Below, piece by piece: positions 1 through 64,000 of a DNA stretch of 64,000 nucleotides. Each line of letters opens with the position of its first letter. Position 1 is the first letter of the stretch. The notes under the pieces are model-generated. The model ran no database searches. It was given only the letters and a program-made list of their open reading frames with translations, and was not told where the DNA came from. The DNA comes from an uncultured Lachnospiraceae bacterium (GTDB lineage: Bacteria; Bacillota; Clostridia; Lachnospirales; Lachnospiraceae): NCBI GenBank assembly GCA_947644545.1, contig CANRZW010000001.1, forward strand, positions 124,001 to 188,000. Reading direction: 5' to 3'. Both the position numbers and the translations under genes were made by a program.

Positions 1-709
1 CGATAACGATCACCGCAGGAGACGTAAAATCATGTTCTTTCGCCTCCTCATATAGTCTGCCCAGCGTCGTGCGCAGACATCTTTGTCTGCCCGTTGTCCC
101 TTCCATGATGACGGCACAGGGCGTGTCCTCACTTTTTCCCGCCGCCAGCAGTCCGGCCGTAATCTCCTGCAGATGATGCATCCCCATCAGGATCACCAGC
201 GTACCGTCCAATCGCGCCAGCGTATCAAAGTCCAGCCGCAGACGTCCATCCCCCTCTGCCACGGTTCCCGTCACCACCGTGACCGCTGTCGAGAGTCCCC
301 TGTGCGTGACCGGAATCCCGGCTGCCGCAGGCACCGCAATGGCGGATGAGATTCCCGGTATCTCCTCACAGGAAATGCCGGCCTCCTTCAATGCTAGGAA
401 TTCTTCGCCGCCTCTGCCAAACACATAGGGATCGCCGCCCTTTAAGCGCACCACCGTCTTACCTTCCGACGCCTTCTCCACCAACAGGTCATTGATCTGT
501 GATTGTTCCCTGGCGTGGCTGCCATAACGCTTTCCCACATAGATCCGCTCACACTCCGGCCCGGTCCACTGCAGCAGCTCCTCCTCTACCAGACTGTCAT
601 AGACCACCACATCGCACCTGCGCAGGACTTGTACCGCCCGCAGAGTCAAAAGCCGCGGATCACCGCACCCGCCGCCTGTCAGATATACTTTTCCGCTCTT
701 CTTATTCAC
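1..709 (-). CDS. cobA: uroporphyrinogen-III C-methyltransferase (SUMT), 3' end cut by window
   Basis: This enzyme transfers two methyl groups from SAM to uroporphyrinogen III, making precorrin-2 for siroheme and cobalamin. The reverse-strand translation shows the family landmarks in order: a modified N-terminal glycine loop (GGGCGDPRLLTLRA), YDSLV, YVGKR, RLKGGDPYVFGRGGEE and PGISSAIAVPAAAGIPVTHR. I chose the GTG at 709 because it sits 9 bases after the hemC stop with AGGGGG just upstream and leads straight into the conserved core. About 236 codons are inside the window and the frame is still open at base 1. In many Clostridia this protein is fused to uroporphyrinogen-III synthase (HemD); whether that is so here cannot be seen. 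It is cotranscribed with hemC. Confidence 0.93.
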   Translation of the reverse strand, partial: MNKKSGKVYLTGGGCGDPRLLTLRAVQVLRRCDVVVYDSLVEEELLQWTGPECERIYVGKRYGSHAREQSQINDLLVEKASEGKTVVRLKGGDPYVFGRGGEEFLALKEAGISCEEIPGISSAIAVPAAAGIPVTHRGLSTAVTVVTGTVAEGDGRLRLDFDTLARLDGTLVILMGMHHLQEITAGLLAAGKSEDTPCAVIMEGTTGRQRCLRTTLGRLYEEAKEHDFTSPAVIVI

Positions 710-718
710 CCTGACCCC

Positions 719-1741
719 CTATGATTCCGTCTTCGCTTTCAGCAGTTTCGCCGCCTGTTCTGCCATCAGCCTGCCCTCCTGCAGATTCGCCCGGCAATCC
801 AGGCTGACGCTTTGCCCGGCATACATCGCATGCAGCGTCAACCTGTCGCACTCCTGTCTGCACCAGGCCGCGGCCGCCTCACTGCAATCCGCCGCAAGCT
901 GCCATAGCACCTCCCGTTCCACCCGAAAACACAGTTCCGTCTCCGTGTCCGTAACCTTACGGCAAAGCGTTTCCACCGCGGTATCCCGTATGGTCTCCAC
1001 CGCAATCATCCCCTGACAGGCCGCCGGTATAAAAATCTTTGGCGACAGCGGACAGAAACGAAACGCCTCCTCGTCACTGCCCTCCTCGCCGCCGATTCCC
1101 AGACGGTCCAGCCCGGCCTTCGCCAGGATGATTCCGTCATAACCGCCCTCCTGCAGTTTGCGCAGTCTCGTGTCCACATTGCCCCGGATATTCTCACAGG
1201 CCACATTTTCCCAGAGCATACCGGCCAACAGCTGACGCCTTCTGCTGCCACTCCCGACCCGGAATATCTCTCCCTTGCTGTCTGTCCCGCCGCATATCTT
1301 TGTACATGCACTCTCTGTTCCGCTTTGTAACAACTGCCCCATGAAAAGCGAATCGCCGGCATCCGATTGCATACAGGCCAAAGGACTGCGCAGCGACGGC
1401 ATTCTTCCGTCCTTTGGAATTACAAGTACATCCCGCACATCAGCCCGCGGCAGGACAGCGGCTATCTCCAATCCGTCCGCCAAGGTCATCGGCAGATCCT
1501 TGGCAGAATGCACCGCAGCATCGATCCTTCCGTCTAACAGCGCCTGCTCCAGTTCCGAAGCAAAGACCCCCTTTTCCCCAATCTCCGACAACGGTTTATC
1601 CTGTATCCTGTCCCCTCTTGTATGCAGAATGACGAGTTCCGTCTCTGCAAAACCTGCTGCCCGCAATAACGCTTCCTGCACTAACGCAGCCTGCTTCAAG
1701 GCCAGTTTGCTGCCCCGCGTTCCTATCCTGATCCTCTCCAT
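719..1741 (-). CDS. hemC: porphobilinogen deaminase (hydroxymethylbilane synthase) with an internal insertion
   Basis: It polymerises four porphobilinogens into hydroxymethylbilane in the cytoplasm. The N-terminus IRIGTRGSKLALKQA, the HSAKDLP motif with catalytic Asp near residue 83, RGNVDTRLRKL near 187 and a Cys near 286 (ADCSEAAAAW, at the place of the dipyrromethane-binding GGC motif) are all visible. At 340 residues it is about 30 longer than usual. The excess lies at about residues 119-158, between the end of domain 1 and the VGSGSRRRQ motif, and contains three cysteines. The normal Gly-Gly before the cofactor cysteine is Ala-Asp. It lies between the precorrin-2 dehydrogenase gene (24-base gap) and cobA in one siroheme operon. 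Confidence 0.93.
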   Translation of the reverse strand: MERIRIGTRGSKLALKQAALVQEALLRAAGFAETELVILHTRGDRIQDKPLSEIGEKGVFASELEQALLDGRIDAAVHSAKDLPMTLADGLEIAAVLPRADVRDVLVIPKDGRMPSLRSPLACMQSDAGDSLFMGQLLQSGTESACTKICGGTDSKGEIFRVGSGSRRRQLLAGMLWENVACENIRGNVDTRLRKLQEGGYDGIILAKAGLDRLGIGGEEGSDEEAFRFCPLSPKIFIPAACQGMIAVETIRDTAVETLCRKVTDTETELCFRVEREVLWQLAADCSEAAAAWCRQECDRLTLHAMYAGQSVSLDCRANLQEGRLMAEQAAKLLKAKTES

Positions 1742-1765
1742 ATCCCTGGCATTCCTTCCTTATCC

Positions 1766-2404
1766 TTACTTCGGCAGAAACTTCATCATTTCCCCGGGCG
1801 ATGCCTTTCCCCCTCTTTGCAGGCAATACAAAAACATCCTCTCCAGGACCTCTTTCCTGTCGTCCTCCCGCGTCACCCGCTCCATCACCAGCGGGCGCAT
1901 TTGACCCAGTAAGTCAATTGTGCTGCCCAGCCCCTCCGGCAGTGCATCGGCGATCTTTCCCCGCACCCATGCCGCCGCCACCGGACTTTTACCGTCCGTG
2001 GAGATGCCCACCGTCAACGCTCCGTCCTTCACCAGCGCCGGAAAAAAGAAGGTACACTTCTCCCGGTCATCCACCACATTGACCGGAATACACGCCGCCT
2101 GACAGTACTCCGCAATACGCCCGTTCAACACTTCGTCATCCGTGGCCGCGATCACGAAATCCGCTCCGGCCAGATCCTCAAGCACAAACGCCCGCTCCTC
2201 CAAAAGAAGAGAAGCCGCCCCATGTTCCTGCTCCCGCGGCCGCTTCTCCAATGCCCTCATACAATCCTCGATCCTGGGCGCGATCACTGTCAGCACCGGG
2301 CCAAAAGGAAGCAGCTTCTCCACCTTCCTCGCCGCCACCCGGCCGCCGCCCACGATCACCCCCTCTTTCCCGCCTATCTCCATAAAAAAGGGGAAATGTC
2401 CCAT
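1766..2404 (-). CDS. precorrin-2 dehydrogenase / sirohydrochlorin ferrochelatase (Met8p/CysG-N type)
   Basis: A 212-residue protein of the family that oxidises precorrin-2 with NAD to sirohydrochlorin and, in bifunctional members, inserts iron to give siroheme. The N-terminal Rossmann motif VIVGGGRVAARK (residues 16-27), TVIAPRIE, VIAATDDEVLN and the signature NVVDDREKCTFFFPA with Asp112/Asp113 are visible; the equivalent Asp of CysG/Met8p is the general base. Length is typical of stand-alone members (SirC/YlnF). It sits between hemA and hemC on the same strand, which together with cobA gives most of a uroporphyrinogen-to-siroheme route. Whether this copy chelates iron cannot be decided from sequence. 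Confidence 0.9.
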   Translation of the reverse strand: MGHFPFFMEIGGKEGVIVGGGRVAARKVEKLLPFGPVLTVIAPRIEDCMRALEKRPREQEHGAASLLLEERAFVLEDLAGADFVIAATDDEVLNGRIAEYCQAACIPVNVVDDREKCTFFFPALVKDGALTVGISTDGKSPVAAAWVRGKIADALPEGLGSTIDLLGQMRPLVMERVTREDDRKEVLERMFLYCLQRGGKASPGEMMKFLPK

Positions 2405-2504
2405 ACTATCTGCCGCCTTTCCTGCACTCTTTCAGAATACCTTGTCATTGCCTGCCAGATATCCGTTTTCTGCCATTCGTGCACGACTTATGATCTGATA
2501 ATCT

Positions 2505-2568
2505 GATACTCTGATGTCTTGATAATCTGACGTCCCGATACTCTGATGTCTTGATGATCTGACGTCCT
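2505..2568. repeat. two tandem copies of a 32-bp unit between hemA and the dehydrogenase gene
   Basis: Units 2505-2536 and 2537-2568 each begin GATACTCTGATGTCTTGA and end in ATCTGACGTCC plus one variable base; they differ at 2 of 32 positions. A partial third start (GATAC) follows at 2569 and shorter CTGATA-like pieces precede the array. The array ends just before the hemA stop codon region, inside the presumed transcript. Confidence 0.9.
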
Positions 2569-2575
2569 GATACGC

Positions 2576-3733
2576 TCACCGTTGTTTCTCATACACTGCC
2601 TGCTTCTTCAACACCTGCATAACGGCTTCAAATGATGCACTGTCCAGCTCGTCACGCAGCAAATAGAGCAACTTTTCCGCCGGGTACTGCGCATAGCGTT
2701 CCTTCCAATCTCGGTCAGTCTCCGTAAACCGGTGAAACGAAAGCGTCTTACTAAGCTTCTCCAGCTCTTCCGCCAGAATCTCCTCCGCATCCGCCAGCGC
2801 CTGCTGCTTTAATCTGTTATTCTCTTCAGCCAGACTCTTAATCTCATCTAACGCCACAAAGCGGCAGTGCTCCAGCCACCCAATCTCCGCGTCGATATCC
2901 GGCGGCATGGAAATATCAATAAAAAGCCTCTCTTTCGTCTCCCTGGCCCTTCTCAAAACTTCCCTGACCCGGCCCGCCGTCAGCGTATAATGCGGACTGG
3001 CCGTGGCGGAGATCACCGCATCCGCTTCCTGCAGATAAGCATACCGCTCCTGATAGGGCACATTTTCCACCCGTGGACTACTGCTTTGGAGCAGCCCATT
3101 GTGCGACCGGATCGTGGCAATAACCCGGATATTTTCCTGACTCAGCAGATTCTTCAGGATAATGCCGCCCATCTGTCCGCTGCTGCCAATCAACAGCACC
3201 GTTTTATGCGGCAACGGCAGACGAAACACTTCATTTGCCGCCAGCGTAGCCACGGAAACGGAAGTTTTGGAGAGCATCGTCTCCGTCTTCACCCGCTTGG
3301 CACACGCCAGCGCCGCCTGAAAAATGCAATTCAACTCATAGCCGGTACAGCCGGCCTCCTTGGCGCGGGTGTAAGCATCCCGCACCTGTCCCAGGATCTC
3401 ATCCTCCCCGATCACCATGGACTCCATCCCGCAGACTACCCGGAAAAGATGCTGCAGCGCCTTTCGCCCCTGATATCGCCTTGCCAGCCCTCTGATCCAC
3501 TCGCCGTCACAGCCGGTCTCCCTGGCCAGCGCTTCTTCCAACTCCCGGAAACGGTTTGCCTCTCCCGGCACATAAATCTCCATGCGGTTGCAGGTGGACA
3601 ATGTCACACATTCATCCACCCCGGCAGCCGCCAGGATCTCCCGCCGGAAATTCTCCGCCTTTTCTCCCGGAATACAGCACTTCTGCCGCTTGACAGATGC
3701 CGCCGTCTTATGGCTGATACTGATACATTCCAT
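2576..3733 (-). CDS. hemA: glutamyl-tRNA reductase
   Basis: It reduces Glu-tRNA(Glu) to glutamate-1-semialdehyde with NADPH, the first step of C5-pathway tetrapyrrole synthesis. The N-terminus has ISHKTA and the LSTCNRMEIYV motif with the nucleophilic Cys48. The central NADPH fold starts with VLLIGSSGQMG, and SATASPHYTL and FIDISMPPDID follow. It is 385 residues, somewhat shorter than the usual 410-450, with a reduced C-terminal dimerisation region. It is the first gene of the hemA/dehydrogenase/hemC/cobA run and lies 127 bases after the multi-domain reductase gene on the same strand. Confidence 0.95.
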   Translation of the reverse strand: MECISISHKTAASVKRQKCCIPGEKAENFRREILAAAGVDECVTLSTCNRMEIYVPGEANRFRELEEALARETGCDGEWIRGLARRYQGRKALQHLFRVVCGMESMVIGEDEILGQVRDAYTRAKEAGCTGYELNCIFQAALACAKRVKTETMLSKTSVSVATLAANEVFRLPLPHKTVLLIGSSGQMGGIILKNLLSQENIRVIATIRSHNGLLQSSSPRVENVPYQERYAYLQEADAVISATASPHYTLTAGRVREVLRRARETKERLFIDISMPPDIDAEIGWLEHCRFVALDEIKSLAEENNRLKQQALADAEEILAEELEKLSKTLSFHRFTETDRDWKERYAQYPAEKLLYLLRDELDSASFEAVMQVLKKQAVYEKQR

Positions 3734-3830
3734 TTCCCTTTATCCTTCCAGATAACCCCATTTATCCCCGCGGGCAACGAGCCTGGTGGCTGTTTGCAGC
3801 AGGGTCTATGATCGCTCTCCGCATTCTCCC

Positions 3831-3848
3831 GGACATGAATTCATGTCC
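3831..3848. promoter_or_regulatory. perfect 18-bp palindrome upstream of hemA
   Basis: GGACATGAATTCATGTCC is self-complementary over all 18 bases. It lies 12 bases beyond the stop codon of the fusion reductase gene and about 100 bases before hemA. Without a loop it is a poor terminator, so a protein-binding site is plausible; the regulator is unknown. Confidence 0.4.
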
Positions 3849-3860
3849 TCTTCATATCAC

Positions 3861-6446
3861 TTAGCAGGTCGCCCCGCCTTTCAGATGCAGCTTCGCCCCG
3901 ATGATCTCTTCCTTGCGGGCCAGCAGATCGTCCGTCATAAGCTGGGCCTGCACATTCTCGAATCCGAGTCTGCTGATGGTATCCGCGAAGCGTTCGCCCG
4001 TCCTGCCCTGTTCCCGGAACAACAGGATCGCCTTTTCCAGTACGGAAAGCACTTCTTTTTCGCTTAAGAAAATCTTATCCAGCTTCCTCCCCTGGGCTAC
4101 CCGCTTGCCCCAGCGGCCGCCGATGTAAACACGGTAACCGTAAGCGCTCTCCTCCGCTGCCTTAAACGGGCATTTGCCCACGCAGCGGCCGCAGTTGTTA
4201 CACTGGTCCGGATCGATCACCAGCTTGCCGTCCACCACCAAAGATGCCTCCACCGGGCACGCCAGAGCGACCTGACAGATCTTACAGCCGCGGCATTTCT
4301 CCGGATCGATCACCGGCACTTTCTGTCCTACGATACCGAAATCGTTCAGATCCGGTTTCACACAGTTGTTCGGGCACCCGCCCACCGCGATCTTGAACTT
4401 ATGGGGCAGCTTCACAGACGCATAGCCGTGGAAGAACCGCTCATGAATCTCCTCCGACAGGCGATAGGAATCCAAAAGGCCGTATTGGCAGGTCGTTCCC
4501 TTACATGCCACCACCGGACGCACTTTGGATCCGGTACCGCCGGTCTCCAAACCTTCCTCCGCCAGAAATGCCCGGAGCGCCTCGATCCTGTCAAAAGGCA
4601 CTCCCACGATCTCCATCGTCAGACGGGTGGTCATCACCACATCCCCGCTGCCGAACCTCTCCGCCGCCTCCGCGATCTTCTTATGCTCTGCCACGGTGAT
4701 CTTGCCGTTTCTGGTGATCACGCGCACGTTGAACTTATTGGTGCCCTTATTGTGCAGACAGCCCAGCGCCTTGACACGGGTGATCTCCTCCGCCGGCACC
4801 GTCACCACACCCGGCTTTTCCGCCGCCTTCACCACATTGAAGAAGGAAGACCCTTCCAACACCTTCGTGTTCGTATAGCCGTAGCGTTTCAGCCTGTTCT
4901 GCAGCAGATAGGCCCTCTTGCCTTTCGCGCACACAAGCAGAAGCTTCTCGTCTTTACCAAGCCCCGGCACCTCACCTTTTACTTTTAACAGATCCACATA
5001 AGTGGCTCCCGCAATGGTCGGCCCCGCCGGATTCACGTCGATCACACGATAACCTTCCGCCGCTCCGGCCAGATACTCCGCCGGCGTGAAGCTGTCCAGA
5101 TCGCCCTCGATCTTATTCAGAAGCATATGTACCGCCTGCACGAAAGGATGAATTGCCGTGGAAAAAGGCGGCGCATAGGACAGATCCAGACAAGTCATCT
5201 GCTCCAGCGTGGCGCCGAAGGTCACTGCCATCACACCGATGTCCGTCACCTTATCCACCGCGCCCGGGCCCAATACCTGCACGCCCAGCAGCTTATGGCT
5301 GTCCGCATCTGCCACCAGCTTGATGGCAAACCATGCGCTGCCCGGATAATAATGCGCCTTGTCATCCGTCACCGCCAGCACACAGGCCGGCTTATAGCCC
5401 GCCGCTTTTGCCTGCTCCTCGGAAAGCCCTGTCCGGCCGCCCGAAAGCCCCGGCAGCTTCACCACGCCCGTTCCCAGAACGCCCGGATAACTCACATCTC
5501 TGCCGCCAAGCGAAAGCGCCAGCGTCCGGCCCTCCATGTTGGCGGAAGACCCCATGGGCGACCACTGCCGCTCACCCGTGAGACGGTTCTTCACCATCGC
5601 ACAGTCACCTGCCGCATACACATCCGGCACGCTGGTCGCCATCTTAGCATCCACCAGGATCGTGCCTTTAAACATCTCCATGCCCGTATCCTGCAAAAAG
5701 CCCGTATTCGGCCGGATGCCGATGGACAGGATCACCATGTCTGCCGGCAGCAGTCCCTTGTCCGTCTGCACGCCTTCCGCTCTCTCCTCGCCCGTCACGC
5801 CGTTAAGCTTCGTTCCGGTGAGCACCGTGATTCCCTTTTTCTCCAAATGACGGACTGCAAAATTCGCCATCTCCGTGTCGAAGCCCGGCATGATCTGCGG
5901 AGCCATATCGATCAGCGTCACGGACAATCCCTTTTCCAGAAGGTTCTCCGCCACTTCCAGACCGATGAAACCGCCGCCAACAACCACGGCTCGCTTCACA
6001 CCGTCGCGGGCAATATACTCCCTTGTCTCAATCGCATCGTCAGGCGTCCGCATCACGAACACACCCGGCAGATTAAGGCCCGGCAGAGGCGGCACCACCG
6101 GCGATGCCCCCACCGCCACGATACAGGCATCGTACTCGTAGACTTCCTCCGCTCCCGTGCGCAGATTCTTCGCCGTCGCCTTCTTCCCGGCCGGATCAAG
6201 CGCCACCACTTCCCGCTGCGGATAGACCATCGCCCCGGTCAACGTACTATACTTCTCCGGCGTATTCACGATCAGCTGCTCCTTCTCCGGGATCGATCCG
6301 CCCACATAATAGGGCAGTCCGCAGCCCGCATAGGAAATGTCCTTTCCCTTCGTGACAATGGTCACCTCCGCTTCCGGATTCACCCGTTTAAATTTCGCCG
6401 CAGCCTTCGTTCCGGCCGCCACCCCGCCAATTACCAGTAATTTCAT
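3861..6446 (-). CDS. fused CoA-disulfide-reductase-like flavoprotein / rhodanese / siroheme sulfite-reductase-like domain / 2[4Fe-4S] ferredoxin
   Basis: One 861-residue chain carries four recognisable modules. Residues 1-445 are a FAD/NAD(P)H disulfide oxidoreductase of the CoA-disulfide/NADH-oxidase type (VIGGVAAGTKAA, redox Cys42 in YAGCGLPYY, second dinucleotide fold VVVGGGFIGLEVAE at 154-167, AAGDCA at 278). Residues about 455-555 are a rhodanese-like domain with Cys506 in VCAKGKRA. Residues about 565-710 resemble a nitrite/sulfite reductase ferredoxin-like plus siroheme half (TTRLTMEIVG; Cys648, Cys653, Cys691, Cys695). Residues 712-765 hold two ferredoxin motifs, the first with CxxCxxC-x5-CP spacing, the second classical. 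This layout suggests electron flow from NAD(P)H through flavin and clusters to a siroheme, acting on persulfide, sulfite or similar. It has AGAGGAGG upstream and precedes the siroheme genes. Substrate is inference. Confidence 0.88.
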   Translation of the reverse strand: MKLLVIGGVAAGTKAAAKFKRVNPEAEVTIVTKGKDISYAGCGLPYYVGGSIPEKEQLIVNTPEKYSTLTGAMVYPQREVVALDPAGKKATAKNLRTGAEEVYEYDACIVAVGASPVVPPLPGLNLPGVFVMRTPDDAIETREYIARDGVKRAVVVGGGFIGLEVAENLLEKGLSVTLIDMAPQIMPGFDTEMANFAVRHLEKKGITVLTGTKLNGVTGEERAEGVQTDKGLLPADMVILSIGIRPNTGFLQDTGMEMFKGTILVDAKMATSVPDVYAAGDCAMVKNRLTGERQWSPMGSSANMEGRTLALSLGGRDVSYPGVLGTGVVKLPGLSGGRTGLSEEQAKAAGYKPACVLAVTDDKAHYYPGSAWFAIKLVADADSHKLLGVQVLGPGAVDKVTDIGVMAVTFGATLEQMTCLDLSYAPPFSTAIHPFVQAVHMLLNKIEGDLDSFTPAEYLAGAAEGYRVIDVNPAGPTIAGATYVDLLKVKGEVPGLGKDEKLLLVCAKGKRAYLLQNRLKRYGYTNTKVLEGSSFFNVVKAAEKPGVVTVPAEEITRVKALGCLHNKGTNKFNVRVITRNGKITVAEHKKIAEAAERFGSGDVVMTTRLTMEIVGVPFDRIEALRAFLAEEGLETGGTGSKVRPVVACKGTTCQYGLLDSYRLSEEIHERFFHGYASVKLPHKFKIAVGGCPNNCVKPDLNDFGIVGQKVPVIDPEKCRGCKICQVALACPVEASLVVDGKLVIDPDQCNNCGRCVGKCPFKAAEESAYGYRVYIGGRWGKRVAQGRKLDKIFLSEKEVLSVLEKAILLFREQGRTGERFADTISRLGFENVQAQLMTDDLLARKEEIIGAKLHLKGGATC

Positions 6447-6556
6447 ACCCTGCCTAACCTCCTCTTTCTATGATTCCGTAACCCTTGATAGCCTTGTTTC
6501 CTTTTCATTACTTAATGATGCCATAAAAAGAAGAAAAATGCAATTCCGATGAAATT

Positions 6557-6581
6557 CCCTGCGCTGCAGCAGGATGCAGGG
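6557..6581 (-). terminator. possible hairpin after the XRE regulator gene
   Basis: CCCTGC and GCAGGG arms enclose a 13-base loop containing CTGCAGC. It lies just after the stop codon of the 6600-7079 regulator, but only a weak AAUUUC tract follows, so termination is uncertain. Confidence 0.3.
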
Positions 6582-6599
6582 CACCGCAAATAACAACTC

Positions 6600-7079
6600 C
6601 TATCCCCTCCTCTCAAGCTCCCGCAGGTTGATCATGGAAATGATCTCTTTCTGCCGCTTTTCCACCTCCTCGATCCTGATTCTGCCAATGTCATTTCTTA
6701 TTTTTTCAAACGCAATGGCAGGAAACAGTTTTTCACATAGATCATTAATCCCCGGCGATGCCCCCATCAGAGCTGTTACAAGCGCCTTCTCGTCAAACAG
6801 TCGCAGACTCTCTTCCAGCTCCTTTTCCGGAATTGCGGACAGCTGTTCAAAATCCGTTATCTTCCGGGGCTGTATGTCCGGTTCTAATATGTCGTTGATG
6901 GAGATGTCATACAGGTTGGACAGCTGCAGAAGAATCTCCAGGTCTGGGATCGTCGCTCCCGTCTCCCATTTTGAGACAGCCTGTCTCGACAGGTGCAGTC
7001 TTTTAGCCAGATCCTCCTGCGTGTAATGATGCCTTTTCCGCAGATATTGTAAATGCCCCGCTATCAGATTCGTATTCAT
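6600..7079 (-). CDS. XRE-family (Cro/C1-type) transcriptional regulator
   Basis: A 159-residue DNA-binding protein. Its N-terminal 60 residues form a typical Cro/C1 helix-turn-helix (LRKRHHYTQEDLAKRLHLS, then RQAVSKWETGATIPDLE). The C-terminal part is a charged, probably helical tail without a recognised domain. I start it at the ATG at 7079 because AAAGGAG lies 10 bases upstream and the family begins just before the helix-turn-helix; a longer reading to 7238 has no such site. A perfect TATAAT on the same strand lies at 7123-7128. It is read away from the AraC-type gene at 7421 and toward the fusion reductase. Its target is not evident. Confidence 0.85.
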   Translation of the reverse strand: MNTNLIAGHLQYLRKRHHYTQEDLAKRLHLSRQAVSKWETGATIPDLEILLQLSNLYDISINDILEPDIQPRKITDFEQLSAIPEKELEESLRLFDEKALVTALMGASPGINDLCEKLFPAIAFEKIRNDIGRIRIEEVEKRQKEIISMINLRELERRG

Positions 7080-7420
7080 ATTAAATCCACTCCTTTCTCG
7101 TCCCTGTACTGCTGTTATCTCTATTATAAAGCATATGGAAAGAAGCGATAAGCATCTGTCAGGCGCAATAAAGCAAGCAATAATCGTCTGGCAGATTGCT
7201 ATACCGCTTGCTGTCACTCCCTGCCCTGAAACTTCCATTCCAAAAACAAGGACAAATAAAAGCCCAAAATGTCAGGACTTCCACATACGCATATGTTACA
7301 ATGACTTCATCAGGGCAGGAGTCAAACAGTCAATAATCCCGCCACAAGCACAGTGCCTGGCTCATTGCACGCGGGATAAATTGACAACAACATAATCAGT
7401 ATGGACGACAGGGAGGAAAC
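7080..7420. other. intergenic region between divergent regulator genes
   Basis: About 340 bases without a convincing gene. It holds a minus-strand TATAAT at 7123-7128 for the XRE gene and a plus-strand extended -10 (TGTTACAAT, 7294-7302) for the AraC-type gene; neither has a good -35. TTGACA at 7381 has no -10 at proper spacing. Nothing else was recognised. Confidence 0.5.
7123..7128 (-). promoter_or_regulatory. -10 element for the XRE regulator
   Basis: TATAAT on the minus strand, about 45 bases before the ATG at 7079. The -35 position (TTATCG) is poor. Confidence 0.45.
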
Positions 7421-8359
7421 ATGGACTGGCTGACAAGTTTCAAAAAAGCGATCGATTATATGGAAACGCATATGCTCTCGGATATTGGCGCCAAAGATGT
7501 GGCAGATGCGGTACATATATCGCCCTCTTACTTCCAAAAGAGTTTTAAGATCGTAACCGGTTATTCCATTGGGGAATATCTGCGAAACCGCAGGCTTTAC
7601 CTGGCCGGAATGGATGTGCTGAATGCCGTCCCGGCAGACAACAGTCCTTTGCAGAAGAACCCGAAAGCGCTTGCAGACAAGACCGTGCTGGATCTGGCCT
7701 ATAAGTACGGATATGATACACCGGAAAGTTTTACCAAAGCCTTTTCCCGCTTTCACGGTATGTCGCCTACGCAGCTTAAGTCCCAGCCTACAAAGATTAA
7801 AGTTTTTCTGCCTTTGATCGTAGAAATCTCAATACGAGGAGGAAACAAAATGGAGTTTCAATTAGAAAAAAGACAAAGCATGCAGATGATCGGATTAGGA
7901 CGAATCTTTTCTTATGATACCTCTTATCAGGATATCCCCAAATTCTGGTGTGATTTCTGTAGCAGATACTGCACGCAGGATACACCGGCCTCGCCGGAAG
8001 AACAGGCGATCCGGCAGACGATCGCAGAATGCATCGTGGGAGAATTCGGCGTCTGCGTGGAAGACATTGATGACGGGGAACATTTCCATTACTATATCGC
8101 AGGTGCGTACCAGGGCGGCGCCGTGCCGGAAGGCATGTCTGTCTTTGAAATTCCCGCCAGCGAATGGGCCAAGTTTCATTGCATTGGCCGCATACCGCAA
8201 AGCCTGCAGACAGTCAATACCCGTATCTTCAGTGAATGGCTTCCGGGAAACCAGGAATTTGAAATGTCAATGCCAATGAATATTGAATGGTACTCCAACG
8301 GAAACACCGAAAGCGACGACTATGTCAGCGCTATTTGGATCCCGGTAAAGCGTTTATAA
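7421..8359 (+). CDS. AraC-family regulator with C-terminal GyrI-like effector-binding domain
   Basis: A 312-residue one-component regulator. Residues 5-120 form the two helix-turn-helix units of AraC/XylS proteins (VADAVHISPSYFQKSFK, then DLAYKYGYDTPESFTKAFSRFHG). Residues 144-312 resemble the effector-binding domain of Rob/GyrI-type proteins that bind small, often cationic or drug-like ligands. Between the two HTH units there are about 18 extra residues (68-86, AVPADNSPLQKNPKALA), where relatives have a short TDKK-like turn. GGGAGGAAAC lies just before the ATG. A second GGAGGAAACAAA-ATG occurs inside at 7850, which could start the effector domain alone. The ligand and the regulon are unknown. 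Confidence 0.85.
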   Translation: MDWLTSFKKAIDYMETHMLSDIGAKDVADAVHISPSYFQKSFKIVTGYSIGEYLRNRRLYLAGMDVLNAVPADNSPLQKNPKALADKTVLDLAYKYGYDTPESFTKAFSRFHGMSPTQLKSQPTKIKVFLPLIVEISIRGGNKMEFQLEKRQSMQMIGLGRIFSYDTSYQDIPKFWCDFCSRYCTQDTPASPEEQAIRQTIAECIVGEFGVCVEDIDDGEHFHYYIAGAYQGGAVPEGMSVFEIPASEWAKFHCIGRIPQSLQTVNTRIFSEWLPGNQEFEMSMPMNIEWYSNGNTESDDYVSAIWIPVKRL

Positions 8360-8412
8360 TCCGTTAAGAGGGCAAGGTTCTTTTTGCCCCTGATGCGTAA
8401 CATGAAGACACT

Positions 8413-8458
8413 AAAAAACGGCGTTCCTGTTATCCCTGTCAGGGATAGAGGAACGCCG
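8413..8458 (-). terminator. strong hairpin with T-run on the minus-strand side
   Basis: CGGCGTTCCT (8419-8428) pairs with AGGAACGCCG (8449-8458), and inside it TATCCCT pairs with AGGGATA. The only poly-A/T tract is AAAAAA at 8413-8418, so as an intrinsic terminator it reads on the minus strand, although the flanking genes are both plus. Confidence 0.6.
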
Positions 8459-8641
8459 CGTCTGCGTCGTATTCAGTTTTCATTTATTCTTTCTCAATGT
8501 TGTATGCCGGCGATTAGGCTTGCAGGTTTTTTTCGTTTTCGGCTTTGCAGACGCTTCCATATAGGACTCCTGCAAGAGCCGGGAACAGAAATTTGTTATG
8601 TCGTTTACTATAATTCTATGCCAGATCACAGGATTTTCTGT

Positions 8642-8647
8642 TATAAT
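8642..8647 (+). promoter_or_regulatory. candidate -10 box for the chemoreceptor gene
   Basis: TATAAT lies 42 bases before the ATG at 8689. The -35 position (TGCCAG, 17-bp spacing) is weak. Another TATAAT lies at 8609-8614. Confidence 0.4.
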
Positions 8648-8688
8648 AATAAATTAGGAATTAAAAATACAGTTGCGAGGACACTGAC

Positions 8689-10413
8689 ATGAAAAAAGGA
8701 AAAACAAGAGGCATTGGTATTCGGGCTAAAATTCTATTCCCTGCAAGCATTGTAATTATTTTACTGTCTCTGGTAATGGGTATCACCTCATATCAGCGCA
8801 TTAAAGAAGGACTGATTGCCATGGGTGTTGAGGAAGCACAGATGGCGGCAACTATTTCCACAAAGGTGATTGATGCGGACCAGGTAGCCGGGATATCAGC
8901 AGAGTCACAAGGAAGCGAAGCGTATAACGCCCTGCTGGAAAGTATGCTTGGCGTTATGCAGGATTGCGGAATTGAATATTTGTATACTTTATATACGGAT
9001 GGCAATAAAGTATACTACGGAATTGACGCAGACAGTACGGGTGACGGTAATCAATACGGCACCGTTTTCGAGACGTCGTATCAGGAATTAAAATCTGTTT
9101 TCGACGGGGAAATGTATGTGCAGGACTATATTGATTCCACCCCGGACGGCGATCTGATTTCGGCCTATATGCCCCTTATTGACAGCAGTGGAGAAATTGT
9201 CAGCATTGTAGGTTGTGATTACAATGCGGCCGGCGTCGTGGAGCGTTTGTCTGAGGCCCTTAGCCGCGTAATACAAATTTCACTGATCTGCCTGGTCATC
9301 GCCCTGTTGATCCTCAATGTTACAGTAGGACAAGTGATCAGAACACTGCATAAAGTTGACGGTAAAATTTATGATCTGGTACATAATGAAGGCGACTTGA
9401 CGCAGACTCTGGATGTCCATACCGGGGACGAAATGGAAGTAATCGCGGAGAATGTCAACGGGCTGCTTCAACATATACGTGAAATTATGCTGAATATCTC
9501 CCAAAATTCAGAATATTTAAAAGATTCCTCCCATAAGGTGTCAAACAAGCTGGATTATGGCAATTCAGAGATTACCGACGTTTCCGCTTCGATGGAAGAG
9601 ATGAGCGCCGCAATGGAGGAGTCCAGCGCTTCGCTGTCTCAGGTAAATGAATCTATCAGGCAGATATTTGAGTCGATAGAGAGTATTTATGAACAGGCCG
9701 TAAGTGGAAGCGCATCTTCTGACAGAATCATGAAAAGTGCTTCGGAAGTATATAACCGGGCAGTGACAGAGAAACAGGACGCAATGCTTCAGGCTGACAA
9801 TATGGCAGCAATGGTTCACCAGAAAATCGAGAAATCCAAGGATGTAGAGAAAATCAGGGAACTTACAAAGAACATTATCACCATCACCGAAGAAACGAAT
9901 CTGTTAGCATTAAATGCAAGTATCGAAGCCGCGCGGGCAGGAGAAGCGGGAAGAGGATTTGCGGTGGTCGCAGACCAGATCGGGAAACTGGCTTCCAACT
10001 CCGCCGCATCTGCAACAGAGATTCAGAAAGTAACCGCTGATGTGATCCAGACGGTAGACGAACTGGCAGCCGAAGCGCAGGAAATGATTACATTTATGAA
10101 TGAGACAGCGCTCGGCGGTTATGAAAAACTGCTGGAAACCAGTGAAAGCTATCAAAATAATGTAGGAAACATGAATGAGATGATGCAGCGCTTTGCTACG
10201 GAAAACGAGCAGTTAAAGTTGAATATGAACGAAATTAAAACGGCTTTGGGGGATGTGAAAACAGCTGTAAGCGAAAGTGCGGCAGCGGTAACAAATGTAG
10301 CGGAAACTGCCGTAAGACTGGCAGACCACGTAAGAGAAATCGGAAAAGAATCCGATTTCAACTTGGAAATTGTGGACAGATTAAACAATGAAGTAGGGAA
10401 GTTTAAATTATAA
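8689..10413 (+). CDS. methyl-accepting chemotaxis protein
   Basis: A 574-residue transmembrane chemoreceptor. The first membrane helix lies at about residues 14-34, followed by a roughly 155-residue extracytoplasmic sensor of Cache/PAS-like appearance ([29 protein letters not shown]). A second helix lies at about 190-213, then a HAMP-like linker and a cytoplasmic coiled-coil signalling domain. The hairpin tip is clear: [20 protein letters not shown] followed by [17 protein letters not shown]. These tips contact CheW/CheA. No che genes are nearby, so this is an orphan receptor. GAGGACACTGAC precedes the ATG. The ligand is unknown. Confidence 0.93.
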
Positions 10414-10419
10414 ACACAT

Positions 10420-10456
10420 TGGCCGGGGCCACGCATTCCATGCGAAACCCCGGCCA
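10420..10456. terminator. bidirectional terminator between convergent genes
   Basis: TGGCCGGGG (10420-10428) pairs with CCCCGGCCA (10448-10456). CTTTTTC follows on the plus strand. It separates the chemoreceptor gene from the convergent ABC exporter operon. Confidence 0.75.
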
Positions 10457-10467
10457 TAAACTTTTTC

Positions 10468-11457
10468 TCAATCTGCTTCCCGCTCATAAATCCCCCTGAC
10501 CATATCCTCAATATCAGGCGCCTTGATCGTAAAATCATTGATCTCATAATATGCACTGACCATTCCCACCAGCTGCGCCGTTGTCATCTCCGCAGGCGAA
10601 TATGCGACCACAAGCCGATGATCCTTATCCAGAAGCACCCGCACAGGTCCGTCCGGAATCACCTGATCGGAACATTTGCCCGCATAAGTAAACTCCGCGA
10701 TCGATTCTTTCGTGTACTCCTGCTTAAACCGCTCGATGGCCCCGTCAAACAGAATCCTTCCCTTCTCCAGAATAATGATCCTTCTACAGACACTGTCCAG
10801 ATCCTTCATGTCATGAGAGGTCAGGATCGTCGTGATCCCTTCCCGGCGGTTCCTCTCTTTGATAAATTCCCTGATCTGCTGTTTCGCCAGTACATCCAGA
10901 CCAATCGTAGGCTCATCCAGATACAGGATGGCCGGTTCATGCAGCAAAGACAGGGCAATCTCCGCCTTCATCCGCTGTCCCAGACTGAGCTGCCTGACAG
11001 GCGTATTGCAGAAATCCTGCATATGCAGCATCTCAATAAACATATCCACGTTCTTTTGATATCGAACAGGATCGATCCGGTAGATTTCTTTATGCAGTTC
11101 AAAGCTGTCCAACATGGGCAGATCCCAGTTCAGCCTGGAACGCTGTCCAAAAACAGCCCCGATATTGCGCGCATTTTTCTCTCTTTTCAGATAAGGACAG
11201 ATTCCGGCCACCGTAATATTTCCCGATGCAGGAAAAAGAATACCGGAGATCATCTTGATCGTAGTCGATTTCCCCGCGCCGTTCTCCCCGATAAATCCCA
11301 CCAGCTCCCCCGCCTCTATCGCAAAAGAGATATCCTGCACGGCATAGACCACCTTTTTGTCCGGACAGAAAAGATTTCTCCATACATTCTTCGCCCCGGA
11401 ACGCTGCAGGATCACTTCGTAATTTTTTGATACGTGCTCCACTTTAATCAACGACAT
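10468..11457 (-). CDS. ABC-2-type exporter, ATP-binding subunit
   Basis: A 329-residue ATPase. Walker A GENGAGKST lies at residues 57-65, the signature LSLGQ at 157-161, Walker B ILYLDEP at 177-183 and the switch histidine in TSHDMKDL. It has the longer N- and C-terminal regions of the uncharacterised three-component family in which one ATPase is paired with two different six-helix permeases (COG4586/4587/3694 type). It is the last gene of an operon with both permeases just upstream, starting from a GGGAGG site. The substrate is unknown; drug or lipid-like export is the usual guess for ABC-2 systems. Confidence 0.9.
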   Translation of the reverse strand: MSLIKVEHVSKNYEVILQRSGAKNVWRNLFCPDKKVVYAVQDISFAIEAGELVGFIGENGAGKSTTIKMISGILFPASGNITVAGICPYLKREKNARNIGAVFGQRSRLNWDLPMLDSFELHKEIYRIDPVRYQKNVDMFIEMLHMQDFCNTPVRQLSLGQRMKAEIALSLLHEPAILYLDEPTIGLDVLAKQQIREFIKERNRREGITTILTSHDMKDLDSVCRRIIILEKGRILFDGAIERFKQEYTKESIAEFTYAGKCSDQVIPDGPVRVLLDKDHRLVVAYSPAEMTTAQLVGMVSAYYEINDFTIKAPDIEDMVRGIYEREAD

Positions 11458-11490
11458 AAGAAACCTCCCCGCCTCTTTCGTTTTACAATA

Positions 11491-12324
11491 TCAGGAACCG
11501 CTGCTCTTGTACTGTCTGGCACTCAGATTAAAAAACAGACAGGCCATGGTAAAAAATACTATGGCAGCCACCGGACTCCATCCCGCCAGATACCCAAGAC
11601 CGCCGGTTTCCTCCTTGCCAAGCAGCTCACGCAGCGGATAGAAATTAATAAATCCATAGGGCACCAGCACCGTGGCCATGATCTGGATCACCTTCGGGAA
11701 AATCGACAGCGGATAGTAGGACACCTCCCGAAAGAAGAACATAATATGAAACAGGGCGTCCGTCTTCGTCACAAGAAAAGCCGAACCGCTCACAATCAGG
11801 AAAAGTCCCCCGTAAATCAGGCTGCCAAACAACAGGATCCGGATGATCCTGGCCAACAGCCATAACGTAACCGGCATTTCCAGCGCATGAAAGCAAAGTC
11901 CCATCACAAGAATCGAAAGCGTGATATGGGCGATATAATTGCAGATAAAACTGCTGGCAAGTAAATACGGCAGAACCTTCACCGGCTTCACAAGCACGTC
12001 GTCGAACCCGCCCTTCCAGATCTGCCCCGGCAGATGATTCATAATATTGAAGAAAAAGGTGCCCGCAATCCCATAGGCAAACAGACTGAAAGAATACAAC
12101 AGCATCACCTCATAGGCATTCCACCCGTTCAGACTGTCAAATGCACTGATCATGACCCACATCAATAAAAAGGCTACTGCATAATCCATAGCCTGTGAGA
12201 TACAGTTGATCACAAAAGAACAGCGGTACGTCAGCATTGCCTTAATCGCTTTGCCGGTAAATACATAAGTCAGCCGCAAATACCAGACTGCCTCCCTGAC
12301 CGATTCTTTTACTGCTTCTCTCAC
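11491..12324 (-). CDS. ABC-2-type exporter permease
   Basis: A 277-residue integral membrane protein with about six hydrophobic helices, beginning with a short charged N-terminus (REAVKESVREAVWYLR). The family feature ISQAMDYAVAFLLMWVM and the pattern of paired helices match the second permease of the ABC-2 group next to it. The start is GTG at 12324; its GGGAGG site overlaps the end of the preceding permease gene, which ends only 4 bases upstream, implying translational coupling. It should pair with the other permease and the ATPase to form one exporter. Confidence 0.82.
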   Translation of the reverse strand: MREAVKESVREAVWYLRLTYVFTGKAIKAMLTYRCSFVINCISQAMDYAVAFLLMWVMISAFDSLNGWNAYEVMLLYSFSLFAYGIAGTFFFNIMNHLPGQIWKGGFDDVLVKPVKVLPYLLASSFICNYIAHITLSILVMGLCFHALEMPVTLWLLARIIRILLFGSLIYGGLFLIVSGSAFLVTKTDALFHIMFFFREVSYYPLSIFPKVIQIMATVLVPYGFINFYPLRELLGKEETGGLGYLAGWSPVAAIVFFTMACLFFNLSARQYKSSGS

Positions 12325-12328
12325 TGCC

Positions 12329-13123
12329 CTATCCTCCCTGTATCATGATCTTGTTTCTGCCTCTGTTCCAGACAGCCGTTGCGGCACAGAACAAAAAGAC
12401 GAGCCAAAACAGCTGCATTGCGAATACATATGCGGTCTCAGCCGCACTTTTGGTATTGAGAAGGACCGCGATCGGCTCAAAGACAATATACCGAAACGGC
12501 AGAAAAACCGACAGGATCTTCATCGGTTCCGGGAAAAACCAGAGCGGCACCAGCGCCCCGGAAAACAGATTCAGCAGGACGCTGTTGATATTGTTCAGGA
12601 AAAAAGAATTCCGAAACCATATCACGCTGGAACCAAACAGAAAATTGTACAGGAAATTGATCAAAGTCCCCATGATCACGGAAAGCACATACAGCACCAG
12701 ATTTACCGGACTGATTTCGGCATGGAATCCAAAAAACAGCATAGCCGCCAGTACAGACGGTATGATCCCATATAAGGTCAGAAAGATATTCTTCGTCACC
12801 GAATGAAGAAACAGATACTTCTTCAAGCCGATCGGCAAAAGCAGATTCGATGAGATGGAACCGCTCAGCACGCTTTCATTGAGATCATTCATGACCGTTG
12901 TCTTTGTAATACCTGCGGTAAAGCTGGAAAGAATACTGTAAACCAGCATATCATTTAATGCGATGCCGCTTACCGCTTCCCCACTGATCCCGTAAAGCCC
13001 CTTCCACAAATAGACTTTCAATACAATATAAAAGAAGGAAAACAGCGTATTCACAAGATAATCAAAACGAAATATGGATTTTTCCTTAAAGGATATCGAT
13101 AATATCTTTTTGCAAAGTCCCAT
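12329..13123 (-). CDS. ABC-2-type exporter permease
   Basis: A 264-residue membrane protein with about six predicted helices (for example LVNTLFSFFYIVLKVYL near the start and a hydrophobic C-terminal helix ending in VWNRGRNKIM). It is the first of the two permease genes of the exporter and is followed with almost no gap by the second. It lies 13 bases after the FMN-barrel gene. The two permeases are only distantly alike, as expected of a heterodimeric channel. The substrate cannot be told. Confidence 0.8.
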   Translation of the reverse strand: MGLCKKILSISFKEKSIFRFDYLVNTLFSFFYIVLKVYLWKGLYGISGEAVSGIALNDMLVYSILSSFTAGITKTTVMNDLNESVLSGSISSNLLLPIGLKKYLFLHSVTKNIFLTLYGIIPSVLAAMLFFGFHAEISPVNLVLYVLSVIMGTLINFLYNFLFGSSVIWFRNSFFLNNINSVLLNLFSGALVPLWFFPEPMKILSVFLPFRYIVFEPIAVLLNTKSAAETAYVFAMQLFWLVFLFCAATAVWNRGRNKIMIQGG

Positions 13124-13136
13124 GCTGTCTTACCGC

Positions 13137-13559
13137 TTACCCTTCCAGACAGAAATTCTCCGATTGCAGATCACAGTAACGCCTGCCCCTCTCTGCCGTA
13201 AATTTCAATACACAGTAATCGGGATCCATCACGCCCTGCTTATAGTACACCGTATCACCCTTTTCCCAAAGCTCCTCCTTGATCTGCGGATCCTGCAAAA
13301 CCTCCATCGTCCCGATCAGCATGATGCCCTCATAGCGGAAACGCCCCCTGTTATAAAAGTACAGGCTTGCCTTCGGATTCTTCTGGTACTGTCCGGTGCG
13401 CATGGCAGAAGTATTGCAGGAAAAATAAAAACACCTGCCTTCAATCTTCCGCGGCACAAACACCGCCTTGATATTCGGAAATCCCTCTTCGTCCACGGAT
13501 CCGATAAACGCAGTCTTCTGTTTCAGTGCAAATTCTTTAATGTATTCCTGTGTGATCAT
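13137..13559 (-). CDS. pyridoxamine-5'-phosphate-oxidase-like FMN-binding split-barrel protein
   Basis: A 140-residue single-domain protein. FIGSVDEEGFPNIKAVF, FYFSCNTSAMRTGQYQKNP and KASLYFYNRGRFRYEGIML match small flavin split-barrel proteins of the general-stress-protein-26 type, which bind FMN or F420-like cofactors and often act in detoxification. It is the first gene of a presumed operon with the ABC-2 exporter, behind the promoter at 13655-13683. AGAGGGAAT precedes the ATG. The link to an exporter suggests a stress or xenobiotic response, which is inference. Confidence 0.82.
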   Translation of the reverse strand: MITQEYIKEFALKQKTAFIGSVDEEGFPNIKAVFVPRKIEGRCFYFSCNTSAMRTGQYQKNPKASLYFYNRGRFRYEGIMLIGTMEVLQDPQIKEELWEKGDTVYYKQGVMDPDYCVLKFTAERGRRYCDLQSENFCLEG

Positions 13560-13625
13560 ATTCCCTCTCCCTAATTGTATTTTTTGTAAATTGCAGAAAT
13601 ATTATTGCTGTTTCCATTTATTCCC

Positions 13626-13642
13626 TTTAGAACATTTCTAAA
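13626..13642. promoter_or_regulatory. operator-like inverted repeat over the exporter transcription start
   Basis: TTTAGAA-CAT-TTCTAAA is a perfect 7-bp inverted repeat with a 3-bp centre. It lies 13 bases downstream of the -10 box at 13655-13660, overlapping the early transcribed region. An adjacent half site ATAGAACATT follows. This is the usual layout for a repressor; the protein is unknown. Confidence 0.5.
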
Positions 13643-13654
13643 TAGAACATTAAT

Positions 13655-13683
13655 AGTCTAACATATTCGCCATGATGCGTCAA
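13655..13683 (-). promoter_or_regulatory. promoter of the FMN-barrel/ABC-2 exporter operon
   Basis: On the minus strand TTGACG (-35, 13678-13683) is followed after 17 bases by TGT-TAGACT (extended -10, 13655-13660). It lies about 100 bases before the ATG at 13559. Confidence 0.6.
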
Positions 13684-13735
13684 GTACAATTAACTAAGTA
13701 AGAAACAACTATCCGGAGTTTTATGCAGGTTAGCA

Positions 13736-13795
13736 AGTTGGGCCGGAACAAATTAACCGGAGCAGCGTAATCAACGCGCTGCCCCGGCCAACCAG
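13736..13795. terminator. imperfect long hairpin after the M20 peptidase gene
   Basis: GTTGGGCCGG and CCGGCCAAC form the outer arms and GCAGCG/CGCTGC the inner stem. It lies just after the end of the peptide-transport operon, but lacks a good T-run. Confidence 0.4.
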
Positions 13796-13812
13796 CCAAC
13801 TATTACACAACT

Positions 13813-14988
13813 CTACCTCTTCAGATCCTCTTCCAGCACTTTAGCCAGATACTCCGCCGCCGGCAGGATCACACGCTTCTGCACGCAGAACGCCGGATGA
13901 TGGATCGGATGGCCTACGCCCGTACCGACCTTCAGATAACAGCCCGGTATCTGCCTGCCCATCGTTTCTTCCTCCATATAATAGGAGAAATCGTCCCCGC
14001 CCAGAGACATTTCTTCCGGCACCGTCCTCATCCCCTGACTCTGCGCCACCTTCTCGCAAAGCTGCGCCATCTTACCGTCATTATAGGTGGCCGGGGCACT
14101 GTCGATCCAGATGATCTCCGCTTTCGCACCGTAAGCCGCGGCAATTCCCTCCACGGTCTCCCGCACTCTCCGCTCATATAGAACCCGGTCTTCCCTGTCC
14201 ATCGTGCGCACCGTGCCTTCCAGCTCCGCCTCCCCGGGAATCACATTCCAGGTTGTCCCCGCCTGCACCTTCGTCACGCTGAGCAGGGCCGGATGAAAAG
14301 CGTTCACATTACGTCCCACGATCGTATGCAGTCCCTGTATGATGGCTGCCGCAACCGGAATCGGATCGATTCCGTCATCGGGGTGGGCGCCATGACAGCC
14401 GATCCCCTTCACACGGATCCCAAACCTGTCCACCGCCGCAGTCACATATCCATCCCGGATGCCGATCACGCCAACCTCATTCGTAGGATCCGCATGAAAT
14501 CCCCAGATGCGTTCTACGTCATCCATCACATCCGTTTCCAGTATCTTCATGGCACCGCGGGCATCCTCCTCTCCGGGCTGGAAGATGAACTTAATCGTAC
14601 CGCAAAGCTCCTCGCTGCGCTCCTTTAACAAAAGCGCCGCCCCAATACCGGCCGTGATATGCAGATCATGTCCGCAGGCATGCATTTTCCCCCTGCTTTC
14701 GGAAGCATAGGGAATCTCCGCCTCCTCCACAATGGGGAGGGCGTCGATATCGCAGCGAAGGGCAAGGGTTTTCTTACGTCCGTCAGGCGCCTTCCCGTTT
14801 CCCCGCACCACCGCCACCAGTCCCGTAGCCAGCGGGTACGGCAGGATCTCTATTCCCGCCTCCGTAAGCAGCTCCCGTATCTTTGCCGTCGTTTCCACTT
14901 CCTCATAAGACAACTCCGGATGCCTGTGAAACCACTCAAACTGCTCTATCAGATACTGTTCCAACTGTCTTTCACCCTCTAATGCCAT
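13813..14988 (-). CDS. M20-family metallo-amidohydrolase / peptidase
   Basis: A 391-residue zinc hydrolase of the aminoacylase/carboxypeptidase/N-acyl-amino-acid amidohydrolase group. HRHPELSYEE is at residue 21, CDIDALP at 79-85, HACGHDLH at 103-110 and the metal/catalytic pair QPGEED at 137-142; the C-terminal SLGGDDFSYY and HHPAF are also present. I start at the ATG at 14988, 20 residues before HRHPELS as in relatives, with a GGAAGGAAGGGTGG stretch upstream; an ATG at 15039 would add 17 residues. It is the last gene of the oligopeptide-transporter operon, so it probably trims imported peptides or acylated amino acids. Confidence 0.9.
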   Translation of the reverse strand: MALEGERQLEQYLIEQFEWFHRHPELSYEEVETTAKIRELLTEAGIEILPYPLATGLVAVVRGNGKAPDGRKKTLALRCDIDALPIVEEAEIPYASESRGKMHACGHDLHITAGIGAALLLKERSEELCGTIKFIFQPGEEDARGAMKILETDVMDDVERIWGFHADPTNEVGVIGIRDGYVTAAVDRFGIRVKGIGCHGAHPDDGIDPIPVAAAIIQGLHTIVGRNVNAFHPALLSVTKVQAGTTWNVIPGEAELEGTVRTMDREDRVLYERRVRETVEGIAAAYGAKAEIIWIDSAPATYNDGKMAQLCEKVAQSQGMRTVPEEMSLGGDDFSYYMEEETMGRQIPGCYLKVGTGVGHPIHHPAFCVQKRVILPAAEYLAKVLEEDLKR

Positions 14989-15140
14989 CTTGTCCACCCT
15001 TCCTTCCTCTGCTGTGAATCCTTTCGTCCATCCTATCATGCACCTGTCCTGTTTTCGCTCTGCCGTCTCGGTCTATTCTCTGTTCGTATTCGCGCCAAAC
15101 CTGGCACCCCGACTACACCTGTTCACCTGCGCTGCACCTT

Positions 15141-16112
15141 CTATCTCCCGCTGTTCGGGTCAAGCGCATCCCGCAGCGCATCTCCGATAAAGTTGATCGC
15201 CATCACTACCACTACGATCAGCAGGCCCGGCGGAATCCACAGCCAGGGCTGTGTCGTCAGCACCGTCAGCGACTGGGCGCCGTTTAACATATTGCCCAGA
15301 CTCGATGTAGGCGGCTGTACCCCCTGTCCCAGAAAGCTCAGTGCCGCCTCGTCCAGAATCGACAGCGCCAACACAGACGTGGCATAGACCAGAATCGGCG
15401 CCACCGTATTGGGCAGAATCTCCGAGAACAGTATGTGCCGAAGCGGCATCCCCGCCACGATATTGCCCTTCACGAAATTCGTCTCCCGCAGGCTTAAGAC
15501 ATTGCCCCGCACCAGTCGTGCAATTCCCGGCCAGTCTACAAAGCCAAGTATCAGGATGATATTCCACATACCGGGTTTAAAGACGGCCGCCGCCACCAAC
15601 ACCAGCAATATATAAGGAAAAGACATGACCATATCGGTAAAACGCATAATGATCATATCCGCCACACCGCCAAAATAGCCGGCCACCAGTCCCAGAAGCA
15701 CACCGATGCCCGTAGAGATGAGCGTTGCCATCACTCCCACCAGCAGAGAAATTCTGGTGGCATACAGAAGCCGGCTGAGCACATCCCTGCCGATCTGATC
15801 CGTCCCCAGCCAGAATTCTTTAGAAGGTCCCTCCGCAAAAGGACCGGCGATATCATTCGGATCATAAGGCGCAATGACCGGAGCCAGAATCGCCGCCCCC
15901 ACGATCACCGCCAGCACGATCAGACTGACCGCCGCCAGATGATGCCGCTTAAACCGCCTGATCACCGTCTGCAGATAACTTTCACTGCTGATATCCGATT
16001 TGGGGCCTCTGCCGCCGTCATTTTTCCCGAATTTCCTTCTGATTCCCGCCTCGGCCGGAATCGCCGCCGTGCCCTCTCCATAAAATTTCCTGTCAATCTC
16101 CCGCAGCATCAT
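15141..16112 (-). CDS. oligopeptide/dipeptide ABC transporter permease (OppC/DppC type)
   Basis: About 323 residues. A long, charged N-terminal extension (residues 1-50) precedes the RFKRHHLAAVSLIVLA first membrane helix. The OppC signature region APYDPNDI and LGTDQIGRDVLSRLLYATRISL, plus the cytoplasmic coupling loop (RLVRGNVLSLRETNFV), are clear. I start at the ATG at 16112, 9 bases after GGGAG; a TTG at 16130 is an alternative. It follows the OppB-type gene, separated by 189 bases that hold a tandem repeat, which is unusual within such an operon. Confidence 0.88.
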   Translation of the reverse strand: MMLREIDRKFYGEGTAAIPAEAGIRRKFGKNDGGRGPKSDISSESYLQTVIRRFKRHHLAAVSLIVLAVIVGAAILAPVIAPYDPNDIAGPFAEGPSKEFWLGTDQIGRDVLSRLLYATRISLLVGVMATLISTGIGVLLGLVAGYFGGVADMIIMRFTDMVMSFPYILLVLVAAAVFKPGMWNIILILGFVDWPGIARLVRGNVLSLRETNFVKGNIVAGMPLRHILFSEILPNTVAPILVYATSVLALSILDEAALSFLGQGVQPPTSSLGNMLNGAQSLTVLTTQPWLWIPPGLLIVVVVMAINFIGDALRDALDPNSGR

Positions 16113-16141
16113 TCGCACCAACTCCCGCAATGTTACTTTAC

Positions 16142-16226
16142 TGTTCTGTTACCGTTATTTTTCTATTACTTTTGCTTTTCTGTCACCGTTGCTTTTCTGT
16201 CACTGTTGCTTTTCTATTACTTTAAC
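16142..16226. repeat. five tandem copies of a 17-bp repeat between the two peptide permease genes
   Basis: Units start at 16142, 16159, 16176, 16193 and 16210. The third is TTTTCTGTCACCGTTGC and the fourth differs by one base; units 2 and 5 share CTATTACTTT in place of CTGTCACCGT. On the transcribed strand they read purine-rich, as GCAACAGTGACAGAAAA-like units. A decayed sixth copy may follow. Confidence 0.92.
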
Positions 16227-16301
16227 TTTACTTCTGCTGCTCTGTCAGTTCTCTTTCTCTTCACCGGAATTCTGTCAATACCGGAATCAGCCTTTTTCAA
16301 T

Positions 16302-17249
16302 CTAATCCAGCTGGATCGTCGGGTCTACCAGCGCATACAGAATATCCGTCACCAGATTAGCCATAAGCACCACTATGGCCGATAACAGGCAGACTCCCAT
16401 GATCACCGGAAAATCCCGGTTGCTGATGGCGCTCATCGTCATCAGGCCAAGCCCCGGCCAGGAGAACACCTGCTCGATAATGACCGCTCCGCCAAACAGC
16501 ATCGGAATCTCCATGCCGATGACCGTGATGATCGGCACCAGCGCATTGCGCAGAGCGTGTTTGTTGATGACAAGAAACCGTCCGATTCCCTTAGCTCTCG
16601 CCGTCCGCAGATAATCCTGCTGCAGGATCTCCAGCATCGCGCTCCTGATATAGCGGATATTACTGCCCGCCATGGAAAAGGCCAGCACAGTCACCGGCAT
16701 CACCATATGTTTTGCCACATCCGCCGCACCGCCCTGCGTCCCCAGCGTCGTCATCCCGCTGGAGGGCAGCCAGCCCAGCTTCACCGTAAAAAGATAGATC
16801 AGCAGAAGTGACAGGAAGAACCCCGGCACGCTGCTGCCAAGAAAGGAAGCCGTCACCACCGCATAATCGCCTTTGGAATACTGCCGGATCGCACTGTAGA
16901 TTCCCGCCGGAACCGCCAGCAGCAGACTCACCAGAAGGGACACGCCCATCAAGAGCAGCGTAGGGCCGATATGGCTGCCGATCATGGAGCTGACCGGCTG
17001 AAACGACTTCATCGAATAGCCCATATTCCCCTGCAGAAGCTCTCCCAGCCAGACGAAATACTGCACCAGCACCGGCTGATCCAATCCAAGCGCGATCCGC
17101 TTCGCCTCCACTGCCGCCTCCGACACGCGCGGCCCCTGCAGCATCTCCAGCGGACTTCCCGCCAGACACATGATCGTATAATCAATGACCGTAATGCCGA
17201 TCAAAACCGGAATGGCGATCAAAATACGTTTTAAAATATATTTCCCCAT
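16302..17249 (-). CDS. oligopeptide/dipeptide ABC transporter permease (OppB/DppB type)
   Basis: A 315-residue, six-helix permease. YILKRILIAIPVLIGITVI opens it, as usual in OppB/DppB proteins. The substrate-channel and coupling motifs RYIRSAMLEILQQDYLRTAR and AKGI, and the ending ALVDPTIQLD, are diagnostic. GAGGAAGTT lies just before the ATG. It follows the second ATPase gene by 17 bases and precedes the OppC-type permease. Together they form the membrane channel of a peptide importer. Confidence 0.92.
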   Translation of the reverse strand: MGKYILKRILIAIPVLIGITVIDYTIMCLAGSPLEMLQGPRVSEAAVEAKRIALGLDQPVLVQYFVWLGELLQGNMGYSMKSFQPVSSMIGSHIGPTLLLMGVSLLVSLLLAVPAGIYSAIRQYSKGDYAVVTASFLGSSVPGFFLSLLLIYLFTVKLGWLPSSGMTTLGTQGGAADVAKHMVMPVTVLAFSMAGSNIRYIRSAMLEILQQDYLRTARAKGIGRFLVINKHALRNALVPIITVIGMEIPMLFGGAVIIEQVFSWPGLGLMTMSAISNRDFPVIMGVCLLSAIVVLMANLVTDILYALVDPTIQLD

Positions 17250-17266
17250 AACTTCCTCGCTTCCGC

Positions 17267-18370
17267 CTAACCGTTAAGCACCACCGGACAGGCCGCCATA
17301 TGCACGCCCGGATTCTCCGCCTGCTCCCGGTCCCCGGCCATCCTGTCACCAATCTCCGCCGCCTGCATTCTTCCGCTTCCCGTATCTGCCTCCCAGGCTT
17401 TCCTGACCGGCGCGTTTACCTCCTGCATCTTTGGTATCTCCTGCCTGCACTGCGCCGTCGCATAAGGACACCTGGGATGGAACCGGCACCCTTCCGGCGG
17501 GCATGTACTGCTGCCGATCTCTCCCTGCAGCAGACTGCGCTCCCTGCCCTTTTCCACGGGATCGGGTATCGGCACCGCCTCCAGCAGCGCCCGCGTATAC
17601 GGATGTACCGGATCGTTGAAGATTTCCTTCGCGTCGCCGTATTCCACGATCTTTCCCAGATACATAACCGCAATCTGATCACTCACGTAATTGACCGCCC
17701 CCAGTCCGTGCCCCACGAACAGAAGCGTCAGCCCCAGCTCCTTCTGCAGTTCTTTCAGCAGATTTAAGATCTGCGCCTGAATGGACACGTCCAGCGCACT
17801 CACCGGCTCATCGCAGACGATAAACTCCGGATTTAAGGACAATGCTTTCGCGATCCCGATCCGCTGCCGCTGCCCGCCGGAAAACTCGTGGGGATATCTG
17901 CCAAGCACCGTCCGCGGCAGCCCCACCATATCCAATAAGCGCAGGATCTCCTTCTCCACCGTATCCTTATGTGCGATCTGATGATACAGCATGGGCTGTG
18001 CCAGTATCTCATAAATATGTTTGCGGGGATTTAACGAGGAATAAGGATCCTGAAAGATCATCTGCAGCTTCGTCCTGACCTCCCGCATCTGCTTTCTGTC
18101 CTTCTGCAGGGCAGAAAGGTCAACACCGTCATAATAAATCTTTCCCTCCGTGGGCGTCTCCAAGCCTACCAGCTGCCTGCCGATGGTGGATTTGCCACAG
18201 CCCGACTCTCCCACCAGTCCCAGCGTCTGTCCCCGCATCACGGAAAAGCTGACCCCGTCCACCGCCTTAACATAGCCGGTCGTATGCGTGATGATCCCGC
18301 CCTTGACAGGATAATATTTCTTCAGATTTTCCACCCGGATCAACGGGATATTCTCTTTCTCCACTATCAC
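17267..18370 (-). CDS. oligopeptide ABC transporter ATP-binding protein (OppF/DppF type)
   Basis: A 367-residue ATPase of the peptide importer. Walker [10 protein letters not shown] is at residues 54-62, the signature FSGGQRQRIGIA follows, and Walker B is FIVCDEP. The C-terminal oligopeptide-transporter domain is seen in HPYTRALLEAVP and the cysteine cluster CRFHPRCPYATAQC, which in relatives can hold an Fe-S cluster. After it comes an extra tail of about 45 residues rich in Glu/Arg/Ala. The start is GTG at 18370 with AAGGGG 5 bases upstream. It lies 24 bases after the OppD-type gene. Confidence 0.92.
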   Translation of the reverse strand: MIVEKENIPLIRVENLKKYYPVKGGIITHTTGYVKAVDGVSFSVMRGQTLGLVGESGCGKSTIGRQLVGLETPTEGKIYYDGVDLSALQKDRKQMREVRTKLQMIFQDPYSSLNPRKHIYEILAQPMLYHQIAHKDTVEKEILRLLDMVGLPRTVLGRYPHEFSGGQRQRIGIAKALSLNPEFIVCDEPVSALDVSIQAQILNLLKELQKELGLTLLFVGHGLGAVNYVSDQIAVMYLGKIVEYGDAKEIFNDPVHPYTRALLEAVPIPDPVEKGRERSLLQGEIGSSTCPPEGCRFHPRCPYATAQCRQEIPKMQEVNAPVRKAWEADTGSGRMQAAEIGDRMAGDREQAENPGVHMAACPVVLNG

Positions 18371-18394
18371 TATCCCCTTCTGTCACTAACGACA

Positions 18395-19390
18395 TTAGAA
18401 ATGTCGCTTCCCTGCCTGCTCTTCTTTCTGAAACGCTACAATACATCTGGCAGCCTGTCCCTCCCCGAAGCAATACAGTTCCTGTGGACTGTCGCATTCC
18501 TTCTGCCTGTAAGGACAGCGATCCGCAAACCGGCACCCGGTAATATCGTCATAGTTCTCCGGCACCATGCCCGGTATCGCCATCAGCTGCCGCTCCCTGT
18601 CGTCCCGTATAGTGGGCACCGTCTCGAGAAGCGCCTGTGTATAAGGGTGCTTCGGCTTTTCAAAAAGCTCCTGCACCGGCGCCTCCTCCACGATCTGTCC
18701 CGCGTACATCACGATCACTCGATCCGCCATATTGGCCACCAGCCCGATGTCATGCGTGATCAGGATCATGGCCATGTTCTTCTCCCGGCGCAGTTCCCCC
18801 AGCAGCTTCATGATCTGTGCCTGTATGGTTACATCCAGCGCCGTCGTCGGCTCATCCGCAATCAGAAGCTTCGGATTGCAGGCCAGCGCCATGGCGATCA
18901 TCACCCGCTGACGCATACCGCCGGATAACGTGTGCGGAAACTTCTTCATCACGCCCGGCGCATCCGGCATCCCTACCCGGCCGAGCAGTTTGGCCGCCCG
19001 CTCCCTGGCTTCTTCCTTTGACAGATGCATATGGACACGGATGCTCTCCGTAATCTGGCTGCCTACCGTAAAGACCGGATTTAAAGAGGTCAGCGGATCC
19101 TGAAAGATCATCGTAAGCTCATCCCCTCTGATCTCATCCAGCTCTTTTTCCGTCATCGCAAGAAGATTCTTATTTTCAAAGAGGACAGAGCCGTCCGTGA
19201 CAGCTCCGCCCCTTCCCAGTAGTCCCATGATCGACAATGATGTAACACTTTTTCCGCAGCCCGATTCTCCCACCAGACAGACCACTTCTCCTCGGTCCAC
19301 ATGGAAACTGACGTGATCCACACTGATATTCGTCCCATAGTCGCCGGCAAAAACCGTCGTTAAGTCCTGCACTTCCAGTAAATGCGGCAT
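18395..19390 (-). CDS. oligopeptide ABC transporter ATP-binding protein (OppD/DppD type)
   Basis: A 331-residue ATPase with Walker A GESGCGKS at residues 41-48, the signature [15 protein letters not shown], Walker B LLIADEPT and the C-terminal [14 protein letters not shown] plus [14 protein letters not shown] cluster typical of OppD proteins. AAGGAGGTAACC precedes the ATG at 19390. It pairs with the OppF-type ATPase encoded just downstream to power the two permeases. The gene order binding protein, D, F, B, C, peptidase matches a single peptide-uptake operon. Confidence 0.93.
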
Positions 19391-19491
19391 AAGGTTACCT
19401 CCTTATCACTTCATACTGACCCTCATTCATCCGCCTCACAGATATTCAAATCCGTGTGGAGAATGCCCTGTTCCCGGCATCCTCCATAATA

Positions 19492-21228
19492 TTACTCCGC
19501 AATATCCCAGTTATGCACATCGTTGAAGAAACCGTACACACTGGGCTGTGCGCCCGTGATCCGGTTATTGACCGCGCCCTGCGCACTGATGACATAGACG
19601 GAGAACATCGGCACCTCCGCCTGCATCTTCGCATCCACTGTCGAATAGAAACCGGTGATCTCGGACACGTCGCTTGTCTGCTGCGTTCCGTCAAGAGCCG
19701 CCGCTACCTCTTCGTTGTAATATCCCGTCCAGCTTCCCTCGCCGCCTAACAACCAGGACACGTCCGGGTAAGGATCCACCGGCGCATAAGTATACTGCAC
19801 CGCCATAATATCATAATCCGTGCTGCCCGCCACCGTCATCAGCGTGGACAGGTCTACCGTGGTGATCTCGGCTTTGATCCCCACTGCCGCCCACTGTGCC
19901 ACAATAACCTGCGCACCGTTTACAAACGTATTGTCACCCGAATTTACGTAGAAGCGCAGCGTCTGAGAACCATCCCAGCCGGCCTCTGCAAGCAGTTCCT
20001 TCGCCTTCTCGGGGTTGTATTCCATCGGTGCGATCCCTTCGTCATAAAAAGGACTCGCTGAGGAAAGGAATCCGTCAATCACTTCGCCATGTCCCTTCAA
20101 CAGCTGATCCACCAGCTGCTGCCTGTCAATGGCATACACAAGCGCCTGACGCACCTTCGGATCCGGAATATTCGCTGTCTGGATAAAAGCAGACTGATTC
20201 GTCACCGGAGAACCGTAGACTACCGTCACATTCTCAAGCGCTTCGATACTTTCATAGTCTTCCTGCGGAATCGCCGTCATCGTGTGCTGCGTAATATCGA
20301 TCTCTCCCGACTGCAGACCCGCATAGACCTGGCTGCCGTCCACGATCTTGATATTCAGCTTGTCGATCTTCGGCGTCCCTTTCCAATACGATGTATTCGC
20401 CGTATAGGAAATATAATGGTTCGGATCGTAACCTGTCAGGATATAAGGCCCGCTGACCACATCCGGATGATTGAACCAGTCGGCGGAGGTCAGCTCTTCC
20501 TCACTGAATTTCTCAATGACATGTTTCGGCAGAACATGCAGATATCTTCCGTAACTGTTCTGGAACGTCGTCAGAGCCATCGGATATTTCGCTGTAAACT
20601 CGATCGTCTTCTCATCCTTTACCGTCAGGCCTGCCATGGAAGAAGCCCCTTCCTCCACGAAGCCCGTGGCATCGTCTGTGCCTTCAAAAGCATACAGAAG
20701 CAGTGTCGTGTTCGCCACTACCGGGCTGGCATAACGCAGTACGGAATACTCCACATCCTGCGCCGTCACCGGCGTTCCGTCAGACCAGGTCGCCGCCTCG
20801 TCGATATGCACCGTAAAATGAATATTATCTTCCGTGGTGATGGAATCCGCCAGCATCGGCTGGAAATTCAAGTCCTTATCCAGTTCCATCAGGGGCAGGA
20901 ACATCAGATCCGTCGCATACTTATTGAGCTCTGTCTGATCGTTGGCAAAAGGATTCACACCGCCCAGACTGTCCGTCACACCGATATTGATGATCTTCTC
21001 ACCCTCGGCCGCCACAGCCGGTCCCGCTCCGGTTCCTTCCTCGGCCGCCGCGTCATCGCCTGCCGACGTATTCTCTCCTGCCGCATCACCTGCCGCGGCA
21101 TCATTCGCCGCCGAATCGTCCGCACCTGCTCCGGTCCCGTCACTGCCGGAACCGCCGCACCCGACAGCCGCTGCCGTCATGGCAAGGATCAGAAGCAGAC
21201 TTAACAGTCTTTCTTTCATTCTTTTCAT
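19492..21228 (-). CDS. peptide ABC transporter substrate-binding lipoprotein (family 5)
   Basis: A 578-residue secreted lipoprotein. The signal peptide MKERLLSLLLILAMTAAAVGC ends in a lipobox with Cys24, followed by about 55 residues rich in Gly, Ala, Asp and Glu that act as a tether. The rest is a SBP_bac_5 (OppA/DppA-like) fold: DLNFQPMLADSI, SDGTPVTAQDVEYSVLR, VSGPYILTGYD, VRQALVYAIDRQQLVDQLL and AEAGWDGSQTLRF. The ATG at 21228 is chosen because GGAGGAGAGATT precedes it; a longer reading to 21330 lacks this. It is the first gene of the importer operon and should determine substrate choice, presumably oligopeptides. Confidence 0.93.
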   Translation of the reverse strand: MKRMKERLLSLLLILAMTAAAVGCGGSGSDGTGAGADDSAANDAAAGDAAGENTSAGDDAAAEEGTGAGPAVAAEGEKIINIGVTDSLGGVNPFANDQTELNKYATDLMFLPLMELDKDLNFQPMLADSITTEDNIHFTVHIDEAATWSDGTPVTAQDVEYSVLRYASPVVANTTLLLYAFEGTDDATGFVEEGASSMAGLTVKDEKTIEFTAKYPMALTTFQNSYGRYLHVLPKHVIEKFSEEELTSADWFNHPDVVSGPYILTGYDPNHYISYTANTSYWKGTPKIDKLNIKIVDGSQVYAGLQSGEIDITQHTMTAIPQEDYESIEALENVTVVYGSPVTNQSAFIQTANIPDPKVRQALVYAIDRQQLVDQLLKGHGEVIDGFLSSASPFYDEGIAPMEYNPEKAKELLAEAGWDGSQTLRFYVNSGDNTFVNGAQVIVAQWAAVGIKAEITTVDLSTLMTVAGSTDYDIMAVQYTYAPVDPYPDVSWLLGGEGSWTGYYNEEVAAALDGTQQTSDVSEITGFYSTVDAKMQAEVPMFSVYVISAQGAVNNRITGAQPSVYGFFNDVHNWDIAE

Positions 21229-21234
21229 AATCTC

Positions 21235-21252
21235 TCCTCCATTTCGAAGCGT
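21235..21252 (-). promoter_or_regulatory. extended ribosome-binding element shared with two other genes
   Basis: Plus-strand TCCTCCATTTCGAAGCGT here, TCCTCCATTCCAAAGCGC at 53675-53692 and TCCTCCATTCCGAAGCGC at 58850-58867 agree at 15 or more of 18 positions. Only the first six bases are the ribosome-binding site itself. Confidence 0.45.
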
Positions 21253-21337
21253 TCTTTGCCAGTACAATCGAATCCATGACGCTTCCACACGGATTCTCAT
21301 TGGACTTTCTGCACTTCTAATTTTTTCCAATTGCTTT

Positions 21338-21367
21338 AGTATAGCATAATCTTGACAAAAAAAGCAA
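21338..21367 (-). promoter_or_regulatory. promoter of the oligopeptide-transport operon
   Basis: On the minus strand TTGCTT (21362-21367) and TGC-TATACT (extended -10, 21338-21343) with an 18-bp spacer. It lies about 110 bases before the ATG of the binding protein. Confidence 0.55.
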
Positions 21368-21430
21368 TGCGCTGTATATTTTCTACTAAATCATATGCAA
21401 CGTTAGCATTCTTTACATAAGGAAACCATA

Positions 21431-22051
21431 ATGAAAAACCTGCTCAATTATCAATCCAGTGAATACGACTGCGGACCGGTATCCCTGACAAATGCGATCA
21501 GGTATCTGTTCGATCGGGAAGTAATCTATCCTGACATCATTAAATATATTATGCTTTATTGTCTCGATTCATACAATGAAAACGGAGAGATCGGCAAGCG
21601 CGGCACATCCGCTTCCGCCATGTACTTCCTGAGTAACTGGCTGAACCAGTTCGGACGTGTGAAGAACTTTCCCATATCCTGTGAATTTCTGTCCGGCAAA
21701 GAAGTCTGCGTCTCCTGTGACGACCGGATCGGGAAAGCGCTGCGCCAGGGCGGCGTCGTGCTTCTGCGCCTCTTTCTGGACGTCAGCCACTATGTACTTT
21801 TGACCGGGATTGAGGGAGACAATGTCTATCTCTTCGACCCTTATTATGAGGAGTTGGACGATCCGGAACTGGATCAGGAATATTTTGAAGACGGCATCGC
21901 CTTCATCACGGATCAGCCCAAGCGCGCCAACCGCATGGTCTCTGCCGCACGCCTGAACCGTCTGACGGAAGGCTACTATGAAATGGGGCCTTATGAGATG
22001 CGTGAGGCCGTGATTGTGTTTAACGACGAGACGAAGCTGCAAGTGCTATGA
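21431..22051 (+). CDS. C39-like cysteine peptidase-fold protein
   Basis: A 206-residue cytoplasmic protein. YQSSEYDCGPVSLTNAIRYL near the start is the papain-like C39 nucleophile motif (Cys14), and DVSHYVLLTG supplies His120, with NVYLFDPYYEE supplying Asp136. All three catalytic residues are therefore present. There is no signal peptide, transporter domain or ABC partner, so this is not a bacteriocin-exporter peptidase; related stand-alone proteins are mostly uncharacterised. AAGGAAACC lies upstream of the ATG. It is transcribed divergently from the peptide importer and convergently with spoVT. Its substrate is unknown; cleavage of small peptides or an amide/thioester reaction are both possible. 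Confidence 0.75.
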   Translation: MKNLLNYQSSEYDCGPVSLTNAIRYLFDREVIYPDIIKYIMLYCLDSYNENGEIGKRGTSASAMYFLSNWLNQFGRVKNFPISCEFLSGKEVCVSCDDRIGKALRQGGVVLLRLFLDVSHYVLLTGIEGDNVYLFDPYYEELDDPELDQEYFEDGIAFITDQPKRANRMVSAARLNRLTEGYYEMGPYEMREAVIVFNDETKLQVL

Positions 22052-22069
22052 TAAAGCTGCAAGTGCTAT
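22034..22069. repeat. 20-bp tandem duplication across the stop codon of the C39-like gene
   Basis: AAGCTGCAAGTGCTAT occurs at 22034-22049 and again at 22054-22069. The first copy encodes the last residues (KLQVL) and the TGA; the second lies just beyond the stop. Confidence 0.85.
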
Positions 22070-22123
22070 AAGGAGAGCATGTCTGCGGGCTTTCCTGTGC
22101 CCCTTTACAGACATGCTCTCCTT
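22070..22123. terminator. bidirectional hairpin between C39-like gene and spoVT
   Basis: AAGGAGAGCATGTCTG (22070-22085) pairs perfectly over 16 bp with 22108-22123. It is shared by the two converging genes; the flanking T/A tracts are short. Confidence 0.75.
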
Positions 22124-22134
22124 AATTCTATGGC

Positions 22135-22677
22135 CTACTGTTCCATCTGCCGCCCCAGGAATCCTGCTGCCGACTGAATCAGCTTCTGCTCCACTTCACC
22201 CATCTTGGACTTATGGTCCGTCTCTAACAGGACTACCGACCCGATCACGTCTCCCTCGCAGATGATCGGGCTGATCGCCTCGTGATGCACATCCTCCAGA
22301 TCGTTGCCCACCTCGATGAAGTTCCGGTCTCCTTTGGCCGCCACCACGCTCTCTCTGTGGTCAATTTTCTCTTCCAGCTCCCTGCTGATAGACTTACCCA
22401 GCATATTCTTCATGCCGCCTGCCACCGCGATAAACTGGTCTCTGTCGGAGATCATCGCCACATGACCGGACACCTGCGCCATACTCTCCGCATACTGCTT
22501 GGCAAAGGTACCCATCTCTCCGATCGGAGAATATTTCTTTAAGATAATCTCTCCTTCTCTGTCCGTAAAGATCTCTAACGGATCCGCCTCCCTGATCCGC
22601 AGTGTCCTGCGGATCTCCTTGGGAATCACGATCCTTCCCAGATCATCTATCCGTCTCACAATACCTGTCGCTTTCAT
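22135..22677 (-). CDS. spoVT: stage V sporulation protein T, transition-state/forespore regulator
   Basis: About 180 residues. An AbrB-type swapped-hairpin DNA-binding domain fills the first 50 residues (ATGIVRRIDDLGRIVIPKEI, RRTLRIREADPLEI). A GAF-like regulatory domain follows (QVSGHVAMISDRDQFIAVAG, ISPIICEGDVIGSVVLLE). This arrangement and length are those of SpoVT, which in Bacillus tunes sigma-G-dependent forespore genes; in Clostridia it is widespread. The ATG at 22677 has GGAGG 8 bases upstream; the upstream TTG at 22692 overlaps that site and is rejected. A minus-strand TATAAT lies at 22701-22706. Confidence 0.95.
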   Translation of the reverse strand: MKATGIVRRIDDLGRIVIPKEIRRTLRIREADPLEIFTDREGEIILKKYSPIGEMGTFAKQYAESMAQVSGHVAMISDRDQFIAVAGGMKNMLGKSISRELEEKIDHRESVVAAKGDRNFIEVGNDLEDVHHEAISPIICEGDVIGSVVLLETDHKSKMGEVEQKLIQSAAGFLGRQMEQ

Positions 22678-22906
22678 TCTATATCCCTCCAAATTTACAA
22701 ATTATAGTTTCTCCTGACCGTGAAGATCTGCAATACGACATTCTGCACTCTTCCCATTCATGGTACAATTATCTCAACCGTCACATTACCTCATGACTAC
22801 ATTGCATTTTAATCTGCCAACGGCCTCATGACCGCTGACGTTTTTACTATTATTTGTAAAGAAGGAAATTATATGCATCCAAATCAGGAAATTAAAAGCT
22901 CATGTT

Positions 22907-25363
22907 TTAAACAACACACTCTGCCGTTCCATAGAACGCTCTTGTCCTGCCGTCAATCCAGGTATCATCCGTGATCGTGAAACGATCTGACAAACGGATA
23001 TCCTCGGAAGAACTCCCTACTTTCAGGATAACGTCTCCCTTTTCAATCTTCCAGCGGTTATGCAGATCCAGAAATGCCAGTGCACTGAGCGGAAGAACAT
23101 ATCGTATCTTCTTAATCTCTCCCGGCTCGATCCTTACTCTAGCAAATCCCGTCAGCTCCATATTGGGCCGCACCACACAGGCATGTTCATCGCTGACATA
23201 GAACTGAACGATCTCCGTCCCGGCTCTTTCACCACAGTTCTTTACCTGCAGAGTAAGCTCCAGAGATTCTTTCCCGGACAGCCTCTTTTTCTCAATTGCC
23301 AATTCTCTGTATTCAAAATCCGTATAGGATATTCCATGCCCGAAACAATATCTTGGCGTATGAGGGCAGTCCACATAATCCGCAAATCCGATACTGTAAC
23401 TTTGATGATTGGCCGAACCGAACCTGTGATTGTAGAATACCGGAATCTGACCGCTGTTATACGCCGTAGAGACCGGCATCTTCCCACAGGGATTATAATC
23501 TCCCGCCAGTACCGAAACGACTGCAAAAGCCCCTCGCTCCGCCGGGCTCCATGCTTCCAGGATGCTGTTCAGACACCGGTCCGCCGCATCGGATGAGATC
23601 GGCCTTCCGTCAAAATGAATCCCCACCATTGGCTTACAAAGAGCCGCCGCCAGCTCGATAAATCTGTCCTGACATACCGGCAGATTGATATTTGTCGCAT
23701 CGATGCCCTCTCCGGTCGTGGCCTGGGATCCCATACTGTATTTGCCGCCCAGCGTCAGAAGGATCAAGTCGCTTTCCGCACAGACCCGCAGGGCTTCCTC
23801 GTAGCCCGATTCATCATTGCCGGCAAACGGATACCCGTATGCGTACGTAATCTCCGTTTGCGGAAATCTTGTTCTTAGCTCTTCGACCAGACTCTTTACC
23901 TGCGGCATATAGGTTTGCAGGCGTTCTCTGAATGCGTCATTGTCTGCCTGCACACTGCTGCCCGGATAAGTTTTTACCGCCTCGTTTTCTCCTGCAATCT
24001 CTCCGATCCCTGCCATGGAGGAACGTGCCGCCACTTCCCCTTCCAGCATGGACATATAAGTATAACCTCCAAAAAAGACCTTGGCATCATCCGCATGCTG
24101 TCCTATGACTGCGATTTTTTTGACAGAATCACTGATCGGAAGCGTCCCGTCATTTTTCAACAGAACAAGTGATTCCAACGCGGACTGTTCTGTCAGACGA
24201 TCATCCTCCTCTGTGCGGATCTCGCAATGCAGTTGTCCGTCTTCGCAGGCAAAAGGATGATCAAATAACCCTGTGCGGAACTTTGTCCGCAAGATCTCAA
24301 GGACCCTTGCATCCAATACCTCGCTGTCTGCTCTGCCGTCCTCAAACATCTTCTCCAGTTCCTCGTTATAGCATACCATCGACGGAAGTTCCATATTCAT
24401 ACCGGCCTGCATGGCAAACAATCCTGTCTCACCGGCGCTTTCCCCTACATGATCCACATAGAATGCATTGGACAATGCGCTGTAATCGGTAACCGCAATC
24501 CCATCCATCCCCATCTCATTTCGCAGAATCGTAGTCAGCATTTCTTCGGAACAGGAAACTTCCTCGCCATTGATGGCGTCGTAGCAGGGCATAACACCCC
24601 GCAGGCCCGCTTCCGTGATCGCCGCCTGAAAAGGTTTTGCATAGACCTCCATCAGACTTCTCTTCGAGATATCACATTCCGCGCCATGGATTCCGCCCAT
24701 TCCGGCGTGAAAACCCATATAGTGCTTCGCAATGCCCTCCGTCTTTAACCCGTCGAACCGTTCGTTCTTCTGCAGACCTTTTAAATAAGCAGTGCCCATG
24801 GCCGCCGCCAATGTGCTGTCCTCCCCGTAGGTCTCTCCCTGTCGTCCCATGCGGGAATCCCTGGATATATCCAATACCGGCGCAAATGTCTGCGATACAC
24901 CTACGACCCTCTCACAACGCCCAATGCAGTCTCCGATCCGCTCTTCCAATTCCGGATCCCAGGAAGACGCCCGGCCGATTCCGCCGGGAAAAGAAACCGC
25001 ACCATAAATATAGGCGCCGCACAGACCTTCCATATGGAAGAATGCCGGAATATGATGCGGCGAACTTTCCATGATCTTCTTCTGGAATGTCGTCTGAAAC
25101 CGCACAAACTCTTTTGCCGATCGCACGCTCCTTGTGCAGAGCGTACTCACATTTCCCACCCCATAAGGATGCTGTGCAGTCCAGGACAGATCGTCCACCG
25201 TCATGGGAAAAACACCCACAACCTGCCCCATCTTCTCGCCCAGGGACATCCTGGACAACAGATCCTGTGCCCGCTCATCCGCGCATACTGTCCTGTCTAT
25301 ATATTTTTCCATTTGCTTTACAACACCCTGTCCTTTCTTCATCCCCTGCCACACCGCAGACAC
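22907..25363 (-). CDS. glycoside hydrolase family 3 beta-glycosidase
   Basis: About 818 residues, cytoplasmic. The N-terminal GH3 barrel shows GRQGETYGED, the KHYMG site near 213 and the nucleophile Asp293 in GIAVTDYSALSNA. The second alpha/beta domain contains LLKNDGTLPIS, IAVIGQHADD and LTLGGKYSMGSQATTGEG, and a fibronectin-III-like C-terminal domain ends the protein (GTEIVQFYVSD, LTGFARVRI). GH3 enzymes release glucose, xylose or related sugars from beta-linked oligosaccharides. Start is uncertain: GTG 25363 has AGGGG 10 bases upstream, while ATG 25312 begins the conserved part (MEKYIDRTV). It is the last gene of the sugar locus and has no export signal, so it works on imported oligosaccharides. 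Confidence 0.93.
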   Translation of the reverse strand: MSAVWQGMKKGQGVVKQMEKYIDRTVCADERAQDLLSRMSLGEKMGQVVGVFPMTVDDLSWTAQHPYGVGNVSTLCTRSVRSAKEFVRFQTTFQKKIMESSPHHIPAFFHMEGLCGAYIYGAVSFPGGIGRASSWDPELEERIGDCIGRCERVVGVSQTFAPVLDISRDSRMGRQGETYGEDSTLAAAMGTAYLKGLQKNERFDGLKTEGIAKHYMGFHAGMGGIHGAECDISKRSLMEVYAKPFQAAITEAGLRGVMPCYDAINGEEVSCSEEMLTTILRNEMGMDGIAVTDYSALSNAFYVDHVGESAGETGLFAMQAGMNMELPSMVCYNEELEKMFEDGRADSEVLDARVLEILRTKFRTGLFDHPFACEDGQLHCEIRTEEDDRLTEQSALESLVLLKNDGTLPISDSVKKIAVIGQHADDAKVFFGGYTYMSMLEGEVAARSSMAGIGEIAGENEAVKTYPGSSVQADNDAFRERLQTYMPQVKSLVEELRTRFPQTEITYAYGYPFAGNDESGYEEALRVCAESDLILLTLGGKYSMGSQATTGEGIDATNINLPVCQDRFIELAAALCKPMVGIHFDGRPISSDAADRCLNSILEAWSPAERGAFAVVSVLAGDYNPCGKMPVSTAYNSGQIPVFYNHRFGSANHQSYSIGFADYVDCPHTPRYCFGHGISYTDFEYRELAIEKKRLSGKESLELTLQVKNCGERAGTEIVQFYVSDEHACVVRPNMELTGFARVRIEPGEIKKIRYVLPLSALAFLDLHNRWKIEKGDVILKVGSSSEDIRLSDRFTITDDTWIDGRTRAFYGTAECVV

Positions 25364-25404
25364 GATAACAGCCCCTGCATGTTTCGATCCGGTGTGAACT
25401 TCGT

Positions 25405-27327
25405 TTACATCTGCTTAGTCTGCACCAAAAACAGATCCGCATCAAAAGCATTCAATGTCACGGTATCGCAAACCTGCATATCATGCAGTACCAGCTGTCC
25501 TTCTCCAGGCAATGTAATCTGCAGCGGCTTATCCGTAGTATTTACGAAATAGTACTGCCCTTCGGCAATCTCTCTGACCTGAATGCCTTCCGGCACTGTC
25601 ATTACCGCAGTCAGACCCAGCTCTCCTTCCAGACGCCGTATCACTTCGGTCATTACAACATGATCCATCTGGCCGGAAGTATAGAAAGCCTTTCCTTTAC
25701 CGTATTGATTGCAGGAAACCAGACATGCCCCTGTCTGCGGATCCGTCTCAAACGCCATAGCCTCTCTCTGCTCGATCTCCTCATAATACTGTCCGTCGCC
25801 CGGCCTCTCATATCCTCCGATCCGAATGCCGAACACATCCGCCAGCCTGCCCGGACGTGTGCATGCAAAAGCCTGCGAATGTTCATCCAGCGTAGCGGAA
25901 TAAGCCGTCATGATCACGTAACCGCCCTTCTGTACAAACTGTCTGATATAGTCAGCTTCCTCCTGCGTCATCACCAGATAAGACGGCAGTATGATCAACT
26001 TATAGTCATGTTTGACCCGCTTTAAGTTGATGATATTGTAATCCCTGTTCAACTGATAAAAGGTCCGCGAAATCTCCCGCATACATGTTTTATAATCCTG
26101 CTTAAACTGTATATTATTGGGATACTGTATCACCCAGTCAGCATCATAACTGTGTGCAACGCCGATCTCCGGCACCGGGTTATAAGGAAACGCATATTGT
26201 TCCAGTTTCTTAAACTCTCCTGCCACCTGCACATAAGTGTCAAAATTCACATTGGGCAGCCCGTCATGCTCTAACAGGCCGACGACAAACTGTTCCTCAC
26301 CTGCCAGCATCGTCCGCCATGTCCAGCCCAGGATCATCTGATTCCTGCACAACAGGCTGTACAACATCATCATCCTCAAAACACCAGGGCGGCCATGATG
26401 AATCCCGAAACCGCCGGTCTGGTATTCAATGCACCACATAGGCCTGTCCGTTTCCGCGATCCTGTGCTGCATTTCCGTATTCACATAACGAATATTCTCA
26501 ATGTCATAATAATTGAAATAATAGCCGACACCCGGATACTCCACGAAACCTTCATAGTACTTCATATAATCAAAGCCCATGGAAGGATTTTCCGCATAGT
26601 GATTGGAGGTCGTCGGCTTCTCCTGCGCATTCTCTTTTACCGTCTTCTGCAAGGCCGTTATAAACTCTCCCACACCGTCGGAAAAGAATCTTCTCATATC
26701 CAGCCACGCCTCCGGGGAACCTGCTTCCTCCTCGGTCTCCGGAAAGCCCACCTGCTCAAAACTAAGCAGCCTCCTGCACCAGCGCTGGGTCGCCCATGCC
26801 TGGTTCAGCCTCTCTATGGTGCCGTACTTTTTCCGAAGCCAATCGATGAACCTGGCCCGGGATTCCGCCGAATGGGATCTATGACACCACCCCAGCTCAT
26901 TGCACAATCCGAATGCAAACAGCGCCGGGTGATCTTTGTACCGATTGACCAGCGTCTTCGCAAAGCGCAGCGCATAATGTTGATACCCCGGATCGGACAC
27001 GTCTTCCATATAGCGTCTCACCGGATACTGATAGTCGCCGTTGATCCCGCCGATGTTACATCCTTTGCAAAGACAGTGTACCCACATCGGCGCCGGATGC
27101 ATGGAGATATCCAGAACCACTCCGATACCCGCATCGGCAAACAGTCCCATCACCTCGTCAAACCATTCAAAGGTGTATACGCCATTATCCGGTTCAAAGC
27201 TGTCCCAGCACAGATGCCCCAGGCGCACAGTGGTAAATCCTGCCTTCTTCATCATCTCCACATCGATTGGCCAACGTTCCCGCGGCCAGTCATGCGGGTG
27301 GTAATTTGCTCCAATATACAGACTCAT
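25405..27327 (-). CDS. glycoside hydrolase family 42-type beta-galactosidase
   Basis: A 640-residue enzyme. The opening GANYHPHDWPRERWPIDVEM and TVRLGHLCWDSFEP are typical of GH42. Catalytic acid/base Glu144 lies in CNELGW and the nucleophile Glu301 in WCIEYQTGG. The glutamine-amidotransferase-like trimerisation domain follows (GVAHSYDAD, IILPSYLVMTQEEADYIRQF). The cysteines in HCLCKGCNIGG near 85-91 could be a zinc-site variant. No signal peptide is seen. It lies between the transporter permease and GH3 genes in a single operon, and probably removes beta-galactosyl (or related) units from the imported sugar. AAAGGATGGGATAG lies upstream. Confidence 0.92.
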   Translation of the reverse strand: MSLYIGANYHPHDWPRERWPIDVEMMKKAGFTTVRLGHLCWDSFEPDNGVYTFEWFDEVMGLFADAGIGVVLDISMHPAPMWVHCLCKGCNIGGINGDYQYPVRRYMEDVSDPGYQHYALRFAKTLVNRYKDHPALFAFGLCNELGWCHRSHSAESRARFIDWLRKKYGTIERLNQAWATQRWCRRLLSFEQVGFPETEEEAGSPEAWLDMRRFFSDGVGEFITALQKTVKENAQEKPTTSNHYAENPSMGFDYMKYYEGFVEYPGVGYYFNYYDIENIRYVNTEMQHRIAETDRPMWCIEYQTGGFGIHHGRPGVLRMMMLYSLLCRNQMILGWTWRTMLAGEEQFVVGLLEHDGLPNVNFDTYVQVAGEFKKLEQYAFPYNPVPEIGVAHSYDADWVIQYPNNIQFKQDYKTCMREISRTFYQLNRDYNIINLKRVKHDYKLIILPSYLVMTQEEADYIRQFVQKGGYVIMTAYSATLDEHSQAFACTRPGRLADVFGIRIGGYERPGDGQYYEEIEQREAMAFETDPQTGACLVSCNQYGKGKAFYTSGQMDHVVMTEVIRRLEGELGLTAVMTVPEGIQVREIAEGQYYFVNTTDKPLQITLPGEGQLVLHDMQVCDTVTLNAFDADLFLVQTKQM

Positions 27328-27395
27328 GGACTATCCCATCCTTTCTCTCTTTTTATCCTAATCCCATGCATATCGCAGGCCTGCCTGCGATACTG

Positions 27396-28286
27396 CTATT
27401 CTTTCACGGCGCCCAGCGCGATCCCTCTGACAAAGTATTTCTGGACAAAAGGATAGATGACCAGGATCGGCAGCATTCCGACGACTGCGATGGCCATTCG
27501 CACCGTGGCGGCCGGCAGCGATCCGGCAAGCGTTGTCGATTTCTGTACGGCGGAGGAATTCTTGGTCAGATATTCTATATTCCGCAGCATATTATTCAGG
27601 ATCTGCTGTACACTGTACAGCTCCGGCTTCGTAACATAGTATAACCCATTCTGCCAGTCGTTCCAATACGCCAGTCCGATAAACAGCCCGATCGTCACGA
27701 TAATCGGCTTGCTGACCGGCACCACCACTCGGACCAATGTCTGCATCTCCGTCGCTCCGTCTATCCTTGCGGCCTCAACCAGCGACGCCGGCACGTTATT
27801 GTTGAAATAGCTCCGGATCAATAGCACATTGAACGCATTCATCAACAATGCCGGAAGAATCAGGGCAAATATCGTATTCTTCATATGTAAATATCTCGTA
27901 TACATGATATACGTCGGGACCAGCCCGCCGTTAAACAACATGGTAAACAGAATATACAGGGAAAAGAACCTTTTTCCCGGGAAATAGGGTTTGGAGAGCG
28001 CATAGGCATACATAACGGAGATGATCAGTCCCACGGAAGTGCCCACGAAGGTGACCGCTATGGTAATGAAATACGCCGAAAAGATCTGCGCTTTCTCCTG
28101 CCAGATATACCCATAGGCGCTCAGGCTTAATTGATGCGGAAAAAAGGAATATCCCCGCAAAATGATCTCACTATTATCCGTAAATGACGCCACAAACAGT
28201 AACAACAACGGCAGCAGAATCAGAACGGAAAATGCTGCCATAACTACATTGAATAAAATCTGATAACTCAATTCTTTTTTTCTCAT
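27396..28286 (-). CDS. carbohydrate ABC transporter permease (LplC/YtcP type)
   Basis: A 296-residue permease with six helices. YQILFNVVMAAFSVLILLP at the start, the coupling motif VEAARIDGATEMQTLVRVVV, and the ending YFVRGIALGAVKE are those of LplC-type permeases that work with large binding lipoproteins. GAGGGATTAATA precedes the ATG. It follows the partner permease by 31 bases. No ATPase gene is in the cluster, so a shared multi-sugar ATPase encoded elsewhere must energise it, as in other systems of this class. Confidence 0.92.
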   Translation of the reverse strand: MRKKELSYQILFNVVMAAFSVLILLPLLLLFVASFTDNSEIILRGYSFFPHQLSLSAYGYIWQEKAQIFSAYFITIAVTFVGTSVGLIISVMYAYALSKPYFPGKRFFSLYILFTMLFNGGLVPTYIMYTRYLHMKNTIFALILPALLMNAFNVLLIRSYFNNNVPASLVEAARIDGATEMQTLVRVVVPVSKPIIVTIGLFIGLAYWNDWQNGLYYVTKPELYSVQQILNNMLRNIEYLTKNSSAVQKSTTLAGSLPAATVRMAIAVVGMLPILVIYPFVQKYFVRGIALGAVKE

Positions 28287-28317
28287 TATTAATCCCTCAT
28301 GTCAGAGCAAACCAGTA

Positions 28318-29232
28318 CTAGAATAAGGCATTTTCTTTGCTCAGTTTATTGGTAATCCAGTTTGCCGCTATCACCAGAAGGAAACCGATCACGGACTGGT
28401 ACACTCCGGCTGCGGAGGACATGGAAATATCCCCCAGTGCAATCAAGCCTCTGTACACATAAGTGTCTATCGTATTGGTCACATCGATCAGCGCACCTGA
28501 ATTCATCGGCACCTGATAAAATAATCCGAAATCGGAATAGAAGACACGACCGATACTCAACAGCAGCATCGTGATCACAGTCGGTTTGATCAATGGCAGC
28601 GTGATATATCTGATCTCCTGCATTTTACCGATGCCGTCTACCGCCGCCGCCTCATATAAGGACCGGTCGATCCCAAGAATGGAGGCCAGATAGATGACTG
28701 CTCCATATCCTACGCCCTTCCATGCATTTACAAGCGTCAGTATCACCGGCCAGTATTTCGGCTCCGAATACCAGGACACAGGTTCCAGCCCCAGACTGTG
28801 CCTGATCCCGTTCAACAACCCCGTATCGCCTGCCAGAAAAGCGTAAGCCAGATAACTTACAATGACCATGGATACCATATAGGGCAGCAATATGATCGTC
28901 TGATAAGTCTTGACGGCTTTCTTACTGTGGATCTCGCTGAGAAGCACCGCAAACAACACTGCCACGACCAGATTGACGATAATGAACACCGTGTTATAAC
29001 CGATCGTATTTCTGGTGATCCTCCACGCATCCGGCGTGCGGAACAGGAATTCAAAGTTCTTAAAACCTGTCCACTCGCTGCGCAGTATCCCGACACTGAA
29101 ATCAAGGTTCTTAAAGGCGATGATCAGACCCGCCATGGGAATATAATTATTGACCAGTAAATACAAAAAACCCGGCAGCAGCATGAAGTAAACCGGTAAA
29201 TATCTCTTTATCTTAACCTTCTTGTTTTTCAT
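28318..29232 (-). CDS. carbohydrate ABC transporter permease (LplB type)
   Basis: A 304-residue permease. KRYLPVYFMLLPGFLYLLVNNYIPM, GFKNFEFLFRTPD, the coupling loop YEAAAVDGIGKMQEIRYITL and the GYQ-rich end match LplB-type proteins. I start it at ATG 29232, eight bases after AAGGG; a reading to 29316 adds an implausible 28-residue leader that overlaps the spacer after the binding-protein gene. It forms a heterodimer with the next permease. It lies between the binding lipoprotein and LplC-type permease genes. Confidence 0.9.
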   Translation of the reverse strand: MKNKKVKIKRYLPVYFMLLPGFLYLLVNNYIPMAGLIIAFKNLDFSVGILRSEWTGFKNFEFLFRTPDAWRITRNTIGYNTVFIIVNLVVAVLFAVLLSEIHSKKAVKTYQTIILLPYMVSMVIVSYLAYAFLAGDTGLLNGIRHSLGLEPVSWYSEPKYWPVILTLVNAWKGVGYGAVIYLASILGIDRSLYEAAAVDGIGKMQEIRYITLPLIKPTVITMLLLSIGRVFYSDFGLFYQVPMNSGALIDVTNTIDTYVYRGLIALGDISMSSAAGVYQSVIGFLLVIAANWITNKLSKENALF

Positions 29233-29294
29233 TAGATAACCCTTCCCTGGCAGGAAATGCTTTGCAGATGCAAAACATTTCCTGTTGATTCCTA

Positions 29295-30887
29295 TCAGCC
29301 GTTCTCCTCCATCCATGCCTGGATCTGTGTCTTCGCTTCCGCAATCACATCGTTAATCCCGGCAGCTTCAAGCTCTTCCACGAATTTGGCCACGGATTCT
29401 TCCGGATCCGCATACCCACAACCAATAGTTGCGCCATATTTACTGATAACATTCTGGATTGCCGTCACCTGTGTTTTCACGTTTTGAGGATCAAAGGTAA
29501 ATCCGAAAATACAGGATTTGACAGAGTTTTCATTTAATTCCCGATACTGTTCCCAGATATCCGGATCATCAGTCTCCCACACATAACCAAGCTCTCCGTT
29601 TCCTACTAACCATGTCTCATTGTTCCAGCCTACATTGGAAGAATCAACGCCTTCCGGATATCCAATAATATTTCTCTCTGCATCCTTGATCTCATAGTCC
29701 TTTCCTTCAATGCCGTAGGAGATCAGATTAACGATATCCGGATCCGTATACATGAGATCCAACAGTTTAACGGCCTTCTCAGGCGTCGAACATGCCGTCG
29801 GCACCATATACTGTGCAAAATCAACGGAAGAGGTATTCAGCACCGCTCTGTCAATCGGCATGGTCGTCACATCCACTCCGGCATTTTTAGCTTCCTGCGT
29901 TTTGGTTCCCGGATGAATACCGCCGCAGAATGCGAAAGAGTTTCCTGCTGCGAGCAGTTCCTGCCGCGCCTCCGGGATCGTACTCGCGTCTGCGATCACA
30001 TATCCCTTCTGGTTCCAGTCATAGGCACGTTTGGCAACCTCCTCCATATATTCCGGTGTTGCATAGATATTGACCACATCCAAAGGATCACCCTCGGCAT
30101 ATACCCCAACCCCGTCTATGATTTTCGATATGCTGGCATTGCTCCAGGCTCCGGAAAGAATCATATTCGTATCAACCGGTACCAGGCAGTTCATTTCCGG
30201 ATGAGCCTCATGCACTTTGGCAAGCATGGCATCTACGTCTTCCCAGGACTGAATACTCTCCGGATCGATGGAAAGTTCATTCAGGACGGAAGTCATACCA
30301 GTGATTCCATGCCTGGACGCATATTCATGGAAGGTAGGAACCCCGTAAAGTCTTCCGCCGATCTTACACGCATCAAAATAGGTTCCCATCTCCTCCGTCA
30401 GTCCCGGCGCATAGACCGGCAGCAGATCCGTGATATCCAACACCTGATGGCTCATCGCATAGTTTCTGGAACTGTCAAAGGTAAAGACCAGTGAATAATC
30501 CTCTCCTGAGGACAGGATCAGATTCTTCTGTTCCTGAAATACACCCCACTCCAGAAATTCAAACTCAATCTGCGCATCCATATAGGGTGCAATAATCTCG
30601 TTGATCGCCGCTTCTACTTCCCCTTTGCTCCCCGGTGAAGCCGTGCCGCCCGGGCAGACTACTTTCAGTGTCACCATGTTGCCGTCCTTAAGCACACTGT
30701 CCGTCTCGGATGCCGCATCCGACTCCGTAGCCGCATCCACACCGGCATCTGTTCCTTGCCCGGAATCTGTCTGCTCCGCCGCCGGTTCCGTATCCGCCGC
30801 TGTCCCTGTGTCCCCAGTGCTTCCGCAGCCTGCGAGAGTACCGATTATAAGGGTCATCCCTAACATCATTGCCAGTTTCTTTTTCAT
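29295..30887 (-). CDS. carbohydrate-binding extracellular lipoprotein (LplA type)
   Basis: About 530 residues. The signal peptide MKKKLAMMLGMTLIIGTLAGC ends in a lipobox cysteine and is followed by a low-complexity Thr/Ala/Asp/Glu tether of about 50 residues. The mature part resembles large family-1 solute-binding proteins (FTFDSSRNYAMSHQVLDITD, YGVPTFHEYA, ACSTPEKAVKLLDLMYTDPD, YADPEESVAKFVEELEAAGI). ATG 30887 is chosen from AAAGGAGGAAAGGTTG upstream. It captures the sugar for the two permeases encoded downstream. The ligand is probably a beta-linked oligosaccharide, judged by the GH42 and GH3 genes in the same operon. Confidence 0.93.
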   Translation of the reverse strand: MKKKLAMMLGMTLIIGTLAGCGSTGDTGTAADTEPAAEQTDSGQGTDAGVDAATESDAASETDSVLKDGNMVTLKVVCPGGTASPGSKGEVEAAINEIIAPYMDAQIEFEFLEWGVFQEQKNLILSSGEDYSLVFTFDSSRNYAMSHQVLDITDLLPVYAPGLTEEMGTYFDACKIGGRLYGVPTFHEYASRHGITGMTSVLNELSIDPESIQSWEDVDAMLAKVHEAHPEMNCLVPVDTNMILSGAWSNASISKIIDGVGVYAEGDPLDVVNIYATPEYMEEVAKRAYDWNQKGYVIADASTIPEARQELLAAGNSFAFCGGIHPGTKTQEAKNAGVDVTTMPIDRAVLNTSSVDFAQYMVPTACSTPEKAVKLLDLMYTDPDIVNLISYGIEGKDYEIKDAERNIIGYPEGVDSSNVGWNNETWLVGNGELGYVWETDDPDIWEQYRELNENSVKSCIFGFTFDPQNVKTQVTAIQNVISKYGATIGCGYADPEESVAKFVEELEAAGINDVIAEAKTQIQAWMEENG

Positions 30888-31127
30888 CAACCTTTCCTCC
30901 TTTATCTTTCCTTCTGACTGCCGCATTCCCTGCGATATATCTATAGTATCGAAGTTGATTCCTTGTTCCTATCAAAATACAAGCGTATTTTATAACAAAA
31001 CCGACATAATCTGTTTTAAACACTTTTATTATTGACATTTTGCCTGCGCATATGGGAATATTTCTATAGCATCCGTGGAAGACAGCCAGGATCAATCTGC
31101 TTTTCTACGCTATAAAGGAGCTCTTTC

Positions 31128-32816
31128 ATGTTTAAACTATTTCGGACAAAACAACTGAATACTCCTACCCAGGGCCTTTTTCTTATGATTACCATTACCA
31201 TCTTTGTTTTAGTCAGCACGGAGGTGATCAGCAGTGTACATATCAACAGGCTGCGGAAAACGACTCTCCATAATTACTCCAGTTCCATAGCGTCCACGCT
31301 CTCTTTCTGGGACAACCGGCTCGATGTCATCAGCAACTCCCTGCTGCAGATCGCAAATGTCAGCAGCGGGGCCTATTTCTATGTATGCAACGCAAAGGAC
31401 ACTCTGACAACAGAGCTCAGCAAATCCGAGCTGTACAGTCAGCTCAATTACTACTCCACAAGCCAGCAGCAGGCATTCCATTTCTTTGCCTACTTTCCTT
31501 CCCGAAACGGTCTGTTGATCGAATCCAAGAATTATATTTCGCAGCGAGCAGAACGGGAAAGCGTAAAATCAGACATTCTCTCTCTGCTTTCGCAGGATCG
31601 TGCTGCCTCCAAAAGCGGTTGGACATTATTATTAAATGAACATCAACCGTTCCTGCTCAACTACTATCTGATCGACAACAATTATATAGGCGCCTATATC
31701 CCTCTTGGCAGCCTTTTTTCCGATGTGACACAGGCGGACTCCCTGCCTATGACGATCCAGCTGTTGGACGAGCAGCAGCAGGTCATCTGTCAGTCTGCGC
31801 CTGCTGATTCGTCAACGCTCCGGAATACTGCCTCTTTTGATCATTCCATGAATTGCGTTGATTATACTTTCCGCATCCATTTGCCAAACAGCCTGTTCCT
31901 GTCAGAGACTTACTCTGCGATCGCGCTGACCGTAATCATTCTGATCGTCGGTCTCTTCCTGCTATCCGTCAACCTGAAGTATCACGTACATCATGTCTTA
32001 AAACCTTTGGATACCTTAAAAAGCGGTATGCAGGAATTCAGCAGCGGCAACACCGAGATCCGTCTGGATTCTTCCGAAACTTATAATGACCGGGAAATTT
32101 CATCTCTATACCACGTATTCAACAATATGGTAGAGCAGATTACTTCCCTGAAAATCCAGGTCTATGAATCTACGCTCGAAAAGGAACGGATCCACAACAA
32201 TTTCATGATCACGCAGATACAGCCGCATTTTTACGCGAACATTCTGCATCTGATCTTTTCTCTGGCTCAGATCAGGGATTTCGACAGCATACAGAAGCTC
32301 TCCTATTCGGCAGGCTCTTATTTCAGATATCTTCTGGGAGAAAAGGGCACTTTCGTCAAATTATCGGATGAAATCAATTGTGTCAGAAGCTATATGGAGA
32401 TTCAAAAGCTCAGATATAAAGAAGCACTGCAATTCGATTTTGTTTCCTCTGACGGCGGGAGCGAAGATCAGATTGTCATTCCCATGATCCTGCAGGCATT
32501 TATCGGTAACAGCATCAAACACAACATAACGCTGGTCCCTGTTCTGACTGTCACGCTAAAGATCGAACAGGATGCCCGGAATCTATTGTTTTCCATTCAT
32601 GACAATGGCCTCGGTTTCACCCCTGAAATCCTGGCCAGAATCAATAAGAATGAAGATATCAGTGTAAACGGCCATCATATCGGAATCCAGAACATCAAAG
32701 AACGGATCAAACTGTTTTACGACGGAGACGGCTCCGTACAGATTGAAAGCGAGCCCGGAAACACACTGGTGAAGATCAGACTGCCAATCATAAAGAAGGA
32801 GGATTTTGTACCATGA
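31128..32816 (+). CDS. sensor histidine kinase (YesM/LytS-like)
   Basis: A 562-residue membrane kinase. Helix 1 lies at about residues 17-36 and helix 2 at about 262-282, enclosing a 225-residue extracellular sensor. A HAMP segment follows (LKPLDTLKSGMQEFSSGNTE), then the His_kinase domain with phospho-acceptor His367 in TQIQPHFYANIL (QxxPHFxxN type) and an ATPase domain with HDNGLGFTPE. Its gene overlaps the response-regulator gene by 4 bases (ATGA), so the two are translationally coupled. It is divergent from the sugar-transport operon and probably senses the sugar or its loaded binding protein. AAAGGAG precedes the ATG. Confidence 0.92.
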   Translation: MFKLFRTKQLNTPTQGLFLMITITIFVLVSTEVISSVHINRLRKTTLHNYSSSIASTLSFWDNRLDVISNSLLQIANVSSGAYFYVCNAKDTLTTELSKSELYSQLNYYSTSQQQAFHFFAYFPSRNGLLIESKNYISQRAERESVKSDILSLLSQDRAASKSGWTLLLNEHQPFLLNYYLIDNNYIGAYIPLGSLFSDVTQADSLPMTIQLLDEQQQVICQSAPADSSTLRNTASFDHSMNCVDYTFRIHLPNSLFLSETYSAIALTVIILIVGLFLLSVNLKYHVHHVLKPLDTLKSGMQEFSSGNTEIRLDSSETYNDREISSLYHVFNNMVEQITSLKIQVYESTLEKERIHNNFMITQIQPHFYANILHLIFSLAQIRDFDSIQKLSYSAGSYFRYLLGEKGTFVKLSDEINCVRSYMEIQKLRYKEALQFDFVSSDGGSEDQIVIPMILQAFIGNSIKHNITLVPVLTVTLKIEQDARNLLFSIHDNGLGFTPEILARINKNEDISVNGHHIGIQNIKERIKLFYDGDGSVQIESEPGNTLVKIRLPIIKKEDFVP

Positions 32817-33604
32817 ATATTATGATCGTTGATGATGAGATTGCCACGCTGGAAATCCTCAGCGCCTCTATCGACTGGAGCCTCCTGGGGATCCATCAGG
32901 TGTTTACTGCCAGAAACGCGATGGAAGCAAAAGCCCTTCTGGCAAAAGATTCGATTGCTATCACTGTCTGTGATATTGAAATGCCAAGGGAAAGCGGCCT
33001 CGAACTGATCTCCTGGATCAAGGATCTCTACCCGGAGATCGTCAATATCATTCTGACCGGACATCAGGATTTCAACTACGCCAGAGATGCCGTCTCGCTC
33101 GGCGTCTATGCCTACCTGTTAAAACCGATCCTGTTCGCCGAACTGGAGGCAACCGTAAAGGCCGCGATCGAGAAGATCCATTCCGAGCAGACACCCGAGT
33201 GCAGAAAAAAGAAAGAACAGCTCTATTCCATTGATACGGAGAAGGAGCTGTCCCTAAAAGGATACCTTGCTGAAATTCGTAACTATATCAATTCTCACTA
33301 TGGCGAGGACATTACCCGCGCCAATATTGAGTCTCTGGTACATCTGAACGTGGATCATGTCAACCGTGAGTTTAAGCGGGAAACCGGGTTCTCTCTGATG
33401 GAGTATACGCAGTACTACCGCATCTATATGGGCAAAAAGATGCTGTCTGAGAACAAACTGACTATCGGAGAAATAGGGACCTTATGCGGCTATAACTCGC
33501 AGTCCTACTTCAGCGAGGTCTTTAAAAAGTGTACCGGTATGACGCCCAATGAATATCGCAAAAATAACACGGCCCATGTCAGTCAGCCTGACAACAGTCA
33601 CTGA
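32813..33604 (+). CDS. AraC-type response regulator (YesN-like)
   Basis: A 263-residue regulator. The receiver domain covers residues 1-120 with VDDE at 6-9 and phospho-acceptor Asp54 in VCDIEMPRESGLEL. A C-terminal AraC double helix-turn-helix covers about 165-260 (LVHLNVDHVNREFKRETGFS, GTLCGYNSQSYFSEVFKKCT, GMTPNEYRK). It lacks the long central domain of many YesN proteins. GGAGG lies 10 bases before the ATG, inside the kinase gene. Its expected target is the divergent sugar operon starting at 30887. Only a short (about 200-base) divergent intergenic region is available for binding. Confidence 0.92.
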   Translation: MNIMIVDDEIATLEILSASIDWSLLGIHQVFTARNAMEAKALLAKDSIAITVCDIEMPRESGLELISWIKDLYPEIVNIILTGHQDFNYARDAVSLGVYAYLLKPILFAELEATVKAAIEKIHSEQTPECRKKKEQLYSIDTEKELSLKGYLAEIRNYINSHYGEDITRANIESLVHLNVDHVNREFKRETGFSLMEYTQYYRIYMGKKMLSENKLTIGEIGTLCGYNSQSYFSEVFKKCTGMTPNEYRKNNTAHVSQPDNSH

Positions 33605-33611
33605 TGCTGCC

Positions 33612-34793
33612 CTACTTCTTAATCCCCTTTGCTCCGGTCAGATTCGCACTCTGCAGGATATTACTGTCGAAAGAGGTCATCACAGTCTTCTCCTCCCGCT
33701 CTCTCTTGAGCGCCAGGCTGACCATATCATCCAACAGCTCGGCATAGGGCTTGTCAAGCGCTTCCCACAGGTAGAATGCCAACGAACCCGGGATCGGGTT
33801 AATCTCATTGACATATACCTGATCCGTATCCTTGTCAATCATGAAATCGATTCGGGATACCCCGTTACAGTTTAAGACCTGGAAAGTTTTCACCGCCATC
33901 TGCCTGATCTCTTCCCGCTTCTCCGGTGTCAGGTCAGCCGGCAGCTCCCGTCTGGCCGTTCGCATCCCTTCCGAACCGCCCTTTCCTCCTGCCACGTACT
34001 TATCCTCATAGCTTAGGATCTCGTCACTGGAGATAGGCTCCTCACACTCAGACGCCTGCGCTTCCTCGTAATCGCCCAATACCGCACAGTTGATCTCCCG
34101 CAGGTTCGTAATCGCACGCTCGATCAGCACTCTTGGACCGAAGGTAAAGGCATACTCCAGCGCTTCCCGCAATTCTTCCTGATTCCTCGCTACCTTAATC
34201 CCCACACTGGAACCAAGATTGACCGGCTTGATGATGACCGGGTAAGCAATCCTGTTCTCTACCTTGCCATAGGCTGCCGCTTCGTCATGCTCGTATTCCT
34301 TCACGTGCAGAGTCACACAGTCCAGTACCGGAACATCGTTATTCATCAGCACCGTCTTCATCACATATTTGTCCATCGTCACCGCAGAAGCCGCCACATC
34401 ACATCCCACGAAAGGAATATTATAGTGCCGCAAAAATCCCTGCAAAGATCCGTCCTCCACATTCGCACCATGCACCACCGGGAAGGCCACGTCAATCTGT
34501 GCCACCACAGAATTGCCCATCTTCTTCACCGGATAACGGATCAACTGCACTTGTCCCTGCTCACACATCATAAAAACCCGGATGCTCTTCTGCAGCAGGA
34601 CCGGAATATTTCTGTAGTTCGCAATGTCGGCAATCGCCTCACCTGTATAGAGCTCGTTATCCTTCGTGATATAGACGGGAATCGGCTCATATTTCTCCCT
34701 GTTAAAGGAATTGTATGCCTGCAGGCCGGAGATAACCGACACTTCATGCTCCACACTCTTACCGCCAAAAAATACGCCTACTCGAATCTTCAT
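33612..34793 (-). CDS. ddl: D-alanine--D-alanine ligase family protein
   Basis: An ATP-grasp enzyme of 393 residues that makes D-Ala-D-Ala for peptidoglycan. FGGKSVEHEVSVISG opens it. HGANVEDGSLQGFLRHYNIP, VIIKPVNLGSSVGIKV, SYEDKYVAGG and VNEINPIPGSLAFYLWE are the substrate and metal motifs. The Tyr in the YEDKY segment suggests D-Ala rather than D-lactate as second substrate, by analogy with Ddl enzymes. About 25 residues at the C-terminus after ALKRE extend beyond the usual end. It lies 112 bases after the membrane-anchored Mur ligase on the same strand. Confidence 0.92.
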   Translation of the reverse strand: MKIRVGVFFGGKSVEHEVSVISGLQAYNSFNREKYEPIPVYITKDNELYTGEAIADIANYRNIPVLLQKSIRVFMMCEQGQVQLIRYPVKKMGNSVVAQIDVAFPVVHGANVEDGSLQGFLRHYNIPFVGCDVAASAVTMDKYVMKTVLMNNDVPVLDCVTLHVKEYEHDEAAAYGKVENRIAYPVIIKPVNLGSSVGIKVARNQEELREALEYAFTFGPRVLIERAITNLREINCAVLGDYEEAQASECEEPISSDEILSYEDKYVAGGKGGSEGMRTARRELPADLTPEKREEIRQMAVKTFQVLNCNGVSRIDFMIDKDTDQVYVNEINPIPGSLAFYLWEALDKPYAELLDDMVSLALKREREEKTVMTSFDSNILQSANLTGAKGIKK

Positions 34794-34905
34794 ACTATCG
34801 AACCATGCCTTTCTATATTTGAATCCGCCCGATTGTAACCGCCAGGTCTCTGGCTTCGCAGGTTACGAAACAGACGTCGGATCCTTCACCGATTCTATTT
34901 GTTTC

Positions 34906-36474
34906 TCATGCATAATTGTCCGGCAGATCGTTCTCGATCAATACTACCTTCTGCTTTTCATCCGGAATCGCGTTCACCATCTGGAAAGCCTCCTGCAAGG
35001 TATCCACTACGATCATCCGGCTTCTTGCAAATCCGGCTTCCAGCAGTCCGTCCTGAATGGGCTTCGTCTGCTCCCTGCCGACCAGTACCGCATAGTCGCA
35101 CTTGTCTGCGGCATACGCGCCCACTTCCTTATTCTCGCTGTACTGCTTCTCTCCAAGCTCCACCATGCCCGGCGTCATCAGGATCCGCAGTTCTTTAAAC
35201 ATCTCCAGCGTGTCAAGCGCCGCCTTAAATCCGTTCTTATTGGAATTGTAGCTGTCATCCAGAAGGATCCGCCCTCCCTGTCTGCTCAGCTGCAGCCTGT
35301 GGGGCACACTCTCCAGCTGCTTCACCGGATAGCGGAGCTTCTCCATGGGAATGCCCAGCGTATGTGCCACGGCAATGGCACCTGCAATATTCTGCACATT
35401 GTGATTGCCCACCAGACGTGTATGGAACTCAAATTCCTCTCCCTGAGCGTCCTTCATCTTAAAGGAAGAACCATCCGGCGACACCGTTATATCATAAGCC
35501 CTATAAGCGATATCTTCTCCCGCGGTTCCGTAACTTACGACCTTCTTATCAATCTTATGCCCGCGGATATAGCTGTTGTCATAGTTCAGGAATACGCTGC
35601 CTTCCGCCGGCACTGCATCCGCCAGTTCAAACTTGGTGCCGATGATATTCTCTATCGTGTGAAAACTCTGCAGGTGCTGCGGTCCGATGGAAGTGATGAT
35701 CCCGTGATCCGGATGCACCAAATCACAGATCTCCTTGATATCTCCCACCTCTCTGGCACCCATCTCACAGATAAAGATCTCATGGAAAGGCTTCATCTGC
35801 TCTCGGATCGTCCGCACGACACCCAGCGTCGTATTATAGTTGCCCGGCGTCTGCAGTACATTAAACCTGCTGGACAACAGTGTATTCAGGAAATATTTCA
35901 CACTGGTCTTGCCATAACTGCCCGTTACGCCGATTACCGTCAGATTCGGCATCTCTCTCAGGATACGGGCCGCATCCGCCACATAATGCCTGTCGATAGC
36001 CCGTTCGACCGGTCTGTTGATCCAATTTACCAGCAGGATCAGAAAGGGCTGCAGGACAAACAATACCAGCAGAATCCCTCCGCACACCCGCGCCCGGTAC
36101 TCTCCCGCCGTCAGCGATACAAGCATACCGATCACATACAGCACTGCCGTCGTAACAAGCATACGCCTCACGCGCATCGTATATACAAGCGGTTTCTTTG
36201 CCTGCCGCGGCTTATTGACCAACATGGTCATCATATTCATTACACAGGCAATGACCAGACAGCCCAGATTCCCGACAAGCACCAGCGGAAGCGATATCAC
36301 CGCATACAGACTCTTTCCCAGCAGCCTGCCTATATTGCTGTGCACCTGCATCCATTCCCGATACTCCCTCGGCTTATATGAATTCTGCTGAAACATATGC
36401 ACGATGTAAATCTCATATAAAACGGCCCCCACCGCATAGGTGACGAACCAGATAAGCATCCATATCCAATCCAT
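34906..36474 (-). CDS. membrane-anchored Mur ligase family protein (MurF-like catalytic core)
   Basis: A 522-residue protein. The first 155 residues contain about four hydrophobic helices (roughly 3-24, 56-80, 104-122, 130-150) instead of the UDP-MurNAc-binding domain of MurF. From residue 180 the Mur ligase core is clear: P-loop GVTGSYGKTS at 182-191, TPGNYNTTLGV, CEMGAREVGDI, GPQHLQSFHTIENI, the GNHNVQNIAGAIAVA motif and the C-terminal DDSYNSNKNGFKAALD and TPGMVELG. The chemistry should be ATP-driven ligation of an amino acid or dipeptide, and the anchor suggests a lipid-linked substrate such as lipid I or II. AGGAATCGTT precedes the ATG. It is between an alpha/beta hydrolase and ddl. Confidence 0.88.
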   Translation of the reverse strand: MDWIWMLIWFVTYAVGAVLYEIYIVHMFQQNSYKPREYREWMQVHSNIGRLLGKSLYAVISLPLVLVGNLGCLVIACVMNMMTMLVNKPRQAKKPLVYTMRVRRMLVTTAVLYVIGMLVSLTAGEYRARVCGGILLVLFVLQPFLILLVNWINRPVERAIDRHYVADAARILREMPNLTVIGVTGSYGKTSVKYFLNTLLSSRFNVLQTPGNYNTTLGVVRTIREQMKPFHEIFICEMGAREVGDIKEICDLVHPDHGIITSIGPQHLQSFHTIENIIGTKFELADAVPAEGSVFLNYDNSYIRGHKIDKKVVSYGTAGEDIAYRAYDITVSPDGSSFKMKDAQGEEFEFHTRLVGNHNVQNIAGAIAVAHTLGIPMEKLRYPVKQLESVPHRLQLSRQGGRILLDDSYNSNKNGFKAALDTLEMFKELRILMTPGMVELGEKQYSENKEVGAYAADKCDYAVLVGREQTKPIQDGLLEAGFARSRMIVVDTLQEAFQMVNAIPDEKQKVVLIENDLPDNYA

Positions 36475-36497
36475 AACGATTCCTGCCCGATCTCATT

Positions 36498-36526
36498 TCT
36501 ATTTCTAACATGTCTATTTCTAACAT
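36498..36526. repeat. two copies of a 15-bp-period repeat upstream of the Mur ligase gene
   Basis: TCTATTTCTAACAT occurs at 36498-36511 and 36513-36526. Degenerate ATTTC-containing pieces follow. It lies in the leader between the hydrolase and Mur ligase genes. Confidence 0.8.
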
Positions 36527-36606
36527 TTCGATATTTCAATACTACGTTATTGAATTACTATATTATCATAAATTTACTACAACAGCCGGCACTCCGTACT
36601 GCTAAT

Positions 36607-37404
36607 CTACGTAAGAACTTCCGGTACAGATTCCCGGGAAACATTGAAAAATGCTTCCAATGCGCCATGCACCTTCGGTGCCTGCTCCGCAAAAGAAAAA
36701 TGTCCCGCACCCTCACACACCACCAGCCCGGCATCAGGAATCAGCTCTTCCATCCGCTTCGCATCCGACAGCGGCGTCGCCGTGTCCCGGTCGCCCCAGA
36801 TCAGGAGCGCAGGGCATTTCACCAGATGCATTAGCGGTTCCAAGTCCTCATTTACCACCTTCACAAGCGTCGCCCGCATGGTCGGTGTGGCATTGTTGTA
36901 ATCCGCCGAACCACGCTTACGCCTCATATCCTCGACCGCGTCAGGATACAGGAAATGCAGCACCCTCGTACTCATGACCGCCCGCCCGATCTTGTAACAC
37001 CGCAAGCTCACTTTCTGCCGAAAGCTTTTCTTCGGCAATATGCCTGCACTGTCGATCAGAACTACCTTCTCGATCGCAAAAGGCAGCCGCTCTCTGGCAT
37101 TCATCTTAAAAAATACCCGGCCGCCGAAAGAATGCACCACCACACTGATCTTCGACGCCCTGAACGATGCCATAAACCGCACCACAAAATTCACATAGTC
37201 ATCCACGCACCACGGTTCCGGCGGCTCTGGTGTCTTCCCAAACCCCGGCATATCCAGCGCAATCACCCGATGATGCCGTGCCAGAACACCGATCATACCT
37301 GCATACAGGGTAATGTTGGCCCCCCACCCGTGCAGCAGCAGAATGATATCGCCTTCCCCTTCATCTATATAATTTACCGCTATCGAATCAATCTTCTTAA
37401 CCAA
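36607..37404 (-). CDS. alpha/beta hydrolase
   Basis: About 265 residues of a classical alpha/beta hydrolase. The oxyanion region LLLHGWGANI, nucleophile Ser in VVVHSFGGRV (near residue 92-96), acid Asp in LIWGDRDTATP and base His in CEGAGHFSFAEQAP are all present. There is no signal peptide. The likely start is TTG 37404 with GGAG 6 bases upstream; TTG 37416 is four codons longer. It is 132 bases upstream of the membrane Mur ligase on the same strand, so a role in cell-envelope chemistry (an ester, lipid or thioester substrate) is possible but not shown. Confidence 0.88.
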   Translation of the reverse strand: MVKKIDSIAVNYIDEGEGDIILLLHGWGANITLYAGMIGVLARHHRVIALDMPGFGKTPEPPEPWCVDDYVNFVVRFMASFRASKISVVVHSFGGRVFFKMNARERLPFAIEKVVLIDSAGILPKKSFRQKVSLRCYKIGRAVMSTRVLHFLYPDAVEDMRRKRGSADYNNATPTMRATLVKVVNEDLEPLMHLVKCPALLIWGDRDTATPLSDAKRMEELIPDAGLVVCEGAGHFSFAEQAPKVHGALEAFFNVSRESVPEVLT

Positions 37405-37732
37405 GTCTTTCTCCAAACATCTCTCATATTATGGACTGTCACAGCAGGGAATAGAACCGGGCCGCCGCGATCAATATGCTTCTATTTAGTCTATGCACTC
37501 CGCCGGCCTGCCGCAACATATGCCTGAATTATATTTTACCCAACACACTATGATTTATCATATACCCCCGCCCATTATTTGGCAATCATGTTTTGCCACA
37601 TAATACTAAAAAAAGAGATTCTGCCATGTCCTTATTGGCAATCGCTCCTTCTTTCCATAATAATTTTAAAAAGATCTGGGTCGGCTGCTTCTTCTTTATT
37701 GCCAGCATATCATAAAGGTACTTCGCGATGCC

Positions 37733-37834
37733 TTAATTCTCTACATAATCCACATAATCCGTCTCGCTGGCAAACAACATATACTCTCCGTTCACATATC
37801 CCATATAACCGCTTTCCACTGTATAGCCCTTCAT
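37733..37834 (-). CDS. small protein of 33 residues, unknown function
   Basis: An ATG at 37834 is preceded by GAGGTAAGGATT, a good ribosome binding site, and opens a frame of 33 codons ending in TAA. The product starts MKGYTVESGYMGYVNGEYM and continues with a Leu-Phe-Ala-Ser segment and an acidic Tyr/Asp/Val tail; Tyr and Gly are strongly over-represented. There is no membrane helix. After the TAA the same frame stays open for 48 more codons, with a plausible protein-like content (KYLYDMLAIKKK, IFLKLLWKEG). The locus may therefore be a complete mini-gene or a longer gene broken by one nonsense codon. It is isolated between two terminators or gene ends. Confidence 0.5.
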   Translation of the reverse strand: MKGYTVESGYMGYVNGEYMLFASETDYVDYVEN

Positions 37835-37944
37835 AATCCTTACCTCTTTTCTTTCTCTTTATTAGACCGACCGCCACAGGACAGCTCTTTATCCGGTCTT
37901 GTCCTTCAAGCGATCGAACTTCTGTTCTTCTCTGAAATAAGGAT

Positions 37945-37976
37945 ACAAAAAATAGAGTCCATTAATCCGGACTCTA
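37945..37976 (-). terminator. intrinsic terminator after the cysteine desulfurase gene
   Basis: On the minus strand TAGAGTCC and GGACTCTA (37953-37960/37969-37976) form an 8-bp stem followed by a T6 run (37946-37952). It ends the pth-mfd-desulfurase transcript. Confidence 0.85.
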
Positions 37977-38044
37977 TAAATAAAATTTCAATATTATCAG
38001 ATAATTACTCAAATACCCTGACTCGCATCAGGTACATGAATCAT

Positions 38045-39190
38045 CTATCTTACCAGCATTCCTCTGACCCGCTCCACGATCCGCGCCAGCTCCTCCACTA
38101 CAAGATCCAGCTCTTCCCGCGTATTTTCCTCACTGAGTGTGAGCCGAAGCGACCCCCTGGCCTGCTCTCCGGACAATCCCATCGCCAGCAGCACATGCGA
38201 AGGATCCGTCGAACCCGAAGTGCAGGCCGATCCTGCAGAAGCGCAGATTCCTGCCATATCCAGCATAATCAGCATGGTCTCCCCCTCCATGCCTGCAAAA
38301 CCGAAATTCACATTATTCGGCAGACGTTTCTCCCTGTGCCCGTTGAGCATCACTCCCGGAATCCTTTCCTCGATCCGTCCGATCAGATAATCCCGCAGCG
38401 CTCGTTCCGTCTCTGCCCGCTCGTTCAGACGCTCATGCGCCCGCCCGGCCGCGACAGCCATTCCCACAATACCGGGCACATTCTCCGTACCGGCGCGTCT
38501 GCCCCTCTCCTGCTGGCCTCCATGGATAAATGCGCGTATCCTTGCCCTTTTCCCGATATATAGAAAGCCCACACCCTTCGGCCCGTTGAATTTATGCGCA
38601 CTGGCCGAAAGCAGGTCGATATGGCACTCCTTCACATCAACAGGCAGATGCCCGTAAGCCTGCACCGCATCGGTGTGGAACAAAATACCATGCTTCGCCG
38701 CAATCTCCCCGATCTCCTTCACCGGCTGAATCGTCCCCACCTCATTATTGGCCGTCATAACCGAGATCAATATCGTATCCGGCCGGATCACCCGCTTAAG
38801 CTGCAGGGGATCCACGACTCCCTCCGCATCCACATCCAGATACGTAATTTCCGCCCCCATCTTTTCCAGATAATCGCATGTATGCAGCACCGCATGATGC
38901 TCGATCTTTGAGGTAATAATATGCTTCCCCTTGTCCCGCAACGCCTCAAACACCGCCTTGAGCGCCCAGTTATCGGACTCCGATCCGCCCGCCGTAAAAT
39001 AGATCTCGTTTGCCTCTGCCCCCAGCGTCCCTGCGATCGTCTCTCTGGCCCGTAAAAGCGCCTTCTTGCTCTCACTTCCCAGCCCGTAAATACTGCCCGC
39101 ATTCCCATAATACTGTGTGAAATACGGCGTCATAGCTTCCACCACCTCAGGCGCAGTCCTGGTGGTAGCCGCATTATCCAAGTAAATCAT
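38045..39190 (-). CDS. cysteine desulfurase (NifS/IscS family)
   Basis: A 381-residue PLP enzyme that takes sulfur from cysteine to a persulfide for Fe-S clusters or tRNA thiolation. MIYLDNAATTRTAPEVVEAM opens it. PLP-binding features include GGSESDNWALK, HTDAVQAYGHLPVDV and the Schiff-base Lys in SASAHKFNGPKGVGFLYIG. The catalytic Cys is in GSACTSGSTDPSHVL. Length and motifs fit a NifS/IscS-type group-I enzyme; no iscU or thiI gene is adjacent. It is 24 bases downstream of mfd. The role (Fe-S or tRNA modification) is not decided. Confidence 0.94.
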   Translation of the reverse strand: MIYLDNAATTRTAPEVVEAMTPYFTQYYGNAGSIYGLGSESKKALLRARETIAGTLGAEANEIYFTAGGSESDNWALKAVFEALRDKGKHIITSKIEHHAVLHTCDYLEKMGAEITYLDVDAEGVVDPLQLKRVIRPDTILISVMTANNEVGTIQPVKEIGEIAAKHGILFHTDAVQAYGHLPVDVKECHIDLLSASAHKFNGPKGVGFLYIGKRARIRAFIHGGQQERGRRAGTENVPGIVGMAVAAGRAHERLNERAETERALRDYLIGRIEERIPGVMLNGHREKRLPNNVNFGFAGMEGETMLIMLDMAGICASAGSACTSGSTDPSHVLLAMGLSGEQARGSLRLTLSEENTREELDLVVEELARIVERVRGMLVR

Positions 39191-39214
39191 CTATCTACTG
39201 TCCTTTCTTCCAGA

Positions 39215-42200
39215 CTATGAAAGCAGCAGCTCCTCCATATCCCGAAGCACCGCCTCCGTCAGCCCCAGCAGCAGCTCCTCGTCCTTCTCGATCACGCCGC
39301 ACTTCTTATACCGCATCCGAAACATCGGCGTTCCTTTCGGCTCGAAAGTGAGCCTGCCCTCATAAGCCTGCAGCAATCGCGGAATATTCTCCACCCGGAT
39401 CCTGGCATCCGGCCGCAGCTGGAAGCGGATCGTCTCGTCCTTGCCCTTCACTTCCGGCATGTACAGCTTATGGGCATGAGAACGGATCAAAGCAATCCGC
39501 AGCAGATTTTCCGCCGATTTCGGTATCTCTCCGAAACGATCCAGCAGTTCCTCCCGCATATCGTCGCATTCCTTCTCGTTCTCGATCCCCGCAATCCTCT
39601 TATAGATATCCAGCTTCTGCACCTCATTGACGATATAAGATGCCGGAATATACGCATCTGCCTCCAGATCGATACTGGTGTTGAAATCTTCGATTGTGGA
39701 AATCCCCTTAAGATTCTTCACTGCCTCATTCAGCATCTTGCAATACAGGTCATATCCCACCGCCTGCATATGCCCGTGCTGTCTGGCCCCCAGCAGATTG
39801 CCGGCTCCCCGGATCTCCAGATCTCGCATGGCGATCTTAAAGCCGCTGCCCAGCTCCGTAAACTCCTTGATCGCACCCAGTCTTTTCTCCGCGATCTCCT
39901 TAAGCATCTTATTCCTCTTATACATCAAAAAGGCATACGCCGTCCGGTTGGAACGTCCCACCCGGCCGCGCAGCTGATACAGCTGGGAAAGCCCCATCTG
40001 ATCCGAATCATGGATGATCATCGTATTCACGTTGGAGATATCCAATCCCGTCTCGATGATCGTCGTGGACACAAGCACATCAATCTCACCGTCAATGAAA
40101 TCATACATGATGCGCTCCAGTTCGTTCTCCTTCATCCTGCCGTGCGCAAAGCTCACGTTGGCCTCCGGCACCAGCTTCTGGATCATAGCCGCCACATCAG
40201 CAATATTGTTGATCCGGTTGTAGACATAGTAAACCTGTCCTTCCCTGGAAAGCTCCCTGACGATTGCCTCCCGCACCAGTTCTTCATTGTATTCGCAGAC
40301 AAAAGTCTGGATGGGCTGTCTGTCCCCCGGCGCCTCCTCCAGCACGCTCATATCCCGGATCCCGATCAGGCTCATATGCAGCGTCCGCGGGATCGGCGTG
40401 GCCGTTAACGTCAGCACGTCCACATTTTCCTTCAACTTCTTGATCTTTTCCTTGTGGGCCACCCCGAAACGCTGCTCCTCGTCGATGATCAGAAGCCCCA
40501 GATCCTTGTACTCCACATCCGCGGACAGCACCCGGTGGGTGCCGATGACGATATCGACCATGCCCTTTTTCAAGTCCGTGATCGTCTTCTTCTGTTCCGC
40601 CGCCGTGCGGAACCGGGACAGCAGATCGATCCGCACCGGAAAATCCTTCATCCTCTGCACGAACGTATTATAATGCTGCTGCGCCAGAATGGTCGTGGGC
40701 ACCAGATAGACCACCTGCTTGTTCTCCTGTACCGCCTTGAAGGCTGCCCGGATGGCGATCTCCGTCTTGCCATAGCCCACGTCGCCGCAGATCAGACGGT
40801 CCATGATCCTGCTGCTCTCCATATCCTCCTTGGTGGCCGCAATCGCGCTGATCTGGTCTTCCGTCTCCTCGAAGGGGAACATCTCCTCGAATTCCCGCTG
40901 CCAGACCGTATCCTTGCCGTACTGGAAGCCCTCGCTCTGCTGCCTTGTCGCATACAGCTCCACCAGATCCTGCGCCACCTCATCCACCGCACTGCGCACC
41001 TTGGTCTTGGTCTTGTTCCACTCCTGGGTACCCAGCTTATTTAACTTCGGCTTCGTTCCCGCCTCCGCGGAAGCATACTTCTGGATCACGTCAAGCCCTG
41101 TTGCCAACACGTAGAGGATGCCGCCGTCCCGGTAAGATATCTTCATATAATCCTTGACGATCTTATCGACCTCCACCTTCTCGATCCCCTGGTAAATGCC
41201 CAGTCCATGACTCTCATGAACCACGTAATCCCCTACCCGCAGTTCATTGAAATCATTGATCTTCTGGCCCTGATAGACTTTTTTCTTCTTCTTTTTCTTC
41301 TTCTCCGCGCCGAAGATATCGCTCTCCGAGATGACGATAAATTTCAGCAGCGGATACTCGAATCCTTTCAGCACCCGGCCGTAGTAAGTCATCACTTCCC
41401 CCGGCTGCACCTCCCGCATGGGATCCTCCGTATAGAAGGCGCTGATCTCCTGTTCCCGCAAGTCCTCCGCCAGCCGCTTCGCCCTGGTTCTGGAACCGGA
41501 AAGCAGCAGGATCCGATAGCCCCTTTTCTTATAACTGATCAGATCCTTCACCAGCGATTCAAAACTATTGTTATAGGAAGATAAACTTCTGGTCTGGATA
41601 TCAAACTTCCTGTCCGCCTTAAACAACGGATTCCTGCCGTCCATCATGGAGAGTGTCACCACCCGGCCGCCGGCAATCCTGGCCGCCGTCTCCTCCGCAC
41701 TGTACAGGATATTCATCTGCCCGGGCAGGATATAGCCCTTTTCCAGACGATGCATCATGCTCTCTCGAAACTCCAGCTCCACAGCCGAAGCATGTTCCTT
41801 CACCCGCAGCGGTTCCTCCACGAACAGACAGCTGCTGCCCTGCCCTGAGGCTCCTGCCGCAAAACTCTCAAAGCAGTCCAGGAAGGTAGACAGCTCCGGA
41901 TAGAAATAGCGCACATAACTTTCCAGATTCACCGCACCCCGGGACAATCCAAGCTCTAACAGCTGCTCCTCCAATTCCCTGATCTGCGTCTCGATCCGAT
42001 GCGCCTCCTCCGTCTTCATCTCTTTTCTAAGGCGGGCGGCATGAGCTTTGCATTCCTTTTCAATCTTTTTCAGGCCGCTTCGCAGTTCCTCATCCGTCAG
42101 GATCAGCTCCGTGGCCGGATAGATCGTGACCGATTCCAGCTTCTCGATGGAACGCTGGCTTAAGATATCGAAACTGCGGATTGATTCCACATCCTCGCCC

Positions 42201-42781
42201 CACAGTTCAATCCGATAAGGGTTCTCCTCCGTCAGGTCGAAGATATCAACGATACCGCCCCGGATACTGAACTGACCCGGCGCCTCCACCTGATAATTCT
42301 TCTCATAACCCAGCTCCACAAGCTGCGTTGCCAGCGTTTCTTCCGTCAGAACGCTCTGTCTGTCGATACGGATCACATGCCGCCGCCAGGAATCGATCGG
42401 GATCTGCGGTGCCATCAGTGCGTCGTAAGTAGTGATCACCGTGGTCGGCCGGCCTTCCATCAGCCTGCGCAGACAGCGGATCCGCTCCATTGTCAGCTGA
42501 TTGCCGTGGATATCCGCCTGGAAAAAGATCAGATCCTTGGCCGGATACAACATCACATTCCTGTCATAGAATTTATAGTCCTCGTACAGCTCCTTTGCCC
42601 GCAAATCATTAAAAGTAACGATGATCTTATTCCGAAAACCATCGCCAATCCCATAGACCATATGCAGCTTCTGTGAATCCACGCACCCGCTGAGCGCCAC
42701 ACAGGCCTGCCTGTTCCCAAGCATTTTCTTGATCTCTTCATATTCTCCCAGTTCTTCCAGGGGAGCCAGTAAAGCCCTCAC
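39215..42781 (-). CDS. mfd: transcription-repair coupling factor
   Basis: A 1188-residue DNA translocase that removes stalled RNA polymerase and recruits UvrA. The N-terminal UvrB-like part is seen in YEKNYQVEAPGQFSIRGGIV. The RNA-polymerase-interacting segment contains LRVGDYVVHESHGLGIYQGI. The helicase motifs are GDVGYGKTEIAIRAAFKA, VPTTILAQQH, IDEEQRFGVAHKEKIK, TLTATPIPRTLHMSL, HGRMKENELERIMYDF, and HDSDQMGLSQLYQLRGRVGR. A run of eight lysines (AEKKKKKKKKVYQG) sits just before the polymerase-binding domain. The start is GTG 42781 behind GGAGGTAAGAT. It lies between pth and the desulfurase gene, a common clostridial order. Confidence 0.97.
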   Translation of the reverse strand: MRALLAPLEELGEYEEIKKMLGNRQACVALSGCVDSQKLHMVYGIGDGFRNKIIVTFNDLRAKELYEDYKFYDRNVMLYPAKDLIFFQADIHGNQLTMERIRCLRRLMEGRPTTVITTYDALMAPQIPIDSWRRHVIRIDRQSVLTEETLATQLVELGYEKNYQVEAPGQFSIRGGIVDIFDLTEENPYRIELWGEDVESIRSFDILSQRSIEKLESVTIYPATELILTDEELRSGLKKIEKECKAHAARLRKEMKTEEAHRIETQIRELEEQLLELGLSRGAVNLESYVRYFYPELSTFLDCFESFAAGASGQGSSCLFVEEPLRVKEHASAVELEFRESMMHRLEKGYILPGQMNILYSAEETAARIAGGRVVTLSMMDGRNPLFKADRKFDIQTRSLSSYNNSFESLVKDLISYKKRGYRILLLSGSRTRAKRLAEDLREQEISAFYTEDPMREVQPGEVMTYYGRVLKGFEYPLLKFIVISESDIFGAEKKKKKKKKVYQGQKINDFNELRVGDYVVHESHGLGIYQGIEKVEVDKIVKDYMKISYRDGGILYVLATGLDVIQKYASAEAGTKPKLNKLGTQEWNKTKTKVRSAVDEVAQDLVELYATRQQSEGFQYGKDTVWQREFEEMFPFEETEDQISAIAATKEDMESSRIMDRLICGDVGYGKTEIAIRAAFKAVQENKQVVYLVPTTILAQQHYNTFVQRMKDFPVRIDLLSRFRTAAEQKKTITDLKKGMVDIVIGTHRVLSADVEYKDLGLLIIDEEQRFGVAHKEKIKKLKENVDVLTLTATPIPRTLHMSLIGIRDMSVLEEAPGDRQPIQTFVCEYNEELVREAIVRELSREGQVYYVYNRINNIADVAAMIQKLVPEANVSFAHGRMKENELERIMYDFIDGEIDVLVSTTIIETGLDISNVNTMIIHDSDQMGLSQLYQLRGRVGRSNRTAYAFLMYKRNKMLKEIAEKRLGAIKEFTELGSGFKIAMRDLEIRGAGNLLGARQHGHMQAVGYDLYCKMLNEAVKNLKGISTIEDFNTSIDLEADAYIPASYIVNEVQKLDIYKRIAGIENEKECDDMREELLDRFGEIPKSAENLLRIALIRSHAHKLYMPEVKGKDETIRFQLRPDARIRVENIPRLLQAYEGRLTFEPKGTPMFRMRYKKCGVIEKDEELLLGLTEAVLRDMEELLLS

Positions 42782-42823
42782 ATCTTACCTCCGCTTAATC
42801 AATATCCTTCTTTCCGATTACCG

Positions 42824-43396
42824 TCAACGATTCTTCTTATTAAACTGATTCATGGCCGCATCCGCCCCGTCCGCTATCATCACTTCCACAGCCTCCGCTG
42901 CCCGCGCGATGCTCTCATCCATGATCTCCCGCTCTTTGTCCGAAAAATGCCCCAGCACATAGTCCGCCAGATCATACCCGTCAGGTTTCTCTCCCACGCC
43001 CATCTTCACCCGGCAGAACTCATCATGCCCCAAGTGCAGAATGATATTCTTCAGTCCGTTATGGCCGCCCGCGCTCCCCTTCTTGCGAATACGGATCTGT
43101 CCCGGTTCCAGGCTGACATCGTCCGCGATCACGATCAGCTCGCTCTTTTCATCCACTTTATAAAAGTCTATGACCTGTCTTATGCTTTCACCACTCAAAT
43201 TCATATAAGTCTGGGGCTTGACCAGCACAACTTTCTGACCGCCCACATAGCCCTTGCCGATGATGGCCTTGTGCTTGCGCTCACCTACCGTGATCTGATT
43301 CTTCCCCGCGATCGCGTCTATCACTTCAAATCCGATATTGTGTCTCGTATTCTGATATTTCCTGTCCGGATTCCCCAAGCCTGCAATAATATACAT
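42824..43396 (-). CDS. pth: peptidyl-tRNA hydrolase
   Basis: A 190-residue esterase that recycles peptidyl-tRNA. YIIAGLGNPDRKYQNTRHNIGF holds Asn9-10 region and catalytic His19. KPQTYMNLSGES, ADDVSLEPGQIRIRKKGSAG and GGHNGLKNI and MGVGEKP complete the family pattern. I start at ATG 43396, preceded by GGAGGGCAGC and in line with all relatives; the open frame to 43525 would add 43 unrelated residues. It lies 42 bases upstream of mfd. Confidence 0.96.
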   Translation of the reverse strand: MYIIAGLGNPDRKYQNTRHNIGFEVIDAIAGKNQITVGERKHKAIIGKGYVGGQKVVLVKPQTYMNLSGESIRQVIDFYKVDEKSELIVIADDVSLEPGQIRIRKKGSAGGHNGLKNIILHLGHDEFCRVKMGVGEKPDGYDLADYVLGHFSDKEREIMDESIARAAEAVEVMIADGADAAMNQFNKKNR

Positions 43397-43621
43397 GCTG
43401 CCCTCCTGCAATTCTGTATTCTTACGAAATAGTGCTCTGATCCTGTTAAGCAAACTGCCGCTTCCTCCCTGCTCAATATTTCCAGTACCCCGCTTTCGTC
43501 CATCCGATTCGAGCACTGATTCCATAATCTTTTACTTTCCAGGAAGCTTTCTTGTTTTTCTTCCCATCCTGATAACAATATACCACATCTTACTGTAAAA
43601 TAGCTCTCTGTTTTTGAAGAA

Positions 43622-43659
43622 CAAAAAATAACACCAGGAATCTGTTTTCTGATTCCTGG
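43622..43659 (-). terminator. intrinsic terminator after spoVG
   Basis: On the minus strand CCAGGAATC (43651-43659 complement) pairs with 43634-43642, followed by a TGTTATTTTTTG tract. It lies about 70 bases beyond the spoVG stop. Confidence 0.85.
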
Positions 43660-43727
43660 CTCATAAATGCCTCAGAAAAGGGCACGTTTCCGCACCCTTT
43701 CCCGTTACATCCACACTATGCATTTGT

Positions 43728-44000
43728 TTACTCGTCGTTAGGTTCCAAAAGCGCCTTTTCATAGCTGTCCAGAATAATGCTCTGTATTCTGTCCCTGGTC
43801 TCCGAATTGATCGGATGTGCAATGTCGCGGTACTCGCCGTCATTGGCTTTCTTGCTCGGCATTGCAATGAAAAGTCCTTTTTCACCTTCAATTACTTTAA
43901 TGTCATGAACTACGAATTCATCGTCTATGGTAATTGAGACGATTGCTTTCATCTTGCTGTCTTGAGTCATTTTACGCACGCGGACATCAGTAATTCTCAT
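43728..44000 (-). CDS. spoVG: septation/regulatory protein SpoVG
   Basis: A 90-residue protein. [40 protein letters not shown] and [17 protein letters not shown] are the near-invariant SpoVG segments. SpoVG is a small DNA/RNA-binding regulator involved in asymmetric septation in spore formers and in capsule or virulence traits elsewhere. ATG 44000 follows AAGGAGGCTGAGCTTC; a reading to 44069 adds 23 non-conserved residues. The leader at 44023-44045 contains a CCGG-based hairpin. It is monocistronic, between the pth and glgD genes. Confidence 0.96.
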
Positions 44001-44179
44001 GAAGCTCAGCCTCCTTATCATATGATACCGGTCAGTAACCTGCCGGTTTTCACAAGCTTTTCCACACAAGTCATACTCATCAAGCCACGTAGCTTGTAAT
44101 AAACATTTAATTAGTTACGCACATGCCTCTTACACAATAAAATACATCTTTCAACCGCAACCGCCTTTCCATCATACCA

Positions 44180-45298
44180 TTAAATCACAAATCTGTCATT
44201 ATGTTCTACAACAATTTCTATACCATTTTCCCCTTTATGGTAAGAATTTGCCCGGATCGTTCCCCTGCTCTCCACGATACAATTCTCAATGTGTGTGTTA
44301 TCTCCGATATAGACATCATTCAGAATAATGGAATTTTTGATATAGCAGTTGTTGCCGATGTACGTCTTCTTAAAGATCACGGAATCTTCAACTTTACCAT
44401 TCACGATACATCCGCTGGAGATCAAGCTGTTCTTGATGCTTGCTCCTACATTGTACTTGGCCGGCGGCAAATCGTCCACTCTGGAGTAAATATCGGGATA
44501 CTGCCTGAAGAAGTAATTACGGATCTCCGGATGGAGGAAATCCATATTCGTCTTAAAGTAGTCATCCACGGAAGCGATATTGCTCCAGTACTCTTTGATC
44601 TTATAGCCGTAGATACTCTTCATATTCTTATAGCGAATGAGAATATCCTTCACGAAATCGTATCTGTCTTCCTCCGCACACCGCTGGATCATCTCGATCA
44701 GCTGGCGCCTTCTGACTACATAGATTCCGCAGGAGATCGTGTTCGATCTGGCTACCACCGGCTTCTCCTCGAATTCCTCGATACGACACTCCTCGTTCAT
44801 CTTCACCGTGCCGTATCTGTCCACATTGACGTCCGCCGGCATATCCTTGCATACGACCGTGATGTCCGCCTTCTTCTCAATATGGTATTCCAGAAGCTTA
44901 TTATAATCCATTTTATAAACACAGTCACCGGAAGATATTACCACGTATGGTTCATGGCTGTTTTTCAGGAAAGAAAGATTCTGTGCAATTGCATCTGCTG
45001 TACCACGATACCATGCATTGCTCTCTGCTGTCAATGCCGGAGTGAAAACACGCAGTCCTCCCTGCTTACGACCAAAATCCCACCATTTGGAAGAACTCAG
45101 GTGCTCGTTCAGGCTTCCCGCATTGTACTGTGTAAACACGGCAACCTTATTAATATGGGAGTTGGACATATTGCTCAGCGCAAAGTCAATTCCGCGGTAG
45201 CTTCCTGCGATGGGCATTGCACAGACCGCTCGCTTCTGGGTCAGCTCCTTGATCCTATGATTGTTACCACCTGCCAAGATTATTCCGATTGCTCTCAC
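44180..45298 (-). CDS. glgD: glucose-1-phosphate adenylyltransferase regulatory subunit GlgD
   Basis: A 372-residue GlgC paralogue. [20 protein letters not shown] near the start has an altered catalytic loop, without the GGxGxRL pyrophosphorylase signature, which is typical of GlgD subunits. The nucleotidyltransferase fold is followed by left-handed beta-helix hexapeptides ([37 protein letters not shown]). GlgD modulates GlgC in Firmicutes, and the pair makes ADP-glucose for glycogen. The start is GTG 45298, which overlaps the glgC stop by 4 bases (GTGA), coupling translation. Confidence 0.95.
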
Positions 45299-46569
45299 TG
45301 TTTATCACCTGCCTTAATCAAAGTTTTACCACTCGGAAGACTGCCGTCCGCATAGTCCTGTGCACTCGTCACTCCAAATACGACCGAGTTCTTACCGACG
45401 GTAACGCCCTGCGGGATAAAGCTCTTCTCCCCTACCGCCACGATGCCGTTGTTGTAGATATGGGGATCCGTCTCATTCTCCGTCTCTTCCCCGATTCCCA
45501 GCTTAACATCATCTTCGATCACTGTATTCTCGGCAACAATGGCCTTGTGCAATTCACAGTGACTGCCGATCTGCGTCTCATTCATGATGATGGAATCCCT
45601 GATGACCGTTCCCTCACCCACCGTGACACCGCAGCCGATCACGGAATTATATACCTGCCCGTAAATCTCGGAGCCTTCTCCGATGATACTCCTCTCCACA
45701 ACACTGTCACAGGACAGATATTGCGGCGGCAGTATTTCGCTCTTCGTATAGATCTTCCAGTATTCTTCGTACAGATTGAATTCCGGAACGATATCGATCA
45801 ATTCCATGTTCGCTTCCCAGTAGGAGCTTAGAGTACCGACATCCTTCCAGTATCCGTTAAACTCATATGCGTAAAGAGGCGCCCCCTTCTCATGGCAGTA
45901 AGGAATGATATGCTTGCCGAAATCCAGTCCCGGCTGTGAAGCGTTCGACAAAAGCGCTTCCTTCAAGGTCTTCCAATTAAATATGTAGATGCCCATGGAA
46001 GCAAGATTGCTGCGCGGATTCTCCGGCTTCTCCTCGAAATCGGTGATCCTGCGGTCCTTATCCGTGATCATAATGCCGAAGCGTTTCGCCTCCTCCATCG
46101 GTACAGGCATGACTGCGATCGTCACCTCCGCACCGTTCTGCTTGTGGAAATCCAGCATCACTTCATAATCCATCTTATAGATATGATCACCCGACAGGAT
46201 CAGCACGTATTCCGGATTGTAACTCTCCATATAATCCAGATTCTGGTAGATCGCGTTCGCCGTCCCCGTATACCACTCGCTGTTGACACTCTTCTCATAA
46301 GGCGGAAGCACTGTCACACCGCCGATATTCCTGTCAAGATCCCACGGAATACCGATCCCGATATGCGTATTGAGACGAAGGGGCTGATACTGTGTCAGAA
46401 CACCCACGGTGTCAACACCCGAATTGATACAGTTACTGAGCGGGAAGTCGATGATCCTGTATTTACCGCCGAATGCTACTGCAGGTTTTGCAACCTTCGA
46501 CGTAAACACTCCCAGTCTGCTTCCCTGACCGCCTGCTAAGAGCATGGCAATCATTTCCTTCTTAACCAT
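45295..46569 (-). CDS. glgC: glucose-1-phosphate adenylyltransferase catalytic subunit
   Basis: A 424-residue enzyme that makes ADP-glucose from ATP and glucose-1-phosphate. [22 protein letters not shown] is the intact catalytic loop, followed by [42 protein letters not shown] and [20 protein letters not shown]. The C-terminal beta-helix is present ([20 protein letters not shown]). AGAGGTGATAAC precedes the ATG. It is the first gene of the glgC-glgD operon. Its 134-base leader carries a terminator-like hairpin 27 bases before the start, so expression may be attenuated. Confidence 0.96.
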
Positions 46570-46595
46570 GTTATCACCTCTTGTTTCCTAGTTTT

Positions 46596-46619
46596 AATAA
46601 AAACGGGCCCTGCCCGTTT
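46596..46619 (-). terminator. terminator-like hairpin in the glgC leader (possible attenuator)
   Basis: On the minus strand AAACGGGC pairs with GCCCGTTT (46612-46619/46601-46608) around a 3-base loop and is followed by TTATTAAAAC. It lies between the promoter at 46710 and the glgC ribosome binding site. Confidence 0.65.
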
Positions 46620-46709
46620 ACGAGATTCTCTTCGCAAACTCGGATAAGCGGAGGAATTTCTCACACCATAAAAATTATAAATTTCAAACAGTCTTTACGG
46701 CTTTGCATA

Positions 46710-46738
46710 ATTATATCACACTCTGAATTGAAAGTGAA
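46710..46738 (-). promoter_or_regulatory. promoter of glgCD
   Basis: On the minus strand TTCACT (46733-46738), 17 bases, and TGA-TATAAT (extended -10, 46710-46715). The predicted start near 46703 gives a leader of about 134 bases. The remaining 46740-46970 contains no gene I recognise. Confidence 0.65.
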
Positions 46739-46973
46739 TATAATTTACGAATTTATTCGCCCGTTATTTCGCCTATCATGTTAATGACGCACAATAAATA
46801 CATTCTATAATCCTATACATTTGTTTATTTTTACATCACCTTCCTGCTTGATATCGTATCCTTCTTCACATAGATATCCATTATCTCCAAGTTGCCTTCC
46901 TCTCGTCCCGACCCGGTTTTTTCAATATTATATGGTAACCGGCCGCCCCCTTTCCATATTTTACAAAAACATA

Positions 46974-47002
46974 TTGGTTTTTTCCGCCCAAATGAGTATA
47001 AT
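46974..47002 (+). promoter_or_regulatory. promoter of murC
   Basis: TTGGTT (46974-46979), 17-bp spacer, TATAAT (46997-47002). AAGGAG follows at 47020 and the ATG at 47032. Confidence 0.6.
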
Positions 47003-47031
47003 ACTAATAAAAAAACCCCAAGGAGATATCC

Positions 47032-48411
47032 ATGTACCAGATCAATTTCAGCAATCCTATTCATATATATTTCATTGGTATCGGCGGCATCAGCATGAGC
47101 GGGCTGGCCGAGATCCTGCTTTCCGAAGGCTTCCGTATATCCGGCTCCGACAGAACCCCCTCCTCCCTAACCCATACGCTGGAAGGGCAGGGTGCAGCCG
47201 TCTATTACGGTCAGAAAGAGGAGAATATCACCACGGACATCGACCTGATCGTCTATACCAGCGCGATCCGTCCCGACAATCCGGAGCTGGCCGCTGCCGC
47301 AAGGCTGCACATCCCGACCCTGACCCGTGCGCAGCTGCTGGGACAGATGATGAAGAACTATAAGGTTCCCATCGCGATCAGCGGCACCCACGGAAAGACC
47401 ACCACCACATCCATGATCTCCGAGATCCTGTTAAGACACCAGGCCGATCCGACCCTGTCCATCGGCGGCATCTACAAGCCCATCGGCGGCAATATCCGAG
47501 TAGGCTCCTCCGAATATTTTGTCACGGAAGCCTGTGAATACACCAACAGTTTCTTAAGTTTTTTCCCGAAGATCGGCATCATCCTTAATATAGAAGAAGA
47601 CCATCTTGATTTCTTTAAGGATATTCATGATATCCGCAATTCCTTTCGTGAATTTGCAAAGCTGCTGCCTGAGGACGGCGCCCTGATCATCAACGGCGAT
47701 ATCGACCGCTGCGAAGAGATCACCCAGGGGCTTGCCTGCCGGGTCATCACTTACGGATCCTCACCTGACCACGACTGCCATCCGGCGGACATCACTTACG
47801 ATGCTTCGGGTTGTCCCTCTTTTCATCTTATGCGGCGGAACGGAAAAGATGACGCTTTCTCTCTGCGGGTTCCGGGACTGCATAATGTATACAACGCCGT
47901 AGCTGCCATTGCGCTGGCAGACCTGCTTAGCATTCCCACGGAGACAATCGCAAAGGCGCTGCTCTCCTACACCGGCACCGACAGACGTTTTGAGTACAAG
48001 GGTGAAGTAAACGGTATCACCATTATCGACGATTATGCCCATCATCCCACGGAGATCACGGCAACGCTGCAGGCAGCCCGCAATTACCCGCACAAGACTA
48101 TCTGGTGTATCTTCCAGCCCCACACTTACACGCGCACCAGGGCATTCCTTGCGGATTTTGCCAGGGCGCTGTCGCTGGCAGACGAGATCGTCCTGGCGGA
48201 CATCTATGCGGCCCGGGAGAAAGATACGCTGGGCATCAGTTCCGGGACATTGCAGGCCGAGATCGAGAAGCTCGGGCACCGCTGTTACTATTTCCCGACT
48301 TTTTCGGAGATCGAAACATTCCTCTCAGAAAATTGCACAAAGGGCGATCTGTTGATAACTATGGGGGCCGGAGACGTCGTAAAAGTCGGCGATGACCTGC
48401 TGCAGAAATAA
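47032..48411 (+). CDS. murC: UDP-N-acetylmuramate--L-alanine ligase
   Basis: A 459-residue cytoplasmic enzyme that adds L-Ala to UDP-MurNAc. The N-terminal Rossmann motif is YFIGIGGISMSGLAEILL, the ATP loop ISGTHGKTTTTSM, and the central motifs are ACEYTNSFLSFFPKIGIILN and IEEDHLDFFKD. GLHNVYNAVAAIALAD and DDYAHHPTEITATL complete the MurC signature. AAGGAG precedes the ATG. It stands ahead of the helicase-loading operon but has its own promoter. Confidence 0.96.
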   Translation: MYQINFSNPIHIYFIGIGGISMSGLAEILLSEGFRISGSDRTPSSLTHTLEGQGAAVYYGQKEENITTDIDLIVYTSAIRPDNPELAAAARLHIPTLTRAQLLGQMMKNYKVPIAISGTHGKTTTTSMISEILLRHQADPTLSIGGIYKPIGGNIRVGSSEYFVTEACEYTNSFLSFFPKIGIILNIEEDHLDFFKDIHDIRNSFREFAKLLPEDGALIINGDIDRCEEITQGLACRVITYGSSPDHDCHPADITYDASGCPSFHLMRRNGKDDAFSLRVPGLHNVYNAVAAIALADLLSIPTETIAKALLSYTGTDRRFEYKGEVNGITIIDDYAHHPTEITATLQAARNYPHKTIWCIFQPHTYTRTRAFLADFARALSLADEIVLADIYAAREKDTLGISSGTLQAEIEKLGHRCYYFPTFSEIETFLSENCTKGDLLITMGAGDVVKVGDDLLQK

Positions 48412-48419
48412 TTATTCCA

Positions 48420-48470
48420 CAATATCCACAGAGAAGAACCGCCATTTCCGCCGGTTTTCTGTGGATATTG
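48420..48470. promoter_or_regulatory. inverted repeat with DnaA-box-like arms after murC
   Basis: CAATATCCACAGA (48420-48432) is repeated inverted at 48458-48470. Each arm holds ATATCCACA, one mismatch from the DnaA box TTATNCACA. It may serve as a hairpin at the murC end, a DnaA site, or both. Confidence 0.5.
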
Positions 48471-48511
48471 TAAGGCAGATAATGCCCCGTATTTCGGGAC
48501 ATCATGCTGCA

Positions 48512-48529
48512 CCATCCACATTATCCACA
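48512..48529 (+). promoter_or_regulatory. DnaA box (TTATCCACA) with adjacent degenerate copy
   Basis: TTATCCACA at 48521-48529 is a perfect DnaA box and CCATCCACA lies directly before it at 48512-48520. They lie about 70 bases upstream of the promoter of the dnaD/dnaC-like operon. Confidence 0.5.
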
Positions 48530-48595
48530 TTTGGTAAACATCTGTTCTTATTTTTTCTTTGTTACTGTTTACCTATTTTATTTTGAAGAACGCTA

Positions 48596-48628
48596 TGCTA
48601 TAATGCCAAATGTGTCCTTCTGACACAT
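48596..48628 (+). promoter_or_regulatory. extended -10 promoter and start-site palindrome of the dnaD-like operon
   Basis: TGC-TATAAT spans 48596-48604 (extended -10); no good -35 is seen. ATGTGTC-CTTCT-GACACAT (48610-48628) is a perfect 7-bp inverted repeat at the expected start site, suitable as an operator or a 5' hairpin. Confidence 0.5.
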
Positions 48629-48664
48629 ATTGTGCTTTAGGGGTAAAGCAAAGGTGGTGTATTC

Positions 48665-49792
48665 ATGAGTTGTTTCACGATTTATCAGGATAATCATACC
48701 GATTCGACGGTTATTTCCAATCGGTTCATTGACGAATATATGCAGGCTGCCAACGATGCGCAGCTCAAGATTTATCTGTATCTGCTCCGTATGATGAGCG
48801 CCAGCCGCGCTACCAGTATCTCTGATATTGCGGATCTTTTCAATTATACGGAGAAGGATGTGATGCGCGCCCTGAAATACTGGGAGAAGCATCATCTGCT
48901 GACGCTGGATCTGGATGAACATAAGAATGTGATCGGCATCCATCTGCAGGATTTCGAGACTCCTGCACCGGCAGTCTCCGCACCGTCGTCTTCCCAGCAG
49001 GTTCCTCTTGCCTCCGTCGTGCCCATTACCTCCAGGTTTGGCGCCGTTGACGGTGAGAAGCCGCCGGAAGCGGAACTGCAGCAGGCAGTATCCGGCATCG
49101 GCCAGGAAGCGCCGTCCGAAACTTCCATCGACAATATTTATGTGAAGCCCAATTATACGCTGGACGAGCTGAAAGCTTTCAAATCCGATGAGGCCACTGC
49201 CCGGCTCCTGTTCGTGGCGGAACAGTATTTGAAGAAGACGCTCAGCGCCACCGAAGTGAAAACGATCCTCTTTATTTCGGACAAGCTTGGTTTCTCGGAG
49301 GATCTGATCGATTATCTGATCCAGTACTGTGTAGACCGCGGCAAGAAAGAACTGCGCTACATCGAGAAGGTCGCCATCAGCTGGGCCCAGCAGGGCGTGA
49401 CCACTCCCAGACAGGCTGCAAAGCTGGCCGGCAAGTATGACAAGTCGGTCTACGAAATCATGAAGGCGCTTGGTAAGAACGGCACTCCTACCAAGGCGGA
49501 GGTCGCCTATATCACACGGTGGACGAAAGAATATTGCTTTACTGCCGATATTATTTATACCGCCTGTGAACGCACCGTCCTGGCAACGGACAAGCACCGC
49601 TTCGAGTATGCCGACCGGATTCTTACCAGCTGGCAGAAATCCGGCGTACATAGTATCCATGACATCCAGTCCCTGGACGAGCGTTACCACAAAACGAAAC
49701 CGGCCAGACCCGCTGCCGGCAACAAATTCAACCAGTTTACACAGAACGATTACGACTTCGACGCCTTGGAACAGGAACTGATCAGTAACTAG
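48665..49792 (+). CDS. DnaD-domain replication initiation protein
   Basis: A 375-residue protein. The N-terminal winged helix-like domain (NDAQLKIYLYLLRMMS, ISDIADLFNYTEKDVMRALK, YWEKHHLLTLD) is followed by a Pro/Ala/Ser-rich linker at about 100-155 and DnaD/DnaB_2-type helical domains (FVAEQYLKKTLSATEVKTIL, EYADRILTSWQKSGVHS, SIHDIQSLDERY). Such proteins remodel origin or fork DNA to load the replicative helicase. It is cotranscribed with the DnaC/DnaI-like loader gene 17 bases downstream. AAGGTGG precedes the ATG. Confidence 0.9.
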   Translation: MSCFTIYQDNHTDSTVISNRFIDEYMQAANDAQLKIYLYLLRMMSASRATSISDIADLFNYTEKDVMRALKYWEKHHLLTLDLDEHKNVIGIHLQDFETPAPAVSAPSSSQQVPLASVVPITSRFGAVDGEKPPEAELQQAVSGIGQEAPSETSIDNIYVKPNYTLDELKAFKSDEATARLLFVAEQYLKKTLSATEVKTILFISDKLGFSEDLIDYLIQYCVDRGKKELRYIEKVAISWAQQGVTTPRQAAKLAGKYDKSVYEIMKALGKNGTPTKAEVAYITRWTKEYCFTADIIYTACERTVLATDKHRFEYADRILTSWQKSGVHSIHDIQSLDERYHKTKPARPAAGNKFNQFTQNDYDFDALEQELISN

Positions 49793-49809
49793 ATTATAAG
49801 GAGCATAAC

Positions 49810-50781
49810 GTGTCCCTGACAAACGCGCAATACGATACGATTCTTCATCAGTATGAGATGAAGCAACTAAAGAGCCGCCGTGAGGCAGAACGCAGACTCG
49901 CCCGTGTCTATGACCGGATTCCCGGATATCGGGAATTGGAAGACATGGTGGCTTCTATTTCCGTAGCCCAGGGCAAGAAGTTGCTTTCCGGCGACGAGGA
50001 AGCCATGGAAGATCTGCGTGACTCCCTGGCCGAATTATCCGGCCGCAAGGCACAGCTTCTGGAGGATGCGGGCTTTACGCCGGATTACCTGGAACCGGTC
50101 TATGAATGCCCGGACTGCCGGGATACCGGCTATATCGGCGGCGAGAAATGTCACTGCTTTAAGCAGGCCATGATCACGCTGCTCTACGAGCAGTCTAATA
50201 TCCGCGAAATGCTCCGCACGGAGAATTTCGACTCTTTATCATATGAATATTATGAGGGCGAGGATCTGTCCCGCTTCCGGAATGCGGTACGGACCTGCCG
50301 AAACTTTGTCAAAAATTTCAATTCCGACTACCATAATCTTTTCTTTTATGGTACAGTGGGAACGGGAAAATCTTTTCTCTCCGGTTGTGTTGCCAAGGAA
50401 CTGATCGAGACCGGTCATTCCATCATCTATTTCAGCGCCACCGGCTTGTTTGATTTACTATCCAAGAATTCCTTCGACTATAAGAATAGAGAAGAACTGC
50501 GTGAGACTTACGCGGACTTATATCAGTGTGATCTGTTGATCATTGACGATCTGGGCACCGAACTGACCAATCAATTCGTGACATCCCAGCTTTTTGCTCT
50601 TCTGAACGAGCGCCATATGGGGAAAAAAGCTACCATCATCTCCACGAATCTTTCGCTGGAGGAACTGCGGAACCGCTATTCCGACCGTATTTTTTCCCGA
50701 ATCACCAGCCACTATGAAATCTGTAAACTGACCGGACAAGATATCCGTATGTACAGAAAACGCCTGATGAACAGAAAGTGA
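49810..50781 (+). CDS. DnaC/DnaI-like helicase-loader ATPase
   Basis: A 323-residue AAA+ protein. The N-terminal region has a zinc-binding pattern (Cys100, Cys103, Cys114, Cys116 in YECPDCRDTGYIGG and KCHCF) like that of DnaI. Walker A GTVGTGKSF is at residues 181-189, Walker B LLIIDDLGTE follows, and sensor-1 ISTNLSLEEL and the arginine-finger region YSDRIFSRI are visible. It should load the replicative helicase together with the DnaD-like protein. The start is GTG 49810 with AAGGAG 7 bases upstream. The gene lies 10 bases before the PRPP synthetase gene. Confidence 0.93.
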   Translation: MSLTNAQYDTILHQYEMKQLKSRREAERRLARVYDRIPGYRELEDMVASISVAQGKKLLSGDEEAMEDLRDSLAELSGRKAQLLEDAGFTPDYLEPVYECPDCRDTGYIGGEKCHCFKQAMITLLYEQSNIREMLRTENFDSLSYEYYEGEDLSRFRNAVRTCRNFVKNFNSDYHNLFFYGTVGTGKSFLSGCVAKELIETGHSIIYFSATGLFDLLSKNSFDYKNREELRETYADLYQCDLLIIDDLGTELTNQFVTSQLFALLNERHMGKKATIISTNLSLEELRNRYSDRIFSRITSHYEICKLTGQDIRMYRKRLMNRK

Positions 50782-50791
50782 GGATCCTTTC

Positions 50792-51982
50792 ATGACGAAA
50801 CGCGAAGAAAAAAGAAATCTTGAAACCATCCCGGTAGGTTCCCTTGGCATCATTCCGCTGGCAGGATGTAAACCGCTGGGCGAAAAGGTAGATTACTATC
50901 TGGTCAAATGGAGAACCGAGCGTGAGAGTGAGCATAAAGACTCGCTGGCTTTCTCCGGCTACCAGCGAGATTCCTATATTCTGGACGCAACAGTGCCCCG
51001 GTTCGGTTCCGGCGAAGCCAAAGGCGTGATCAAAGAATCCGTCCGCGGTTCAGACCTCTATCTTCTGGTGGATGTAGCCAACTACAGCCTGACTTATTCT
51101 CTTTGCGGCCATGAGAACCACATGTCCCCGGACGACCACTATCAGGATCTGAAACGTATTATCGCCGCAGTGGGCGGCAAAGCCAGACGGATTACCGTTA
51201 TCATGCCCTATCTCTATGAGAGCCGTCAGCATAAGCGTACCGCAAGAGAATCTTTGGACTGCGCTCTGGCCTTGCAGGAAATGGTCCATATGGGTGTGGA
51301 CAATATCATTACCTTCGACGCTCACGATCCCCGTGTGCAGAATGCCATCCCGCTGAGCGGCTTCGAGACCGTACAGCCCGCTTACCAGTTTATTAAGGGC
51401 TTACTCAGCCATGTAAAGCACCTGCAGATCGACACCGATCACATGATGGTGATCAGTCCTGACGAAGGCGGCATGTCCAGAGCGATCTATATTGCCAACG
51501 TACTTGGTCTGGATATGGGTATGTTCTATAAGAGACGGGACTATACCCGTATCGTCAATGGCCGCAATCCCATTGTAGCCCATGAATTTCTTGGCTCCAG
51601 CATCGAGGGCAAGGATATGATCATTATAGACGATATGATCTCTTCCGGCGAAAGCGTTCTGGAAGTGGCGAGCGCTCTCAAGGAGCGTAAGGCCAACAAG
51701 ATCTTCGTGTTCGCCACCTTCGGCCTCTTTACCGCAGGTCTTGATGGTTTCGACAAGGCATACGAGGAGGGCCTGATCCACCGTGTCCTGACCACCAACC
51801 TGATCTACCAGACGCCGGAACTGCTTAGCCGTGAGTGGTATATCGACTGTGACATGAGCAAATATATTGCTTATATCATTGATACCTTAAATCACGATAC
51901 TTCCATCAGTGACCTGCTCAATCCCGTGGAAAGGATTCAGTCCGCGGTGGCTCGGTATCATTCCGGAGAACTGGAAGCATAA
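50792..51982 (+). CDS. prs: divergent ribose-phosphate pyrophosphokinase
   Basis: A 396-residue member of the PRPP synthetase family, about 80 residues longer than the usual 310-320. Recognisable parts are the PYLYESRQHKRTARESLDCA substrate segment, the FDAHDPRVQNAIP loop (in place of DLHxxQIQGFF), VISPDEGGMSRA, and the PRPP loop IIIDDMISSGESVLEVA (usually DDMIDTGGT). The extra length lies mainly in the N-terminal 70 residues and a C-terminal helical tail (ISDLLNPVERIQSAVARYHS). It makes PRPP for nucleotide synthesis if active. GAGGATCC precedes the ATG. It is the last gene of the replication operon, with no terminator before the queT promoter. Confidence 0.85.
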   Translation: MTKREEKRNLETIPVGSLGIIPLAGCKPLGEKVDYYLVKWRTERESEHKDSLAFSGYQRDSYILDATVPRFGSGEAKGVIKESVRGSDLYLLVDVANYSLTYSLCGHENHMSPDDHYQDLKRIIAAVGGKARRITVIMPYLYESRQHKRTARESLDCALALQEMVHMGVDNIITFDAHDPRVQNAIPLSGFETVQPAYQFIKGLLSHVKHLQIDTDHMMVISPDEGGMSRAIYIANVLGLDMGMFYKRRDYTRIVNGRNPIVAHEFLGSSIEGKDMIIIDDMISSGESVLEVASALKERKANKIFVFATFGLFTAGLDGFDKAYEEGLIHRVLTTNLIYQTPELLSREWYIDCDMSKYIAYIIDTLNHDTSISDLLNPVERIQSAVARYHSGELEA

Positions 51983-52042
51983 TCCAACACACAGGCTGCC
52001 GTCGGACCATTATATTTTTATGGGACAAGAACTGGGCAGCGC

Positions 52043-52071
52043 TTGCATTTTACTAAATATCGTGCTATACT
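52043..52071 (+). promoter_or_regulatory. promoter of queT
   Basis: TTGCAT (52043-52048), 17-bp spacer, TGC-TATACT (52066-52071, extended -10). Transcription would begin near 52078, about 40 bases before the aptamer. Confidence 0.7.
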
Positions 52072-52118
52072 AAGAAACGTTGAAGTGCCGTAAATACGGT
52101 GTTTTCAATAAATATATA

Positions 52119-52162
52119 CGGTGAGTTCGAGACCTTCCTCACCTAAAACAAAACTAAAGGAG
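52119..52162 (+). promoter_or_regulatory. preQ1-I riboswitch
   Basis: GGTGAG (52120-52125) pairs with CTCACC (52138-52143) around the loop UUCGAGACCUUC, followed by the A-rich tail UAAAACAAAACUAAAGGAG. Stem, loop and tail match the preQ1-I H-type pseudoknot class. The ribosome binding site AAAGGAG (52156-52162) forms the tail's end, so control is probably translational. An upstream hairpin CCGTA-AA-TACGG (52088-52099) duplicates the TACGGTG found in the aptamer's first strand. Confidence 0.85.
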
Positions 52163-52171
52163 ACAATGCAT

Positions 52172-52723
52172 ATGAAGAAACAAACTTACAGCGAGGCGAT
52201 CCCTGTACGGGTTTCCGCGCCCATTTCGCTTGCCACCATGGTTCAGGCGGCCATGATCGCCGCCATCTACGTTGTGCTGACCTTTCTCGCCAACGCCTTC
52301 GGACTTGCCAACTATGCCGTGCAGGTTCGATTCTCTGAGGCACTCACAATCCTGCCTTATTTCACCCCCGCCGCGATACCCGGCCTGTTCATCGGCTGTC
52401 TGCTCAGCAACATTCTGACAGGCTGTGCACTGCCTGACATTCTTTTCGGCAGCCTGGCGACTTTGCTTGGCGCACTCGGGACTTACGCGCTCCGCCGGTG
52501 GAAATGGTGTGCTCCGGTCTGTCCGATCGCAGCCAATACCCTTATCGTCCCGCTGATCCTGATCTACGGCTATGGCCTGTTGATCGACGGCCTGTCTACA
52601 CTGCAGTGTTTCGGCTATTATTGCCTGACGGTGGGCGCCGGAGAGTTTATCTCCTGCGGTATCCTCGGCATGATCCTGCTGTTTTCCCTGCAGAAATACC
52701 AGGGCCGGATCTTCAACCACTAA
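52172..52723 (+). CDS. queT: queuosine precursor ECF transporter substrate-binding protein QueT
   Basis: A 183-residue membrane protein with about five helices (MVQAAMIAAIYVVLTFLANA, FTPAAIPGLFIGCLLSN, FGSLATLLGALGTYALRR, AANTLIVPLILIYGYGLL and a last helix GEFISCGILGMILLFSL). AVQVRFSEALTILPYF is a conserved QueT segment. It is predicted to import preQ1 or preQ0-type queuosine precursors with a shared ECF energising module. I start at ATG 52172, 9 bases after GGAG; upstream codons lie in the aptamer and are not coding. It is preceded by a preQ1 riboswitch, which fits its role. Confidence 0.93.
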   Translation: MKKQTYSEAIPVRVSAPISLATMVQAAMIAAIYVVLTFLANAFGLANYAVQVRFSEALTILPYFTPAAIPGLFIGCLLSNILTGCALPDILFGSLATLLGALGTYALRRWKWCAPVCPIAANTLIVPLILIYGYGLLIDGLSTLQCFGYYCLTVGAGEFISCGILGMILLFSLQKYQGRIFNH

Positions 52724-52735
52724 TACTAATATAGA

Positions 52736-52777
52736 AAAACGCCGCACCAGCTGCTCTCTGGCTGTATGCGGCGTTTT
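52736..52777. terminator. bidirectional terminator after queT
   Basis: AAAACGCCGCA (52736-52746) pairs with TGCGGCGTTTT (52767-52777). A/T runs flank both sides, serving queT and the convergent XRE gene. Confidence 0.85.
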
Positions 52778-52790
52778 GTCATAAATCTTC

Positions 52791-53666
52791 TCACCACTCC
52801 TCCTCATTTCCTCTCTTCCTGTCCTGCCAATATCCCACGAAAGAATAGTAGAGCGGGATCGTCAAGAACAGTGCCCATGCAGGATGCCACCACAAATGCA
52901 CAAATCCCACATACAGAAAGACAAAAAGCACGAAAACCGGATAGGCAAAAAGATTCGCATTCCTTCTGCGAACCGCATGAAGCAACGAACCGATGACCGG
53001 CACCAAGAAAAACAGGATCCAGCCCGGATGCCACAGATCAAAGAAAATCCCGATTACGATATAGATAACGATCGCGAGAATCCCCAAGGGAAACTGTGCT
53101 CTTTCCTTTTCATAGACAAAAAGATGCTTCCGCGCTTCTTCCCCGTTTACGATAATCCCGTTCTTATCGATGTGCACGTCATTATCCTTATCATGCACAT
53201 GGATGCCATCCCAGCCGATATGCACCTCATCCCCATTGCGATCCTTGACGTGAATGCCACGAAATCCGATATGTACATCGTCTTCCATGCTGCCGGCATC
53301 TTCATCGCTGTACCGGCTGTTCTCCTGCTCATTTCTCTCCGTCTGTCCTGCACAATCTCCGTCTGTTTCCGATGCTTCTGATGCCCATTCGTCCGCCGCA
53401 TTGCCACAAATCCCATCACCGACCACAATATCTTCGCCGTTTGCGATGCCGCTCTCCTCCTCATCGTGTATCTTCAACAATTCATCTAACGATACATGAT
53501 ACAGCTTTGCCAGCGCAATCAGATTATCCGTATCCGGCGAAGCTTCCGCCCGTTCCCACTTACTGACCGCCTGTCTGCTGATCCCCAGCTTCTCCGCCAA
53601 CGCCTCCTGTGACAGTTTATTTGCCTTACGCAGCCCTACCAGCCTGGTTGCAATTTCAAGATTCAT
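52791..53666 (-). CDS. membrane-bound XRE-family regulator with internal VHI-repeats
   Basis: A 291-residue protein. Residues 4-62 are a Cro/C1 helix-turn-helix (GLRKANKLSQEALAEKLGIS, RQAVSKWERAEASPDTDN). Residues 68-128 are acidic and probably disordered. Residues 131-178 contain three copies of a 16-17-residue unit (VHIGFRGIHVKDRNGDE, VHIGWDGIHVHDKDND, VHIDKNGIIVNGEEA). The last 100 residues hold about four hydrophobic helices, two with a paired WHP motif (DLWHPGW, LWWHPAW). ATG 53666 follows GGAGGAAACAATTA. A DNA-binding head tethered to the membrane suggests a regulator reading the membrane or a periphery ligand. The target is unknown; autoregulation is possible. Confidence 0.85.
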   Translation of the reverse strand: MNLEIATRLVGLRKANKLSQEALAEKLGISRQAVSKWERAEASPDTDNLIALAKLYHVSLDELLKIHDEEESGIANGEDIVVGDGICGNAADEWASEASETDGDCAGQTERNEQENSRYSDEDAGSMEDDVHIGFRGIHVKDRNGDEVHIGWDGIHVHDKDNDVHIDKNGIIVNGEEARKHLFVYEKERAQFPLGILAIVIYIVIGIFFDLWHPGWILFFLVPVIGSLLHAVRRRNANLFAYPVFVLFVFLYVGFVHLWWHPAWALFLTIPLYYSFVGYWQDRKRGNEEEW

Positions 53667-53674
53667 TAATTGTT

Positions 53675-53692
53675 TCCTCCATTCCAAAGCGC
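53675..53692 (-). promoter_or_regulatory. extended ribosome-binding element, second copy
   Basis: Plus-strand TCCTCCATTCCAAAGCGC, immediately upstream of the membrane XRE gene. It matches the copies at 21235 and 58850. Confidence 0.45.
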
Positions 53693-53930
53693 ATTCCATT
53701 CCTCCTGACCGCCTTCCCGATCATCAGAACGATTCTGTATTCTACAAGATCCTTGCGCTTCTTTCCTTAAGTTCTGTATAGCAATTATAGAAAAAAAAGA
53801 GCTGTTTCGCCATAACTTCTGCTTTCCACTCCCGCAACTATTGGTTTCCTTTCCCCTAAATACGCCATTTGAGCACATTCTCGCAATGGCGGTCCGGGAC
53901 TTTACGTCCCTCCCGCAGACGCTCACAATT

Positions 53931-54587
53931 CTACTGCGCTTCCAGCCATTCTCTGACGCGAACCAGATCCTCCAGCACCGCCACACTCTTCTCATACATC
54001 TCTTCCGTCGGCTGCAGCAGATCCGGCACCATAACAGGCATCATCCCCGCACTGTGAGCAGCGCGGATCCCGTTATAGGAGTCCTCCACCGCGTAAGTCT
54101 CTTCCGGCCTGACTCCCAGCTTCTCACAGGCCATGAGATAGATATCCGGCTCCGGTTTGCTGCGCTTTAGCTGATCTCCTCCCGTCACCGCCTGGAAATA
54201 CTCATACAATCCCGCCGCTGTCAGTTCCTCCGTCACCAGCGCCAGCCTGGTAGACGAGGCAAGTCCCACCGGAATATTCCGCTTCGTCAAATACGCAAGC
54301 AGTTCCCGCACGCCCTTTTTCACCGGAAGTCCTTCCTGCCTGACCATCTCATGAAAAAGCACAGAAGCCTCTTCCCTGAAAGCGTCATGCGGAAAATCCC
54401 TTCCATAAAATTCTTTCATGATCTCCTTCATCCTGGCATCATTTACCCCGATACAGGGCATATAAGCCTCCCGCATGCGCGACAGATGGTATTTCTCCGC
54501 CAGTCTCTCCCAACAGACAAGCACCATCCGCTCACTGTCAAAAATAACCCCGTCCATATCAAAGATCACTGCTCTGCCCTTTATCAT
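53931..54587 (-). CDS. HAD-superfamily phosphatase / beta-phosphoglucomutase-like
   Basis: A 218-residue hydrolase. AVIFDMDGVIFDSE carries the nucleophile Asp10 and the acid/base Asp12. The cap domain is helical (residues about 15-85), VGLASSTRLALV supplies motif II, KPEPDIYLMACEKLGV motif III, and AVEDSYNGIRAAHSAGM motif IV with metal ligands. This is the cap-type-1 group that includes beta-phosphoglucomutases and small sugar-phosphate or nucleotide phosphatases; the substrate cannot be assigned. It begins 12 bases after the 846-residue protein gene and is probably translated with it. A GGGAC/GTCCC hairpin lies beyond its end near 53893. Confidence 0.9.
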   Translation of the reverse strand: MIKGRAVIFDMDGVIFDSERMVLVCWERLAEKYHLSRMREAYMPCIGVNDARMKEIMKEFYGRDFPHDAFREEASVLFHEMVRQEGLPVKKGVRELLAYLTKRNIPVGLASSTRLALVTEELTAAGLYEYFQAVTGGDQLKRSKPEPDIYLMACEKLGVRPEETYAVEDSYNGIRAAHSAGMMPVMVPDLLQPTEEMYEKSVAVLEDLVRVREWLEAQ

Positions 54588-54598
54588 CTCCGTGTCTT

Positions 54599-57139
54599 TT
54601 ACTCCTTCCTCACATAAGTGATAAACCGATTCCCGTTTTCATTCAGCCATTCCGTGGAATCGTTCATCCCCTTCTTATAAAGCGTTCCCGTCATCGGATC
54701 CAGCACGACGATATTCAACTCATTAAAGCCCACAATCAGTACCGCGCTGCCGTCTTCCAAAAGAGCCAGTACCGGAATATCTTTATTGACATAGTAGAGC
54801 ACTGCATCCAGCGTACACCCTGTCAGATCCAGGATCGTCTCTTCCTGCAGATCGGAATTGAGAATGGAGAACACCGTTGCACCGCTGTCCAGGAGCCGCT
54901 GCGTATTCCTGGAAACGCCCTCAAACTTTAAGATCGTATCCAGACAGACTGCCAGTGCACTCCTCGTATCAGACATCTCGTCCTCCGTGATCGCCATGAT
55001 CTGGTTTCTCGTGCTCCTCGTCTCTCTCCGCCAGACATATCCGCCGTCATCATCGATCACCACGCCGGCTGTCCCATAAGCCAGCGCTACCGCCTTGCCC
55101 GGGTTTGTATAGATGCCCTCTATTCCGTTCTTCGTATACACGTAGAACCGCTCTTCCCGTTCCTCAGGCTCGGCGACCGGAACCTCATGGTCCCCCTCAA
55201 AAAGCACTTCCCTCGGTGTCAGATGCTTTAACCCCTTGCCGTCTATCTCGTTCTTTACCACGATCTGACTGATGGTCTCGAAGTTTTCAGTGACCACCTT
55301 TTCGATCACATTCACGCCTTCTTTGACCTGCTGCGTACTCATGATATGATCGTCCGTTGTCGCCTCATACTCTCCCGTTTCCTCATTGCGCACTACCCGG
55401 GATAACGTGATCTGATTTTCTTCGATCCTGCTTTCCGTCACATAGACACCGCTCTTATAATAGGTCTTTAGGACATTACCGTTTTCACTCTGGATCCGCA
55501 CACAGTACATCGGATAGGTCACCCCGCCGGTGCTGCCGGACGCAATGTCATTCTGCCTTGTAAGCCCATAGATCATATCCTCTTCCATAAAGCCAAGCAC
55601 CGAGATGTATTCACCCGTTCCTGCAGTGATCTCCGTCTGTTCCTGCGTATTCAGATTCATCAGGATCAGGCTGTTTTCCCCCTGCGTACCGTCTCCCGTC
55701 TGCCATACAAGCATTTTGTTGGAATCGGATACATGGTACCGCCCTTCCTGCAGCCCGGAGACTATCATTTTGCAGGCCTCCGTTTCCAGATTAACGGCAT
55801 ACACACAGCCCTCCATCATGAAATAGTAAATATTGTTTCGGTTTACGTAGGAAAGCTGGCGGATCTCACTTTTCAACAGTTCATAGGACTTATGATAAGG
55901 AATATAACACTTCTCTTCCACAGTGTTTGTCATACTGTTATAGCTGTAGACCACTGCCCCGACCCTGCCTTCATGCCGCCCTCTGTTCATGTAACCATAG
56001 ACCAGAAAATGCACGTTTCCCGTCTCGTCCACAGACAGGATCTTAATGTCATGCCGGTCATACACGTTTCTGGCATCCGCCAGCTCTTCCGTATTCCCGT
56101 AGAAACTGAACAGCCTGGCCAGTTTATTATCCGTCACATTATAGCTGTAAAGCTTGTCCGCCGTGGTAAATACGAATACATTGCCCCCATCACTCTCCTG
56201 GAGCCTGACCTCGTCTCCGACAATCCCCAGCATAATCTTATCATTGATAAAAATATCCGCCCGCTCATCAAAGATCTGGTTCATCTCCCGCTCATAATCC
56301 AGCAGATACATTCTGTCCGGCGTATAGCGGATGCGGTAATGCTCCCCGATGCGATAATATTGATAGCCACTGCCGGATCTGATTGACACCAGATATTCCA
56401 TCCTGAACGATCCGGTCTGCTCTGTCAGCTCCTGGATCAGGATATTCGGCTCCGTAATCTTATTGACGCTCAAGTCGCCCCATGTGACCTGATGAAAACT
56501 GCTGTGTATTGTTACTTTCTGAAAAGTAGTATTATCCCCTTCCGCATTTGATTCCAGATACTTAGTCAGTTCGGCCGCCTCTTCCTTATCGAACGTCCTC
56601 TCATGAAAATCCGTGATATAATCTAATTTCTCCTGTGTATGCATGGACTCGCTCAACACAATGCGCGTATAGTAACGTATTACTGCGCCATCCTGCGGCG
56701 TGACGAGAAAGACAAGCATATACTCCGCATCATACTCGATCAGGTCCTTCAACGTGATATCAAAGACAACCTTATTCCCCTCCTGCCTGTATTCCATGAC
56801 TTCGGTGCTCTCCACCAGACGTTCACCGTCCAGGCTCCTGACCTCGAAAGCGATCTGCGCAATGTCTCTGCCATACGTGTCGATCTGTATGGCAATCTTT
56901 CTGTCACTCTTCACCGGCTGCAGCGTATCACGCAAGTATGCACTGTCCATACTTTCCGCGTATCCATGCAGGTTATTGACACGGTATCCCTCTGCCGACA
57001 TGGACAGGATCGGAAAAGCAGCCTCTCCCATATCCGTTGTCATGTCCGTGTTTCCCTGATTCATGATCGTGCTGATCAGAATCAATGCTGCCATGAAAAT
57101 GATCCCCAGCAGGCAGCCTTTTATGATCGCTCTTCTCAT
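54599..57139 (-). CDS. large membrane-anchored extracytoplasmic protein with C39-like C-terminus
   Basis: About 846 residues of unrecognised overall family. A single N-terminal helix (residues about 5-26) anchors it. Residues 30-290 look like beta-rich domains. Residues about 290-660 have repeated short strand patterns (DKLYSYNVTDNKLARLFSF, NNIYYFMMEGCVYAVNLET, NKMLVWQTGDGTQGENSLIL, EEDMIYGLTRQND), suggesting a beta-propeller. The last 130 residues resemble a C39-like cysteine-protease fold (SALAVCLDTILKFEGVS, IPVLALLEDGSAVLIVGF, IVVLDPMTG), but the normal His before VGF is replaced, so it is probably inactive. ATG 57139 has GAGGAACGAA upstream. It is followed by the HAD gene and preceded by a methyltransferase gene, all on the minus strand. 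Confidence 0.7.
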   Translation of the reverse strand: MRRAIIKGCLLGIIFMAALILISTIMNQGNTDMTTDMGEAAFPILSMSAEGYRVNNLHGYAESMDSAYLRDTLQPVKSDRKIAIQIDTYGRDIAQIAFEVRSLDGERLVESTEVMEYRQEGNKVVFDITLKDLIEYDAEYMLVFLVTPQDGAVIRYYTRIVLSESMHTQEKLDYITDFHERTFDKEEAAELTKYLESNAEGDNTTFQKVTIHSSFHQVTWGDLSVNKITEPNILIQELTEQTGSFRMEYLVSIRSGSGYQYYRIGEHYRIRYTPDRMYLLDYEREMNQIFDERADIFINDKIMLGIVGDEVRLQESDGGNVFVFTTADKLYSYNVTDNKLARLFSFYGNTEELADARNVYDRHDIKILSVDETGNVHFLVYGYMNRGRHEGRVGAVVYSYNSMTNTVEEKCYIPYHKSYELLKSEIRQLSYVNRNNIYYFMMEGCVYAVNLETEACKMIVSGLQEGRYHVSDSNKMLVWQTGDGTQGENSLILMNLNTQEQTEITAGTGEYISVLGFMEEDMIYGLTRQNDIASGSTGGVTYPMYCVRIQSENGNVLKTYYKSGVYVTESRIEENQITLSRVVRNEETGEYEATTDDHIMSTQQVKEGVNVIEKVVTENFETISQIVVKNEIDGKGLKHLTPREVLFEGDHEVPVAEPEEREERFYVYTKNGIEGIYTNPGKAVALAYGTAGVVIDDDGGYVWRRETRSTRNQIMAITEDEMSDTRSALAVCLDTILKFEGVSRNTQRLLDSGATVFSILNSDLQEETILDLTGCTLDAVLYYVNKDIPVLALLEDGSAVLIVGFNELNIVVLDPMTGTLYKKGMNDSTEWLNENGNRFITYVRKE

Positions 57140-57178
57140 TTCGTTCCTCATTTCCTGAATACAGATCACAGAAATTCC

Positions 57179-58357
57179 TTATGGCCTGAGTAAATTCTGT
57201 AACGTCGGGGTTATATGCAAGAACGCTTCTGTCCTCTCAACCCTCTTTCGCGCCAATTCCTGTTGCTCCTCGCTTTCATGCTCCCTCTTTACCGCCCGGA
57301 TCAGGAGATTCTTCGGCGTATGTTCCATATCAATAAACTCCAGGATATCCACAGCATACCCTTCTGTCTCCAATAATTCCGCCCGGACTGCATCCGTTGT
57401 CAGGGCCGCGATGCGCTCCTTGATAATGCCATATCGAAATACGGATGCCATATCCTCACATTTGATCTGCCGGTTTATTTCATGCTGACAACAGGGCACG
57501 GATAAGATGACTTTGGCATTCCATCCCACTGCCCTGGCCAGTGCATAATCAGTTGCCGTATCACAGGCATGGAGCGTCACCACCAGATCGACCGGCCCCT
57601 GGCCCTTATAGTCCGCAATATCCCCTTTTAAAAAGCGCAGCCCGTGATATCCGTATTTCTCACTGAGCCTGCTGCAGTGATCGATCACATCCTCCTTCAG
57701 ATCCAGTCCTGTGATCTCCACTTCATACCCTTTTATCTCCTGCAGATAATAGTACATGGCAAAAGTAAGGTAGGATTTCCCACAGCCGAAATCGATGATG
57801 CGCAATATCCCTTCTTTTGAGAGTGTTGGCAGAATATCCTCGATAAATTCCAGAAAACGATTGATCTGCCTGAATTTATCATACCGGGCGTGCACCACCC
57901 TTCCTTCCTGCGTCTGCACCCCCAGGTCAACCAGAAACGGGACCGGAATTCCTTCCTCCAGAATATATCTCTTTGTCCTGTTGTGCGCCATCCGCAGCTG
58001 ACTTGCCGCTTCCGATCCTGTTTCGGCTTCCTTTGTTCTCTTCCTGCTGACCGTGATCTTACCCTTCTTACTGACCAAAACCGTTGCTCTGCACTCTCTG
58101 TGCTCCACTTCGCATTGTTTGAAATCCAAGGCGAGCAGTTCCTCTACGCGTTCGATCATGCTCATGGCCTTCCGATTTTCATGAAACACCTTCGTGCCTT
58201 CATACAGTGTCTCCTGAAAAAAGACTTCTCCCTTTACCATGACCGGCCGTATCTTTATTTTAAACGCTTTGTCCTTCTTTCTGGGATTACTGATCGTGAT
58301 CCGGTACAAGCCTTCATTCACAGTATCCGCCAAAAGCTTCCTGAGTTCTTCCTTCAT
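57179..58357 (-). CDS. SAM-dependent methyltransferase (Methyltransferase_32-like)
   Basis: About 392 residues. The C-terminal half carries a Rossmann methyltransferase: motif I ILRIIDFGCGKSYLTFAMYY, EITGLDLKEDVIDHCSRL, VDLVVTLHACDTATDYALAR and the SVPCCQHEIN segment typical of the Methyltransferase_32 group. The N-terminal 170 residues contain a basic region (VSKKGKITVSRKRTKE) that could contact RNA. Relatives are predicted RNA methyltransferases, but the target is unknown. ATG 58357 follows AGGAGGCAGG; a start at 58384 is less likely. It lies 40 bases upstream of the 846-residue protein gene. Confidence 0.85.
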   Translation of the reverse strand: MKEELRKLLADTVNEGLYRITISNPRKKDKAFKIKIRPVMVKGEVFFQETLYEGTKVFHENRKAMSMIERVEELLALDFKQCEVEHRECRATVLVSKKGKITVSRKRTKEAETGSEAASQLRMAHNRTKRYILEEGIPVPFLVDLGVQTQEGRVVHARYDKFRQINRFLEFIEDILPTLSKEGILRIIDFGCGKSYLTFAMYYYLQEIKGYEVEITGLDLKEDVIDHCSRLSEKYGYHGLRFLKGDIADYKGQGPVDLVVTLHACDTATDYALARAVGWNAKVILSVPCCQHEINRQIKCEDMASVFRYGIIKERIAALTTDAVRAELLETEGYAVDILEFIDMEHTPKNLLIRAVKREHESEEQQELARKRVERTEAFLHITPTLQNLLRP

Positions 58358-58469
58358 CCTGCCTCCTGTCACTGCACTGTCCATAAGCCTGCCTGTTTTA
58401 CGCGGCCCCTCTGGCAGTTATACTGATACAGTCTGTTTCTATTGTAATAAGAATACCGCAAAAGCTCAA

Positions 58470-58844
58470 CTAAAATTTTAAGATTCCGTTCCTATTGGAG
58501 TGGCGTCTTCTATAAATCTCATAACACAGGAGTATCTGGATAAATTCCGCCGTTTTATTCCAATCTTCTGCCACCGGCTCCCCTTCGCCGGACTTTCTGA
58601 TCTTATCCGTGACCGTTTGTGTCAGTCTGTAAATCTGCCATTTATCCGGATATTCGTCATAGATCATGCTGCCCTCATAATCAATGTGGTCCAATGTCTC
58701 TACGATCTCCTTCTGCAGTTTTTTTGCCTGTGCCGGATACATCTGCTGCAGATATTCCAGGTCACGTGTCACACTGTCCTCCTGCTGATAATACATCGGC
58801 AGCGGGTATGCCATATAGAAAGGTAATATTCTGGATTGATTCAT
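58470..58844 (-). CDS. conserved hypothetical protein, 124 residues
   Basis: I do not recognise a family with known function. The protein is soluble and charged, opens with NQSRILPFYMAYPLPMYYQQ, and has probable helices (SVTRDLEYLQQMYPAQAKKL and WNKTAEFIQILLCYEIYRRR). A central acidic, Tyr-rich segment (DEYPDKWQIYR) is unusual. There is no membrane helix or signal peptide. GGAGGAAGAAA precedes the ATG, within the 18-base element also seen at two other loci. The gene stands alone before the methyltransferase, 112 bases upstream of it. Confidence 0.75.
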   Translation of the reverse strand: MNQSRILPFYMAYPLPMYYQQEDSVTRDLEYLQQMYPAQAKKLQKEIVETLDHIDYEGSMIYDEYPDKWQIYRLTQTVTDKIRKSGEGEPVAEDWNKTAEFIQILLCYEIYRRRHSNRNGILKF

Positions 58845-58849
58845 TTTCT

Positions 58850-58867
58850 TCCTCCATTCCGAAGCGC
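58850..58867 (-). promoter_or_regulatory. extended ribosome-binding element, third copy
   Basis: Plus-strand TCCTCCATTCCGAAGCGC, directly before the 124-residue protein gene. Compare 21235 and 53675. Confidence 0.45.
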
Positions 58868-59061
58868 TTTATGCTGAGGACGCAAGCAGAATTCCAATTT
58901 CTGCTCTGCGATTAATAGAATTTGTGTCTTTTTATTCTATCATATGCATCATACAGGGAAAGGCGCATGGTTACCATGACCGGCCATGCCATGAATCACA
59001 ACGGCGCAGAAAAAGTTATGACAGCGCACCTTTTGTAATTGAACGCGTATTCTATTCATGA

Positions 59062-59072
59062 TATGGTATAAA
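59062..59072 (+). promoter_or_regulatory. candidate promoter of the surface protein gene
   Basis: TGG-TATAAA (59064-59072) is an extended -10. The -35 is unclear. AAGGAGG follows and the ATG is at 59104. Confidence 0.4.
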
Positions 59073-59103
59073 TAAGAAGATTTGTATTGGGAAGGAGGCA
59101 TAA

Positions 59104-61704
59104 ATGAGGCACAAAATGACCCGCCGTTTTACGGCATATTTATTGATACTGACATTTTTCTTCTGCAATATTCTCCCTAGCCATGCCGCTTCGGTCGATC
59201 CCGGCGTTTCTTTATCCGATAGCGGAAATCCGGCGAAGGAGGATTCCGGCATACGTGCCGCCGAATATACTCTGACAACGGAACAGAGCCGGATCCATTT
59301 CGGTTCTCTGGAACAGAACAGTCTCGTGTCAGCACAAAGCATCGTCCTGGCCAATGAAGGATCCGGCAATATCGAACTTCTGTGGTATGAATCCGATCGC
59401 AATGACTGTATTACCGTAGACGCTCCTGACAACTTCTCTCTGGCTCCCGGAGAGTCCCGTACTTTTACGGTATCAGCCAATACTTCCCTTGCCCCCGGAA
59501 CTTACAGCGCCTTTCTTTTGTTTGGTGATCTGTCGGATCCGTACTTTGAGCACGGTGTTCAGGTCGATCTGTCTCTGGAAATCAGAAAACCGGTCCAGAC
59601 TGCACCCGTAATCAGATCTGTCAGCATCTCCCCCGCCACGACCGTAGCTGCCAAAAACTCAACCTGCAGGTTCACAGCTTCCGTCACCGGCGAGAACAAT
59701 TTCAGCAGAGAAGTGGCCTGGAGCGTTGCCGGACAGTTGAGCGGAAATACCTTTATCGACGCCGGCGGCATACTGAATATCGCTTCGGACGAGACTTCCA
59801 CCGCTCTGATCGTGAAAGCGGTCTCCCGGCAGGACAGCGCTCACAGCGCAACGGCGCTTGTCTCCTTACTGAAGTCAAGCTATTTCATACAGGTAAATGC
59901 CTCTCCCGATAACGGCGGCAGTGTATACGGGAGCGGGGTTGTCGAGGAGGGCGGCTATGTCCTGCTCACGGCGGCGCCCCACAACGGATTTGTCTTCGAG
60001 GGCTGGTCTTTGGACAACAGGATCGTTTCCACCAATTCTCAGTTTGTGGCGGATAATATACGCAATAACAGGACATACACTGCCGTCTTCAAACCGGTCA
60101 GCTGCCGGATCAATATTAATACCAACAACAGCAATGCCGGCACGGTCACCGAAAGCCGGACGGTCGGTTTTGGCGAGAGCATCACCCTGGAAGCCGTTCC
60201 AAAGGATGGCTATCGTTTCGACAGCTGGGTGGAAGACAACGCGGTCCTCAGCAGAGATGCCAGCTTCTCGCTCAACAATATCACGAAGTCTCACGATATC
60301 ACTGCCGTATTTACACAGAGCAAATTCAGCCTTACTCTTGGCTGTTCCCCGGCGGATTCCGGTACCGTATCCGGCCAGGGCACCTATGAGAGAGGAAATA
60401 GTATCAAGATAACAGCTGTTCCCAAATCAGGATACCGCTTTGCCGGATGGTTTGAGAACGGAATTATGGTCAATCCCAATCCGGAATATACCGTAAATGA
60501 GATTGACCGCGACAGGAATCTGGTAGCCGCCTTTGAAATGGAAGGAGCCGTTATTTATACGATCACTGCCTCTGCCTCCACCGCAAACGGCACCGTCACT
60601 CCGGAAGGAAGAACCACAATCACACAGGGATCCGGGATTCTATATACGATTACCCCCAAAGACGGTTACAGTATCAGTACGGTATACATAGACGGAATCT
60701 CGATTGGTCCCGTTTCTTCCTACAGTTTTACGGACGTACGGAATGATCACAGCATTACGGCTGATTTTGCAGAGCTTCCCAAGCCCGCAGATAGTGGTTC
60801 TTCCTCCGGCAAATCCCCAAACCCGGAACCAGAAGATACCGGAGGGATCGATACTTCCTTTCTGCCGGAAGGCCCAAAGAATAGAACCAATAAACAGCCT
60901 GAGGAGAACAAGACAGAGGTTTTGACCGGTACCCTGCAATATCTCAATACCTCTGTAGCAGATGCTGAAAGGCTGATCGACGAGAAGAACGATCGGGAAC
61001 TATTATCCGCTGCCCTGCAGACCGGTGATCTGCAGGTAACGATCCACAATGATTTCGCCGACAACTCACAGGAAACATTTTCCGGCAGCTTTTACGACAA
61101 TTCCAGTGTCAAAAACTTTGAGATTGCAGTCGACTATATTTTGAACCGGAACCATAAAATAGAAATGCTGCTGGGTAAGAGACCGGTCGCTATCAACTTC
61201 CATATTGACCGCACCGATGGAGAGGAATTACCCGAAACCGTCGAATTCTTTGAAGAAAATAAGATCCGGGGGATGCAGATCGGCCAGTTCTTTGAAGTAT
61301 CGCTTATGGAGTCCAGTCAAAAGGAAACGCAGATGTACACCAGACTTCCCCAGGCGCTTAAGATCGTACTGAATCTGCCTGAGCATCTGAAAGAGGAGAA
61401 CCGGAAATTCTATATCCTGAGAATGCATACCAACGAGGACGGCAGTCAGGAATTTGCGGAGCTTGTCGATGAAGATAAAGATCCGGACACGATCACATTC
61501 TCAACTGACAGATTCTCGCCTTACGCGATCGCTTATATTGACCTGCAATCCGGAGGAAAGGCTTCGTCAGCTACTGTCGAACCTGCAACCCGCAGCTGGG
61601 GGAATGATTCTATAACCAGTGTTATTCTTGTTCTGGCCATTATTCTTGCCACTAGCGTTACCGGCGCCCTGATCCTGTTTATCCGGAAAAGGAGGCGCAC
61701 TTAA
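59104..61704 (+). CDS. membrane-anchored surface protein with four InlB-B-type repeats
   Basis: An 866-residue exported protein. The signal peptide (residues 1-29, FFFCNILPSHAAS) is followed by an Ig/BACON-like domain (about 55-165, IVLANEGSGNIELLWYES) and a Big-type domain (170-255). Four divergent repeats of about 75 residues start near 260, 334, 406 and 484, each with a GGSV/AGTV/SGTV/NGTV turn and most with the GYRFxxW core (GFVFEGW, GYRFDSW, GYRFAGW). A Pro/Ser/Glu linker (about 556-605) leads to a unique domain (606-825), then a helix at 839-860 and RKRRRT. There is no LPxTG motif, so the anchor is transmembrane. Adhesion or structural role is inference. AAGGAGGCATAA precedes the ATG. 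Confidence 0.88.
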   Translation: MRHKMTRRFTAYLLILTFFFCNILPSHAASVDPGVSLSDSGNPAKEDSGIRAAEYTLTTEQSRIHFGSLEQNSLVSAQSIVLANEGSGNIELLWYESDRNDCITVDAPDNFSLAPGESRTFTVSANTSLAPGTYSAFLLFGDLSDPYFEHGVQVDLSLEIRKPVQTAPVIRSVSISPATTVAAKNSTCRFTASVTGENNFSREVAWSVAGQLSGNTFIDAGGILNIASDETSTALIVKAVSRQDSAHSATALVSLLKSSYFIQVNASPDNGGSVYGSGVVEEGGYVLLTAAPHNGFVFEGWSLDNRIVSTNSQFVADNIRNNRTYTAVFKPVSCRININTNNSNAGTVTESRTVGFGESITLEAVPKDGYRFDSWVEDNAVLSRDASFSLNNITKSHDITAVFTQSKFSLTLGCSPADSGTVSGQGTYERGNSIKITAVPKSGYRFAGWFENGIMVNPNPEYTVNEIDRDRNLVAAFEMEGAVIYTITASASTANGTVTPEGRTTITQGSGILYTITPKDGYSISTVYIDGISIGPVSSYSFTDVRNDHSITADFAELPKPADSGSSSGKSPNPEPEDTGGIDTSFLPEGPKNRTNKQPEENKTEVLTGTLQYLNTSVADAERLIDEKNDRELLSAALQTGDLQVTIHNDFADNSQETFSGSFYDNSSVKNFEIAVDYILNRNHKIEMLLGKRPVAINFHIDRTDGEELPETVEFFEENKIRGMQIGQFFEVSLMESSQKETQMYTRLPQALKIVLNLPEHLKEENRKFYILRMHTNEDGSQEFAELVDEDKDPDTITFSTDRFSPYAIAYIDLQSGGKASSATVEPATRSWGNDSITSVILVLAIILATSVTGALILFIRKRRRT

Positions 61705-61727
61705 AAGGCGGGATCACTCCCGCCTTT
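61704..61727. terminator. bidirectional terminator between surface protein and atpC
   Basis: AAAGGCGGGA (61704-61713) pairs with TCCCGCCTTT (61718-61727) around a 4-base loop, followed by CTCTTTG. Confidence 0.85.
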
Positions 61728-61760
61728 CTCTTTGTGTATCTTTGTTCTTCTTTGCCTTTC

Positions 61761-62168
61761 CTATTTCCGAACAGCTTCTATTCTGGCTACCGCACGCTTC
61801 AAGGACAATTCTGCCCTGTTCATGTCCGTTCCCGGAGCATGTTCTCTGATGCGCTCCTCCGCACGGGATTTGGAATTCTCGGCACGGGACACATCAATCT
61901 CTGACGGCCACTCTATGATCTCTGCCAGAATGGTCACCTTATCCTGCAGCACTTCTGTAAAGCCTGCATGCAGAGCAGCTTCCTTCACTTCGCCATCCTT
62001 CGTGATCGTCAGAATCCCCGGTGCAATGATCATCGTCATTGGAATATGATCCTTATAGACGCCGACTTCACCTTCCACCGTGTTGAATTCCACCATGGAT
62101 ACTTCTTCCTCATAGAAAACCCTGTCCGGTGTGATAATTTTTAATGTAAAATTTCTATCATCAGCCAT
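61761..62168 (-). CDS. atpC: F1F0 ATP synthase epsilon subunit
   Basis: A 135-residue subunit of the F1 central stalk. NFTLKIITPDRVFYEEEVSM, FNTVEGEVGVYKDHIPM and GILTITKDGEVKEAALHAGF define the beta-sandwich; the C-terminal part (ENSKSRAEERIREHAP, LKRAVARIEAV) is the two-helix regulatory hairpin. It is the last gene of the atp operon, 66 bases after atpD, and ends before a terminator. AGCAGGTAATAT precedes the ATG. Confidence 0.96.
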   Translation of the reverse strand: MADDRNFTLKIITPDRVFYEEEVSMVEFNTVEGEVGVYKDHIPMTMIIAPGILTITKDGEVKEAALHAGFTEVLQDKVTILAEIIEWPSEIDVSRAENSKSRAEERIREHAPGTDMNRAELSLKRAVARIEAVRK

Positions 62169-62234
62169 ATATTACCTGCTTTCATCTAACATCAGACGTT
62201 GCCATATTACCGAGATGCAAGTTACATGCATTCT

Positions 62235-63650
<1,416 letters not shown>

Positions 63651-63767
63651 TCACTCATTTTATTAATCTAATGTGCATCTGCTCACATCGCGGAAGAATC
63701 TGCGCTTTTCGTTTGGTCAGACTGTGTGCTTTGCAGTCCGTACAAAACTTCCTAGTTTCTCCATCTC

Positions 63768-64000
63768 TTATGATATTGCGTTTGCACCTGCAATAATTTC
63801 TGTTAATTCCTGCGTAATAGATCCCTGACGTGCTCTGTTGTACATCAGTGATAGCTGATCTATCATTTCCTCAGCATTGCTTGTTGCGGAATCCATTGCC
63901 TGCATTCTCGCACCGTTCTCGCTGGCTGCCGCTTCTACCAGACCACCGTAGATCAGGCTGGTAACATATTTCGGGATGATCATATTCAGCGCCTCTTCGT
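63768..64000 (-). CDS. atpG: F1F0 ATP synthase gamma subunit, C-terminal part (cut by window end)
   Basis: The last 77 codons are present. [40 protein letters not shown] and [20 protein letters not shown] are the conserved C-terminal helix of gamma subunits, which turns inside the catalytic ring. The frame stays open through base 64000, so the N-terminus lies outside. It precedes atpD by 129 bases. Confidence 0.95.

Follow-up and report, generated by a model that had tools for sequence, protein, structure and literature searches.

The window, a stretch of 64,000 nucleotides from an uncultured Lachnospiraceae bacterium, carries close to its left end a gene for a single chain in which a CoA-persulfide reductase (NPSR), a rhodanese and one half of a siroheme sulfite reductase follow one another (Table 1). 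The first-pass annotation had described such a chain of 861 residues without naming a strand. The open reading frame lies on the minus strand; on the plus strand, frame 1 of this interval is interrupted by stops. The gene is the first of a co-directional run of siroheme genes that continues to the left of the window, where the remainder of cobA-hemD is followed by hemB and hemL (L002), and it is the one NIR_SIR locus found in the genome. A scan for promoters and terminators was uninformative, with five promoter-like sites against 2.5 expected and four terminator-like sites against 4.1 expected.

Table 1. Features of the fusion gene and its siroheme-gene neighbours (positions in the window).
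Feature	Coordinates	Strand	Basis
Fusion gene, 861 aa, NPSR-rhodanese-sulfite reductase	3861..6446	-	ATG ORF, Pfam, 80 fused relatives, AF2 model
FAD/NAD(P)H CoA-persulfide-reductase module, residues 1-440	5127..6446	-	Pyr_redox_2 217.7 bits, Pyr_redox_dim
Redox Cys42 codon	6321-6323	-	Within CoA-persulfide-reductase module
Rhodanese module, residues 441-545, loop CAKGKR	4812..5126	-	Pfam Rhodanese, 25.6 bits (cut-off 22.2)
Cys506 codon	4929-4931	-	Within rhodanese module
Fsr/Dsr-LP-type siroheme sulfite reductase half, residues 548-861	3864..4805	-	[4Fe-4S]-siroheme Cys648, 653, 691, 695
Two-cluster ferredoxin insert, Cys718-759	4170..4295	-	Fer4 families; eight Cys conserved
C-terminal extension, residues 845-861, end GGATC (Cys861)	3864..3914	-	Past last Fsr-aligned residue
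hemA, glutamyl-tRNA reductase	2576..3733	-	GlutR_N, Shikimate_DH; 127 bp after fusion gene
MET8/CysG-N-type siroheme synthase (precorrin-2 dehydrogenase/chelatase)	1766..2404	-	NAD_binding_7, Sirohm_synth_M, TIGR01470 140.2 bits
hemC, porphobilinogen deaminase	719..1741	-	PF01379 217 bits
cobA-hemD fusion, 5' part	1..709	-	Rest left of window

The annotation had read from the letters a CoA-disulfide-reductase-type fold with Cys42, a rhodanese with Cys506, a sulfite-reductase-like half with four cluster cysteines and two ferredoxin motifs, and each was recovered at the position claimed. All the Pfam families that it had named for a domain search score over their cut-offs, NIR_SIR with 113.6 bits; NIR_SIR_ferr and several Fer4 families are among them. 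The four cluster cysteines together with NIR_SIR and NIR_SIR_ferr are the features of the siroheme sulfite/nitrite reductase superfamily, and a CoADR-type FAD fold with Cys42 and a C-terminal rhodanese with its cysteine are those of an NPSR. The ferredoxin cysteines are residues 718/721/724/730 and 749/752/755/759, and the x5 spacing before CP in the first motif is as had been stated. In an alignment of 81 members (the window protein and 80 fused relatives), Cys42, Cys506, the four siroheme-site cysteines and the eight ferredoxin cysteines are kept, bar single unresolved letters, and because of this conservation the pattern is not due to chance. The final residue, Cys861, had been overlooked; it is kept in 80 of the 81, with a gap in the other. 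It is confirmed that one chain combines a CoA-persulfide reductase, a rhodanese and a siroheme sulfite reductase half with a double ferredoxin insert.

The AF2 model of the whole protein has a pLDDT of 85.8, with values below 50 in residues 855-861. The CoA-persulfide reductase 8a56 was found to match the CoA-persulfide-reductase module (E 1.5e-95), and by Foldseek it matches across about 540 residues, rhodanese included (TMt 0.91); the best folds for the N-terminal part are NPSRs. Among the matches listed for the whole model, none extends past residue 540, and the sulfite-reductase half was therefore modelled separately. That model aligns to Fsr up to its residue 297, which is residue 844 of the fusion protein. 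The domain reading is well supported by the predicted folds of both halves.

The first 540 residues share their fold, Cys42 and the rhodanese cysteine with NPSR/CoA-persulfide reductases that carry a rhodanese (EfCoAPR 8a56, SlNpsr, AfNpsr 6pfz and BaCoADR-RHD), at about 32-36% identity. They differ in a more basic rhodanese loop and in being fused to, or in relatives paired with, a siroheme enzyme. The fusion protein scores below the curated cut-offs of the models for CoA-disulfide reductase (TIGR03385, 383.9 against 578.8 bits), AsrC (TIGR02912, 98.6 against 324.1 bits) and NirB nitrite reductase (TIGR02374, 209 against 578.35 bits). AsrC is likewise a siroheme subunit of the Dsr-LP type that carries two ferredoxin motifs, and it too is NADH-linked; however, AsrABC is a complex of three subunits, with other flavin and ferredoxin subunits, rather than a single chain. 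A siroheme enzyme joined to a rhodanese is also described in halobacteria, where 19 of 529 NirA proteins carry the fusion, but this NirA has four domains and a persulfide reductase module is not mentioned in the available part of the report (PMC11237513).

Fsr resembles the fusion protein in its architecture: in each, one chain links a donor flavoprotein with a siroheme sulfite reductase of the one-half kind that carries a ferredoxin insert. By alignment positions counted by hand, R575, R608, R643, C648, K683 and K685 correspond to MjFsr Arg355, Arg388, Arg423, Cys428, Lys460 and Lys462, and the roles of the MjFsr sulfite-binding residues are given in PMC10229431. These residues are kept in 102 of 102 sulfite-reductase rows, and the four substrate residues and the assimilatory-type arginine are common to both enzymes. 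The donors differ: that of Fsr is an F420H2 oxidase of the FrhB/FpoF type, whereas FrhB is absent from the 21 Pfam matches of the fusion protein and Pyr_redox_2 and Rhodanese occupy its place, forming the NPSR-rhodanese donor. The fusion protein also has an extra C-terminal tail with a cysteine, and it has C-x4-C where the Fsr motif, CX5CXnCX3C, has C-x5-C. The annotation was right about this spacing, which it had called unusual; it is clade-wide, occurring in the query, the fused and split rows and 11 of 13 solitary rows. Siroheme enzymes act on both sulfite and nitrite, and MtFsr prefers nitrite by its Km (PMC10229431, in part). Nevertheless, a nitrite reductase that carries electrons from NADH to ammonium is improbable here, since the substrate residues are of the Group I Fsr type and a rhodanese/persulfide partner would be without evident use.

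Many gut Clostridia have related fusions or gene pairs; across Clostridia the modules are either fused or encoded by neighbouring genes, and the sulfite-reductase half also occurs alone. In total, 142 sulfite-reductase rows comprise 86 fused, 25 on the same strand beside an NPSR-like gene (the partner being called by nearness, <1500 bp) and 31 solitary. None of the solitary rows, 29 of which lie outside a two-row outgroup, has an NPSR-like ORF within 1500 bp. Two traits are seen almost only in partnered forms. The first lies in the rhodanese loop, where positions +2 and +4 from the cysteine are basic in 85/85 fused and 24/25 paired rows and in 0/14 solitary NPSR rows whose loop can be read; the partnered loop reads C-x-[KR]-[GA]-[KR]-[KR] with one exception, and in one fused loop the Cys is unresolved. 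The second is a C-terminal GGA[TS]C, which closes 84 of 85 closed-end fused rows, 24 of 24 closed paired rows and 2 of the 31 solitary rows. The remaining closed fused row (L023) has GGATC and three further letters, the first of them unresolved, and L024 lost its C-terminal end at a contig edge. Co-variation of tail and partner comes down to three pairs that are independent of one another and sit on well-supported branches (p 0.25 by sign test). The annotation had proposed that sulfite reduction is coupled to the handling of persulfide, and the fusion, the adjacent gene pairs and these two traits support this.

The solitary sulfite-reductase relatives must draw their electrons from elsewhere. 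They favour an explanation in which tethering or pairing serves channelling between two enzymes, while FAD would pass no electrons to siroheme and ferredoxin would feed the sulfite-reductase half. So does the description of known NPSRs as two-electron thiol enzymes (PMC7969121, PMC9405070). This explanation is rather unlikely: the partnership recurs despite at least 11 changes between the fused, paired and solitary states on a quick tree, and, judging by title, the same-fold flavoproteins 8c0z, BphA4 and ArR serve as ferredoxin reductases or belong to Fe-S complexes.

Somewhat better placed, yet still doubtful, is an NADH-dependent reductase of free sulfite, serving detoxification or sulfur supply, with the rhodanese/persulfide site as a side activity or only an entry for electrons. 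Every Fsr substrate residue is kept, and F420H2-driven Fsr is a precedent in which a sulfite reductase is joined to its donor module. In neighbourhood tallies covering 95 of 100 loci (L043, L075, L078, L101 and L107 were excluded, their centre having been missed by the simple gene caller), YeiH-family genes occur near 3 of 95 centres and a LysR cluster near 14. Three LysR neighbours were scanned, and their best models were YeiE or a selenium-associated LysR, all under cut-off. However, mere electron entry would not need the rhodanese cysteine and the basic loop that all the fused loops keep.

Siroheme dependence of the enzyme is well supported by the folds and by the residues of the active site, and also by the cluster of siroheme genes and an importer in relatives that lack HemC, both of which point indirectly to bound siroheme. 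Among relatives with the sulfite-reductase half, this ABC importer was found in 23 of 26 HemC-lacking genomes versus 1 of 54. It appears to replace siroheme synthesis and is a candidate siroheme importer, whose binding protein is encoded for instance at L108:1080-2054; a phrase search of the literature for siroheme transport activity found no paper. The idea that the FecBCD-type transporter beside many relatives takes up the enzyme's substrate was dropped, since this transporter and siroheme synthesis almost exclude one another.

As for the source of sulfite, profile searches of the window's own genome, which is 95% complete, found neither AprA nor a CysH-like reductase; the AprA model does detect the Lachnospiraceae form at three other loci (340-354 bits). 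Sulfite is therefore unlikely to come from sulfate, and sulfate assimilation was rejected as its source in this genome, although at 95% completeness an APS/PAPS reductase could be absent from the assembly. It is very unlikely that this enzyme is the one that reduces sulfite in ordinary assimilation of sulfate. CysD is present in the genome, and in Ruminococcus bromii the identical siroheme gene order adjoins sulfate genes (PMC6378601), but the CysD here is part of a CysDNC cluster that includes APS kinase, and the other PF01507 match is DndC-like and adjoins DndB. The two CysDN-AprAB genomes inspected (L120, L121) carry a different sulfite reductase of 286-287 aa with C-x5-C. Among 250 Lachnospiraceae genomes, CysD (47 over cut-off and three with broken matches) showed no association with the sulfite-reductase half (12/53 versus 38/197, p 0.57). 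Neither did PF04143 (44 genomes over cut-off, G359 being excluded as weak; 12/53 versus 32/197, p 0.31), which a profile search did not find in the own genome.

Selenite reduction or selenium supply is equally remote. It would suit the selenite reduction of MtFsr, at 20.7% of its sulfite activity (PMC10229431, in part), the best match of two of the three LysR neighbours to the selenium-associated model (184.9 and 195.2 bits) and the YedE/FdhT-like genes at L097. However, the LysR cut-off is 250 bits, the transporter models are also under their cut-offs, and PF04143 was not found in the own genome.

With a probability of about one half, the unit is a sulfur reductase that depends on siroheme and is driven by NAD(P)H, its persulfide and sulfite parts acting as one and ending in sulfide. 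This reading draws on the architecture, the folds, the conserved active sites, the linkage to siroheme genes, the repeated fusion or adjacency and the tail and loop traits. The enzyme would probably make hydrogen sulfide from sulfite and perhaps from thiosulfate. Cys506 of the rhodanese would accept sulfane sulfur, which the FAD/Cys42/CoA site would reduce to HS-, and sulfite, either free or freed in the rhodanese transfer, would receive six electrons at the siroheme. The nucleotide, the substrate and the electron path from FAD to siroheme are presumed, with NAD(P)H as the driver. Thiosulfate or another S-sulfonate would be the most economical joint substrate (S2O3 2- + 4 NADH -> 2 HS-), since the rhodanese step would yield just those two products, persulfide and sulfite, on which the other two sites draw. 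Between the rhodanese/FAD part and the siroheme part, the Cys861 tail would probably act as a carrier of sulfur or of a thiol.

In Halanaerobium, a rhodanese and a sulfite reductase convert thiosulfate to sulfide, according to PMC5497025. The joint-substrate step lacks strong genomic context, because PF04143 and the sulfite-reductase half show no association and L097 alone among 20 neighbourhoods read has a YedE/TsuA-like transporter, with scores under curated cut-offs. It is further weighed down by MtFsr and MjFsr, both without a rhodanese, which do not use thiosulfate (PMC10229431, in part), and by the weak thiosulfate sulfurtransferase activity of the E. faecalis NPSR rhodanese. A bolder and tentative proposal is a one-chain thiosulfate/S-sulfonate reductase, in which the rhodanese would split off the sulfane sulfur, the flavin site would reduce it and the siroheme would reduce the leaving sulfite. 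The Cys861 arm, a mobile built-in counterpart of DsrC, would shift sulfur between the sites. The unit would obtain its siroheme from the genes clustered with it, and in relatives an ABC importer dedicated to siroheme would bring it in instead.

Gut bacterial sulfide is usually attributed to sulfate reducers, Asr enzymes and cysteine degradation. If the sulfite-to-sulfide activity is true, an overlooked source of gut sulfide would be at hand, as 53 of the 250 sampled Lachnospiraceae genomes carry the sulfite-reductase half, whether fused, paired or solitary. As the NAD(P)H equivalent of Fsr, the fusion also lends itself to work on how electrons from a flavin would reach a siroheme within one chain, and the solitary, paired and fused forms permit comparative tests of the roles of the rhodanese and the cysteine tail. 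If the linked transporter carries siroheme, siroheme would be a cofactor shared among gut bacteria. No description of a persulfide/sulfite reductase fusion was found in the titles and abstract openings searched, subscription papers and preprints being outside that scope, and the few named rows among the relatives are annotated just as 'FAD-dependent oxidoreductase'.

None of the known families compared with the fusion enzyme, namely Fsr (F420-dependent sulfite reductase), AsrC, NirB and CoA-disulfide reductase, can accommodate it as a member on the strength of its sequence. It scores below the model cut-off of each of the latter three, and it has neither the F420 module nor the C-x5-C spacing of Fsr. 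By analogy, the enzyme would work like Fsr, with an NADH-dependent persulfide reductase (NPSR) and rhodanese as its front end. The literature searches turned up no paper on an NPSR-rhodanese-sulfite reductase fusion which, as far as those searches show, is common yet unstudied. According to excerpts of PMC7969121 and PMC9405070, the known NPSR route runs from NAD(P)H via FAD and Cys42/CoA to the Cys506 persulfide. A second route, proposed after Fsr, would lead from NAD(P)H via FAD and the ferredoxin clusters to siroheme. The best explanation in its entirety, with its inferred steps worded as such, is given a probability of about 0.5.

Alignment with MjFsr, the Fsr used as reference, places its sulfite ligands Arg355, Arg423, Lys460 and Lys462 at R575, R643, K683 and K685 of the query, its assimilatory trait Arg388 at R608 and its Cys428 at C648 (numbering by hand; residue roles from part of PMC10229431). 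All six query residues are invariant in a 39-row alignment, and also in 102 of 102 sulfite-reductase rows (83 fused to an NPSR, six split and 13 solitary). The first-pass annotation had described the siroheme cysteines as C-x4-C rather than C-x5-C, and this was borne out: aligned Fsr has C-x5-C, whereas C-x4-C is found in the relatives of the query clade, being common to the fused and split rows and to 11 of the 13 solitary rows. Two enzymes of 286-287 aa from CysDN-AprAB loci, where AprA scores above a cut-off, have C-x5-C instead. As aligned, C-x4-C is shorter by one residue and is the mark of a clade. Siroheme-dependent sulfite reduction by the fusion enzyme is considered very probable.

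The siroheme genes follow the fusion gene with successive gaps, from fusion gene-hemA through hemB-hemL, of 127, 171, 24, 9, 0 and 54 bp. The run would cover the path from glutamyl-tRNA to siroheme if MET8 inserts the iron too, as yeast MET8 does. The fusion gene is the sole PF01077 match in the 4.07 Mb genome. An identical siroheme gene order, beside sulfate genes, is reported for Ruminococcus bromii in an excerpt of PMC6378601. Within the 95% completeness of the genome, sulfate appears an unlikely source of sulfite, because CysD sits in a CysDNC cluster together with APS kinase, a model search found no AprA in the genome, and the single other PF01507 match is DndC-like and adjoins a DndB gene. 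At three other Lachnospiraceae loci, that model scores AprA at 340-354 bits. No APS/PAPS reductase was found in the genome, although CysDNC and a sulfate-type ABC transporter are present; this CysDNC likely has a sulfation role.

A Peripla_BP_2/FecCD/ATPase transporter lies near many relatives. Among 95 neighbourhoods, siroheme genes occurred in 28 and the binding protein in eight, never together (Fisher p 0.10). The 80 genomes with a sulfite-reductase half include 54 with HemC and 24 with the binding protein, which was present in 23 of the 26 genomes without HemC vs one of the 54 with it (Fisher 8.7e-16; exceptions G049, G356, G412 and G263). Sorted by MET8 instead, it was present in 21 of 24 genomes lacking the gene vs three of 56 bearing it. 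Of the 23, G426 has CobA and MET8 above cut-off and G468 has MET8; the remaining 21 are apparently incapable of siroheme synthesis. By coordinates, the binding protein lies 3-3381 bp from a sulfite-reductase gene or gene pair on the same contig in 20 of the 24 genomes. In the set of 245 Clostridia, 20 of the 32 genomes that have the half carry the binding protein, vs 13 of the 213 that do not. A 58-row tree shows 12 changes of HemC and 11 of the binding protein; the well-supported branches give four pairs, opposite whenever they differ (sign test p 0.125). Import of siroheme or a late precursor is the best explanation for the transporter, which is a candidate for that role, and the import/synthesis pattern argues that the enzyme needs siroheme in the cell.

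Features near the fusion gene, elsewhere in its own genome (G000; C, contig) and at loci of relatives (L)
Feature	Location	Context
hemA, MET8, hemC, cobA-hemD, hemB, hemL, in that order	downstream of fusion gene	same strand
Helix-turn-helix regulator gene (by eye)	window 6600-7238 (-)	directly upstream of fusion gene, same strand
CysDNC, sulfate-type ABC transporter	G000:C21, L117:3445-10029	flagellin-like gene (by eye) close by
DndB gene (PF14072), neighbouring DndC-like PAPS_reduct gene	G000:C4, L124:283-2937	DNA phosphorothioation
FecBCD-type ABC transporter, Peripla_BP_2 binding protein, candidate siroheme importer	L108:1080-2054; L109:7072-8851	
Split YedE/TsuA-like transporter halves (below cut-off) flanking TusA-like gene (by eye)	L097:12162-13655	halves adjoin paired NPSR and sulfite reductase
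Sulfite-reductase half joined instead to C_GCAxxG_C_C redox protein (PF09719)	L142:3261-4628; L150:2853-4211	
DUF134 gene (PF02001)	L040:7528-7929	near fusion gene; 11 of 95 centres have a member of its cluster nearby

A scan of GTDB species found relatives encoded on 437 stretches; titles among the best 80 of 437, which were kept, include Lachnospiraceae, Eisenbergiella, Blautia, Mediterraneibacter, Faecalicatena, Acutalibacter and Oscillospiraceae. At E 1e-100, matches occurred in 46 of 245 Clostridia and 56 of 250 Lachnospiraceae genomes and, by our own reading, covered the sulfite-reductase half in 32 and 53 of these, respectively. The 142 sulfite-reductase rows comprise 86 fused (mostly the best 80 of 437, picked by likeness to the query), 25 paired with a same-strand NPSR-like gene (gap 11-258 bp) and 31 solitary. 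In one pair, L141, the NPSR-like neighbour is only 31% identical. At L130 and L131, NPSR-rhodanese relatives (821 and 855 aa) carry additional C-terminal parts.

Partnered and solitary rows differ in two traits, the rhodanese loop and the C-terminal tail. All 85 fused rows and 24 of the 25 paired ones (exception L141) have basic residues at +2/+4 of the rhodanese cysteine, which none of the 14 solitary NPSR rows whose loop is readable has; two further solitary rows are gapped there. The loops of PDB relatives read CHSGLR, CAIGLR and CQVGLR; that of bovine rhodanese reads CRKG. We infer that a basic loop fits an oxyanion, e.g., thiosulfate. Rhodanese action on thiosulfate yields persulfide and sulfite, exactly what the remaining two sites take as substrates, and an excerpt of PMC5497025 offers a precedent in Halanaerobium, where rhodanese and sulfite reductase act on thiosulfate. 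Against this substrate, Fsr itself does not use thiosulfate (PMC10229431, in part), the E. faecalis rhodanese domain is described, in an excerpt of its source, as a weak thiosulfate sulfurtransferase, and no genome-level association with PF04143 was found. Thiosulfate or an S-sulfonate is offered as the joint substrate only tentatively; functional coupling of the persulfide module to the sulfite reductase is probable.

The C-terminus is GGATC or GGASC in 84 of 85 closed fused rows and in 24 of 24 closed paired rows; the remaining fused row, L023, ends in GGATC plus three letters, the first ambiguous. Among the 31 solitary rows, two have the GGA[TS]C tail, two end in cysteine otherwise and 27 have no cysteine there. 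The two with the tail are L142, fused to C_GCAxxG_C_C, and L143, which is an additional copy, its genome having the pair too; L150 is without the tail cysteine despite its C_GCAxxG_C_C fusion. By count, the link between tail and partner is strong; by phylogeny, it is suggestive. A quick tree built from 101 rows, with good support for 18 of its 98 inner branches and flags on some long branches, shows 11 changes of partner and nine of the tail; its well-supported branches give only three independent pairs, in which the tail changes in the same direction in 2.7 on average and never in the opposite one (sign test p 0.25).
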